DNA of 41,670 nt from Aquibium carbonis (GTDB lineage Bacteria > Pseudomonadota > Alphaproteobacteria > Rhizobiales > Rhizobiaceae), in contig NZ_RWKW01000017.1 in the NCBI RefSeq assembly GCF_003970795.1, positions 1-41,670 on the forward strand, given 5' to 3'. Shown one piece after another: positions 1 through 41,670 of this stretch (the first letter of the stretch is position 1; each line of letters opens with the position of its first letter). A model generated the notes under the pieces. That model saw nothing but the letters and a program-made list of their open reading frames with translations. It was not told the origin of the DNA and made no database searches. The position numbers were made by a program, and so were the translations under genes.

Positions 1-6
1 TCACGC

Positions 7-198
7 TCATTTTCCTCGCCGCCCCGAAGGACAAGGCCACCTCGTCGGCCAATCGCGCGCCCCCTTGCGCGGCGCATAGCCGCCGGGCAGGTCCGAGCGG
101 TCGAAATGATAGCGGTTGCCGTCGTCGCCATTGGCAAAGCCGATGCCCCGCTCGGCGTCGAAATAGAGAACTTCCCCCTGCACCGTCCGTCCTTTCAA
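7..198 (-). pseudogene. Cold-shock-domain protein, apparently frameshifted at its 3' end
   Basis: The first 45 or so residues read as an OB-fold cold-shock domain: a strand ending in EVLYFDAERGIGFANGDDG, then RYHFDRSDL. Such domains bind single-stranded nucleic acid. After the PRKGA motif the open frame turns into a Trp/Pro/Arg-rich tail unlike the family. An adjacent frame continues plausibly as GARLADEVALSFGAARKMSV and runs off the window. The switch lies at a five-G run near 59-64, so a one-base indel, real or from sequencing, would explain it. The ATG start at 198 is preceded by a G-rich stretch. The gene may originally have carried a C-terminal membrane or DUF1294 part outside the window. 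I see the domain directly; the frameshift is inference. Confidence 0.5.
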
Positions 199-266
199 GG
201 CCTGCCGCCCCGAGGAGGAAAATCCGGCGCAGGACGGGTCCTGTCAACCGACCTCCGGCCGCCGGC

Positions 267-746
267 TTACAGAAAGCCGATGAAGCGGCCGGCGACGAGG
301 GCGGCCGGCCACAGGACCAGCGATGCGACCGCCGAGAGACGTTCGGCGGCCGAGAAGCCGTCCTGGCCGGCAAGGCCAGAGTGACGGGGGGCGCGCAGGA
401 ACAGCGCCAGATTGACACCGGCCAGCGCGATGAGCGCGAGCTTGACCTGAAACGCCGGATTGAACGCGTATTCGCTGGCACGGATCGAAAACAACGCGAC
501 ACCGGTCAGGACCGCGCCGAAAAAGGCGAAGCCCGCAACCGGCCTCATCGTGGCGACGAAGGCGCGTCCGTCGAGCCGCGAAAGCCGACCGAGCACCCGC
601 AGGTCCATCAGCATGACCGCGGCGACCAGCATGCCGATCGACAGGATGTGCAGAGCGTTGACCATCGGATAGGCGACGAAGGACGTGCGCAACGCGACCG
701 CCGGCGGCAAGCCTTCGATGGCCCGCAGCACGTCGAGGAGCGGCAT
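267..746 (-). CDS. DUF6644-type integral membrane protein
   Basis: A 159-residue hydrophobic protein with about four membrane segments: around MVNALHILSIGMLVAAVMLM, AGFAFFGAVLTGVALF, VKLALIALAGVNLALF and ASLVLWPAALVAGRFIGFL. The layout and the motif near ALHILSIGML match the DUF6644 family of inner-membrane proteins of unknown function. I chose the ATG at 746, with GAAGG 11 bases upstream; a TTG at 755 would add three residues. It lies 39 bases downstream of the DUF6152 gene on the same strand. These two families commonly occur side by side, so they probably act together in the envelope. No function is known. Confidence 0.72.
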   Translation of the reverse strand: MPLLDVLRAIEGLPPAVALRTSFVAYPMVNALHILSIGMLVAAVMLMDLRVLGRLSRLDGRAFVATMRPVAGFAFFGAVLTGVALFSIRASEYAFNPAFQVKLALIALAGVNLALFLRAPRHSGLAGQDGFSAAERLSAVASLVLWPAALVAGRFIGFL

Positions 747-785
747 CGCATCCAAGGCCTTCGTCCCGCCTCCCCCCCGTCGCGC

Positions 786-1175
786 TCAGGACGGGGCGCG
801 GTAGGGGTAGACGTCGTAGGTCTGGCCGTTGACGATGAGACGCACCGCCTTCATGCGGTTCTCGCCCTCGTCCTGCGAGCGGTTGCCGATGGCGGTGACC
901 TCGTCGCCCACGCTGGCGACACCCTCCGCAAATCCGGCGGCGATGGTGCGCGACGGCGGCGCCAGCTCGACGCGCCAGATGTCGCCCTCGACGTCGACGT
1001 CGATCGTGGCGTGCGGATTGCCGATGTAGATGTCGGCGATCACGCCCTCGAGCTGGAAGAAGCCGTCCTGTGTCCACGACCAGCCGTGATGTGCAAGCGC
1101 GGCCACCGGCGCCAGCGTGGCGAGGACGAAACCGGCCGCAAGGCCACGCAGCCGCCAGGATGAGATGTCGATCAT
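786..1175 (-). CDS. DUF6152 family exported protein
   Basis: A 129-residue protein with a signal peptide (hydrophobic stretch about residues 8-28 ending VAALAHHGW). The mature part begins with HHGWSWTQDGFFQLEGVI and continues with GNPHATIDVDVEGDIWRVELAPPSRT, typical of DUF6152. The fold is a small beta-barrel, probably periplasmic, with the His pair at the mature N-terminus. The ATG at 1175 has a good ribosome site (GGGAAGG, about 7 bases away). It is the upstream gene of a two-gene unit with the DUF6644 membrane protein. The function is unknown; metal binding through the N-terminal His residues is only a guess. Confidence 0.8.
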   Translation of the reverse strand: MIDISSWRLRGLAAGFVLATLAPVAALAHHGWSWTQDGFFQLEGVIADIYIGNPHATIDVDVEGDIWRVELAPPSRTIAAGFAEGVASVGDEVTAIGNRSQDEGENRMKAVRLIVNGQTYDVYPYRAPS

Positions 1176-1347
1176 TGCCGTTCCTTCCCGAAGAGAGGTT
1201 TCCCCCTGCAGATGGGTCGTCTTGCCGGCGGGTCAAATCACGCCGGGTTGATGACGGCGCTGGCCTGGCCCGGCGCGTTTGCATCTTGAAGGGCGCATCG
1301 CTAGATCGGACGCGACCCGCGCGAAGGGCGACAGGGAGCGTTCGGAC

Positions 1348-2298
1348 ATGATTTCACGCGAAACGGTGACGGCGCAGGCCGAGCGGCTGGGGCGATCGGC
1401 TGTCTTGCTGGCGAACCGAACCAGGGATGCCGCCGCGCCGCGTCTGAAGCTCCTCGCCTTCAACACGTCGGCGGCCTTCCGTTTTGCCCGCCGCCGGCTG
1501 GAGGCACGGCCCGCATTGCGCGACCGCCATGAGCCGTGGCGTCGTTTCGCGGTGGTGACGATCGCCCTGGTGGCCTTCGCGGCCGCCTATTTCGATCCCG
1601 TTTTTGCGGCCGTGCCGCGTGCATGGCGGAGCCCCGTCCACGGGCTCGGCCAGACGATCACCGATTTCGGACTTTCGGGGCCCTACCTGATCCCCCTCGC
1701 GATCTTCCTGATCTGGACCGCGACCGTCGACTGGTCGGCCTTCGCGCGGCGCTCGCGGCTGCACCTGTTCAACGGGACGGCCGCGGCCTGGTACGCCTTC
1801 ATCTCGATCGCCGGATCGGGCCTGCTGGTGACGCTGCTGAAGCAGCTGTTCGGCCGCGCCCGGCCGAGGCTGGCCGGTGAGCTGGGCGCCTTCCATTTCG
1901 ACCCCTTTTCGTTCGATGCCGCGCATCTGAGCTTCCCGTCGGGCCATGCGACCACGGTTGGCGCGGTATGCTTCTGCATCGCGATCCTGTTTCCGCGCCT
2001 GCGGCTGGCCGCCATCATCGCCGCGCTCTGGTTCGGGTTCTCGCGCTCGGTGGTCGGCGCCCACCACCCGAGCGACGTGGTCGCGGGCCTCCTGATCGGC
2101 GGCTGGTTCGCCTATTGGGTGGCGATCCGCTTCGGCAAGGCCGGGCTGGTCTTCCTGCTGCCGGAGGGACGCTTGCCGCAAAGACGCCGATCGTTCCACC
2201 TGCTGCCGCTCGACGCGCACCGGAGGTTCAGGCGGTTCGTCCACCGGACGGAGGCGCAGGCGCACCGCCTGTCGGGAAAGCGTTTCGACGGGCTCTGA
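1348..2298 (+). CDS. PAP2 superfamily membrane phosphatase
   Basis: A 316-residue membrane protein of the type 2 phosphatidic acid phosphatase superfamily, which removes phosphate from lipid or isoprenoid phosphates at the outer face of the inner membrane. All three active-site motifs are present: K165...R172-P173 (KX6RP), PSGH at 197-200, and SRSVVGAHHPSD (SRX5HX3D) shortly after. About five membrane segments surround them. The N-terminal 70 residues are basic and cytosolic, and the Arg-rich tail after the last segment is longer than usual. I took the ATG at 1348 (GGGAG 8 bases upstream) rather than a TTG at 1279. Possible substrates include undecaprenyl diphosphate or lipid A phosphate; the sequence alone does not decide. 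Confidence 0.85.
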   Translation: MISRETVTAQAERLGRSAVLLANRTRDAAAPRLKLLAFNTSAAFRFARRRLEARPALRDRHEPWRRFAVVTIALVAFAAAYFDPVFAAVPRAWRSPVHGLGQTITDFGLSGPYLIPLAIFLIWTATVDWSAFARRSRLHLFNGTAAAWYAFISIAGSGLLVTLLKQLFGRARPRLAGELGAFHFDPFSFDAAHLSFPSGHATTVGAVCFCIAILFPRLRLAAIIAALWFGFSRSVVGAHHPSDVVAGLLIGGWFAYWVAIRFGKAGLVFLLPEGRLPQRRRSFHLLPLDAHRRFRRFVHRTEAQAHRLSGKRFDGL

Positions 2299-2328
2299 TT
2301 GACTTTGCGGCACGGTTGTGGCTATGAG
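2299..2328 (+). promoter_or_regulatory. Likely sigma-70 promoter for the asd leader transcript
   Basis: TTGACT at 2299-2304 and TATGAG at 2323-2328 are separated by 18 bases. Transcription would then start near 2335, just before the GGAG at 2341, leaving an untranslated-plus-leader RNA of about 247 bases ahead of asd. It sits immediately after the PAP2 stop codon. The boxes are seen in the sequence; promoter activity is inferred. Confidence 0.5.
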
Positions 2329-2350
2329 CAGCACGTTTGCGGAGCATGAC

Positions 2351-2476
2351 ATGCGCGGCCTGACCATGGCGTTTCTTTCCTTCGGCCCGACCGGCTTCCT
2401 TGCCGGCTTCGGCCGCATGCGCGCGCTCGTCTCCCCCACCAAAACCGCGGCCAAAACGACGACCACCACGGTCTGA
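2351..2476 (+). CDS. Candidate threonine/lysine-rich leader peptide upstream of asd
   Basis: A 41-codon ORF starting at ATG 2351 with GGAG seven bases upstream. Its last twelve residues read TKTAAKTTTTTV: seven Thr and two Lys just before the stop. It lies 105 bases upstream of asd, which makes the common precursor of threonine, lysine and methionine. That is the architecture of an attenuation leader such as the enterobacterial thr leader. An in-frame ATG at 2324 would overlap the predicted -10 box, so 2351 is preferred. There is no T-tract terminator downstream, so a classical terminator/antiterminator switch is not evident. It could also be a chance ORF; coding by conservation has not been tested. 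Confidence 0.45.
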   Translation: MRGLTMAFLSFGPTGFLAGFGRMRALVSPTKTAAKTTTTTV

Positions 2477-2489
2477 CCACCTCGGCCTG

Positions 2490-2573
2490 CTCGCCCCTCT
2501 CCCGGGTCCGGCCCGGGGAAAATCCGCCAAGGCCGGCGGGTTCACCAATCCAGGCGAGAGGCGAGGACAGGAG
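2490..2573 (+). promoter_or_regulatory. asd: Structured 5' leader RNA ahead of asd
   Basis: Between the leader-peptide stop and the asd start the RNA can fold into an outer stem. Bases 2490-2501 (CTCGCC, two bulged C, TCTC) pair with 2556-2565 (GAGAGGCGAG), enclosing two small hairpins: CCCGGG/CCCGGG at about 2501-2517, and CCGCC/GGCGG at about 2524-2539. The closing stem ends at the asd ribosome site (GGACAGGAG, 2565-2573), so folding could affect translation initiation. No U-run follows either hairpin. The pairings are seen by eye and no folding energy was computed. Confidence 0.4.
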
Positions 2574-2581
2574 TTTCCAAG

Positions 2582-3616
2582 ATGGGTTTCAAGATCGCAG
2601 TGGCCGGCGCGACCGGCAATGTCGGGCGCGAGATGCTCAACATTCTCGAGGAGCGCGGCTTTCCGGCGGACGAGGTCGTGGCGCTGGCGTCGCGCCGCTC
2701 GATGGGCACGGAAGTGTCCTATGGCGACAGGACGCTGAAGGTGAAGGACCTCGCGAACTACGACTTCTCCGACACCGACATCTGCCTGATGTCGGCCGGC
2801 GGCAACGTCTCCAAGGAATACTCGCCGAAGATCGGCCGGCAGGGCTGCGTCGTGATCGACAACTCCAGCGCCTGGCGCTACGACCAGGACGTGCCGCTGA
2901 TCGTGCCGGAGGTGAACCCGGACGCCATCACCGGCTTCACCAAGAAGAACATCATCGCCAACCCGAACTGCTCGACCGCGCAGCTGCTGGTGGCGCTGAA
3001 GCCGCTGCATGACGCAGCCACCATCACGCGCATCGTCGTGTCGACCTACCAGTCGGTGTCGGGCGCCGGCAAGGACGGCATGGACGAGCTCTTCACGCAG
3101 ACCCGCGCGGTCTATGTGGCCGATCCGGTCGAGAGCAAGAAGTTCACCAAGCGCATCGCCTTCAACGTCATCCCCCACATCGACGTCTTCATGGAAGACG
3201 GCTACACCAAGGAAGAGTGGAAGATGATGGCCGAGACGAAGAAGATGCTCGACCCGAAGATCAAGCTCACCGCGACCTGCGTGCGCGTGCCGGTCTTCAT
3301 CGGGCACTCGGAAGCCGTCAACATCGAGTTCGAGAAGCCGATCTCGGCCGATGAGGCACGCGAGATCCTGCGCGAGGCGCCGGGCTGCCAGGTGATCGAC
3401 AAGCACGAGGACGGCGGCTACATCACGCCGGTCGAATCGGCCGGCGAGGATGCGACCTTCATCTCGCGCATTCGCGAGGACATCACGGTCGAGAACGGCC
3501 TGTCGCTCTGGATCGTCTCCGACAATCTGCGCAAGGGCGCGGCCCTGAACGCCATCCAGATCGCCGAACTGCTGGTGGCGCGCGGCCTGATCCAGCCGAA
3601 GAAGAAGGCGGCCTGA
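2582..3616 (+). CDS. asd: Aspartate-semialdehyde dehydrogenase
   Basis: A 344-residue cytosolic enzyme that reduces beta-aspartyl phosphate to aspartate semialdehyde with NADPH. This step is shared by lysine/diaminopimelate, threonine and methionine synthesis. The N-terminal Rossmann motif GATGNVG is at 9-15, the catalytic cysteine C130 lies in NPNCSTAQ, and the active-site histidine H242 in FIGHSEA. Length and motifs match the family from end to end. The ATG at 2582 follows AGGAG with 9-base spacing. It is preceded by a possible leader peptide and structured RNA and is followed by a convergent gene, so it is probably monocistronic. Confidence 0.97.
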   Translation: MGFKIAVAGATGNVGREMLNILEERGFPADEVVALASRRSMGTEVSYGDRTLKVKDLANYDFSDTDICLMSAGGNVSKEYSPKIGRQGCVVIDNSSAWRYDQDVPLIVPEVNPDAITGFTKKNIIANPNCSTAQLLVALKPLHDAATITRIVVSTYQSVSGAGKDGMDELFTQTRAVYVADPVESKKFTKRIAFNVIPHIDVFMEDGYTKEEWKMMAETKKMLDPKIKLTATCVRVPVFIGHSEAVNIEFEKPISADEAREILREAPGCQVIDKHEDGGYITPVESAGEDATFISRIREDITVENGLSLWIVSDNLRKGAALNAIQIAELLVARGLIQPKKKAA

Positions 3617-3668
3617 CCGGCTGCTGGCAGGGCCGGACTCCACCCTCGACATCGACGCCCGAGGCGGG

Positions 3669-3688
3669 GCAGGCGGAACGCCGCCTGC
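3669..3688. terminator. Hairpin between convergent asd and extensin-like gene
   Basis: A perfect 8-base-pair inverted repeat, GCAGGCGG/CCGCCTGC with an AACG loop, sits between two convergent stops and abuts the stop at 3689. It lacks a T-tract on either side, so if it terminates transcription it does so weakly or with Rho. Confidence 0.4.
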
Positions 3689-4531
3689 TCACTGGCAGAG
3701 CCGAAAGCCGCTGCGGCGCGCGGCGACGTCCAGGTGCAGGTGATCGTCGTGGAAGGCGTCCGATCCCGGACCGAGCACGGTGGTGAAGTGCAGGCAGGCG
3801 CCCGCCTGCACCGTGCGCTGGAAGGCTTCCTCGATGTTGCCCTGGCCCTTGCGCGGGACGATCGTCAGCGGCTCGTGGCCGTCGAACAGGAAGCGGCTGA
3901 TGTCGATGGCGCCGCCCGTTGCGTGTTCCGATATTCTGGCACCCGGCTGGCCGTTGCGACCCCGGCAGACATAGGTCGAGGCGTGCGCGAGACCCGTGAG
4001 CGCAACGCCTTCGCCGAGCGCGCGTGCGGCCGGCTGCGCCACGTCGCGCACCCAGCGCGCCGTGGCCAGCGCGACCGGGCAGGTCACCTGCGTGTCCGGC
4101 TCCAGCGTGACGCCGGGCGCCGGTTCCGGCAGGTCGTAGGGCTGCGGCACCCCGCAGCCGCCCTCCCCCTCGATCGGGTCCAGCCGCATGAACACCGCGC
4201 CGAGGCGGGTGAGTTCGGCTTCGCAGGCCGCGAGCTCGGCGTCCGACAAGGGTTCGGGCGGCGGCGCATCGGCGATCGGGTCGGGCTTTTTCTCGGCTGC
4301 GTCGGGAACGGCCTCGTCATCCTTTGCCTGATCGGCTTCGGCCTCGTCGTCCGGCGGCGTGGTCTCGTCCGGGCTGGCCGGCGCGGCGGGACCGGCGTCC
4401 GGTTCGGCTGGCGAGCGCGCCTCGGCCGGTCGCGGATCGTCGGTCGGCAGCGGCGCCTCGTCCGGGAGGTCGACGGCCGCCATCACGAGGAGAAGTGCGG
4501 GCAGCAGGAAGAGACCCTTGGAAAACCGCAT
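3689..4531 (-). CDS. Extensin-like C-terminal domain protein, exported
   Basis: A 280-residue protein. A signal peptide (MRFSKGLFLLPALLLVMAAV) is followed by a low-complexity linker of about 90 residues rich in Pro, Ala, Asp and Glu. The Extensin-like_C domain then starts near ELAACEAELTRLGAVF. Family marks include the paired cysteines (EGGCGVPQPYDL, VTCPVALATA, TYVCRG, AGACLHF, FRLCQ) and the motif SEHATGGAIDISRF, which resembles D,D-peptidase/hedgehog-like zinc folds with DDHLHLDV near the end. It is probably periplasmic and may act on peptidoglycan, though that role is not proven for the family. I chose the ATG at 4531 because it begins the signal peptide; the TTG at 4609 adds an unlikely extension. 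Confidence 0.85.
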   Translation of the reverse strand: MRFSKGLFLLPALLLVMAAVDLPDEAPLPTDDPRPAEARSPAEPDAGPAAPASPDETTPPDDEAEADQAKDDEAVPDAAEKKPDPIADAPPPEPLSDAELAACEAELTRLGAVFMRLDPIEGEGGCGVPQPYDLPEPAPGVTLEPDTQVTCPVALATARWVRDVAQPAARALGEGVALTGLAHASTYVCRGRNGQPGARISEHATGGAIDISRFLFDGHEPLTIVPRKGQGNIEEAFQRTVQAGACLHFTTVLGPGSDAFHDDHLHLDVAARRSGFRLCQ

Positions 4532-4639
4532 GATCGGCGCCCCCCCCTCGATCGGATGTGAGAAGGCAACGCGCAGGGACCGGATTGGCTCCCGCGACGG
4601 CGCCTGCAACGCCGATCGACCGGCCGGGCGCGTGAAGCC

Positions 4640-4792
4640 TCAGAAATCGAAGAACGCGCTGCCGAGCCAGTAGGCCGCGACGACGAGCAGGAGCGGCAGC
4701 GACAGGTCGACGATGCGCCGCCCGAACCCCTTCAGCGGCCTGTTGGCGGGCGCAGCCGGCCGCTCCGGTTCCCAGCCGATGTTCTTGGTCAT
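4640..4792 (-). CDS. Small single-span membrane protein, 50 residues
   Basis: A short gene, easily missed, with an excellent ribosome site: AGAGGAGG about 8 bases before the ATG at 4792. The first 28 residues are charged and Pro/Ala-rich (MTKNIGWEPERPAAPANRPL...), followed by GRRIVDL and one transmembrane helix (LSLPLLLVVAAYWLGSAFF). The positive-inside rule predicts a cytosolic N-terminus and a very short periplasmic end. No function is recognised. It lies 108 bases upstream of the extensin-like gene on the same strand and could be co-transcribed. A TTAACCAT element stands about 60 bases upstream. Confidence 0.75.
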   Translation of the reverse strand: MTKNIGWEPERPAAPANRPLKGFGRRIVDLSLPLLLVVAAYWLGSAFFDF

Positions 4793-4850
4793 GCGACGGC
4801 CTCCTCTGGTGGCTCCCCGTCATTCCTGCGATGACGGTAGCGAAACCGGA

Positions 4851-4858
4851 TTAACCAT
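4851..4858. promoter_or_regulatory. Possible CtrA half-site
   Basis: TTAACCAT matches the 8-base half-site often reported for the alphaproteobacterial cell-cycle regulator CtrA. It lies about 60 bases upstream of the 50-residue membrane protein. No second TTAA stands at the 7-base spacing, so the assignment is weak. Confidence 0.25.
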
Positions 4859-4980
4859 TGCTTGTCGGGACCGCGCAAAACTTGCCGACGGGCCGACGAG
4901 GCCCGAAATCCGGCGCGCGGGAACTCAAGCCGGATCAGACGCGCGAGGGAGAGGTGGTCGGGCCGAAGGCGCCGACGCGC

Positions 4981-5928
4981 TCAGGTGCCGATGTCGTCGT
5001 CGGACCGGCGCTTGTGGGCCGCCAGCGCCATCAGCCGGCGATCGCGCCAGACCTGGCGCTCCGCCAGGCGGTCGGCCGGGAGTTTCGCGCGGCGATCGGC
5101 CTCGACCGTCTCCAGCACGGGGCCGGCCCAGTCCACCCGCCGCTGCATCTGGTGAAACATGGTCTCGTAGATGCCCTGGTAGCGCTCGACATAGTCGCGC
5201 ACGCCGGCCGGCGCGTTGAGGTCGATCGTCTCGAACGGTCCCATGAACGACCAGCGCAGGGCGAGCCCGTCGCGGATGCCGATGTCGACGTCCTCGATGC
5301 TCGCATAGCCGTCGCCAACCAGCCGGAACGCCTCCTCGAGCAACGCGCCCTGCAGCCGGTTCATGATGAAGCCGTCGAGTTCGCGCTTCATCACCAAAGG
5401 GGCGTGACCGGCAGCCACGAGCAGCGCCCGCGTGCGCTCGACAGTCTCGGCCGAAGTCCAGGGCGATGGCACCACCTCGGCCGCCGGGATGAGATAGGGC
5501 GGGTTGAGCGGATGCACGACGAGGCAGCGATGGCGCCCGGCGAGATGCTCGGTGAAGCTCGACGGCAGCAGCGCGGACGTGGAACTCGCGATCACCGCGT
5601 CCGGTGGAGCCAGTCCGTCGATCAACGAGAAGACCTCGCGCTTGACGTCGCGCTTTTCAGGCGTGTTCTCCTGGACATGGTCCGCGCCGGCCAGCGCCTG
5701 GCCGATGTCGGACGTGACGGATATCCGCGAAAGAACCGCTTCGGGCGACTGCCCGCGCAACAGGTCGTTGCCCTGCAGATCGCCGAGCACGCCCTCGATG
5801 AAGCCGAGCGCACCCTCGGTCGCCGCAGCGACCTGGTCCCACATCGCCACCTCGTTGCCTGCCCGCGCGAAACTGATCGCCCAGGCGCGCCCGATGAAGC
5901 CGCTGCCGATGATCGCAATTCTTGCCAT
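4981..5928 (-). CDS. 3-hydroxyacyl-CoA dehydrogenase family protein, lambda-crystallin type
   Basis: A 315-residue NAD-dependent dehydrogenase. The N-terminal Rossmann motif is GSGFIG (8-13), the substrate-binding SSTSAL is at 115-120, and the catalytic His139 lies in HPLNPPYLIP. The helical C-terminal domain contains ELDGFIMNRLQGALLEEAFRLV. The HPLNPP and DGLALRWSFMGPFETIDLN stretches resemble CRYL1 (L-gulonate 3-dehydrogenase) and carnitine 3-dehydrogenase more than FadB-type enzymes, so the substrate may be a free hydroxy acid rather than a CoA ester. The ATG at 5928 has GGAGG 7-8 bases upstream. It is the last gene of the P450 operon, 58 bases behind the hydrolase. Confidence 0.85.
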   Translation of the reverse strand: MARIAIIGSGFIGRAWAISFARAGNEVAMWDQVAAATEGALGFIEGVLGDLQGNDLLRGQSPEAVLSRISVTSDIGQALAGADHVQENTPEKRDVKREVFSLIDGLAPPDAVIASSTSALLPSSFTEHLAGRHRCLVVHPLNPPYLIPAAEVVPSPWTSAETVERTRALLVAAGHAPLVMKRELDGFIMNRLQGALLEEAFRLVGDGYASIEDVDIGIRDGLALRWSFMGPFETIDLNAPAGVRDYVERYQGIYETMFHQMQRRVDWAGPVLETVEADRRAKLPADRLAERQVWRDRRLMALAAHKRRSDDDIGT

Positions 5929-5986
5929 GAAAATCCTCCCCGTAGCATGCCCGAGGTAGCGCGGCGGCAGCCCCGTTGTCGACCCG

Positions 5987-6877
5987 CTATGGAGCGACCT
6001 TGGCCCTGTTCGTGGCGTAGTCGAGAAAGCCCTGCACGATCATGTGCTGGTCGCGGGTGGCCAGAAGCGGCGGATGCTTGCCGGCGAGGCTGTCGAAGAC
6101 CGTGATGTCGCGCCCGCTGTTGCGCAGCATCTCGATCGTCGCCGGATCGCGATGCCAGCTGTCGACGCCGTAGAGCATGGCCACGGGGCCGTTCATGCCG
6201 AGGATGTTGTCGGTGAGATCGAAGCGGGCGCCGGAATTGTCGCGAATCACGTCGGCGATGACCGGATCGATCTTGAAACGATAGCGCGACCCCTCTTGGC
6301 GGACGTAATTGTCGCCGAAGAACGCGGCATCCAGGCTGGCCGGAAGGGGACCGAGCGTCCTGTCGAGCAGGGCATGTCCCCAGCGCCCGGCCTCGTCCAG
6401 GCTGTCGAACTCGGCGTTGCACATCTCGATCAGGTGGTCGCGGAACTCCAGGTTGGCGCCGCTGCTGGTGGCCGGGATGTCATTCAGGATCAGGCCATCG
6501 AATTTTTCCCGGAAGGCCTGGACATACATAATCGCCATGATGCCGCCCCATGACGTGCCGAGCAGGAACCGGGGCCGGCCGGGGAACGCGCTGAACACGG
6601 CGTGCAGCGCATACATCATGTTGCGCGGCGAATAGACCTCCTTCTGGCCGAAATACGTGCTCTCGCCACGGCCGATCAGATCGGGCACGACGACACGGTA
6701 GCCGTTGCGGGCCAGATGTTCGGCGATGAAGCCGTACTCGCTGCCGATGTGACCGATGAAGCCCGGCAGGCAGAACAGCACCGGCGCATCGCCGGACGGC
6801 GACCACACCCGAACCCTCATCGTGCCGACGAGGGAGCCGAAACGGATGGCGATGTCGTGCTGGGTCTTGCTGATCAC
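5987..6877 (-). CDS. Alpha/beta-fold hydrolase
   Basis: A 296-residue alpha/beta hydrolase. The nucleophile elbow is GTSWGG at 107-112 (Ser109), the oxyanion region CLPGFIG around 36-42, and a likely catalytic His in LAGKHPPLL near the end. The family includes esterases, lactonases and C-C hydrolases, and the substrate cannot be read from sequence. It starts with GTG at 6877, which overlaps the stop of the preceding HlyC-like gene (GTGA), so the two are translationally coupled. Context in a P450 operon suggests it acts on an oxidised or acylated small molecule. Confidence 0.82.
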   Translation of the reverse strand: MISKTQHDIAIRFGSLVGTMRVRVWSPSGDAPVLFCLPGFIGHIGSEYGFIAEHLARNGYRVVVPDLIGRGESTYFGQKEVYSPRNMMYALHAVFSAFPGRPRFLLGTSWGGIMAIMYVQAFREKFDGLILNDIPATSSGANLEFRDHLIEMCNAEFDSLDEAGRWGHALLDRTLGPLPASLDAAFFGDNYVRQEGSRYRFKIDPVIADVIRDNSGARFDLTDNILGMNGPVAMLYGVDSWHRDPATIEMLRNSGRDITVFDSLAGKHPPLLATRDQHMIVQGFLDYATNRAKVAP

Positions 6878-7305
6878 GGGACGGACCTTATGACCTCGGA
6901 GCGCCCGTCCGGGCTCATCCGCTTCCAGTAGACCGGCAGTCCGTTCGACCGCGTCTTCGCCTTGCGGATCAGAGGCAGGATCAGGCTCGGCGAATGGACC
7001 GCGATGATGGTCACGACGATCGCCTCGGCCTCGACCGCCGGCCGCAGGATGCCTTCGGAGGTCTTCCAGTCTTCCACGATCTGGCGCGACGTCAGGATCC
7101 AGCCCATGTAGCCGGCCAGTCGCTCGCGCTCGATGGCGAAGAGGCAGGTATTCTGGTCGATCTGGAACTGAACGCTGCGAACGATGCGCTCGAGCTCGAA
7201 GTCCTTGAAGGGCGGCGTCGCGGCCAGCAGGTCCATGGTCGAGGTGAACAGGACCGGACGCTCGAACGCTGTGTTGTCTACGATGTCGGCCAAACCGATC
7301 TCCAA
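6874..7305 (-). CDS. HlyC-like (RTX toxin acyltransferase fold) protein lacking the catalytic His
   Basis: About 143 residues. Residues 26-73 align without a gap to E. coli HlyC as I remember it (LLAATPPFKDF against LWASSPLHRNW; LAGYMGWILTS against VAYCSWANLS), and VEDWKTSEG matches the AEDWTSGD region. HlyC-type enzymes move fatty acyl groups from acyl carrier protein to lysines of RTX toxins and have a GNAT-like fold. Here the catalytic His position is Phe33, so the classical mechanism should not work. The TTG start at 7305 is the least certain point; there is no clear ribosome site. It sits between P450 (24 bases upstream) and hydrolase (4-base overlap), with no RTX toxin adjacent. The alignment is from memory, not a search. 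Confidence 0.45.
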   Translation of the reverse strand: MEIGLADIVDNTAFERPVLFTSTMDLLAATPPFKDFELERIVRSVQFQIDQNTCLFAIERERLAGYMGWILTSRQIVEDWKTSEGILRPAVEAEAIVVTIIAVHSPSLILPLIRKAKTRSNGLPVYWKRMSPDGRSEVIRSVP

Positions 7306-7328
7306 TCCGTCAACGGAACCCTGTGTCG

Positions 7329-8474
7329 TCAGTGCAGCGGCCTGAACCGGATGCTTTCCCAGGTGGCTGGATTGAGCGTCAAGCCGTAGTCGAATGCAAG
7401 CCGCGCGATCGGCTGTTCGATCTGGAAATTCTCGGTCAGGTGAAGCACGGCCTCGCGAATCTCGTCCGCCGCCAGCCGGGCGCCCGCACAGGTGCGCGGG
7501 CCATGGCTGAAGGGGATGAAGGCGCCGTGCCTGTAGGTCTTCTCCCGGAACTCCCGCCGGCGATAGTCGAACAGGAACGGGTCGTCCCAGTTGCGCGCAT
7601 CGTGATGGACGCCGATGATCGAGATCATGACCGGGCGCCCCTTCGAAAAGCGCCGCCGACCGATGGTCACGTCGGCTTCGGGCGTGCGGACCAGCAGCGG
7701 AACCGCCGGGAAGCGCCGCATGATCTCGTTGATGAAGACGCCGACCAGTTCGCGCCGTTCAGCCCGATCCTGCTGGCGCAGTATGGCCTGGTACTGAGCC
7801 CCGCGTCCCAGCAGTTCCATGCACCAGAGGATGGTCGAGGCCGTCGATTCGACGCCTCCGAAGAGCAGCATGGCGAGTTCCTCGAGGGTCTTGCGCTCGT
7901 CCCCGAGGCGCTCGATCCCGGCGGAGACCATCGGGAAGCCGGCCGGAAGGATGGCGCCGAGTTCGTCGAGCAACGGATCCTTCCGCGAGGCGATCACGTC
8001 CGCGCCCGGCGCTCCCGCCAGCGTGAGGAGCTGCAGTTCCTGGACGAAGACCCGAATCCGCTCGACCCAGTCGACGAAGCCCTCGGGAACGGCATCGCAG
8101 CCGAACATCCGGAAAAGATTGCCCGCGGCATAGGAAATGACATGGCCCCGCAGGCCCTTGCCGCCGAAGTCGACGTCGCGATGAAAGGCGCCGGCCGCGG
8201 CCTTGCTCATCTCGTCGGAGAAAGCGGCAGCCTTCACGCCGCCGAAATAGGGCTGCGAGAGGCCACGCCTCGCGTGCCAGTCCTCGCCATCCGTGTTGAA
8301 GCGGCTGAGCGTGAAGTCGCTGATCAGTCCATAATCCTTGCGGAAGATCTCGCTGCGAACGATTTCGGCGACGATCGCGTCGTCGGCGACGATGTCGCCA
8401 TCTGCTTCCCCGGCGCGGCTCTGCCGCTCGGCCTCTGCATAGAGCCGGAGAATCAGTTGTTCGGTGATACGCAT
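7329..8474 (-). CDS. Cytochrome P450
   Basis: A 381-residue soluble bacterial P450, a heme monooxygenase. The I-helix oxygen-activation motif is GGVEST (206-211), ExxR is E250-IMR-R253, and the heme loop is FSHGPRTCAG with ligand Cys329. The usual F-x-x-G-x-x-x-C pattern is kept. Length is slightly short, and the N-terminus lacks the common PxxPxPxG entry. It is the first gene of a four-gene operon with the HlyC-like protein, the hydrolase and the dehydrogenase. Redox partners (ferredoxin, reductase) are not in the window. The substrate is unknown. The ATG at 8474 has only a weak G-rich ribosome site. Confidence 0.92.
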   Translation of the reverse strand: MRITEQLILRLYAEAERQSRAGEADGDIVADDAIVAEIVRSEIFRKDYGLISDFTLSRFNTDGEDWHARRGLSQPYFGGVKAAAFSDEMSKAAAGAFHRDVDFGGKGLRGHVISYAAGNLFRMFGCDAVPEGFVDWVERIRVFVQELQLLTLAGAPGADVIASRKDPLLDELGAILPAGFPMVSAGIERLGDERKTLEELAMLLFGGVESTASTILWCMELLGRGAQYQAILRQQDRAERRELVGVFINEIMRRFPAVPLLVRTPEADVTIGRRRFSKGRPVMISIIGVHHDARNWDDPFLFDYRRREFREKTYRHGAFIPFSHGPRTCAGARLAADEIREAVLHLTENFQIEQPIARLAFDYGLTLNPATWESIRFRPLH

Positions 8475-8484
8475 CCAGGCCCCG

Positions 8485-8523
8485 GCTCACCGTGAGCGGC
8501 CATCGCGAAGGAAGCGATGGCCG
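8485..8523. promoter_or_regulatory. Two inverted repeats in the P450 / outer-membrane-protein divergent region
   Basis: GCTCACCGTGAGC (8485-8497) is a 6-base-arm palindrome with one central base. It abuts a perfect 10-base-pair hairpin, CGGCCATCGC/GCGATGGCCG, with a 7-base loop (8497-8523). Both lie within 50 bases of the P450 start, in the 5' untranslated region or over its promoter. They could be an operator for an unseen regulator or an RNA hairpin. The rest of 8475-8720 shows no gene. Confidence 0.4.
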
Positions 8524-8720
8524 ACGTCGGCGGGCATCGATTAGCGCAGGAATCGAGGGCCAGGCAATATGAAGCCGCACGCTTGTTCCGCGGCTGTTGC
8601 ACTTCCGCCACGCCCCGAAAATTTTCATCGGCCCATCCTCGCCCGACGCGCACGGGACTTGTGTCCTCTTCGGACGGCGCGCATGGTCTGACCACAAATC
8701 TCTGATGCGGGAAGAGAATC

Positions 8721-9614
8721 ATGGAACGTCGCGACGGCATGTCTGGAAGAACGATCAAGCTGGTTGCCGCGGGTGCGGCCGTGGTGGCCGGGCCGGCCGT
8801 TGCTTCTGCGGAAAGCAGCTATCCTTCTCTGGAAATCATGACCGAGGGCGGGTTGACCCTGTCCGACTATTCGAAGGCGATCGGCAAGGTGGGCGGCGGC
8901 CCGCTGTCCTTCGACAACGACATCGGCGGCTATGGTTCGATCTCGGTCGGCCGGGCGTTCGATGCGACCTCGCCCTATGATTGGCGCATCACGGGCACCG
9001 TGACGCAGTTCCTCGACAACGACGTCAGCTACAGCGACTCCTTCAACGGCGGCGTCGGGTCTGCCGGACTGAACACCGGTTTCGGCATGCAGACGCTCGA
9101 CTTCGACATCGGGCGCCGGACGAAGCAGGACAATTTCGAGGCTCGTTTCTTTGCCGGCGTTCGAGGCATGCATCTGAAGCAGGAACAGGGGCTCTCCTTC
9201 TCGGCTTTCGACGCCGACAACTCCTACGCCACAAGCAAGGTCGGCACGACGGAGTTTCTCGGTGTCGGCCCGCGTGTCGGCGTGGATGCCCGCTATGGCG
9301 GCACCTGGGGCGTGGTCGGCGCGGTCTCCGGCTCGGCCATCTATGGCCGCCGCAAGACCAGCCTCAGCTTCGAATACCAGGCGAGCTACGAGGATGAGCA
9401 GTACGGCCCCTACCAGTTTGGCGGCAGCGCCAGCGAGAACGACTGGCTGGCGGAGATCACGGCATCGGCCGGCGTGTCCTACAAACCCAATGAGGGGACC
9501 GAGGTGATCATCGGCTATCGCGGCCAGCAGCTTTGGAACGTGACGTCCGAGAACTTCGGGGAAGACGACATCCTCATCCATGGTCCCTTCGTCGGCCTCA
9601 AGCTGAAGTTCTAG
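8721..9614 (+). CDS. Outer-membrane beta-barrel protein, Lpg1974-like
   Basis: A 297-residue protein with a signal peptide (hydrophobic segment about 12-28, VAAGAAVVAGPAVASAE). The mature part has alternating amphipathic strands and many Gly/aromatic residues (GGYGSISVGRAFD, YDWRITGTVTQFLDND, ARFFAGVRGMHLKQEQ) and ends in KLKF, a C-terminal aromatic typical of barrels. It resembles the Lpg1974 family of pore-forming outer-membrane proteins. The ATG at 8721 follows GGGAAGAG. It opens a plus-strand operon (next start 22 bases on) and diverges from the P450 operon. It may export or admit the product of the cluster; this is inference from position only. Confidence 0.78.
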   Translation: MERRDGMSGRTIKLVAAGAAVVAGPAVASAESSYPSLEIMTEGGLTLSDYSKAIGKVGGGPLSFDNDIGGYGSISVGRAFDATSPYDWRITGTVTQFLDNDVSYSDSFNGGVGSAGLNTGFGMQTLDFDIGRRTKQDNFEARFFAGVRGMHLKQEQGLSFSAFDADNSYATSKVGTTEFLGVGPRVGVDARYGGTWGVVGAVSGSAIYGRRKTSLSFEYQASYEDEQYGPYQFGGSASENDWLAEITASAGVSYKPNEGTEVIIGYRGQQLWNVTSENFGEDDILIHGPFVGLKLKF

Positions 9615-9636
9615 CGGCACCTTTCGCCCGGAATCG

Positions 9637-10464
9637 ATGGTGGCTTCGGATCGACGGGAACATCGTTTCCAGAACCGCGGCACGACGGTAGCCTACAGGA
9701 CCATCGGCGACGGTGGTCCTGTTTTCGTTTTCCTGCATGGCTTCCCGGACTTCTGGGAAAGCCTGATGCCCCTTGCCGAGCGGATCAACCCGACCGGTAC
9801 GAGCGTGTTTCTCGATCTGCGCGGATACAACGCGGCCGGACAGCCCGACGAGCCCGGGGCCTACGGCATCGTCGCCGTGGCCAGCGACGCGGCCGCATTG
9901 GCCAGGGCGCTCGGCCACCGCGACATGATCTTCGTCGGCCATGACTGGGGCGGCGCCGTCGCGTGGTGGCTCTGGATGCAGGGCGCCGCCGGGTATCGCG
10001 GCTACGTCTCGATCAGTGCGCCGCATCCGTCCGCCTTGCTGGCCGGCATGCAGGACGACGGGCAATGGCAGGCATCGGCCTATGCGCGCGCGATCGCCGC
10101 CGACGGCGGACGCACCGGTTTCGACCGGATGCAGCTGGCGCAGTGGTGCGAGGATCCGTCCCACCGGGCACGGCTCGTCGCTGCGCTGGAGCGGTCGTCC
10201 GCCTTCGCCATGGCCAGCTATTATGCCCGGAACTACCCAAACGCGCGTGATGCGCGACTGGATGGACTGCCGGCCGGGCGAACGCCATTCCTGCTGGTCT
10301 ACGGCGCGACCGACCCTTACATGATGGCCGACACCTTCGAGCGGTCGAGGGCCCTTGGTGGAGACCGGGTCTCGGTCGCGGCCGTCGAGGGAGGCCATTT
10401 CGTCCATTTTTCCCAGACCGCGGCGGTTTCGGAATCCATCAAGCGCTGGCTCGACCATGTCTGA
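9637..10464 (+). CDS. Epoxide-hydrolase-like alpha/beta hydrolase
   Basis: A 275-residue alpha/beta hydrolase whose nucleophile is Asp, not Ser: GHDWGG at 101-106 with Asp103. HGFPD at 34-38 (the HGxP oxyanion motif) and the candidate base His254 in EGGHFVH complete the active site. SISAPHPS after the nucleophile strand is typical of epoxide hydrolases and fluoroacetate or haloalkane dehalogenases. Opening of an epoxide is the likeliest reaction, and an oxygenase for making one (the P450) lies in the neighbouring operon. The gene overlaps the next start by 8 bases. Confidence 0.82.
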   Translation: MVASDRREHRFQNRGTTVAYRTIGDGGPVFVFLHGFPDFWESLMPLAERINPTGTSVFLDLRGYNAAGQPDEPGAYGIVAVASDAAALARALGHRDMIFVGHDWGGAVAWWLWMQGAAGYRGYVSISAPHPSALLAGMQDDGQWQASAYARAIAADGGRTGFDRMQLAQWCEDPSHRARLVAALERSSAFAMASYYARNYPNARDARLDGLPAGRTPFLLVYGATDPYMMADTFERSRALGGDRVSVAAVEGGHFVHFSQTAAVSESIKRWLDHV

Positions 10465-11284
10465 CAAAACGCCGGAAATCTCGTTCGTCACGACCTGCAA
10501 GGGTCGGCTCGAGCACCTGAAGCAGACGTTGCCGCAACTGGCGGCGTTCGACGGCTGCGAGGTCGTGGTGGTCGACTTCGATTGCCCGGACGGCACGCGC
10601 CATCATGTCCGGGCGAATTTTCCCGCGGTCGAAGTCGTGGAGATCGACGAGCGCCCGCTCTTCAACGCGTCGCAGGCACGCAACGCCGGCGCCGCCCGCG
10701 CCCGCGGCGCGAAGCTCGTCTTCGTCGATGCCGACATCGTGCTTGCGCCCGAATTCGTCGACATGGTGGCGCAGATTCCCGCCGGGCGCTACGCGGAGTT
10801 CGATTTCCGCAACGACGTGCGCGGAACCTGCGTCATCGACCGGACCGCGTTCGACGAGGTGGCGGGCTATGACGAGGTGATGCAGGGCTACTGCGGCGAG
10901 GACGTCGATCTCTATCATCGGCTCCATCTGATGGGATACCAGCGCCATGTCCTGCCGCAGGCGGGCATTGCCCGGGTGATCGAGCACTCAAACGACGAAC
11001 GCGTCGCCAATTACGGGGTCGGGCGGAAGCTCTCCTTCGCCAAGGGTAAGCTCTACCGCGAGATCAAGAGCCTGCTCATGCGCTTCGAGATGAAGGCCGA
11101 CATCGACATTCGCTTCCGCCGGGAACTGTGGAAACGCGTCGACGACCTGTTCCGCTCGAAGGACGTCTTCAGCGACGGCGCCTTCATCGAAATCCCGCTG
11201 CCCAAGATCGAATCGCCGCCGTTCATCGCCAACTGTTCCTTCGAGCGCTCGCTGCGCTTCACGGTGAAGGTCGACCTGAGTTGA
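10457..11284 (+). CDS. Family 2 glycosyltransferase
   Basis: A 275-residue GT-A fold glycosyltransferase without membrane segments. The nucleotide-sugar binding strand is VVVVDFDCPDG near 37-46, the DxD-type motif DAD is at 91-93, and GYCGEDVDLYHRL carries the catalytic ED pair. The arrangement recalls the galactosyltransferase/chondroitin-synthase-like C-terminal domain family. The ATG at 10457 overlaps the hydrolase stop, and its own stop overlaps the TTG of the sulfotransferase, so three consecutive genes are translationally coupled. It probably adds a sugar to a cell-surface or small-molecule acceptor that is then sulfated. Confidence 0.82.
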   Translation: MSDKTPEISFVTTCKGRLEHLKQTLPQLAAFDGCEVVVVDFDCPDGTRHHVRANFPAVEVVEIDERPLFNASQARNAGAARARGAKLVFVDADIVLAPEFVDMVAQIPAGRYAEFDFRNDVRGTCVIDRTAFDEVAGYDEVMQGYCGEDVDLYHRLHLMGYQRHVLPQAGIARVIEHSNDERVANYGVGRKLSFAKGKLYREIKSLLMRFEMKADIDIRFRRELWKRVDDLFRSKDVFSDGAFIEIPLPKIESPPFIANCSFERSLRFTVKVDLS

Positions 11285-12111
11285 CGCGTCTCGACATACA
11301 CCAGCTGGTCTCGCCGCATTTCGACAGGGATGAGGGACCGGCGCGGAAGGCCATCTATCTGTGCACCACGCCGCGCACGGCCAGTTTCACGCTTTGCCGC
11401 TACATGGTGGGGCAAGGCTGGGGCATCCCCAACGAGTACTACAGCCCGCATGTCGCCAGGATACTGGCCGCGCGGTGGGGTGTCGCCGGCGATCTGCGGA
11501 CCGACGAAGCCGCGCGCGTCGCCTATGGACAGGAACTCCTGCGCCGTCGCGCCGCCGGGGGCTTCTTTGCCGCGAAGCTGATGGCCGCCCAGACGCGGTT
11601 CTTCAACCAGGTGCATCCCTATGGCTTCGACGCGACGGTGGAGAACCATTTCATCCATCTACACCGCGACGGCTTTGCCGCGCAGGTGGCCAGTCTCGTC
11701 GCGGCGGCGAACACCAACCGGTGGTCCTTCTCCGACGCGAAAACGAGTGTCCGCATTCTCGACCTTCGCCTCGATCGCGAGTCCGTCGAACGTGCCTGCA
11801 GGCTGGTGATCAACAGCGAGCGGTTCTGGATGATGGCGTTTGCGGAGCAGGGCATCCGGCCGCTCGAGGTGTCGACCGAAGCGCTCGTGACCGATCCGCG
11901 CGGGGTCGTCGAATCGATCGCCGAGCGGATCGGCCGCCCCGTCAACGAGGCGGTCCTCTCGGACCTGATCGGGCAGGAACGGGGAAACGCCTATCCGGTG
12001 GACCGCGCGCTCAAGCAGGACATCATCACGACCTATGGCGACGTGCTGGAGCGTTTCGCAGCCGAACGCCGGGCTGCCTACGAACCAGGAGCGGCGGCCC
12101 CGCGGCCGTAG
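11281..12111 (+). CDS. Stf0-type sulfotransferase
   Basis: A 276-residue PAPS-dependent sulfotransferase. The 5'-phosphosulfate loop is CTTPRTASFTLCR at about 28-40, followed by GIPNEYY, the pattern of Stf0 (trehalose 2-sulfotransferase) and rhizobial LPS/Nod-factor-like sulfotransferases. The second PAPS site is likely around RLVINSERFWMMAFAEQG. The start is TTG at 11281, overlapping the glycosyltransferase stop as TTGA. Sulfation of a sugar hydroxyl is expected. No PAPS-synthesis genes are in the window, so it must draw on general sulfate activation. Its stop is two bases from that of the convergent pyruvyl-transferase-like gene. Confidence 0.8.
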   Translation: MTRLDIHQLVSPHFDRDEGPARKAIYLCTTPRTASFTLCRYMVGQGWGIPNEYYSPHVARILAARWGVAGDLRTDEAARVAYGQELLRRRAAGGFFAAKLMAAQTRFFNQVHPYGFDATVENHFIHLHRDGFAAQVASLVAAANTNRWSFSDAKTSVRILDLRLDRESVERACRLVINSERFWMMAFAEQGIRPLEVSTEALVTDPRGVVESIAERIGRPVNEAVLSDLIGQERGNAYPVDRALKQDIITTYGDVLERFAAERRAAYEPGAAAPRP

Positions 12112-12113
12112 GG

Positions 12114-13223
12114 CTATTCGCCGAACACGGCGGCGTGCAGGCTGGCCTTCTGCCGGTCGACATGGCGCCGCAGCCGCGCGGTCACGACCGCCTGGTGATT
12201 CGTGTCCCCCACCGTCTCGAGGCATTGCCGGGCCAGGTCCTTCACGGTCTTGTCGCTGGACGAGGTGAGATGGATGATCTCCTGGTGCACCAGATTGCGG
12301 CGCGCGAAATGCTGGCTCATCAGGATTTCCTTCTTCTTGTCGGCGAGCGTCGTTTCGGTGGCCGCCGTGCCGCGCGCAAGGCAGAGCAGCGGAACACCCT
12401 CGCGCAGCGCCGTCACCGCGACATGATAGATGTCGGTCACCACGAATGCGGCGCTGCGAATGTCGAGAATCTTCTGGTCGATCTCCAGCGGCTGCGTCCG
12501 GTCAAGCCAGCCCAGATCATGGGTGCTTCGCCCGGCCATTCCCGCGAGCAGTTCGGTGAACCCCTTGTAGAGCATCGTCGAGCCCGAGCGGCCGAAGGCG
12601 TGGACGACGCGCCCCGACTGCTCGTGGCGCTGCTCGCCCGCCGCCTCGCGCGTCTTGAGGAAGAAGGCGCAGTCGCACCCCAGATAGTCGCGACCGTCGC
12701 CGACGAGCTGCGCGGCAAAGCCTGCCGACAGGACGTCTCGCAGCCGAACCAGCCGTGCATTCGCGTAGAGCGCCGAGAGCGCGGCCGTGTAGCGGGCATC
12801 GACGAGATCGGTGCCGGTGAGCGCATAGACCGTGGAGCCGAAGATGATCGACTTGCGCTGGAGATCGACCCGACCCTCCAGCATGATCCGCTCGTACCAG
12901 GCATCGAGCACCGCCGAGGGGGCGCTTGCCGCGCCGCTTCTGGTCATTCGTGGCACGACATCGCAAAGAATGTAGTTCTTCCAGTGCAGGAAGTCGCCCC
13001 AGAACAGGATTCGGTCGTAGCCGTCGAGCCGGTCGGCGCGGTCGAGGCGATTGTAGTCGATCGAGATGTAACCGAGGTCGAGCGTGAAGGCCTTCTCCAG
13101 GCAGAAGAAGTCGATGTCGCACGCGACGCCGGCGTCCTGGAGGACGTCGACCAGCGCCCGGTCGACGGTGATCATGCCGGGATTGGCCAGGAAGGGAAAG
13201 GCCGAGACGACGGCGATCCTCAT
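12114..13223 (-). CDS. Polysaccharide pyruvyl transferase-like protein
   Basis: A 369-residue cytosolic protein resembling the polysaccharide pyruvyl transferase family (CsaB/WcaK-like), which transfers pyruvate ketals to surface sugars and has a GT-B-like shape. Supporting stretches are MRIAVVSAFPFLANPG at the start, YDRILFWGDFLHWKNYILCDVVPR, SGRVVHAFGRSGSTMLYKG, and FVVTDIYHVAVTALREGVPLLCLARG (the typical late 'seen/hidden' motif region). The ATG at 13223 has GGGAG 7-8 bases upstream; the longer upstream frame is not coding-like. It follows the carrier-thioesterase gene on the same strand after 254 bases in which I see no gene. The substrate is unknown. Confidence 0.55.
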   Translation of the reverse strand: MRIAVVSAFPFLANPGMITVDRALVDVLQDAGVACDIDFFCLEKAFTLDLGYISIDYNRLDRADRLDGYDRILFWGDFLHWKNYILCDVVPRMTRSGAASAPSAVLDAWYERIMLEGRVDLQRKSIIFGSTVYALTGTDLVDARYTAALSALYANARLVRLRDVLSAGFAAQLVGDGRDYLGCDCAFFLKTREAAGEQRHEQSGRVVHAFGRSGSTMLYKGFTELLAGMAGRSTHDLGWLDRTQPLEIDQKILDIRSAAFVVTDIYHVAVTALREGVPLLCLARGTAATETTLADKKKEILMSQHFARRNLVHQEIIHLTSSSDKTVKDLARQCLETVGDTNHQAVVTARLRRHVDRQKASLHAAVFGE

Positions 13224-13477
13224 GGCGCGTCTCCCGCAGCGATGCTTGTCCGGGCGGTCGGCCGACGGAGCCCGCGTCCCCATTCTGATGTCAGTCGTTG
13301 CATGTGACGCCGAGTTCCCGCACGGGCGAGCCATCCTCGAAGGAGGCGCCCGCCAAGCGCATGCTGCCTTCCCCGCGCGCCGCAGACAAGCGGTATCGAT
13401 GGCGCTTGGCGGCGGGGCCGTGGGGCGCAACGCGAGGCGGCTTCGTGCCGGCAAGTTCGCGGGCGAGGCCGGAACCG

Positions 13478-14752
13478 TCAGCCGGCCACGGGTTGGCCTT
13501 CGATCATGGCAGAAGGTCGCGTCGACGGGTCCGACCCGGCAACGGTCCCTTCATGGACGATCTTCTGGATGAGGATCGCCGTTTCGGGGGAGGAAACGGC
13601 ATCGCCGTGGGTTTCGCCCGACATGACCACCCGCCGGTTGGGCAGCAGACGGTTGATCGGGTAGTCCGGATCATCGAACGGCGCCGATCGCGCGAGGCTG
13701 GAGATGAAGGTGAACGGATAGTCGGACGGGCTCGGCGCATAGGATCGATAGGCGAGCTTGAGGCTCGCGGACGTGACCGCCGCAGCCTCGCTCGCGTAGA
13801 CATCGGCCATCGAAGCGGCGTCCATGCCCGGCGATCCCTGCTCCGGCGAAGCGTCCAAGGCCTTCAGCTTCGAGGCGGCGCGCTTTTCGTTGCGACGGCG
13901 CATCCGCGAGACCAGATGGCGGTGGACGGCTGGATCGTCGAGCGCCGCTGAACCATCGACGTGCCGGAAACTGCCGGTGCTGACGAAAAACCTGATCCGA
14001 CGCGTGAGGGCGCGCCCCGCATTGATGAGGCCCACGGCAGAATCCGGAAGCATGGGCAGCCGCAGCGTTCCGATCCGGGGCCGCTTCAGGCTGTAGTCCT
14101 TGCGCATGCCCAAGGGAAGATTGGTATCGACGAGGACGACGCTTCGCGGCACGAGCCCCTGGCGCTGCATCTGCTTGACGAGCTCGACGGCAATCCAGCC
14201 GCCAGCGCAATAGGCAACCAGGTTCCACGGTGGCCCCGGCTGGATTTCCAGGATGGAGCGGAGATAGTCCGCGGCGATCTTCTCGACGCTTCCAAGCGGA
14301 GCGGCCGTCCCGTCATAGCCCCGCGCCTGGAAGAGGTAGACCGGCTGTTCGGGATCGAGAGCGGCGCGGAAACGCGGCTGCAGGAACACGATGCCCGCCG
14401 CGCCATGGATCATGAACAAGGGTGCGCGCTTCCCGCCGGGATTGACCGCGATGACGTTGGCGGGAAGCTTCGCGCCTCCGGCCGCGTTCGAGGCGACGAA
14501 GCTCGCCAGGAGCCTGCGCGGCGTGCAGAGATCGGCCAGCTGGCTTTCGCGGAGCTTCACGCCGAAGGCGGCATGCACGGATGTGACCATCGTCGTGGCC
14601 AGGAGCGAGTCGCCGCCGAGTTCGAAGAAGTCGTCGTCGAGCCCGACGCGGTCCAGATCGAAGACCTCGGCCCAACAATGGAGCATCCGCGTTTCCGCTT
14701 CCGAGGATGCGGCCACGTAGGGAGCCGACAGCTCCATCGATTCCCGGTTCAT
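13478..14752 (-). CDS. Carrier protein - thioesterase didomain (NRPS-like)
   Basis: A 424-residue protein. A peptidyl carrier domain (about residues 15-88) has the phosphopantetheine site DDDFFELGGDSLLATT, Ser49. It is joined to an alpha/beta thioesterase domain (about 95-424) with the oxyanion region MIHGAAG (114-120) and nucleophile elbow AYCAGG, so the nucleophile is Cys162 instead of the usual Ser. A late SGETHGDAV supplies the His. There is no condensation or adenylation domain. It would accept an acyl or aminoacyl group from a separate ligase, such as the divergently encoded one at 15206, and release or transfer it. I took the ATG at 14752 over a GTG at 14764. Confidence 0.88.
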   Translation of the reverse strand: MNRESMELSAPYVAASSEAETRMLHCWAEVFDLDRVGLDDDFFELGGDSLLATTMVTSVHAAFGVKLRESQLADLCTPRRLLASFVASNAAGGAKLPANVIAVNPGGKRAPLFMIHGAAGIVFLQPRFRAALDPEQPVYLFQARGYDGTAAPLGSVEKIAADYLRSILEIQPGPPWNLVAYCAGGWIAVELVKQMQRQGLVPRSVVLVDTNLPLGMRKDYSLKRPRIGTLRLPMLPDSAVGLINAGRALTRRIRFFVSTGSFRHVDGSAALDDPAVHRHLVSRMRRRNEKRAASKLKALDASPEQGSPGMDAASMADVYASEAAAVTSASLKLAYRSYAPSPSDYPFTFISSLARSAPFDDPDYPINRLLPNRRVVMSGETHGDAVSSPETAILIQKIVHEGTVAGSDPSTRPSAMIEGQPVAG

Positions 14753-15205
14753 CTGACGTCCCACCCGCTACCGCCCGGAGGCGGACGAACCTGCCTGAGC
14801 CTGGCACAAGAAAACGCGGCACCCCTGCCGGTCCAAGTTTCAATCCCATCAGGGGAAACACGTCGACGATCGTTCGTCTTTCCCCTGCCCCCGCTTCGAA
14901 CGATAGCGGCCACGCATGACTGCAACAACCCGTCCCGTGACGTTTTGGTGGTCATGCCATGTACAAAACACATCTTTCACGAGTGGAGAGCCCGAATGGG
15001 TCGCGTCAATTTCCCAACCGGAAACCCATGTCCATGCCGACGCGGCGACCGCCGACATATTCGCTCTATTCTGACTGGCCCTGACGACGAGCCATCCCGG
15101 CTTCGAAAAACTTGTCCTCGTCGACCGATTGCCTCTGCCAGGGCACGACGATATGGGTTTCCGGTTCGTATCGTGTCGGTCAGACCTCATTGATCGGAGC
15201 ATCCA
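14753..15205. promoter_or_regulatory. Divergent control region with two large inverted repeats
   Basis: This 453-base gap holds no gene I can support. At 14850-14887 there is a perfect 9-base inverted repeat (CAGGGGAAA/TTTCCCCTG). Nested inside it is GACGA/TCGTC with a TCGT loop, which extends the 3' arm directly. At 15146-15178 CGACGATA faces TATCGTGTCG (two bulged bases). The first lies about 100 bases before the carrier-thioesterase start and the second just before the ligase start, so both are placed like operators or 5' UTR structures. No convincing -35/-10 pair was found. Confidence 0.4.
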
Positions 15206-16678
15206 TTGCCAGGCGCAGTCGCGAAAGCCGTCATCGAAACATTGTCTGGCGATCTCGATCGGCCGGTCATTTCCGGCGAGGTCGATCTCACCGCCGGCGA
15301 ACTGCTGCGCCGGTCGGCCGGCTTTGCGCGAATGCTCGAAGCCCACGGCTGCGGTCAGGACAGCCGCGTGGCGCTGTACCTTCAGTCGAACGTCGACCTT
15401 TTGGCCGGCATGATCGGCGGCTGGATGGTCGGCGCCTGTGTCGTGTTGATGGATTTTCGCACGCCCGGTCCCCAACGATCGGCAGTCGCCAAGTCCATCA
15501 ACGCCACGCTTTCGGTCGAAAGCCGACGCATGCCCCGGTCGGCCGACGATTATCCGACTGTCCTGTTCGACGATGCGTGGCGCCAGCCCGCGCCGTGGGC
15601 CGATTTCGCCAACGGCCCCGCAAGCCCCGGCTCCTTCGCTCTCTGCGCGCTCTCGTCAGGAACGACGGGCGTGCCCAAAATCTACCTGATGAGCCACGAG
15701 GTCACCATGAGGCGGCTGCAGCATGGCATCAACACGAAGATGTCGGCGAACAGCCTGTTTCTTGCGCCCATGAGCCTGTCGATCTCGGCGACCCGCGCCC
15801 GCGTGCTGAGCTTCCTGATCCGGGGTGGACAGATCCGCTTCATGCCGCCCCTCGCTTCGGCCGGCGAACTGATCGAGACCCTGTCGGCGACCCGGGCTGC
15901 GGCAACGGCCTTGCCGCCGAGCATCATCGCCACGATGGTCCGCGAGATCGGCGTGCGACCCGAACCCTACTTCCCGCATCTGAAGATGCTGCGCAGCACG
16001 GGCGGCCCGGCGCTGCCCGAGGACAAGATCGCCGCCTACCACAACCTGACCCCCGGCTACCGGATGGCATACTCGTCCAACCTGACCGGAACGGCGACCA
16101 TTCTGGCTGGCGAAGACGTCCTCAAACGCCCTGAGAGCGCCGGACGCGCGGTCAGCGGCGTCACGATCGAGATCATCGACGCGCTGACCGGCGCGCGACT
16201 GCCGAACGGTCAAGCCGGGCTGATCAAGGCCACCACCCCGTATGTCGGCGACGTGACGATCGAACCGGCGGGTGGGTCCTACGGTGGCGGCGAGCAGCGC
16301 GGCGACGACTGGGGCATCCCCGGCGATGTCGGCTTCCTGGACGACGAAGGCTACCTGACGATCGTGGGACGCAGCGCCGACATGATCATACGCGGCGGCG
16401 TCAACGTGGCGCCGCAGGAAATCGAAGCGGTCCTCGTCCAGCACCCGGCGGTCATCGACGTCGCTGTGACTGGGATCGACGATCCGATCTACGGGCAGGA
16501 GATCGTCGCCGCGATCGTTTCGAAAGACGGAGACGAAGACGAGTTCCGGGCCTTCTGCATCCGCAACCTGGCCCCGGAAAGGCGCCCGCGCATCATCCGG
16601 ATCGTCGACAGCCTGCCATACAATGCCGGCGGAAAGCTGCAGCGCTCCAAGGTCGCGGACATGCTGTCAGAAGGCTGA
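15206..16678 (+). CDS. Stand-alone AMP-forming acyl ligase / adenylation enzyme
   Basis: A 490-residue ANL-superfamily enzyme that activates a carboxylic acid as the acyl-adenylate. The P-loop is SSGTTGVPK (150-158). The hinge region is GDVGFLDDEGYLTIVGRSADMIIRGGVN, followed by VAPQEIEAVL, and the C-terminal lysine motif is YNAGGKLQRSK. The A5 motif, normally YGxTE, reads YSSNLTGT and lacks the Glu, which is unusual. GGVNV is closer to acyl-CoA/acyl-carrier ligases than to amino-acid-specific NRPS domains. The TTG start at 15206 has GGAG 6 bases upstream and is needed to keep the N-terminal subdomain. It probably loads the carrier protein encoded divergently. It overlaps the convergent transporter gene by 12 bases. 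Confidence 0.85.
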   Translation: MPGAVAKAVIETLSGDLDRPVISGEVDLTAGELLRRSAGFARMLEAHGCGQDSRVALYLQSNVDLLAGMIGGWMVGACVVLMDFRTPGPQRSAVAKSINATLSVESRRMPRSADDYPTVLFDDAWRQPAPWADFANGPASPGSFALCALSSGTTGVPKIYLMSHEVTMRRLQHGINTKMSANSLFLAPMSLSISATRARVLSFLIRGGQIRFMPPLASAGELIETLSATRAAATALPPSIIATMVREIGVRPEPYFPHLKMLRSTGGPALPEDKIAAYHNLTPGYRMAYSSNLTGTATILAGEDVLKRPESAGRAVSGVTIEIIDALTGARLPNGQAGLIKATTPYVGDVTIEPAGGSYGGGEQRGDDWGIPGDVGFLDDEGYLTIVGRSADMIIRGGVNVAPQEIEAVLVQHPAVIDVAVTGIDDPIYGQEIVAAIVSKDGDEDEFRAFCIRNLAPERRPRIIRIVDSLPYNAGGKLQRSKVADMLSEG

Positions 16679-18601
16679 CCCCGCCGCTTCGAGCAGGCTT
16701 CGCGGCCAGGGCGTGGAGATCAGCCGGTCGAAGACCAGGTGGACGATCAGGGCGACCGCGGCACCGGTGGCTGCCGAGCGCACGAGGCTTTCGCCTCCCC
16801 AGCGCATCATGCCGGCGACGATCAGGCCGCTGGTGGCAAGAGGACCGACCAGGAAGAGACCGCCGACGAAAACCGGTATTCCCATGACCATGGCAGCGCG
16901 GGTCGGCGTGATCAGGGGATCGGCCGGCGGGCCGGCGCCATCGTACGCGACGCCTGTGTTGCCGGCCGGCAACAGTCCCCGGACGACCATGGACGCGGCG
17001 ATGACCAGCAGGAAGGTCGCCGTGATCGATGGGAACAGGGCGGCCTCGGCGGGCAGCGACATGCCCGTCAGGAGGATGAAGCTCGCGATCGCGAACACAG
17101 AGGCGGGGCTCCAGATGTCTCGCGCCTTCGACGGCGCCGAAGACGGCCCCCGCTTGCGCCGACCAGCCAGATACCAGCCGATCTGGACCGCCAGCAACAT
17201 GGCCACGAAAAGGAAGCTCGGCCGCAGGAAGGTCGACCAGCCGAAAATCTGCCACGACAGGAAGAAGTTCCGCTCCACCAGTTCGCCCAGCACGAAGCCG
17301 AGCGCAAGCGCCGGACGCGGCCAGTCCCGGGCCTTCATGACCATGCCGACGACCCCGAACCCGGCCAGGACCACGAGATCGTTGACGCTCGCGGACGACT
17401 GGAAGGCACCCAGGATCACGAAGACCAGTGCGATGGGGGCGATGATGTGCGAACCCACCATAGTGATCCGCGAGAGGGGATTGGAAAGGGCGAGGCACAG
17501 GCCGGCGCCGACGACGTTCGCCACCGCCAGGCTGAAGATCATCGCGACCGTTACCGGTGCATTGGATTCCAGCATGTGCGGGCCTGGCACGACGCCATGG
17601 ACGATCAGCGCCCCCAACAGGAGGGCCGTGCCGGCGCCACCCGGGATGCCCAGCGCGATGGTGGGGATGAGGGAGCCGCCCTCGTTGGCGTTGTTGGCGC
17701 TCTCGGGCCCGATGACGCCACGAATGTTGCCTTGCCCGAACTCCGGGCCGTCGCCGCGCTTGCGCCTGGCGAAGCCGTAGGCGATCCAGCTGACCACCGA
17801 AAGGCCAACGCCCGGCAGGGCCCCGAGAAGCGCGCCGATGCCGCTGCACTGCAAGACCAGGCGCCATTCGCGCAGCGTGTTCCTGATCCCCTCCCCCACC
17901 CCGCCGGCCACGGCCCCGCGTTCGGCGATCGCGGTCCTCGACAGGATCGAGGCCACTTCGGGAATTCCGAAAAGCCCGAGAAACACCGCACCGAGCGGCA
18001 GGCCTTCCCACAGGTAGATCTGGCCGAAGGTCCAGCGATGCGCGGCGGTCTGGTCGTCGACGCCGACGAAGGACAGGATGATGCCGATGCCCGCGGCGGC
18101 CAACCCCTTGAGCGGGTCGCGGCCGACCAGCAGCGCGACGAGCGAAAGGCCGAGCAGCGTGATCGCCAGGAAATCCGGCGTTCGCAGCATGAGGAGGAGC
18201 GGTTTCAGCAATGGCAGACTGACCGCGAGCACGAACGCGCCGAACAATCCGCCCAGCAGGGAAGCGGAATAGGCCGCGCCGAGGGCGCGTCCGGCTTCGT
18301 TGCGCCTGGCGAGCGCGTGACCGTCGACGACCGTCGCCATCGACCCCACCGTACCGGGCACCCCGATGAGCACGGCGGGAATGGTATCGGAGGTGGTCGT
18401 CACCGCCGACATGCCGAGGAGCAGGGCGATGGCCGAATAGGGATCGAGGCCAAAGGACAAGGGGATCAGCAGGGCCATGCCGAACAGCCCGCCCAGTCCG
18501 GGGATGACGCCGATGACCAGCCCCGTGCAGACGCCGACCAGCAGCATCACGAGCCGCAAGGGCTCCATCATCTCGGCCAGGGCAGCGAGAATGACGTCCA
18601 T
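16667..18601 (-). CDS. Tripartite tricarboxylate transporter, fused TctA-TctB permease
   Basis: A 644-residue inner-membrane protein. Residues 1 to about 500 are TctA, the large 10-12-helix permease, with VIGVIPGLGGLFGMALLIPLSFGL near the start and GVGLSVVSWIAYG and GIPGGAGTALLLGALIVHGVVPGP in the middle. The last 140 or so residues, from DIWSPASVFAIASFILLTGMSLP onward, form four more helices and look like the small subunit TctB, normally a separate gene. With the TctC binding protein 27 bases upstream this makes a complete secondary uptake system for carboxylates, driven by an ion gradient. The ATG is at 18601. Confidence 0.85.
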   Translation of the reverse strand: MDVILAALAEMMEPLRLVMLLVGVCTGLVIGVIPGLGGLFGMALLIPLSFGLDPYSAIALLLGMSAVTTTSDTIPAVLIGVPGTVGSMATVVDGHALARRNEAGRALGAAYSASLLGGLFGAFVLAVSLPLLKPLLLMLRTPDFLAITLLGLSLVALLVGRDPLKGLAAAGIGIILSFVGVDDQTAAHRWTFGQIYLWEGLPLGAVFLGLFGIPEVASILSRTAIAERGAVAGGVGEGIRNTLREWRLVLQCSGIGALLGALPGVGLSVVSWIAYGFARRKRGDGPEFGQGNIRGVIGPESANNANEGGSLIPTIALGIPGGAGTALLLGALIVHGVVPGPHMLESNAPVTVAMIFSLAVANVVGAGLCLALSNPLSRITMVGSHIIAPIALVFVILGAFQSSASVNDLVVLAGFGVVGMVMKARDWPRPALALGFVLGELVERNFFLSWQIFGWSTFLRPSFLFVAMLLAVQIGWYLAGRRKRGPSSAPSKARDIWSPASVFAIASFILLTGMSLPAEAALFPSITATFLLVIAASMVVRGLLPAGNTGVAYDGAGPPADPLITPTRAAMVMGIPVFVGGLFLVGPLATSGLIVAGMMRWGGESLVRSAATGAAVALIVHLVFDRLISTPWPRSLLEAAGSAF

Positions 18602-18628
18602 TGCGATGCCCGCGCGCGATGCTCGGCG

Positions 18629-19624
18629 CTACTCGATCATTTCGCGCGCCCTGGCGACCGTTTCCGGCGGGCTGGCGTAGAAGGTCTTCACGATCTCGTC
18701 GATGTCCGCACCACTGGTGGCCGAGATGTCGGTGTTCATTCTCTCCGCATCCGCGAGGAATTCGGGGTCCGCCACCATCTTCTCGAATGCCGCTCGGTAC
18801 TTTTCGACGATCTCGGCCGATGCGGCCGAGGGAAGGAGGAGAGGCTGATGAAACCGCAGCGTCCCGGTTACGATCTCGGCGGCATCTCGATCACGCGGCG
18901 ACGAGGCGAAATCGGATAGCATCGGAATGTTCAGCGCATTGGTATGGTCGTCCGAGACGACCGCCACGATGACGTTGATGCCGTCCATCAGTCCCAACGC
19001 CCGCAGCGACGAGAAGGAGGCGCTGCAACGGCCGGCGATCTCGCCGCGCTGGATCGCCGCGTCGATGTCGCTCACGCCCTGGAAGCCGGTGACGATGGTA
19101 TATCTTGCGCCGAGCAAGGTCTTTGCGAGCGCAGCATGCAGGTAGGTGGTGCTGGCCTTGCCGGACGCGCCGATCAGGAATTCGCCGGTGCGGAACTCGT
19201 CCACCGTGTCGATGCCGCTGTTCTTTCCGGTAACACAGACGGATGCTTCGTTCCGGAGCCCGCCGATCCAGCGGAACTCCGAGACCCGCAATTGATCCAG
19301 GGCCGGGTCCAGAAGCGGCCCCGTGGCCATGGTGGGGCTGACCGTCCCGATGACCGAGCCATCTCCGGGTTCGGAGTCCTGCAGCATCTCGGTCAGTTTC
19401 AGGCTTCCCCCACCGGGCACGTTCTGCACGACGATCGACGGATTGCCTTCGAGGAACCGCCCCAGATGACGGGCGGCGAGCCGCCCGTACAGATCGAAAC
19501 CGCCGCCAGCCGGATATCCGATCTTCAGCGTGATGGTTTCGGCCGCCGATACCGGCAGCGGGAGCAGCCAGACCAGGGCCGCAGCCGCAACCGCGCGCGC
19601 GCGGTTTCCAAACAATGCCGTCAT
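18629..19624 (-). CDS. TctC-type periplasmic substrate-binding protein
   Basis: A 331-residue extracytoplasmic binding protein of the tripartite tricarboxylate transporter family. It has a signal peptide (MTALFGNRARAVAAAALVWLLPLPVSAA), then LKIGYPAGGGFDLYGRLAARHL, the N-terminal ligand-loop pattern of TctC/BugD proteins. IVVQNVPGGGSLKLTEMLQ and IGASGKASTTYL are also typical. The ligand is probably a carboxylate but cannot be specified. I chose the ATG at 19624 (GGAG 8 bases upstream), since it starts the signal peptide; upstream codons are not secretory. It is the first gene of the transporter operon. The 181 bases before it hold nothing I recognise. Confidence 0.85.
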   Translation of the reverse strand: MTALFGNRARAVAAAALVWLLPLPVSAAETITLKIGYPAGGGFDLYGRLAARHLGRFLEGNPSIVVQNVPGGGSLKLTEMLQDSEPGDGSVIGTVSPTMATGPLLDPALDQLRVSEFRWIGGLRNEASVCVTGKNSGIDTVDEFRTGEFLIGASGKASTTYLHAALAKTLLGARYTIVTGFQGVSDIDAAIQRGEIAGRCSASFSSLRALGLMDGINVIVAVVSDDHTNALNIPMLSDFASSPRDRDAAEIVTGTLRFHQPLLLPSAASAEIVEKYRAAFEKMVADPEFLADAERMNTDISATSGADIDEIVKTFYASPPETVARAREMIE

Positions 19625-19805
19625 CTTCCCCGCTCCGCCTCGTTCGACCGACGCCCGCGTCCGCAGTCGAGAGACCGTGAGGTCGGCGGTCGGCGTCGTC
19701 ATCGTCGGCACACCGTAGACTGCCATCCATTTCGGAAGCAAGACGGCGCAAGGGATGGCTGTGGACACAGAAGAGAGCCGCGGTCAGGCTTTCTGCTGCT
19801 CGGCC

Positions 19806-21152
19806 TCACTTCTGGCGAAACGAATAGTGGAAGGACTCCACCAACGGCCCGACGAGATAGTCCAGCGCGGTCCGCTCGATCGTCGTGATCATCACCGCGG
19901 CGGGCATGCCGGGATAGAGCTGGATCTGGGGTGCTTCGCTCAGGTCGTCCGGATCGACCTCCACGAGCGTCAGATAATAGGGCACCTGGGTGCGCTCGTC
20001 GACGAAGCGGTCGGCCGACACTTCCTTGACGCTGCCGTTGAGACGAGGCGTGATGCGCTGCTTGTAGGAGGGGAAGAGGACCTCCGCGATCATACCGGGG
20101 CGAATCTCGGAAATGTCTTCGACGGCGATTCTCGCCTCGACGACGAGGGACGTCTCATCCGGCACCACGTCGAGAAGCCGTTCGCCGGGGCCGATGACAC
20201 CGCCGATGGAGAAGACGTTGAGCCCGACCACGGTGCCGCTGTAGGGCGAAACTATCTCGGTGCGGGTCCGCCGCGCCGTGGTTGCGCGCAGTCGGGGGCT
20301 GATGTCCGACAGCTTCGATTCCACCTCGGACTTCAACTGCACCGCATTGGCATAGGCTTCCTTGTTCAGCTGATCGATGCGGGTCCGGGTTTCCTCGATG
20401 GCCTGCTGCGTCTGCGCCAGCGACGCAAGCGCGCCTTCCATCTGTCCGCGCAAGCCCTCTGCCGTCCGCTGCAGCTGGAGGATTCTGGGCCGGGTGACCA
20501 GCCCCTTCTTGACCAGATCGGCGAGGCTTTCTTCCTCGGCGATCACGGAGTCGAGCTGTCTCTCGAACGTGATGGCCTGGGCGCGCTCGCCTTTGACCTG
20601 TTCTTCCATCTGGGCGATCCGCCGTTCGAGGGTGGCCAGCTCCGCCTGGCGCGCCGCGCGGCGGCTACCCAGTTCGGCCTGCTGGCTCGCCATCGCGGCA
20701 CGAACGGAGTCCTCGTCCCATCGCTCGAACAGAGCGGCCGGGATGACGATTTCATTGGCTCCCGAAATCTCCGCCTCGAGCCGGGCCTGGACGGCGAGCA
20801 ACGTGATCCTCTGCTGGTCGAGGACTTCGAGGTCCGCCTGCGCCGCCCCCTCGTCGAGGACGAGGACCACGTCGCCCTGGGTGACGCGATCGCCTTCCCG
20901 CACGCGGATTTCCTTGACGATCCCGCCTTCCAGGTGCTGGACGCTCTTGCGATTGCCGTCGACCTTGACCACGGCCTCGCCGATCACCGCCCCGTTGAGC
21001 GGGGCGGTGGCCGCCCAGGTGCCGAAGCCGCCGAAGAAGACGAACACCACCAGCCAGCCGAAGCGCACCGCGCCGCTTGCTGAATCGTCCGGCATGTCGG
21101 CGCCCTTGCGGACCTTCTGGGGCTGGGTGGCGGCTATCGCTTTCATGGTCAT
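19806..21152 (-). CDS. Type I secretion membrane fusion protein, HlyD/PrsE family
   Basis: A 448-residue periplasmic adaptor. A short cytosolic N-terminus leads to one transmembrane helix (about 31-50, FGWLVVFVFFGGFGTWAA). The lipoyl half-motif VQHLEGGIVKEIRVREGDRVTQGDVV follows, then a long coiled-coil hairpin (about 110-290, rich in Glu/Gln/Arg), the second half-motif SPYSGTVVGLNVFSIGGVI, and a beta-barrel domain ending near YPGMPAAVMITTIERTALDYLVGPLVESF, a highly typical HlyD ending. It links the inner-membrane ABC ATPase to a TolC-like channel encoded elsewhere. The ATG at 21152 overlaps the ATPase stop (ATGA), so the two are translationally coupled. Confidence 0.92.
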   Translation of the reverse strand: MTMKAIAATQPQKVRKGADMPDDSASGAVRFGWLVVFVFFGGFGTWAATAPLNGAVIGEAVVKVDGNRKSVQHLEGGIVKEIRVREGDRVTQGDVVLVLDEGAAQADLEVLDQQRITLLAVQARLEAEISGANEIVIPAALFERWDEDSVRAAMASQQAELGSRRAARQAELATLERRIAQMEEQVKGERAQAITFERQLDSVIAEEESLADLVKKGLVTRPRILQLQRTAEGLRGQMEGALASLAQTQQAIEETRTRIDQLNKEAYANAVQLKSEVESKLSDISPRLRATTARRTRTEIVSPYSGTVVGLNVFSIGGVIGPGERLLDVVPDETSLVVEARIAVEDISEIRPGMIAEVLFPSYKQRITPRLNGSVKEVSADRFVDERTQVPYYLTLVEVDPDDLSEAPQIQLYPGMPAAVMITTIERTALDYLVGPLVESFHYSFRQK

Positions 21153-22924
21153 TCCGCTCCTCCTGCGGATCGCTTCTCGTCGGGGTTGCGCCTGGGGGGG
21201 GCTATGGCCCCTCTGTCGGACTGTACCGATACGGTCGATGGTCTGATCATCCGCTGCAGGATTTCATCGCGCGTGCCGAACAATTCCACGACGCCGTCGC
21301 GCAGAACCAGCAGTTTGTCGACTGCCGAAAGGGTCGCCGGACGGTGCGAAATGATGATGACCGATACGCCGCGCTGCTTCAAAGCCGCCACGCAGTTGCC
21401 CAGGGCGTCGTCTCCCGTGCTGTCCAGATTGGAGCTGGGCTCGTCCAGCACGACGAGGCTGGGATCGCCGTAGACGGCCCGCGCCAGGGCGATGCGCTGC
21501 CGGTAGCCGCCCGAGAGGACGTGCCCGCCCTCGCCGATGACCGTGTCGTAACCTTGCGGAAGCTGCAGGATCATCCCGTGCACCCCGGCAAGCTTGGCCG
21601 CCTGTACGACCGCGTCGTCCGCGCCCTTCGCGAAACGCTTGATGTTGTTGGCCACCGTGTCGGAAAACAGCTCGATGTCCTGCGGGAGATAGCCGAGATA
21701 CTGGCCCAGATCGCGGTTCTGCCAGTCGTAGATGTCGGCGCCGTCGAGACGCACCGCGCCCATGGTCGGCTTGAGCACGCCGACGAGAAGGCGCGCCAGC
21801 GTGGACTTGCCGGCACCCGACGGTCCGATCACGCCAAGCGCCTCGCCCGCCTCCGACCGGAACGTCACGTTGCGCAGGATCGGCTTCTGGAGCGAGCCCT
21901 CGACATAGGTGAGATTCTGCACGGTGACGAGGCCCTTGGGACGGGGCAGCACCAGCCCCGCGTCGCGCTGGGGATTCTCGAGCAGGAGCTTCCTGACGCG
22001 CAGATAGGCGCTCCTTGCGCTCAGGAGCGAGCGCCAGCCGGTGACGATCTGCTCGACCGGCTGCAGGGCACGCCCGAGCAGGATGGAGGAGGCAAACATC
22101 GCGCCGACGGTCGCCAGCCTCTGGATGGCGAGAAACGCACCGATTCCAAGCATCAGCGACTGCATGGAGAGCCGCGACAGCTTGATCATGCTGGACATGA
22201 AGCCGGAGCGGTCGCTGGCCGCGATCTGGGCGCGCAGCATGCGGTTGCGATCGTCGCTCCAGCGCCGCAACAGGCCGCGGGTCATGCCCAGCGCCCTGAT
22301 CACCTCGGTGTTGCGCAGGCTCGTTTCGGTGAAATGATAGCTCTGCGTGGCCGCGTCGCTGGCCTCGGACGACAGCCGCCGCACCAGGAGCTCGTTGATC
22401 ACGGCCATGATGATCAGGACGACCACGCAGCCGCCCGCGAAGATGCCGAGCGCGGGATGGAGCATGAAGATGACGCCGATGTAGACGGGCACCCAGGGCA
22501 GGTCGAAGACGGCGTGGATGCCCGGGCCGGAGACGAACTGGCGGAACGTGTCGAAGTCGCGCAGCGGCTGACTTCGGCTGGTGTCGCGAATGCCGAGCGC
22601 CAGCGTCGACTCCACCACGCGTTCGGCCAGCAGCGCGTCGAGGCGCAGCCCCGCGCGTGCCAGGATGCGGCCGCGCACGACGTCGAGCGAGGCGAGGGCA
22701 AGATAGGCCAACAGCAGCGCCACCGTCAGCATGAGGAGCGTGGTGGTGCTGCCGCTGGCGATCACCCGGTCATACACCTGCAGCATGTAGAGCGGGCCGG
22801 CCAGATAGAGGATGTTGATCGCGAAACTGAACGCGCCCGCCGTGACGAAATAGCTGCGGCAGGCCTCGAAGACCGTGCGCAACTCGTTTTGTTTCGGCCT
22901 GGAAGCCATTTCAGTGCCCCGCAT
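21149..22924 (-). CDS. Type I secretion ABC permease/ATPase, PrsD/PrtD family
   Basis: A 591-residue half-transporter. The six-helix membrane domain (about 25-310) carries family motifs LAGPLYMLQVYDRVIASGS, FDLPWVPVYIGVIFMLHP and NTEVIRALGM. The nucleotide-binding domain has Walker A GPSGAGKST (367-375), signature LSGGYRQRIALARA (Tyr in place of the Gln of LSGGQ, common in this family) and Walker B LVVLDEPSSNLD. There is no N-terminal C39-like domain, as in PrtD/PrsD exporters of C-terminal-signal RTX proteins. The start is ATG 22924; an ATG at 22909 has the better-spaced G-run and may be used. Likely clients are the acidic protein at 23245 and the serralysin at 28045. Confidence 0.92.
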   Translation of the reverse strand: MRGTEMASRPKQNELRTVFEACRSYFVTAGAFSFAINILYLAGPLYMLQVYDRVIASGSTTTLLMLTVALLLAYLALASLDVVRGRILARAGLRLDALLAERVVESTLALGIRDTSRSQPLRDFDTFRQFVSGPGIHAVFDLPWVPVYIGVIFMLHPALGIFAGGCVVVLIIMAVINELLVRRLSSEASDAATQSYHFTETSLRNTEVIRALGMTRGLLRRWSDDRNRMLRAQIAASDRSGFMSSMIKLSRLSMQSLMLGIGAFLAIQRLATVGAMFASSILLGRALQPVEQIVTGWRSLLSARSAYLRVRKLLLENPQRDAGLVLPRPKGLVTVQNLTYVEGSLQKPILRNVTFRSEAGEALGVIGPSGAGKSTLARLLVGVLKPTMGAVRLDGADIYDWQNRDLGQYLGYLPQDIELFSDTVANNIKRFAKGADDAVVQAAKLAGVHGMILQLPQGYDTVIGEGGHVLSGGYRQRIALARAVYGDPSLVVLDEPSSNLDSTGDDALGNCVAALKQRGVSVIIISHRPATLSAVDKLLVLRDGVVELFGTRDEILQRMIRPSTVSVQSDRGAIAPPRRNPDEKRSAGGAE

Positions 22925-23244
22925 GATACCCGCTGCAACGGGTCGTACAGTACCCCGGCCAGGTTAACATCCATTCTATTTAAAAGGCAGCAGATCGTGG
23001 CTATCGCAAGGCTGTATTCATGTTTGAATATTTTCACCCTCAAGTTGCAACGGCCGGCCGAGGATTAACCCTGCTTGGGAATATCTGGAGAACAACTTAG
23101 GGTGCATGGACGCTTCAACCACAGGGGAATAGAAATGTTAACAGAGCGTTAACGGCCAGATCGGGGCAAGGGCTGGCAACGTTTCACGCGAACCGGGCTC
23201 GGCGTAACTGAATGCCCGGCAGTTCAAACAGTGAGGTTACGACA
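22925..23244. promoter_or_regulatory. Divergent T1SS / substrate control region, AT-richer than surroundings
   Basis: A 320-base gene-free region between the secretion operon and the plus-strand substrate gene. It is clearly poorer in G+C than its neighbours. It contains three GTTAAC palindromes (22963, 23137 and 23148), a TTAACC at 23065, and stretches such as TTGAATATTTTC near 23023 that could be promoter or DNA-bending sites. The paired GTTAAC sites form the CtrA-type box listed separately. No RNA gene is visible. Confidence 0.5.
23138..23153 (+). promoter_or_regulatory. CtrA-type box TTAA-N7-TTAAC
   Basis: TTAA CAGAGCG TTAAC matches the full CtrA consensus (TTAA, seven bases, TTAAC) exactly. 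It is about 92 bases upstream of the acidic secreted-protein gene at 23245 and about 214 upstream of the secretion ATPase start. A bound CtrA could act on either promoter. The match is seen; regulation is inferred. Confidence 0.55.
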
Positions 23245-24105
23245 ATGGCGACTTACACTTGGGAATATGGTGGGGCTGGCACCGGCCTTCATTTCACGAT
23301 CGTCTATGACATCGACGCAGGTACGTTCACCGTCAACTCGCTGGAGGGCAAGTTCGACCTGAACGCGCTCTGGTGGGACGACGGCGAAAACGACGGCTCG
23401 GGCGTGAAACTGTCGAAGACCGACAACAGCCTGAACATGAACGGCTCGGACTCGGACGACTGGGACGGCATGGCGAAGCTGTCCAGCGCCGGCCTCGGGA
23501 AGGAAGGCGAGAACAAGTCCAGCTTCATCTCCGAGGGCGAGACGGCAACCTTCTCGCTGGCGGATTTCGGCATCACGGGCGATTTCGACGTGGCGAATGG
23601 CGGCACGCTCGGCGTTCGCGCCACCAGCGTCAACGGCGGCGACAGCATCAAGCTGGTCGACAAGGAACCAGTGTACACCCCCGATGAGGTCAGCCCGCCG
23701 GCAGACGATCACTTCCCCGAGTGGGACAGCCCCAGCATCTCGCACGTGACGTTCTACTTCGAGACGGGAACCGATCCGTACTATGCGGGTGATGACAGCG
23801 GCATTGTCGGCTCGAAGGGCGCAAACGACCCGGACGGCTGGTACACGGTCAAGTTCGACGTCGACACCGAGGTCAGCAACGATCTCGACGACTGGGTGAA
23901 CGACGCTCTCGCGCTGATCTACGCGGACAACCCCGATCTCGATCAGACAACCCTCGCCGGCGTGTCCATCAAGGGCGGGACGACGGAGATCTGGTACGAT
24001 TTCGACAACGATCCGAACGATGTCGACACGCCGCCCAGCGTCTGGATCGTAGAGAAGCAGGAAGTAGACGACACCTACTCCACGGCGGATCTCCCGATCG
24101 CCTGA
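23245..24105 (+). CDS. Acidic, probable type I secreted protein of unknown family
   Basis: A 286-residue, strongly acidic, Gly/Asp/Asn-rich protein with almost no Cys, Arg or signal peptide: the composition of calcium-loving type I secretion substrates. The N-terminal part (about 1-140) runs TYTWEYGGAGTGLHFTIVYDIDAG, KFDLNALWWDDG, NSLNMNGSDSDDWDG, GVRATSVNGGDSIKLVD. I recall similar domains at the head of rhizobial RTX proteins. A second part (about 155-286) has YDFDNDPNDVD and ends STADLPIA. There are no GGxGxDxUx repeats. The ATG at 23245 has GAGG 8 bases upstream. It diverges from the exporter genes and ends at a strong terminator. Surface or matrix function is plausible but unproven. Confidence 0.7.
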   Translation: MATYTWEYGGAGTGLHFTIVYDIDAGTFTVNSLEGKFDLNALWWDDGENDGSGVKLSKTDNSLNMNGSDSDDWDGMAKLSSAGLGKEGENKSSFISEGETATFSLADFGITGDFDVANGGTLGVRATSVNGGDSIKLVDKEPVYTPDEVSPPADDHFPEWDSPSISHVTFYFETGTDPYYAGDDSGIVGSKGANDPDGWYTVKFDVDTEVSNDLDDWVNDALALIYADNPDLDQTTLAGVSIKGGTTEIWYDFDNDPNDVDTPPSVWIVEKQEVDDTYSTADLPIA

Positions 24106-24117
24106 TCCAAGGCCCGA

Positions 24118-24162
24118 TCGATTGCCCCCGGCGCCCCGATGCGCCGGGGGATCGAATTTTCT
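24118..24162 (+). terminator. Rho-independent terminator of the acidic secreted-protein gene
   Basis: A perfect 10-base-pair stem, CCCCCGGCGC/GCGCCGGGGG (24125-24150, loop CCCGAT), is extended by TCGAT/ATCGA across a two-base bulge and followed by ATTTTCT. It stands 12 bases after the stop and 23 before the methyltransferase start, so most transcripts of the secreted-protein gene should end before the methyltransferase. Confidence 0.8.
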
Positions 24163-24184
24163 GGCACGGCGAGAAACCTCACGC

Positions 24185-25789
24185 ATGGACCTGGAACATG
24201 TGGGAACCGGCCAGCCGGGTTCGACGGCCGACTCTGCCGACGGCTACATCAGCGACGTCGCCTACACCCTCGGCTTCCATCGCGAACTGGCGCCCACCTT
24301 CCTCGACCATGTGTGCCTGACGACTGGGATCGAGCCGCCGTCGGGAGCGAAGCGACGGCTCCGCTATTGCGAGCTCGGTTGCGGGCGCGGGTTCCAGACC
24401 GTGCTTCTGGCCGCCGCCAACCCGGACGTCGAGTTCGTCGGCATCGACTTCAATTCGGAGCACATTGCCGAGGCCACCGACATGGCCGGCCGCGCCGCAA
24501 TCGCCAACGTGCGCTTCATCGAGGCGGGGTTCGACGAGGCCGGAACCGATGCCGAACTCGGCCTGTTCGACTACATCGTGCTGCACGGTGTCTATGCCTG
24601 GGTCGCCCCGCCGGTGCGCGACGACATTCGCGCCTTCATCCGCGCCCGCCTGCATCCCGGCGGCGTCGTGCATGTCAGCTACAACACCCATCCCGGCTGG
24701 ACCCGCGCCATCCCCACCCAGAAGCTCCTGATCGAGGCGGCGAAACGGGCCGAGGGCGACAGTCTCGCACGCCTCGACAAGGCCATGCAGGTGCTGCGGA
24801 TGCTGGCCGAGGAGCCCTCCGGCCAGGTGGAGAGGCGCGGCGCCATCTCTCGGTCCAGCGTTCGCGATCTCGCGAAGAAGGACCGACGCTATCTCGCCCA
24901 TGAATATCTGAGCGCCGCATGGCAGCCGCTGTTCGTCACCGACGTCATCGCCGCCATGGCGTCCGCCGGCCTGGATTATGCGGGCTCGGCCAGCCTTGCC
25001 GAAAACCGGCTCGAATTCTGTGCGCCGCCCAAACTGGCGGCGATCATGAAGAGCGCACCCGACGAGGCCATGCGCGAACTGATCAAGGACATCGCGATCG
25101 GGCAGGCGTTTCGTCGCGACGTGTATGTGAGGCAGCCGCGGCGGCTCGACCTCCAAGACAAGCGCAACCGCCTGCTGGCCCAGGATTATGCCGCCTACCC
25201 CCACACCAAGGCGATTCCGGAAAAACTCCGCGCCCCGGCGGGCGAGATCGGACTGGGCCACGATCTGAGCGAGGCGGTCTGGCGTTGCATCGATGGGCGC
25301 ATCGTCAGCGGGGCTGGACTGGTTTCAGCCGGCCGCTCGGTCGGTGAGCGGGAAGAGCGGATGCTGGCCGTCATCGAGCTTCTGGTTCATAACGGCGTGC
25401 TCCATCCCGCTCGACCTGGCATCGTCGAGGCTAACCGCGGCCCGTCGCAACGCTTCAACGAGGCGATCTTCGAACTGAGCAAGGCAGGCGACACCCATCG
25501 CTATCTGGCGTCGCCGGTTCTGGGCACGGGTTTCACCACCAAGTACCCGGAGAGGATCCTGCCGCCGCTGATCGCCGCGACGCCGCTGGCCGACGACCGG
25601 GCCGTTGCGGAGGCCGCGTTCGACCAGGTCCTCGCTGCCGGCCAGCATTTCCTCCGTGACGGCATTTCCGTCGACAAGGACGAAGACAGCCTTGGCGAGC
25701 TGTCGCGGTTCGTCGGCGAATTCCGCGCCCATCGCCTTCCGCGCTGGCAGTTGCTGGGAACCATGTCGGGGGCGGCCGCAGCCGACTGA
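24185..25789 (+). CDS. SAM-dependent methyltransferase with regulatory domain (protein lysine methyltransferase-like)
   Basis: A 534-residue protein. The class I methyltransferase domain has SAM motif I ELGCGRGFQTVLLA (63-76), the acidic end of strand 2 FVGIDFNSEHI, and post-motif FDYIVLHGVYAWV. It is followed by the 'methyltransferase regulatory domain' (about 215-300, with LAHEYLSAAWQPLFVTDV) and a C-terminal helical/winged part. This architecture is found in rickettsial outer-membrane-protein lysine methyltransferases. That suggests, but does not show, modification of a secreted or surface protein such as the neighbouring acidic protein. The ATG at 24185 has only a weak GAGAAA ribosome site, and a terminator lies just upstream. 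Confidence 0.82.
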   Translation: MDLEHVGTGQPGSTADSADGYISDVAYTLGFHRELAPTFLDHVCLTTGIEPPSGAKRRLRYCELGCGRGFQTVLLAAANPDVEFVGIDFNSEHIAEATDMAGRAAIANVRFIEAGFDEAGTDAELGLFDYIVLHGVYAWVAPPVRDDIRAFIRARLHPGGVVHVSYNTHPGWTRAIPTQKLLIEAAKRAEGDSLARLDKAMQVLRMLAEEPSGQVERRGAISRSSVRDLAKKDRRYLAHEYLSAAWQPLFVTDVIAAMASAGLDYAGSASLAENRLEFCAPPKLAAIMKSAPDEAMRELIKDIAIGQAFRRDVYVRQPRRLDLQDKRNRLLAQDYAAYPHTKAIPEKLRAPAGEIGLGHDLSEAVWRCIDGRIVSGAGLVSAGRSVGEREERMLAVIELLVHNGVLHPARPGIVEANRGPSQRFNEAIFELSKAGDTHRYLASPVLGTGFTTKYPERILPPLIAATPLADDRAVAEAAFDQVLAAGQHFLRDGISVDKDEDSLGELSRFVGEFRAHRLPRWQLLGTMSGAAAAD

Positions 25790-25792
25790 CCG

Positions 25793-25814
25793 CCAGCCTC
25801 TGTCCCGAGGCTGG
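25793..25814 (+). terminator. Hairpin after the methyltransferase gene
   Basis: CCAGCCTC/GAGGCTGG, eight perfect pairs with a six-base loop, starts four bases after the methyltransferase stop and lies between convergent genes. It is followed by TATCAT rather than a T-run, so termination strength is uncertain. Confidence 0.45.
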
Positions 25815-25859
25815 TATCATCGGACCGGGCGATCCGGCGGCCTTCGCGCCGTGCGCGGG

Positions 25860-26174
25860 TCAGTCCGAACGCGGCGCCGGCAGCGGCTCGGACCGCTCCG
25901 CAGGGGCCTCGCTGATCGCCCGGAACTCCAAGGGCGGCGACGTCCAGTCCCAGGGCGCCTTCGGCACCGCATCCGTACAGGGCGTGAACAGAGACATGCC
26001 CTCCGCGTTCCTGATTTCGAAGGCAACCCCCGGCCGCGCCAGTTCCCCGCAGCGCCGCCATTCACCGATCGGCATCCATTCGCTCATCGTATTCTCCCCA
26101 TGGCTCGGTCCCGCGAAAACGGCGCCGCCTGCCAGCGCCAGAGCCGTGATACCCACCGTTGCCCGACACGTCAT
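25860..26174 (-). CDS. Small exported two-cysteine protein coupled to the serralysin; candidate protease inhibitor
   Basis: 104 residues. A signal peptide (about 1-26, TVGITALALAGGAVFAGPSHG) leaves a mature protein of about 78 residues with just two cysteines (RRCGELA and FTPCTD), suitable for one disulfide, and a Pro-rich tail. Its ATG overlaps the serralysin stop codon (ATGA), so it is translated with the protease. Serralysin loci elsewhere often carry a small periplasmic inhibitor with one disulfide (Inh/APRin family). I do not see clear sequence similarity to Inh, so the inhibitor role rests on context, export signal and cysteines. It ends in a short Pro/Ser tail. Confidence 0.6.
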   Translation of the reverse strand: MTCRATVGITALALAGGAVFAGPSHGENTMSEWMPIGEWRRCGELARPGVAFEIRNAEGMSLFTPCTDAVPKAPWDWTSPPLEFRAISEAPAERSEPLPAPRSD

Positions 26175-28045
26175 GCCAGATGGAACTCGCTGTAGGCTGA
26201 CGCCATGTAGTCGGGCAACCCGGCTGCGCCGTGACCATGATCGTCGAAATCATGCAGCTTGATGTGCTTCTGTCCGCCACCGAGCCCTTCGACCGACTTC
26301 ATCAGGTCCGCGAGAAGCGCAAGCTTCGGGTGCTCGCCCGACGACGCCGACGCAAACTCCGCGATTTTGGACTTGGCGAGGAGGAACGGCAACCAGTCGG
26401 CATTCTTGTCCGTCAAGGACACCGGCGCCGGGATCTGATCGTCGCCGACGTGGTGATCATGGTCCGCCGCACCCTTGCTGGCCTTGCTGCCCTTGGCCGC
26501 CGCTGCGCCGACGACCAGCGTGACCGTCGTCGTCGCCGAGGTGGATTCGCCGTCGCTCGCCTTGTAGGTGAACGAGACCGTTCCGGTGAAATTCTTCGCC
26601 GGCGTGTAGACGAAGGATCCATCGGCCTTCAGCGACAGGGCGCCCTTTGCCGGCCCCTTCACCAGCGTGGCCGAAAGCGTGTCGCCGTCGGCGTCGAAAT
26701 CGTTCTTGAGGACGCCGTTCGCCGCCGTCACCACGAGCTTCGTGTTCTTGGCAGCCGCGTAGCTGTCGGCATAGGCGACGGGCGCGGCGTTCACGACGAC
26801 GGGCTGATCCGGCTGCTGGTCGGGCGTGGTCTGGCCGCCGAGCGCGATCACGCCATCGGAAAACCGCAGGTACTCGATGTTCTTCAGCGTATCGATGCCA
26901 TCGCCGTTCGAGCGCTGGTCGGTGATCGTCCAGGTGCCGTCGGACCCCTCGACCCGCAGGTAATCGGAGGTGAGGCCGGTGTAGATCACCGTGTCCTGAC
27001 CAGCGCCGCCGTCGATGTAGTCGTTGCCCTTCCCGCCGACGAAGGTGTTGTCGGCGGCGTTGCCGATGAGCCGGTCGTTGCCGGAGCCGCCGATGACGTT
27101 CTCGATCAGCGAGGCGGGGTTGTTCTCGAAGAGCAGTGCGTTGGCGATGTTGCCGACGGCGACCTTGCCGCTGCCGAGGCTCGCGAGCTGCGTGGTGGAC
27201 GTGGTCGTCCAACCGCCGGGGTTCAGGTCGACGCTCAGGTTCGTCGAATAGGCGGAGAAATCGTAGGTGTCGTTGCCGCCGCCGTCCCAGACCGTCATGA
27301 AGATCTTGTTGCCGGCCGGTGCGCCTTGGCCCACCCCGTTGATGGACATTTCGCCCGTCGCGGGGTTCCATTTGTAGACCGTGTCGCCGGCATTGGTGGT
27401 GAAGTTGGCGCCGTACATCTTCTGCAAGGCGGCGATGTCGAGCATCATCAGCGTCTGCGGATAGCTGGTGGAGGCGTTGGTGTAGCCCGAGGTCGTCGAG
27501 GCGCCGATGAAGGAGCGATAGCTCATCACGGAGTATTCGAGCGAATCGTATTCCGCCGACAGCGCGCCGAACGATCCCCGCGCCTCATGCGGATGCTTCA
27601 GCCCGAGCGCGTGGCCGGTCTCGTGCAGCATCGTCAGCCAAGCATAGTTGCCCTTGGCCGGATTGTCGTACCAGTTTTTCGAATTGTTGAACCAGGCATC
27701 GCCGCCGGCCGCGCTGGTGCTGGGATAGTAGGCCCAGGCCGTGCTCGGCGAATCCGACTCCGCGTACCGGAGGTCTCCGTGGACCGTCGAACTTTCGGTC
27801 ACCTCGAAGAACTTCAGATTGGTGACCTCCGAATAGGATTTGAGGATCGTGCGGATGGCGTCCTGCTGGAGAGGCGTGAAGGCCTCGAAATTGTTCAGGT
27901 GCTCACCGTTGCCATACGTGCTGCCGTAGAAGGATCCGCTGGTCGGAAAGCTGAAAGTGAGTGTATCGACGCCCCAGCGGATGCCGCTGAGAAGTCCGTC
28001 GATCCGGATATCGCCTGTCGGAGATACAGATGCAGTCGCTGGCAT
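26171..28045 (-). CDS. Serralysin-type M10 metalloprotease with RTX repeats and an Ig-like domain
   Basis: A 624-residue secreted zinc protease. The catalytic domain has HETGHALGLKH (zinc ligands His141, His145, His151; Glu142 base) and Met-turn SVMSYRS (Met174, Tyr176). RTX calcium-binding nonapeptides follow at about 318-352 (GGSGNDRLIGN..., VGGKGNDYIDGGAGQD). An additional cadherin/VCBS-like Ig domain at about 419-515 starts NAAPVAYADSYAA. A tail contains His/Asp-rich clusters (DHDHHVGDD, HDFDDHGHG) and ends SAYSEFHLA, where the type I export signal should be. There is no N-terminal signal peptide. The ATG at 28045 follows a G-run. The exporter is presumably the PrsDE-type pair at 19806-22924. 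Confidence 0.93.
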   Translation of the reverse strand: MPATASVSPTGDIRIDGLLSGIRWGVDTLTFSFPTSGSFYGSTYGNGEHLNNFEAFTPLQQDAIRTILKSYSEVTNLKFFEVTESSTVHGDLRYAESDSPSTAWAYYPSTSAAGGDAWFNNSKNWYDNPAKGNYAWLTMLHETGHALGLKHPHEARGSFGALSAEYDSLEYSVMSYRSFIGASTTSGYTNASTSYPQTLMMLDIAALQKMYGANFTTNAGDTVYKWNPATGEMSINGVGQGAPAGNKIFMTVWDGGGNDTYDFSAYSTNLSVDLNPGGWTTTSTTQLASLGSGKVAVGNIANALLFENNPASLIENVIGGSGNDRLIGNAADNTFVGGKGNDYIDGGAGQDTVIYTGLTSDYLRVEGSDGTWTITDQRSNGDGIDTLKNIEYLRFSDGVIALGGQTTPDQQPDQPVVVNAAPVAYADSYAAAKNTKLVVTAANGVLKNDFDADGDTLSATLVKGPAKGALSLKADGSFVYTPAKNFTGTVSFTYKASDGESTSATTTVTLVVGAAAAKGSKASKGAADHDHHVGDDQIPAPVSLTDKNADWLPFLLAKSKIAEFASASSGEHPKLALLADLMKSVEGLGGGQKHIKLHDFDDHGHGAAGLPDYMASAYSEFHLA

Positions 28046-28242
28046 GCTTGGGCCCCCTACGTTTCGCCTTGTTGACCGACGATACGAACCAAAGCTGAAA
28101 GCCCGATTGAGGGGGTACCAACGATTTTAATCGAGTGTGCAACGTGCCGGGAATCAACACGAAATCGTCGACGAGGACCGTGCGGACAGGGGGAGCCGGG
28201 GGTATCGTGGCGCGAACCGAATGAAGCACTGCCCGGGAAGGT

Positions 28243-28317
28243 TGGTACGCCCAAGGGGAATCGAACCCCTGTTTGCGCCGTGAGAGGGCGCCGTCCTGAC
28301 CGCTAGACGATGGGCGC
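28243..28317 (-). tRNA. tRNA-Glu (anticodon CTC), CCA encoded
   Basis: On the minus strand the acceptor GCGCCCA pairs with TGGGCGT (last pair G-T). The D-arm is GTCTAGCGGTCAGGAC. The anticodon stem GCGCC/GGCGC encloses loop CTCTCAC with anticodon CTC, which reads GAG. The T-arm is AGGGG TTCGATT CCCCT, followed by discriminator A and CCA. It is a full cloverleaf. No integrase or repeat of its 3' end is seen nearby, so it shows no sign of serving as an attachment site. Confidence 0.95.
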
Positions 28318-28472
28318 GTCCAAGATGGAGGCTATGTAGACGGCCCGGGCAGAAATTGCAACCGGGTGGAGGACGAGGTTTTTTCTTTTCCGCACTCGCG
28401 AAATCGTGACTCGGGCCTGCCGGTCCGCCGTGGCGTAATGGCGGGCCATTCCCCCAGACGAAGGAGACCGCC

Positions 28473-29303
28473 ATGCCCCTCCCCCGCACCGCAGCCGTCG
28501 TCGCAGCCGCCTTGTCTGCGGCCTCTCTCGTCTGGACGAGCGCGCCGGCGCAGGCCCAGTCCGACCCCGTCCCGTCGAAATGCATGGCGATCGCGCAGGC
28601 GTTGCCCTTCGTGACCTTTGCCAGCTACACGCCGGCCCAGGCGACGCGCGCGTCGGGAGACGTGACCATCACCTATGCCGGGCACTCCACCTACGTGATC
28701 GAATCCCCCGGCGGCGTGCGCGTGGCCACCGACTATTCCGGCGTCTATGGCCGAGACCCGCTGCCGCGCGTGATCACCATGAACAAGGCGCATTCCACCC
28801 ACTTCACCAACAATCCGGATCCCGGCATCGAGTACGTTCTGCCGGGCTGGAACCCGGATGGCGGCGAGCCTGCGCGGCATGCCCTGGTGGTGGATGACGT
28901 CTACATCCGCAACGTGACCACCGACATCCGCCGCTTCGGCACGATGGAGGAGAACGCCAACTCGATCTTCATCTTCGAGGTGGCGGACCTGTGCATCGGC
29001 CATCTCGGCCACCTGCACCACGCTCTGACCGACCAGCATTACGGCGCGATCGGCCGCCTCGACATCGTGATGGTGCCGGTCGACGGCGGCATGACGCAGT
29101 CGCTCGCCAACATGAGCGAGATCACCACGCGGCTCTATTCCTCGATCGTGCTGCCGATGCATCGCCATTCGACGCCGATGGGCGAGTTCGTGGCGATGAT
29201 GGGCGAAGGCTTCGCGGTGGACCGACGCGCCGAGCGCAGTTTCACCGTGTCGCTGCGCGAACTGCCCAGACGGCCGACGATCCTGATCCTCCAGGGTGTG
29301 TGA
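28473..29303 (+). CDS. Exported metallo-beta-lactamase-fold protein
   Basis: A 276-residue protein. A signal peptide (about 1-29, TAAVVAAALSAASLVWTSAPAQA) is followed by a UlaG/YtnP-like MBL fold: ITYAGHSTYVIESPGGVRVATDYSG is the first beta-hairpin and Asp strand. The usual HxHxDH is replaced by MNKAHSTHFTNN, and later histidines occur in IGHLGHLHH and VLPMHRHSTP. Hydrolysis of a small ester, lactone or phosphate in the periplasm is possible, and the altered first motif leaves activity uncertain. The ATG at 28473 follows AAGGAG. The 155 bases upstream, back to the tRNA, hold no gene. Confidence 0.78.
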   Translation: MPLPRTAAVVAAALSAASLVWTSAPAQAQSDPVPSKCMAIAQALPFVTFASYTPAQATRASGDVTITYAGHSTYVIESPGGVRVATDYSGVYGRDPLPRVITMNKAHSTHFTNNPDPGIEYVLPGWNPDGGEPARHALVVDDVYIRNVTTDIRRFGTMEENANSIFIFEVADLCIGHLGHLHHALTDQHYGAIGRLDIVMVPVDGGMTQSLANMSEITTRLYSSIVLPMHRHSTPMGEFVAMMGEGFAVDRRAERSFTVSLRELPRRPTILILQGV

Positions 29304-29327
29304 CGACCCGCCGGGAGACGGCGGCCA

Positions 29328-30116
29328 TCAGCCCAGGGGGCCCTGGTCGACCGTGTCGACGGCCTGGCGCCGCAGGCGCTTGCGGCGCGCCATCATGTTG
29401 AGCGCCTCGACCAGCGCCGAGAACCCCATGGCCGCGTAGATGTAGCCCTTGGGCACGTGGAAGCCCATGCCGTCGGCGATGAGCGTCATGCCGATCATCA
29501 GCAGGAAGCCCAGCGCCAGCATGACGATGGTGGGGTTGCTGGCGATGAAGCGCGACAGGGGCTCGGCCGCGATCAGCATGACCGTGACCGCGCAGATGAC
29601 CGCGATGTACATGATCGCGATCTCGTTGGTCATGCCGACGGCCGTGATGATGGAATCGATCGAGAAGACGAGGTCGAGCAGCAGGATCTGGACGATCGCG
29701 GCGCCGAACGTCAGCGACACGGCCTGGCCGACCATGTTTTCCTTCGGATCATGCGGATCGACGGAATGATGGATTTCCTTCGTGGCCTTCCAGACGAGGA
29801 ACAGCCCGCCCGCGATCAGGATCAGGTCGCGCCAGGAAAACCCGTGGTCGAACAGCGTGAACAGCGGCGAGGTGAGCGTCACGATGAAGGAGACCGTCGT
29901 GAGCAGGACGAGGCGCAGAACCAGTGCCGCGCCGATGCCGACGCGGCGTGCATTCTTCTGCCGCTCGGGAGGCAGACGGTTGGTCAGGATGGAGATGAAG
30001 ATCAGATTGTCGATGCCGAGCACGATCTCGAGCACCACCAGCGTGCCCAGCGCCACCCAGGCGGTCGGATCGGCAAGCCAGTCCAGATGCGAGGCGAAAA
30101 CATCGGCGAGCGGCAT
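29328..30116 (-). CDS. TerC family integral membrane protein
   Basis: A 262-residue membrane protein with 7-9 helices. The TerC signatures are conserved: [22 protein letters not shown] near the N-terminus and [17 protein letters not shown] in the middle, with the paired acidic residues in the membrane. The family is linked to metal (Mn/Ca) export and tellurite resistance, and some members help metalate secreted proteins. I chose the ATG at 30116 because the TTG at 30146 adds a Pro-rich stub. It is convergent with the MBL-fold gene and probably transcribed with the phosphoesterase and 5-FCL genes upstream (58-base gap). Confidence 0.9.
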
Positions 30117-30174
30117 GGAACGGATCCCGGATGGAGGCGGCGGCAAGGACGGTAGCGACCGAGAACGATCGAGG

Positions 30175-31005
30175 TCAATGTCCGTTCCAGAAGCCCGGAA
30201 CGGTTTCCTCGAGACGCGGCCCGAGGCGCAGCGGCGCGACCTTTTCGGCCAGGCCCGTCCGGTCCGAAATCTCCACCCCGAGCCCGCAGATCGTCGCCGG
30301 TCCGTTCGCCGCCTCGAACCGTCCGCGCGGCACCTTGGACAGGAAGCGGTTCAACGGCTCCTCCTTGTCCATGCCGAGCGAGGAATCATAGTCGCCGCAC
30401 ATGCCGGCATCGGAGATGTAGGCGGTGCCGCCGTTCAGGATCTGGTGGTCGGCCGTCGGCTGGTGCGTGTGGGTGCCGACCACGAGGCTGGCCCGCCCGT
30501 CGACGAAATGGGCAAAGCACATCTTCTCGCTGGTGGCCTCGGCGTGGAAGTCGATCACCACGGCGTCGGCCTGCTCGCCCAGCGGACAGGCGGCGAGTTC
30601 GCGCTCGCCGGCCTGGAACGGGTCGTCGAGCTCGGGATGCATGAAGACGCGGCCCATGATGTTGGACACCATCACGCGGGCGCCGTTCCGGGCGACGTAG
30701 AGCCCGGACCCGCGGCCCGGCGTGCCCTTGGGGAAATTGGCCGGGCGCAGGAAGCGCTCCTCGCGCGGGGCGAAGGCCAGCGCCTCGCGCTGGTCCCAGA
30801 CATGGTTGCCGGTGGTGACGACGTCGGCGCCGGCATCGATCGTGTTGCGGAAGATCTCCTCGGTGATGCCGAACCCGCCGGCCGCGTTCTCGCCGTTGAC
30901 GATGACGAAATCGAGCCTGAAATCGGCGATGAGGCCGGGGAGGCGCTGCCAGACCGCCGTGCGGCCGGCGCGGCCGACCATGTCGCCGAGGAAAAGAAGT
31001 CTCAT
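30175..31005 (-). CDS. YmdB-type metallophosphoesterase (TIGR00282)
   Basis: A 276-residue calcineurin-like phosphoesterase. The metal-site motifs are GDMVGRAGR (Asp8), [29 protein letters not shown] and [14 protein letters not shown], which match the YmdB/TIGR00282 family. Members hydrolyse 2',3'-cyclic nucleotides or cAMP in the cytosol. Length is typical. The ATG at 31005 is 15 bases after the stop of 5-FCL, so the two are co-transcribed, an arrangement usual in Hyphomicrobiales. Confidence 0.92.
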
Positions 31006-31020
31006 GGACGTGCTTTAGCC

Positions 31021-31617
31021 CTACAGCGAGAAGCTCCGCAAGCCGCTATCCGTGAGGATCGCCGACAGCGGCACGTCGTGCGGTTCGTCGGGAACGTGCT
31101 CGACCTCCTGGCAGTCGAAAGCGATGCCGACGAGTCGCGGAAAGAGCCGCCGGGCATGAAGCCTCGCGATGGCGCGGTCGTAGTGGCCGGCGCCGTAGCC
31201 GATGCGATGGCCGCGGGCGTCGAAGGCGGCGAGCGGCACGAGCATGACCGTCGGATCGAGCACGGCCGCATCAGCGCCCGGACCGACGGTGCCGAAGCCG
31301 GTGTCGACCATCGGCGCGCCGCGCACCAGTTCGCGGAACTCGATGGTGGTCTTGTCGAGGATCGCCGGCACGCAGAGGCGCGCGCCCCTTTCCGCCAGAG
31401 CGGCCATCAGCGGCCGCGTGTCCATTTCGCTGCGGATCGGCAGGAAGCCGGAGACGACGTCGCCCGGCTTGATCGCGATGGCCGCCGCGCCGGCCTCGGC
31501 GATCACCAGCGCCGCTTCGATGCGCGTGTGCGGGTCGAGCGCGTCGCGCCGCGCGAGCGCGGCCAGCCGCAGGGCTTTCTTGACGTCGCGATTGGTGGGC
31601 GGGTGCGGCTCGGTCAT
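31021..31617 (-). CDS. 5-formyltetrahydrofolate cyclo-ligase
   Basis: A 198-residue enzyme that converts 5-formyl-THF to 5,10-methenyl-THF using ATP. N-terminal basic residues (KKALRLAALARRDAL), the phosphate-binding motif GHRIGYGAGHYDRA, and VPLAAFDARG and GIAFDCQEV are family marks. I chose the ATG at 31617 (AAGG 7 bases upstream) over an upstream TTG at 31683, which would reach into the 6S RNA region. It lies directly downstream of a likely 6S RNA, a linkage conserved across many proteobacteria, and upstream of the YmdB-type gene. Confidence 0.92.
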   Translation of the reverse strand: MTEPHPPTNRDVKKALRLAALARRDALDPHTRIEAALVIAEAGAAAIAIKPGDVVSGFLPIRSEMDTRPLMAALAERGARLCVPAILDKTTIEFRELVRGAPMVDTGFGTVGPGADAAVLDPTVMLVPLAAFDARGHRIGYGAGHYDRAIARLHARRLFPRLVGIAFDCQEVEHVPDEPHDVPLSAILTDSGLRSFSL

Positions 31618-31682
31618 CGCCCAGCCTTGGACGATGGACGGCGCGGGTTCAATCCGGCAGGCGACGGATAGATGACGATCCA

Positions 31683-31829
31683 CGACAACCGGTGGAAAAG
31701 TTGATCCCGGGTGCCTACAACGTAGGTGGGCGCCGTATGAGAGGACCCACGGGTCCCCCCAGGGACAGCTCCCTTGGGATCAGTAAGGCCCCGGGGAATG
31801 TTATTCCTGCCGCGAAGCGCAGACCGCCA
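31683..31829 (-). ncRNA. ssrS: Likely 6S RNA
   Basis: The gene-free stretch upstream of 5-FCL reads, on the minus strand, as a long GC-rich hairpin-forming RNA. Notable parts are GATCCCAAGGGAGCTGTCCC, CCTACGTTGTAGG (a perfect small palindrome) and CCCGGGATCAAC, sequence I associate with alphaproteobacterial 6S RNA. A TATATT at 31840-31835 would place the 5' end near 31829. Position ahead of the 5-FCL gene is the conserved context for ssrS. The ends are approximate and no covariance model was run. 6S RNA binds RNA polymerase holoenzyme as an open-promoter mimic. Confidence 0.7.
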
Positions 31830-31845
31830 ATGCCAATATAGGGCG

Positions 31846-32289
31846 TCAGGAATTGCCGCGCCATCCCCTTCGCGCGATGCGCGCCTGCCAAAGCACCACG
31901 AGTGGAACGGCAACGAGTTCCATCGCGAGCCCCAGCCCATGGCCGGCCGAGGGAAAGCCGACGAGCGACACGGAATAAAGCCGAGCCAATCCGCCGACGG
32001 CCGTCATCAACGCCAGCAGCCGCAGCCGCGCGCCTTTCGTCTCGATGGCGGGAATGCAACTCCACCATCCAAGGCCGACGACCAGAAACACCCCCGACAG
32101 AAAGCGGAAGTGACTGTCGAGGTCGGCCGGCCACGGCGGGGTCGATCCGGCAAGGCCCGGCCCGGCGACCACGCCCGCGATGCCGGCGAAGACGGGAAGA
32201 AGCCCGGCGACGGCGATGAAGGCCTGCAGCGCCCGTCTCTCGGTCGATCGCCGGCCTCCCGCCGGTCCTTGAAGGGATGTGTGCATCAT
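31846..32289 (-). CDS. DUF4345 membrane protein
   Basis: A 147-residue protein with four predicted membrane helices: ALQAFIAVAGLLPVFAGIAGVV, FRFLSGVFLVVGLGWWSCIP, LRLLALMTAVGGLARLYSVSLVGFP and GLAMELVAVPLVVLWQARIA. The RFLSGVFLVVGLGWW and GGLARLYSVSLVG blocks are typical of the DUF4345 family, whose role is unknown. Two ATG codons (32289, 32286) are possible and no clear ribosome site is seen. Its 3' end overlaps the presumed 6S RNA promoter. Confidence 0.78.
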   Translation of the reverse strand: MMHTSLQGPAGGRRSTERRALQAFIAVAGLLPVFAGIAGVVAGPGLAGSTPPWPADLDSHFRFLSGVFLVVGLGWWSCIPAIETKGARLRLLALMTAVGGLARLYSVSLVGFPSAGHGLGLAMELVAVPLVVLWQARIARRGWRGNS

Positions 32290-32418
32290 GAACGGGGAAC
32301 GATCGGACGGTGGGCGAAGTTTCGCATCCCCGCCGTGACGGGCCTATGCCCTTGCGCCTGTCCATCGGCTTGCCTACGGTTTGCGACAAGTCTGAACAAT
32401 CATCCGGGACAACCAAGC

Positions 32419-33258
32419 ATGCGTTTTGAAGGCACGGCAGCCTATGTGGCCGACAAGGATCTGATGGTGGCGGTGAACGCCTCCATCGCGCTCGAGCGGC
32501 CGCTCCTGGTCAAGGGCGAGCCAGGCACCGGCAAGACCGAGCTCGCCCGGCAGGTGGCCGGCGCGCTGGGGCTCGACCTGATCGAGTGGCACGTGAAGTC
32601 GACCACCAAGGCGCAGCAGGGCCTCTACGAATATGATGCCGTGTCGCGCCTGCGCGACAGCCAGCTGGGCGACGAGCGCTTCAACGACATCCGCAACTAC
32701 ATCAAGCGCGGCAAGCTGTGGGAGGCCTTCGACGCCGGTCGCAAGGTGGTGCTTCTGATCGACGAGATCGACAAGGCCGACATCGAGTTTCCCAACGACC
32801 TGCTGCAGGAACTCGATCGCATGGAGTTCTTCGTCTACGAAACCGGAGAGACGGTGAAGGCGGCGCAGCGGCCGATCGTCATCATCACGTCCAACAACGA
32901 GAAGGAACTGCCCGACGCCTTCCTGCGCCGCTGCTTCTTTCACTACATCCGCTTTCCCGAGGCCGAGACGCTGCAGAAGATCGTCGAGGTGCACTATCCG
33001 GGCATCAAGCAGAACCTCGTGCGCGCGGCGCTGACCCAGTTCTACGAGGTGCGCGAGGTGCCGGGGCTGAAGAAGAAGCCCTCGACGTCGGAAGCGCTCG
33101 ACTGGATCCGCCTGCTGGTGGCCGAAGACGTCGACCCGGCCGACCTGCGCGCCGACGCCAAGAATGCCCTGCCGAAGCTGCATGGCGCGCTGCTCAAGAA
33201 CGAGCAGGACGTGCACCTGTTCGAGCGGCTGGCCTTCATGGCGCGGCGACAGGGTTGA
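32419..33258 (+). CDS. MoxR-family AAA+ ATPase
   Basis: A 279-residue AAA+ ATPase of the MoxR/CbbQ-like class. Walker A is GEPGTGKT (33-40), Walker B VVLLIDEID (110-118), sensor 1 IVIITSNNEKELPDAF, and the arginine-finger region DAFLRRCFFHYI. MoxR proteins work with a VWA-domain partner to mature or remodel other proteins or insert metal cofactors. The expected partner is the CoxE-like gene at 35147, here separated by four unrelated genes. The ATG at 32419 has GGGA 11 bases upstream. No enzyme substrate of the pair is evident in the window. Confidence 0.92.
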   Translation: MRFEGTAAYVADKDLMVAVNASIALERPLLVKGEPGTGKTELARQVAGALGLDLIEWHVKSTTKAQQGLYEYDAVSRLRDSQLGDERFNDIRNYIKRGKLWEAFDAGRKVVLLIDEIDKADIEFPNDLLQELDRMEFFVYETGETVKAAQRPIVIITSNNEKELPDAFLRRCFFHYIRFPEAETLQKIVEVHYPGIKQNLVRAALTQFYEVREVPGLKKKPSTSEALDWIRLLVAEDVDPADLRADAKNALPKLHGALLKNEQDVHLFERLAFMARRQG

Positions 33259-33941
33259 GAGGCGATACCGGGGGGAGGACACGACGCCTGACCGAGAAAC
33301 TCAACCTTTATTACGACCGCGCGGCCTGTTCGCTCGGCGTCCGCATCGCACTGGAGGCGGCGGGGGCCGACTACGCGGACACCCGCGTCGCCATCCGCAA
33401 GGGCGAGGCGCAGGCGCCGGAGTACCTGAAGGTCAACCCGGCCGGCCGCGTGCCGTCGCTCGCCATCCCCGGCGAGACCGAGGCGCTGGGGGAACTGGTT
33501 GCGATCTTCTCCTGGCTGGCCGAGCGCTTCCCGGATGCCGGCCTGCTGCCACCCTCGGGCATCGAGCGGGCGCGGGCCTTGTCCTTCCTGTCGATGCTCG
33601 CCACCCATATCCATGCCTCGGGCTTCGGCCCCTTCTTCCGGCCGCAGCGTTTTGCGGCGGGCGACGAAGCGCAGAAGGACGTGCAGGCGCAAAGCCTCGC
33701 CACGGTGGCCGACGGCTACCGGCAGATCGAAGCGAGGCTCGGCTCCGACGGCTTCGCCATGGGCGCGCAACCGAGCGCCGTCGACTACATGATCTACGTC
33801 TATGGCCGCTGGGGCGCCGCGACGCCGATCAAGGTGGCGGAGGATTATCCCCGCATGGCCGCGCTGATGGCCCGCGTCGAGGCGCTGCCGCAGACGAAGG
33901 CGGCGCTGGAGAAGGAAGGCCTGCCGACGGTGGCGGGCTGA
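33255..33941 (+). CDS. Glutathione S-transferase family protein
   Basis: About 217-228 residues. The N-terminal thioredoxin-like domain (KLNLYYDRAACSLGVRIALEAAGADYADTRVAI, then EYLKVNPAGRVPSLAIPGETEALGELVAI) and the helical C-terminal domain (SFLSMLATHIHASGFGPFFRP, PSAVDYMIYVYGRW) match bacterial GSTs. The catalytic residue is probably in RAACS. Two starts are possible. TTG at 33255 overlaps the MoxR stop as TTGA but has no ribosome site. A CTG at 33288 stands 9 bases after a strong GGGGGAGG and would give the family-typical beginning MTEKLNLYYD. I list the longer form but favour CTG biologically. Confidence 0.85.
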   Translation: MRGDTGGRTRRLTEKLNLYYDRAACSLGVRIALEAAGADYADTRVAIRKGEAQAPEYLKVNPAGRVPSLAIPGETEALGELVAIFSWLAERFPDAGLLPPSGIERARALSFLSMLATHIHASGFGPFFRPQRFAAGDEAQKDVQAQSLATVADGYRQIEARLGSDGFAMGAQPSAVDYMIYVYGRWGAATPIKVAEDYPRMAALMARVEALPQTKAALEKEGLPTVAG

Positions 33942-34039
33942 GGCCTCGCCTCGGCTCCAGACGCAATCGCACGCCGTCGGCTGGCTCTTGCGCCGGCCGA
34001 TGTCCGGCATGACACTGGACGACAACCGGAGAACGCGTC

Positions 34040-34489
34040 ATGACACCCGCCCTCGTCGTCCGCCCGCTCGAACGCGCCGACCACGCCGCCTGGCGACGGC
34101 TCTGGACGGACTATCTCGTCTTCTACGAGGCGAGCGTCTCCGAAGAGGTCTACGCCTCTACATGGGAGCGCCTGTTCGACCCGGGTCCGTTCGAACCCAA
34201 GGGGTTTCTCGCGCTCGTCGAGGGCGAGCCGGCCGGGCTGGTGCACTACATCTTTCATCGCTCCTGCTGGTCGGTCGAGGGCAACTGCTATCTGCAGGAC
34301 CTCTTCACCGAGAAACAGGCGCGCGGCGGCGGCGTGGGCGCAGCCCTGATCGAGGCGGTGCGCAAGGCGGCGGCCGGGCGTGGCGTCGCCGACGTCTACT
34401 GGATGACGCACGAGACCAACGCCACCGCACGCAAGCTCTACGACCGCGTCGCGCGGCGGACGGGCTTCATCGAGTATGATTTGCGGTAG
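34040..34489 (+). CDS. GNAT family N-acetyltransferase
   Basis: A 149-residue acetyltransferase. The acetyl-CoA loop is QARGGGVGAALIEAV (Q/RxxGxG/A), preceded by CYLQDLFTEK on the central strand, and the end MTHETNATARKLYDRVARRTGFIEYDL has the usual NxxAxxLYxxxGF pattern. It is about the normal length for one GNAT domain. The ATG at 34040 lies 98 bases behind the GST gene. The acceptor cannot be inferred. It is followed closely by the hicAB promoter. Confidence 0.9.
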   Translation: MTPALVVRPLERADHAAWRRLWTDYLVFYEASVSEEVYASTWERLFDPGPFEPKGFLALVEGEPAGLVHYIFHRSCWSVEGNCYLQDLFTEKQARGGGVGAALIEAVRKAAAGRGVADVYWMTHETNATARKLYDRVARRTGFIEYDLR

Positions 34490-34522
34490 TTGCAAGAACG
34501 TTCATGCGCATTATATTGCGCA
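34490..34522 (+). promoter_or_regulatory. hicAB promoter with repeat operator over the -10 box
   Basis: TTGCAA (34490-34495), 16 bases, TATATT (34512-34517). The -10 is flanked and overlapped by TGCGCATTATATTGCGCA (34505-34522), two copies of the self-palindromic TGCGCA with 12-base centre spacing. The element is placed 16 bases before the hicA start, as expected for autorepression by the ribbon-helix-helix end of HicB. Confidence 0.6.
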
Positions 34523-34537
34523 GATGGAGCCGACAGG

Positions 34538-34732
34538 ATGCCGGTCTTCGAGACAAGCACGAGGAAGATCGTGGCTCGTCTGGAGCGGGAAGGCTGGCGC
34601 AATGTCGGTGGAGGCAAGCACGACCGGTATGAGCACGCTGATCATCCGGACATCCTGATCGTGGTGCCGCGTCATCGGGAGCAATCCCCGGGCGTCGCCC
34701 GCTCGATCGCCAAGCTCGCAGGATGGATCTGA
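34538..34732 (+). CDS. hicA: HicA-type toxin (mRNA interferase)
   Basis: A 64-residue dsRBD-like protein. STRKIVARLEREGWRNVGGGKHDRYEHADHPDILIVVPRH shows the HicA pattern: a first helix, EGW, then the G-x-x-H-D/H active-site loop (His in GGKHDRYEH), then ARSIAKLAGW at the end. Such toxins cleave mRNA at ribosomes and are neutralised by HicB. The ATG at 34538 has GGAG 8-9 bases upstream. The hicB start follows two bases after its stop. Confidence 0.87.
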   Translation: MPVFETSTRKIVARLEREGWRNVGGGKHDRYEHADHPDILIVVPRHREQSPGVARSIAKLAGWI

Positions 34733-34734
34733 CA

Positions 34735-35139
34735 ATGACCCACTATGTTGGTGTTCTCGATGGAATGGACGACGTCTGGGGCGTCAGAGTCCCCGACCTG
34801 CCTGGCTGCCACGGCGGCGGTTCCACGCCCGAGCAGGCCATATCCGATGCGGTTTCCGCTGCCCGCGACTGGACGGAAGCCTGGACCGCGACAGGACGCA
34901 ATCCGCCTGAACCGCGCACCGTCGCCCGAATGCTGGCGGATGGAGAGATCGATACGGCCGCCGGAGAATCCGCGGTGATGATCCCACTCATCGTCGATAC
35001 AGGCAGGCCGGTTCGCGCAAACCTCTCGATCGACGCCGGCCTCCTGGCCGCGATCGACGCGGAAGCTTCGCGGCGCGGGCTGACGAGATCCGCCTTTCTC
35101 GCCGGCGCCGCCCGTGAAAAGATCGAAGGGCTGAGATAG
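34735..35139 (+). CDS. hicB: HicB-type antitoxin
   Basis: A 134-residue antitoxin. The N-terminal HicB partial-RNase-H fold (YVGVLDGMDDVWGVRVPDLPGCHGGGSTPEQAISDAVSAARDW, with the PDLPGC hallmark) binds the toxin. The C-terminal ribbon-helix-helix DNA-binding domain (VRANLSIDAGLLAAIDAEASRRGLTRSAFLAGAAREKI) is expected to bind the operator at 34505-34522. The ATG at 34735 follows hicA by two bases; an in-frame ATG at 34723 would overlap hicA. Its stop is 7 bases before the VWA gene. Confidence 0.9.
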   Translation: MTHYVGVLDGMDDVWGVRVPDLPGCHGGGSTPEQAISDAVSAARDWTEAWTATGRNPPEPRTVARMLADGEIDTAAGESAVMIPLIVDTGRPVRANLSIDAGLLAAIDAEASRRGLTRSAFLAGAAREKIEGLR

Positions 35140-35146
35140 CGGACCC

Positions 35147-36337
35147 ATGTTCATACCCTTCTTCCTCGAGCTCAAGGCCGCCCGCGTTCCCGTCTCGCTG
35201 CGCGAATATCTCACGCTGCTCGAAGGCATGGACTCGCATCTCGTCGACTACGACGTCGAGGGTTTCTACTATCTCGCCCGCGCGACGCTGGTGAAGGACG
35301 AGCGCCACATCGACCGCTTCGATCAGGTGTTTTCGCTTGTCTTCAAAGGCGTGGAAGCCGTGGGCGGCGAGAGCCCGATCGACGTCGCCACCCTTCCTGA
35401 GGAATGGCTGCGGCGGCTCGCCGAGAAGCACCTGACCGACGAGGAGAAGAAGCTGGTCGAGGCCCTGGGCGGCTTCGAGAAGCTGATGGAGACGCTGAAG
35501 CAGCGGCTGGAGGAGCAGAAGGGCCGCCATCAGGGCGGCTCGAAGTGGATCGGCACGGCCGGAACCTCGCCCTTCGGGGCCTATGGCTACAATCCCGAGG
35601 GCGTGCGGATCGGCCAGCACGAGAGCCGCCACCGCCGCGCGGTGAAAGTGTGGGACAAGCGCGAGTTCAGGAACTTCGACGATTCCGTCGAGCTCGGCAC
35701 GCGCAACATCAAGGTCGCGCTGAAGCGCCTGCGCCGCTGGATCCGCCAGGGCGCCGACGAGGAACTCGACATTCCCGGCACGATCCACGCCACCGCCGAG
35801 CACGGCTATCTCGACGTCAAGACCAGGCCGGAGCGGCGCAACGCCGTGAAGCTGTTGATGTTCTTCGACGTCGGCGGCTCGATGGACGACCACATCAAGG
35901 TGGTGGAGGAGCTGTTTTCGGCCGCGCGTGGCGAGTTCAAGCACATGGAATATTTCTACTTCCACAACTGCCTCTACGAAGGCGTGTGGAAGGACAACCG
36001 CCGCCGCCATTCGGAGGTGATCCCGACCTTCGACGTGCTGCACAAATATGGCCACGACTACAAGGTCATCTTCGTCGGCGACGCCTCGATGAGCCCTTAT
36101 GAGATCGCCTATGCCGGCGGCTCGGTGGAGCACTGGAACGCCGAGCCCGGCATCGCCTGGCTGAAGCGCGTGCTCGACCAGTGGCCGAACGCCGTGTGGA
36201 TCAACCCCGTGCAGCAGAAGCACTGGGGCTACACGCACTCCATCGGCATGATCCGCGAGATCTTCGCCGAGCGCATGTACCCGCTGACGCTGGCGGGGCT
36301 GGAAGGCGCGACGAAGGAGCTGTCGCGGCGACACTGA
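35147..36337 (+). CDS. CoxE-like VWA domain protein
   Basis: A 396-residue protein with a helical N-terminal part (FIPFFLELKAARVPVSLREYLTLLEGM), a central charged region, and a C-terminal von Willebrand A domain. The MIDAS loop is FFDVGGSMDDH, Asp241-x-Gly-x-Ser245. The canonical DxSxS has its first Ser replaced by Gly, so metal coordination may be altered. Such proteins partner MoxR ATPases, here the gene at 32419. The intervening GST, GNAT and hicAB genes look inserted into that pair. The start follows the hicB stop by 7 bases, so its expression may depend partly on the hicAB promoter. Confidence 0.88.
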   Translation: MFIPFFLELKAARVPVSLREYLTLLEGMDSHLVDYDVEGFYYLARATLVKDERHIDRFDQVFSLVFKGVEAVGGESPIDVATLPEEWLRRLAEKHLTDEEKKLVEALGGFEKLMETLKQRLEEQKGRHQGGSKWIGTAGTSPFGAYGYNPEGVRIGQHESRHRRAVKVWDKREFRNFDDSVELGTRNIKVALKRLRRWIRQGADEELDIPGTIHATAEHGYLDVKTRPERRNAVKLLMFFDVGGSMDDHIKVVEELFSAARGEFKHMEYFYFHNCLYEGVWKDNRRRHSEVIPTFDVLHKYGHDYKVIFVGDASMSPYEIAYAGGSVEHWNAEPGIAWLKRVLDQWPNAVWINPVQQKHWGYTHSIGMIREIFAERMYPLTLAGLEGATKELSRRH

Positions 36338-36438
36338 TGGACCGGATCGGCATCAACTGCCGGTGAGGACCACCAATGGCTCTTTGCCGGCCGGCCCGGC
36401 AGGCCTACATTCAGACACGAAACCGCATGGAGCCGCCC

Positions 36439-36843
36439 ATGGACGTCCACACCTATCCCGTCACCCGCACCGACGCCGAATGGCGCGAGCGGCTGACGCC
36501 CGAGCAATATTATATCATGCGCGAGCACGGCACCGAGCGGCCGGGAAGCTGCGCGCTGCTCTACGAAAAGCGCGCCGGCACGTTCCGCTGCGTGGGCTGC
36601 GACAGCCCGCTGTTTGAATCGACGCTCAAGTTCGAGAGCGGCACCGGCTGGCCGAGCTTCAACGATCCCGTGCCGGGCTCGGTGGCGACGACCGTCGATC
36701 GCAGCCACGGCATGGTGCGAACGGAGTGTCATTGCGCCACCTGCGGCAGCCATCTCGGCCACGTGTTCCCGGACGGCCCGCCGCCGACCTATCAGCGCTA
36801 CTGCATCAACGGCGTGGCGCTGGCCTTCGAGCCGGCCGAGTAG
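36439..36843 (+). CDS. msrB: Peptide methionine (R)-S-oxide reductase MsrB
   Basis: A 134-residue repair enzyme that reduces methionine-R-sulfoxide in proteins with thioredoxin. The structural zinc site is made by C51, C54, C99 and C102 (CVGC, CATC). GTGWPSF and [15 protein letters not shown] form the substrate pocket, and YCING holds the catalytic Cys122. No clear resolving cysteine near residue 63 is seen, so it may be a 1-Cys form. I chose the ATG at 36439 (GGAG 7 bases upstream); an ATG at 36427 is the alternative. Confidence 0.95.
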
Positions 36844-37166
36844 TCAGCGTCCTTCGCCCGGCGGCGTGGCAGGGCCCACCGGGCGGCCCGGGTTCCGGCG
36901 GCCGGCTTGCGCGCCATGAGATCGAGCAGCGCCGACAGGCCGGCATGGCCCGGCCGTGATACATCATGCCGACGCCACGGCCGGCAGCGGCGGAGGAACG
37001 GTTGAAGCATACTCGAATGGACCTCCGGAATGATCACGGTGGCTCTTGCCCGGAGATCAATCCGGGCGGAATAGCCCACGACGCCAGGGTGGGCGACGAA
37101 GCGGCACGGCTCGACGTGGCGCGACGCCGGCCGTTGCGGGCAGGATGAGACGCGCGGAATTTTCAG
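36844..37166. other. Gene-free interval before the catabolic operon
   Basis: 323 bases without a gene I can support. A perfect 7-base-pair hairpin, GCCCGGA/TCCGGGC with loop GATCAA (37048-37067), lies about 100 bases before the next start and could be an operator or leader structure. No promoter pair stands out, and open frames here are Arg/Pro-rich and not coding-like. Confidence 0.4.
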
Positions 37167-38276
37167 ATGAAGATCAGAAGCATAGAAACGTTCTCCGGCC
37201 CCGAAGTCGCCTTCGTCAAGGTGACGGCGGAGGACGGCGCCATCGGCTGGGGACAGGTCGCGCCCTATCATGCCGACATCACGGCGCTCGTGCTGCACCG
37301 GCAGGTCGCGCCATGGGTCCTCGGCTGCGACGTCCATTGCGATCTCGACGACCTGATGGACCTGGTGGGCGAGCGCGAGCACAAGTTCCCGGGCTCGCAT
37401 CTGCGCCGCGCCATGGGCGGCTTCGACACCGCGCTGTGGGATCTGCGCGGCAGGCTTGCCGGCAAGCCGGTGGTCGAGCTTCTGGGCGGCAAGCCGACCA
37501 CGCTGCGCGCCTATGCCTCGTCGATGAAGCGCGACATCACGCCCGCCGACGAGGCGGAGCGGTTCAAGCGCCTGCGCGGCGAGCAAGGCTTCGACGCCTT
37601 CAAGTTCCGGGTCGGGGCCGAGGTCGGCCGCAATGCCGACGAATGGCCCGGCCGCACCGAGGAGATCATCCCGACGATCCGCCGCGCGCTGAGCGATGGT
37701 GTCGACCTGCTCGCCGACGCCAACAGCTGCTACTCCCCCGCCCGCGCCATCGAGGTGGGCCGGCTCATGGAGGCGCACGGCATGGTGCACTACGAGGAGC
37801 CCTGCCCCTATTGGGAACTGGAGCAGACGCGGCAGGTCACGCAGGCGCTCGACATGGACGTGGCGGGAGGCGAACAGGACTGCGAGTTCTCGGTCTGGAA
37901 GCAGATCATCCGCGATCGCACCGTCGACATCGTCCAGCCGGACGTTCTCTATCTCGGCGGCATCGCCCGGTCGATGCGGCTGGCGTCGATGGCGGCGGCG
38001 GCGGGAATGCCGGTGACGCCGCACGCGGCTAACCGCAGCATGGTGACGATCTTCACGATGCACTACCTCGCCGCGATCCCCAACGCCGGCAAGTACCTGG
38101 AACTGTCGATCGAAGGCGAGGATTATTACCCCTGGGAAAGGGGCCTGTTCCTCACCGATCCCTATCGCGTCGAGGACGGCCATGTGCGAATCTCGGACGA
38201 ACCCGGCTGGGGGATCGAGATCTCGCCGGAATGGCTGGACAAGGCCACCTATCAGTCAAGCAGGGTCGACGCATGA
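37167..38276 (+). CDS. Enolase-superfamily (mandelate racemase/muconate lactonizing) enzyme
   Basis: A 369-residue enzyme. The N-terminal capping domain (1 to about 120, with [19 protein letters not shown]) leads to a TIM barrel. Metal ligands are Asp184 (LADANSCY), Glu210 ([10 protein letters not shown]) and Glu236 (GGEQDCEF). The base on strand 2 is Lys146 in FKFR (Arg148 in the second basic position), and His286 (TPHAAN) is on the other face. This fits an acid-sugar dehydratase or racemase more than a muconate cycloisomerase. It begins a three-gene operon with ATGA overlaps, with an aldehyde dehydrogenase and an FAD oxidoreductase, so it probably degrades a sugar acid or hydroxyproline-like compound. 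Confidence 0.87.
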
Positions 38277-39385
38277 AGCAGGAACTCGACGCACTCGTCG
38301 CACGCTACCGTTCGAGCGGTGAGGTTGACGGACTGCCGACGATGCACTTCATCGCGGGGCAATGGACGCCGTCATCTTCCGGCGGCACGATGGAAAGCCT
38401 CGACCCCGGCACGGGCAAGCCGTTTCACGCCTTTGCCGCCGGCGACGCCGAGGACGTGGACCGCGCGGTGCGCGGTGCCGATGTCGCGCTGAAGGGCGCA
38501 TGGAGCCGGGTGTCGCCCGCCGAGCGCGGTGCCATGCTGGCCCGCGCCGCCATCCTGATCAGGGAAGCAGGACCGCGGCTCGCCTTCGCCGAGACGCTCG
38601 ACAGCGGCAAGCCGCTGCAGGAAGCGGAAGGCGACGTGCTGGGGGCGGCGCGCAACGTCACCAGCGTGTTGCCCGAACTGGGCGGAAAATCGCCGGTGGT
38701 CGTGCTGCGCGACGCCGACATCGATGCCGTGGTGGACGGCGTGGTGGGTGCGATCTTCGAAAACGCCGGCCAGATCTGTTCGGCCGGCTCGCGCCTCGTG
38801 GTGGAACGCGCGGTTCACGCCGATCTGGTCGAACGGCTGGTGGCCCGCGCCCGGGCGATCAACCTCGGCCACGGCCTGCGCCGCCCCGACATGGGGCCGG
38901 TGAGTACGAAGGAGCAGCAGGCGAAGATCGCGGGTTTCGTCGACGATGCCCGCGATCGGGGACTGGAGATCGCCACCGGCGGGCGCGCGACGACGGACCC
39001 GGAGACGGGGCTCGGCTGGTTCTACGAGCCGACCATCGTCGACCGCGTTCCCGTCGACGACCAGATCGCCCAGGAAGAAATCTTCGGCCCCGTGCTGGCG
39101 GTGCAGGTGGTCGAGGACGCAGAGGAAGCGGTCGAGGTCGCCAACTCGACCCGCTTCGCGCTGGTTGCGGGCGTCTACACGCGCGATTTTTCGGCCGCGC
39201 ACGACCTGGCGCGCCGGATCGACGCCGGGCAGGTCTACATCAACGAGTATTTTGCCGGCGGGATTGCGCTTCCCTTTGGCGGCAACCGGATGTCGGGCTT
39301 CGGCCGCGAGAAGGGAACCGACGCCTTGCGCACCTACATGAAGCTGAAGAGCGTCGCCGCGCGGGTGACCCCTTCGACCCGATGA
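38273..39385 (+). pseudogene. Aldehyde dehydrogenase with a large in-frame internal deletion
   Basis: 370 residues against about 490 for the family. The N-terminal part is normal as far as ETLDSGKPLQEAEGDVLGAAR (about residue 126). The sequence then jumps to NVTSVLPELGGKSPVVVL, so about 115-120 residues are missing. The lost segment normally carries the PWNYP catalytic Asn region, most of the NAD-binding Rossmann strands and the FTGS motif. Glu135 (in ELGGKSP) and nucleophile Cys169 (GQICSAGS) remain, and the C-terminus is intact (EEIFGPVL, PFGGNRMSGFGREKG). It should not bind NAD or catalyse. ATGA overlaps with both neighbours are kept. A collapse in assembly is the main alternative to a true deletion. 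Confidence 0.75.
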
Positions 39386-40686
39386 CGGCGGTGGCCGCCG
39401 AAATCTTCACCGCCGACTTCAAGACCGATCCCTACTGGTGGGAGGCCTCGCCGCGCCACGACCTGCCGGACGTGCCGCTGCCCCGAAGTGTCGACGTGCT
39501 GGTCGTCGGCTCGGGCTACTCGGGCCTCAACGCCGCGCTGGTGACCGCGCGCGCAGGCCGCTCGACGCTGGTGCTGGAAAAGGACCGCGTCGGCGAGGGC
39601 TGCAGCACGCGCAATGGCGGGCAGATCAGCACCAGCGTGAAGCCCTCCTTTGCCGAGTTGTCGAAGCGCCATGGGCCGGACACCGCCCGCGCCATCCTGA
39701 TGGACGGACGCGAGGCGCTGCGCTGGATCGGCGAATTCACGCAGGAAGAAGGCATCGACTGCGGTTTTTCCGTCTGCGGACGGTTCCATGCGGCGCACTC
39801 GCCAAAAGCCTTCGAGACGATGATCCGCGACGCCAAGCAGCAGACGCCCGGTCTCGAGGTGGACCTGGACGTGGTGCCGCGCGCCGAACAGCACCGGGAG
39901 ATCGGCACCGACGCCTATCACGGCGGCATCGTCCTGAAGCGCCACGCCGTGCTGGACCCCGGCCGCTACCATGCCGGGCTGCTGGCCCGCGTCCGCGAGG
40001 CCGGCGCGACCGTGGTCGACCGCTGCGCGGCCACCGGGATCGAGCGCGACGGGAAGGGCTTCGTCGTCACCACGCTGCGCGGGCGGGTGTCGGCGCGCGA
40101 GGTGGTGATCGCCACCAACGGCTACACCGGCGCCGTCACGCCCTGGCTGCGGCGCCGGGTGATCCCGATCGGCAGCTACGTGATCGCCACCGAGCCGATG
40201 CCGCGCGAAACCATGCAGTCCGTCATCCCGAAGGACCGCATCGTGTCAGACACCCGCAAGGTGGTGTATTACTACCGGCTGTCGCCCGACGGCACGCGGA
40301 TGGTCTTCGGCGGCCGGGTCAGCCAGGCCGAGACCGACCCGCGCGTCAGCGGGCCGCTGCTGCGGGCCGAGATGGCGCGGCTCTTTCCCCAGATCGCCAA
40401 GGCCCGCATCAGCCATTCCTGGATGGGTTTCGTCGGCTATACGTTCGATACGATCGCCCACACCGGCAGCCATGACGGCATGCACTATGCCATGGGCTAT
40501 TGCGGCTCGGGCGTGTCGATGGCGAGCTATCTGGGCATGCGGACCGGTCAGAAGGTGCTGGGGCTGAAGGAAGGGCGCACCGGCTTCGACGCCACCACCT
40601 TCCAGACCCGCCCGCTCTACACCGGCAATCCGTGGTTCCTCGCCGCGTCGGTGCGCTACTATCGCTGGCTCGACGCCCGGAGCTGA
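39382..40686 (+). CDS. FAD-dependent oxidoreductase, DAO/OrdL family
   Basis: A 434-residue flavoprotein. The dinucleotide motif is VLVVGSGYSGLNAALVTARAG (40-60; GSGYSG 43-48), followed by the acid-end strand LVLEKD. CSTRNGGQISTSVKP and VVIATNGYTGAVTPWLRRRVIPIGSYVIATEPM are typical of gamma-glutamylputrescine/4-aminobutanal-type (PuuB/OrdL) and related D-amino acid oxidases. The C-terminal MGYCGSGVSMASYLGMRTGQ closes the FAD site. It oxidises an amine or amino acid at the cytosolic side. Its ATG overlaps the stop of the aldehyde dehydrogenase gene, consistent with the product aldehyde once being passed on. Confidence 0.9.
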   Translation: MTAVAAEIFTADFKTDPYWWEASPRHDLPDVPLPRSVDVLVVGSGYSGLNAALVTARAGRSTLVLEKDRVGEGCSTRNGGQISTSVKPSFAELSKRHGPDTARAILMDGREALRWIGEFTQEEGIDCGFSVCGRFHAAHSPKAFETMIRDAKQQTPGLEVDLDVVPRAEQHREIGTDAYHGGIVLKRHAVLDPGRYHAGLLARVREAGATVVDRCAATGIERDGKGFVVTTLRGRVSAREVVIATNGYTGAVTPWLRRRVIPIGSYVIATEPMPRETMQSVIPKDRIVSDTRKVVYYYRLSPDGTRMVFGGRVSQAETDPRVSGPLLRAEMARLFPQIAKARISHSWMGFVGYTFDTIAHTGSHDGMHYAMGYCGSGVSMASYLGMRTGQKVLGLKEGRTGFDATTFQTRPLYTGNPWFLAASVRYYRWLDARS

Positions 40687-40707
40687 GGCGCAGCCAGGCC
40701 CTACGCG

Positions 40708-41496
40708 TCAGGCGAAGGCCGAGACGAGTTCCTTCGTGTAGGCGTGGCCGGGGTTCGTCAGCACCGCACGGGTGGCGCCGGTCTCGACGATACGGCCCGA
40801 CTGCATGACGGCGACGCGGTCGCAGATGCTGGCGATCACCGCGAGGTCGTGGCTGATGACGAGCATGGACAGGCCGAAGGCCTCGTGCAGGTCCATCAGC
40901 AGGTTGAGGATCTGCGCCTGCACCGACACGTCGAGCGAAGCCACCGGCTCGTCTGCCACCAGCAATGCCGGTTTCGTGACGAGCGCCCGCGCGATCGCGA
41001 TGCGCTGGCGCTGGCCGCCGGAGAACTCATGCGGATACCGGGGCGCGGCGTCGGGGTCGATGCCGACCCGGCCGAGCATGTAGAGCACGGCGGCCTTTCG
41101 AGCCGCGCCGGCCAGACCGGACGCGGCGAGCAGCGGTTCGGCCACGCTCCAGCCGATGGAGCGGCGCGGATCGAGCGAGCCGAAAGGGTCCTGGAACACC
41201 ATCTGCATGCGCGTGCGCAGGCGCTTCAGCTCGCCTCGGGCGCAGCGGTGCGGATCGACCCCGTCGATCAGGATCGTCCCGCCATCAGGCCTCTCCAGCC
41301 CCATGACCATGCGCGCCAGCGTCGATTTGCCCGAACCGCTCTCGCCGACCACGCCCAGCACTTCGCCGCGTCCGACGACAAGGCTCGCCTCCTGGACGGC
41401 GGCAAGGCGCGGCGCCGGCGCAAGGAGGCTGCGTCGCGGCAGCCGGTAGTGGCGCGACACGGCATCGACCGACAGGATCGGATCGTCGAGGCTCAT
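40708..41496 (-). CDS. Peptide/nickel-type ABC importer ATPase, DppF-like
   Basis: A 262-residue cytosolic ATPase. Walker A is GESGSGKST (51-59), Q-loop VFQDPFGSLDPR, signature FSGGQRQRIAIARAL, Walker B LLVADEPVASLD and switch His VISHDLAV. VFQDPFGSLDPR and the short C-terminus (GHAYTKELVSAF) are typical of DppF/OppF. I chose the ATG at 41496, which overlaps the stop of the upstream ATPase gene (ATGA). It is convergent with the FAD oxidoreductase (21-base gap). The ligand is a peptide, opine or similar compound; the binding protein and permeases lie outside the window. Confidence 0.93.
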   Translation of the reverse strand: MSLDDPILSVDAVSRHYRLPRRSLLAPAPRLAAVQEASLVVGRGEVLGVVGESGSGKSTLARMVMGLERPDGGTILIDGVDPHRCARGELKRLRTRMQMVFQDPFGSLDPRRSIGWSVAEPLLAASGLAGAARKAAVLYMLGRVGIDPDAAPRYPHEFSGGQRQRIAIARALVTKPALLVADEPVASLDVSVQAQILNLLMDLHEAFGLSMLVISHDLAVIASICDRVAVMQSGRIVETGATRAVLTNPGHAYTKELVSAFA

Positions 41497-41670
41497 CGGA
41501 CGGCTTCCGGAGCGCGGCCGGTAGCTGCGGCGGGAGCGGCATCGTCTCGCGGCTCGGCGTCGGCGAGCCGGTGGCAGGCCGCGCGGACGCCGTCCGCGAG
41601 ATCGAGCGTCAGCGGTCTTTCGCCCGCGCAACGCGGCAGTTCGACCGCGCAACGGCCGCTGAACGGGCAG
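41493..41670 (-). CDS. C-terminal end of a DppD/OppD-like ABC ATPase (partial)
   Basis: The window edge cuts this gene. The visible 58 codons begin CPFSGRCAVELPRCAGERPLTL and contain VRACHRLAD, the cysteine-containing C-terminal extension (oligo_HPY domain) of OppD/DppD ATPases. Its stop overlaps the start of the DppF-like gene by 4 bases, so the pair is translationally coupled and transcribed leftwards. Nothing of the nucleotide-binding domain is visible. Confidence 0.82.
   Translation of the reverse strand, partial: CPFSGRCAVELPRCAGERPLTLDLADGVRAACHRLADAEPRDDAAPAAATGRAPEAVR

Follow-up and report, generated by a model that had tools for sequence, protein, structure and literature searches.

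The asd gene of Aquibium carbonis, which encodes aspartate-semialdehyde dehydrogenase, is preceded by a short open reading frame (ORF) with a threonine- and lysine-rich end, and this ORF, at 2351–2476, is not a chance frame. With moderate confidence, we regard it as a translated leader peptide that couples asd expression to the speed of the ribosome over its Thr and Lys codons, and it is probably a built-in sensor of these amino acids. The leader itself is real, conserved and partly known; what is new here is its breadth, its codon bias and the RNA elements that accompany it. Positions refer to the window, the whole 41,670-nt stretch that was analyzed (contig NZ_RWKW01000017.1), and features are on the + strand unless stated otherwise.

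A sigma-70-like promoter, read from the letters, occupies 2299–2328 (−35-like TTGACT at 2299–2304, an 18-nt spacer and −10-like TATGAG at 2323–2328) and is followed by a GGAG ribosome-binding site at 2341–2344, 6 nt 5′ of the leader ATG. The leader ORF, which resembles the SEP5 ORF discussed below, comprises 41 codons plus TGA (ATG 2351–2353, TGA 2474–2476) and translates as MRGLTMAFLSFGPTGFLAGFGRMRALVSPTKTAAKTTTTTV; at E 0.001 this peptide matched no Pfam or NCBIfam family. The proposed regulatory codons, chosen by positional conservation, span 2438–2470 and read ACC AAA ACC GCG GCC AAA ACG ACG ACC ACC ACG (T K T A A K T T T T T). The ATG of asd (2582–3616) lies 105 nt 3′ of the leader stop, and the gene was assigned to asd_B by TIGR01296 (472 bits vs a cut-off of 324.2), with NF011456 also above cut-off and matches to PF02774 and PF01118. 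An in-frame GTG at 2318, upstream of the leader ATG, falls within the promoter and is an unlikely start. A consensus promoter scan returned no promoters within 1500–4000 of the window, the site at 2299–2328 giving no match because TATGAG breaks the scan's rule of T at position 6. Immediately upstream, a gene for a PAP2-superfamily phosphatase (PF01569) spans 1279–2298 (+), and its stop codon at 2296–2298 directly abuts the leader promoter. The minus strand carries two terminator-like sites at 2447–2473, inside the leader Thr/Lys codons, where the A-rich Lys codons appear as T runs; these sites might play a role in antisense transcription, or they may simply follow from the codons themselves. 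Elsewhere in the window, 6S RNA (RF00013) was found at 31673–31828 (−), scoring 75.2 bits where gathering requires 46.4.

The leader, its Thr/Lys codons and its promoter are conserved within the family. Our family set held 85 loci, composed of the best 80 of at least 576 relatives and five genomes of the window's genus, the window's own included; 84 of the 85 are distinct, since L001 and L085 are the same DNA (one contig taken twice). An ORF with a Thr/Lys-rich end precedes asd in all 85 (84 distinct), and in 84 of the 85 a start with a Shine-Dalgarno-like core opens an ORF of 34–52 codons. The arrangement TTGAC-spacer-TA is present at the place of the leader promoter in 81/85 loci, with 1.2 expected from shuffles, and the distance from leader to asd ranges from 98 to 165 nt. 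Leaders end in KTT(T/A/I)KTV in 67/85 cases and in KTTx(K/T)TV in 74/85. Numbered back from the stop, V occupies −1 in 85 of the 85, T occupies −2 in 81, −5 in 83 and −6 in 84, and K occupies −3 in 75 and −7 in 80. The window's leader ends in KTTTTTV, and the ends seen across its genus are KTTTTTV, KTTTATV, KTTVTTV or KTTATAV; Lys at −3 is absent from this genus, and its leaders are therefore poorer in Lys than those of most relatives. In ungapped comparisons anchored at the stop, mean pairwise identity across the 85 loci was 0.818 over the last 8 residues vs 0.162 at −24 to −15. Thr codons in family loci alternate between ACC and ACG, the third base drifting while the amino acid is kept; in a Rhizobium/Agrobacterium/Sinorhizobium set of 24 sequences, the DNA of the cluster is almost frozen, third codon positions included. 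Such conservation of codons suggests that the window ORF is translated. Promoter, GGAG and the 41-codon ORF, with Thr and Lys concentrated at its end, lie in the window as the first-pass annotation had described, and its proposal that relatives should keep the Thr/Lys run, the start and the Shine-Dalgarno while the rest drifts is borne out by the 84/85 starts and by the two identity values.

Because leaders were picked by a script that took the most Thr/Lys-rich ORF upstream of asd at each locus, a control with other ORFs matters. We scored the last 15 residues of 5021 other ORFs of 10–130 codons on both strands of the same 85 loci. At least four Thr were present in 39 of these control ORFs vs 85/85 leaders, at least six Thr in 0/5021 vs 47/85, and a Thr+Lys count of at least eight in 0/5021 vs 76/85. 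Among 1715 ORFs from 30 loci of the order, 16 had at least six Thr, and every one of them was an asd leader.

Lysine codons in the leaders are distinctive. Leader Lys is mostly AAA and asd Lys mostly AAG: within the last 15 residues, AAA accounts for 249 of 268 leader Lys codons vs 59 of 1919 in asd of the same family loci. The corresponding figures for the order set described below are 60/79 in leaders vs 58/439 in asd, the latter counted in 20 of the 35 asd genes. This preference for AAA could reflect either a tRNA effect or a constraint on the RNA.

To follow the leader outside the family we used two kinds of search, with the order, Hyphomicrobiales (Rhizobiales), defined from the names of near relatives. 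In 397 genomes, a strict pattern matched 18 of 21 family members, each time before asd, and missed two genomes of 1.5–1.6 Mb and one other. No Thr leader is seen in the two small-genome members (L131 and L138, from G377 and G168), and all that a third family member (L115, from G353) shows is a remnant-like end, SLTKKTSIS, at a distance of 87 nt from asd. Outside the family the strict pattern was discarded, its 6/376 genomes equaling the 6/376 of the reversed control, with 3 of the 6 before asd. A second criterion, an ORF ending 40–200 nt before asd with at least four Thr in its last 15 residues, was applied to 70 hand-chosen genomes in which every one of 51 other families is represented at least once. 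This order set was enlarged by further members of f28 and f41 once pattern hits had turned up there, others came from f2, f18, f23, f35 and f42, and three family members were taken because the pattern was absent from them; some of the upstream stretches came from fragmentary contigs. Leaders with at least four Thr were found in 35/70 genomes (1.05 expected from shuffles), which is not a random-sample rate because the genomes were hand-chosen; per family the figure is 25/51. At least six Thr were present in 27/70, with none in 2800 shuffles. The 35 leaders, representing 35 of the 67 genomes outside the family, end 69–150 nt before asd, and none of them is without Lys in its last 15 residues. 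Leader DNA and peptide differ outside the family, but the Thr and Lys codons persist. In the genomes sampled from the other 26 of the 51 families, no Thr-rich asd leader was found. Beyond the order such leaders are rare, with at least four Thr in 3/28 loci (0.3 expected), the 28 being the best-scoring of 94 genomes with a match. Similar ORFs are seen there at L187 (G401), ending PTTTKKTKTVA 109 nt before asd, and at L205 (G504), ending AKTGKTTTGV 134 nt before asd; either deeper ancestry or independent origin could account for them. Upstream of hom, aspartokinase and thrC of the same genome (three loci), no coding-strand ORF had at least four Thr in its last 15 residues.

Three RNA elements recur between the leader codons and asd: P1, a local G+C-rich hairpin and a pairing termed B:D. 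In P1, a GGCC inside the Thr/Lys codons (2449–2452) can pair with a GGCC just 3′ of the leader stop (2484–2487). The final 48 nt of the ORF carry GGCCA in 75/85 loci and the stretch upstream of these in 8/85, and GGCC follows soon past the stop in 74/85. In the window P1 consists of only 4 pairs and is missing from the minimum-energy fold. Element B, a C/U-rich stretch 3′ of the stop (2480–2502), is complementary to element D, GGCGAGAGGCGAGGACAGGAG (2553–2573), which includes the asd Shine-Dalgarno AGGAG at 2569–2573. The local hairpin, CCCGGG-UCCGG-CCCGGGG (2501–2518), is present in the fold of L081, and folding gives a further hairpin, P4, AAUCCGCC-AAGGCC-GGCGGGUU, at 2521–2542; some relatives carry a U tract 3′ of P4, which the window lacks.

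Co-variation was assessed by comparing pairing between each sequence's own halves with pairing between halves from other sequences, for eight region pairs in three sets: 22 hand-picked Rhizobiaceae representatives, a cross-family set made up of the window and a single sequence from each family, and a mixed set. For the B:D regions (+12..36 × asd −45..−2), z was −4.24 in the cross-family set (0/1000) and −3.62 in the mixed set; within the 22 Rhizobiaceae representatives these regions did not co-vary (z −0.04). Shifting to a wider first region, +3..30, gave −1.60 across families and −1.18 and −1.04 in the other sets. For P1, z was −3.61 within the 22 Rhizobiaceae representatives, and order-wide it was −0.08. 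The local hairpin pair scored −2.45 and −2.06, and three control region pairs ranged between −1.36 and +1.76. An anti-Shine-Dalgarno right at the stop (+3..16 vs the asd Shine-Dalgarno) was not supported, at +0.16, −1.45 and −0.71. B and D thus co-vary across families, a pattern that suggests control of translation.

Alignment left 81 rows after L052, which has a long gap, and identical rows were dropped, and from these we drew sets A1 (54 sequences) and A2 (24 sequences), omitting L002, L023 and L030 for their longer gaps. In the 54 sequences, 9 of 22 modeled pairs change on both sides, compared with a shuffle mean of 3.2 (0/500), including 4/6 pairs of helix 2 and 3/4 of helix 4, the local hairpin. 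This is only moderate evidence, because slid partners still give 6 to 8 both-side changes and their covariation scores, 0.043–0.087, bracket the observed 0.082. P1 is paired in only 68.4% of cells of the same alignment, and the unconstrained consensus fold of these 54 sequences did not choose B:D, returning another, weak structure. The consensus fold of the 24 Rhizobium/Agrobacterium/Sinorhizobium-type sequences contains P1, the hairpin and a GCUCUCU:AGAGAGC pairing just before the asd start, with 0/28 pairs changed on both sides.

The window's own minimum-energy fold pairs 2480–2495 with 2553–2566 in a helix that ends 2 nt short of AGGAG, and the best two-strand duplex joins 2486–2495 to 2560–2571, covering AGG of the Shine-Dalgarno. 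Against shuffles, the energy of the B:D duplex is modest (median z −0.86 in 85 sequences and −0.75 in 35), and that of P1 has a median z of −0.96 and +0.46, respectively. When the Thr codons were masked as if by a ribosome, accessibility of the asd Shine-Dalgarno showed no real rise in the 85 sequences, moving from 0.331 to 0.344 (a gain above 0.1 in 20, a loss in 19), or in the 35 order sequences, where it moved from 0.441 to 0.439 (a gain in 5, a loss in 9). Where the Shine-Dalgarno was unrecognized, mostly in Rhizobium-type sequences, a default position stood in for it. With the modeled ribosome, the probability of B:D changed in the expected direction in the 24-sequence set (0.521 to 0.420) but in the wrong direction in the 54-sequence set (0.285 to 0.350). 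We take masked folding as a weak negative, because equilibrium folding ignores folding during transcription.

On the + strand between leader and asd, the window contains no intrinsic terminator. Under a relaxed rule, a terminator-like P4, with a 5–6 bp G+C stem and then a U-rich tract such as UUUUCUCC, was found in 23/85 family loci vs 0.6 expected from shuffles; the window is not among them, and the other 62 family loci and all 35 order leaders gave none. Hairpin and U tract sit 33–43 nt before asd in the 23 loci (L003, L005, L013–L017, L024, L029, L033, L038, L039, L041, L043–L050, L055 and L057), which come from Mesorhizobium, Aminobacter, Phyllobacterium, Corticibacterium, Brucella and one unclassified MAG. 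A rule applied to the whole stem returned 0/85 and 1/35 (L136), where 2.4 and 0.6 were expected. Rfam gave no match at gathering score at the leader element in the window, and a search of nine loci with E up to 1 yielded seven weak matches, none above gathering. One of these, at L081:2571–2625 with E 0.44, lies within asd. The only match to a leader family among the nine loci was a sub-threshold His_leader (29.4 bits vs 49, E 0.54) at L130:1337–1479, in the asd leader region of a member of the order.

In the model that we favor, passage of the ribosome over the Thr/Lys cluster would read the charging of Thr and Lys tRNAs. If Thr or Lys ran short, the ribosome would wait on the cluster and block pairing of the leader end with sequence 3′ of the stop, and the downstream RNA would shift to a form that permits asd expression. 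If both were plentiful, the leader would be finished and B would pair with D, hindering the asd ribosome-binding site. What we infer is stalling, the sign of the response and translation initiation as the controlled step. We prefer translation initiation over transcription as the point of control because the window, and by the relaxed rule 35/35 order leaders too, lack a terminator; in the group of Mesorhizobium, Aminobacter, Phyllobacterium and Brucella, control of transcription is possible.

The strongest competitor is transcription attenuation of the enteric thr type, in which a stalled ribosome would stop P4 from forming as an intrinsic terminator before asd. The G+C stem and U-rich tract in 23/85 loci, where 0.6 were expected, speak for it, and rhizobial trp is described as having a leader-peptide attenuator, rnTrpL. 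However, the window lacks the U tract, the relaxed rule gives 0/35 order leaders, the whole-stem counts are 0/85 and 1/35 with 2.4 and 0.6 expected, and the window's element matches none of the Rfam families; we consider it unlikely. The first-pass annotation had drawn on this enteric logic; its leader peptide with selected Thr/Lys codons is supported, but the window has no intrinsic terminator, and the RNA evidence points weakly to the asd ribosome-binding region instead. Rho could take the place of an intrinsic terminator if the C-rich untranslated stretch served as its loading site, with exposure set by the position of the leader ribosome. The 27 nt at 2477–2503 contain 17 C and 4 G, and the gap of 98–165 nt in the 85 loci is in keeping with such a site, but the same C-rich stretch is also engaged in predicted pairing, and we judge Rho-dependent attenuation to be rather improbable.

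It could also be that the ORF is translated and merely aids translation of asd, or makes a peptide with a job of its own, the Thr/Lys run being a by-product of constraint on the RNA. The near-frozen third positions in the 24-sequence cluster DNA are what RNA pairing would demand, and tagged SEP5 was found as a soluble protein in S. meliloti (PMC10117765). Outside the family, however, the Thr and Lys codons persist although DNA and peptide change. Identity at −24 to −15 in the 85 family loci is 16%, and a gap of about 105 nt seems long for simple coupling; we give this explanation very little weight. Sensing of Thr and Lys by the leader ribosome, acting on translation initiation of asd, remains our preferred reading.

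Part of this leader has been described before. The first-pass annotation knew of no such leader for a stand-alone alphaproteobacterial asd, and this is out of date: SEP5 of Sinorhizobium meliloti, reported by Hadjeras 2023 (PMC10117765), is presented in that paper as a translated, Thr/Lys-rich and possibly leader peptide. Its translation was shown there by Ribo-seq and Western blot, and its sORF was placed in the 5′-UTR of an 'aspartate dehydrogenase' gene, with six codons for Thr and three for Lys toward its 3′ end. Leaders at our Sinorhizobium loci (L062, L065 and L074) end in SKTTAKTTTKTV, with the same Thr and Lys counts, and SEP5 would be the Sinorhizobium form of the asd leader. The range given in the paper, 'conserved only in Sinorhizobium', is too narrow: we find the leader family-wide and in 25/51 other sampled families. 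The paper is not known to give an RNA model. Apart from SEP5, we found no description of an asd leader in the portions available of the open-licence literature (including PMC4117421, PMC1273637, PMC4833913, PMC2573895, PMC2965389, PMC3766115 and PMC7143759).

Among other attenuators, peTrpL/rnTrpL of S. meliloti, a 14-aa leaderless ORF before trpE, is described as a transcription attenuator, and it is likewise a rhizobial leader peptide before an amino-acid gene.

The enteric thr leader (ThrL, Rfam Thr_leader) lies ahead of thrABC, uses codons for Thr and Ile and has an intrinsic terminator at its end. Like ThrL, the asd leader is enriched in codons for an amino acid that its pathway yields; unlike ThrL, it combines Thr with Lys, precedes asd alone and has no terminator in the window. 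In translational attenuation of the erm type, stalling is drug-dependent. Here too a helix would enclose the ribosome-binding region of the next gene, but stalling on the asd leader would come from uncharged tRNA, and folding did not reproduce the release.

Synthesis of threonine, methionine, lysine and diaminopimelate, a cell-wall precursor, depends on asd, and its control therefore bears on how well rhizobia and their soil-dwelling and host-associated relatives grow. A leader that appears 'genus-specific' can be far older when judged by codon content instead of peptide similarity, and searching by codon content offers a simple route to further leaders of this kind. We tentatively propose, as a broader reading that is somewhat less likely than not, that these loci form an order-wide and previously unrecognized attenuator class, in which a dual Thr/Lys-sensing leader controls the branch-point gene asd at translation initiation in about half of the sampled families; the peptide, the letters of the RNA and even whether a terminator is present would turn over, and AAA codons, scarce in asd, would act as the Lys sensor. 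If this is true, two end products would steer one branch-point enzyme through one short ORF, and the output step would vary between families on one conserved sensor.
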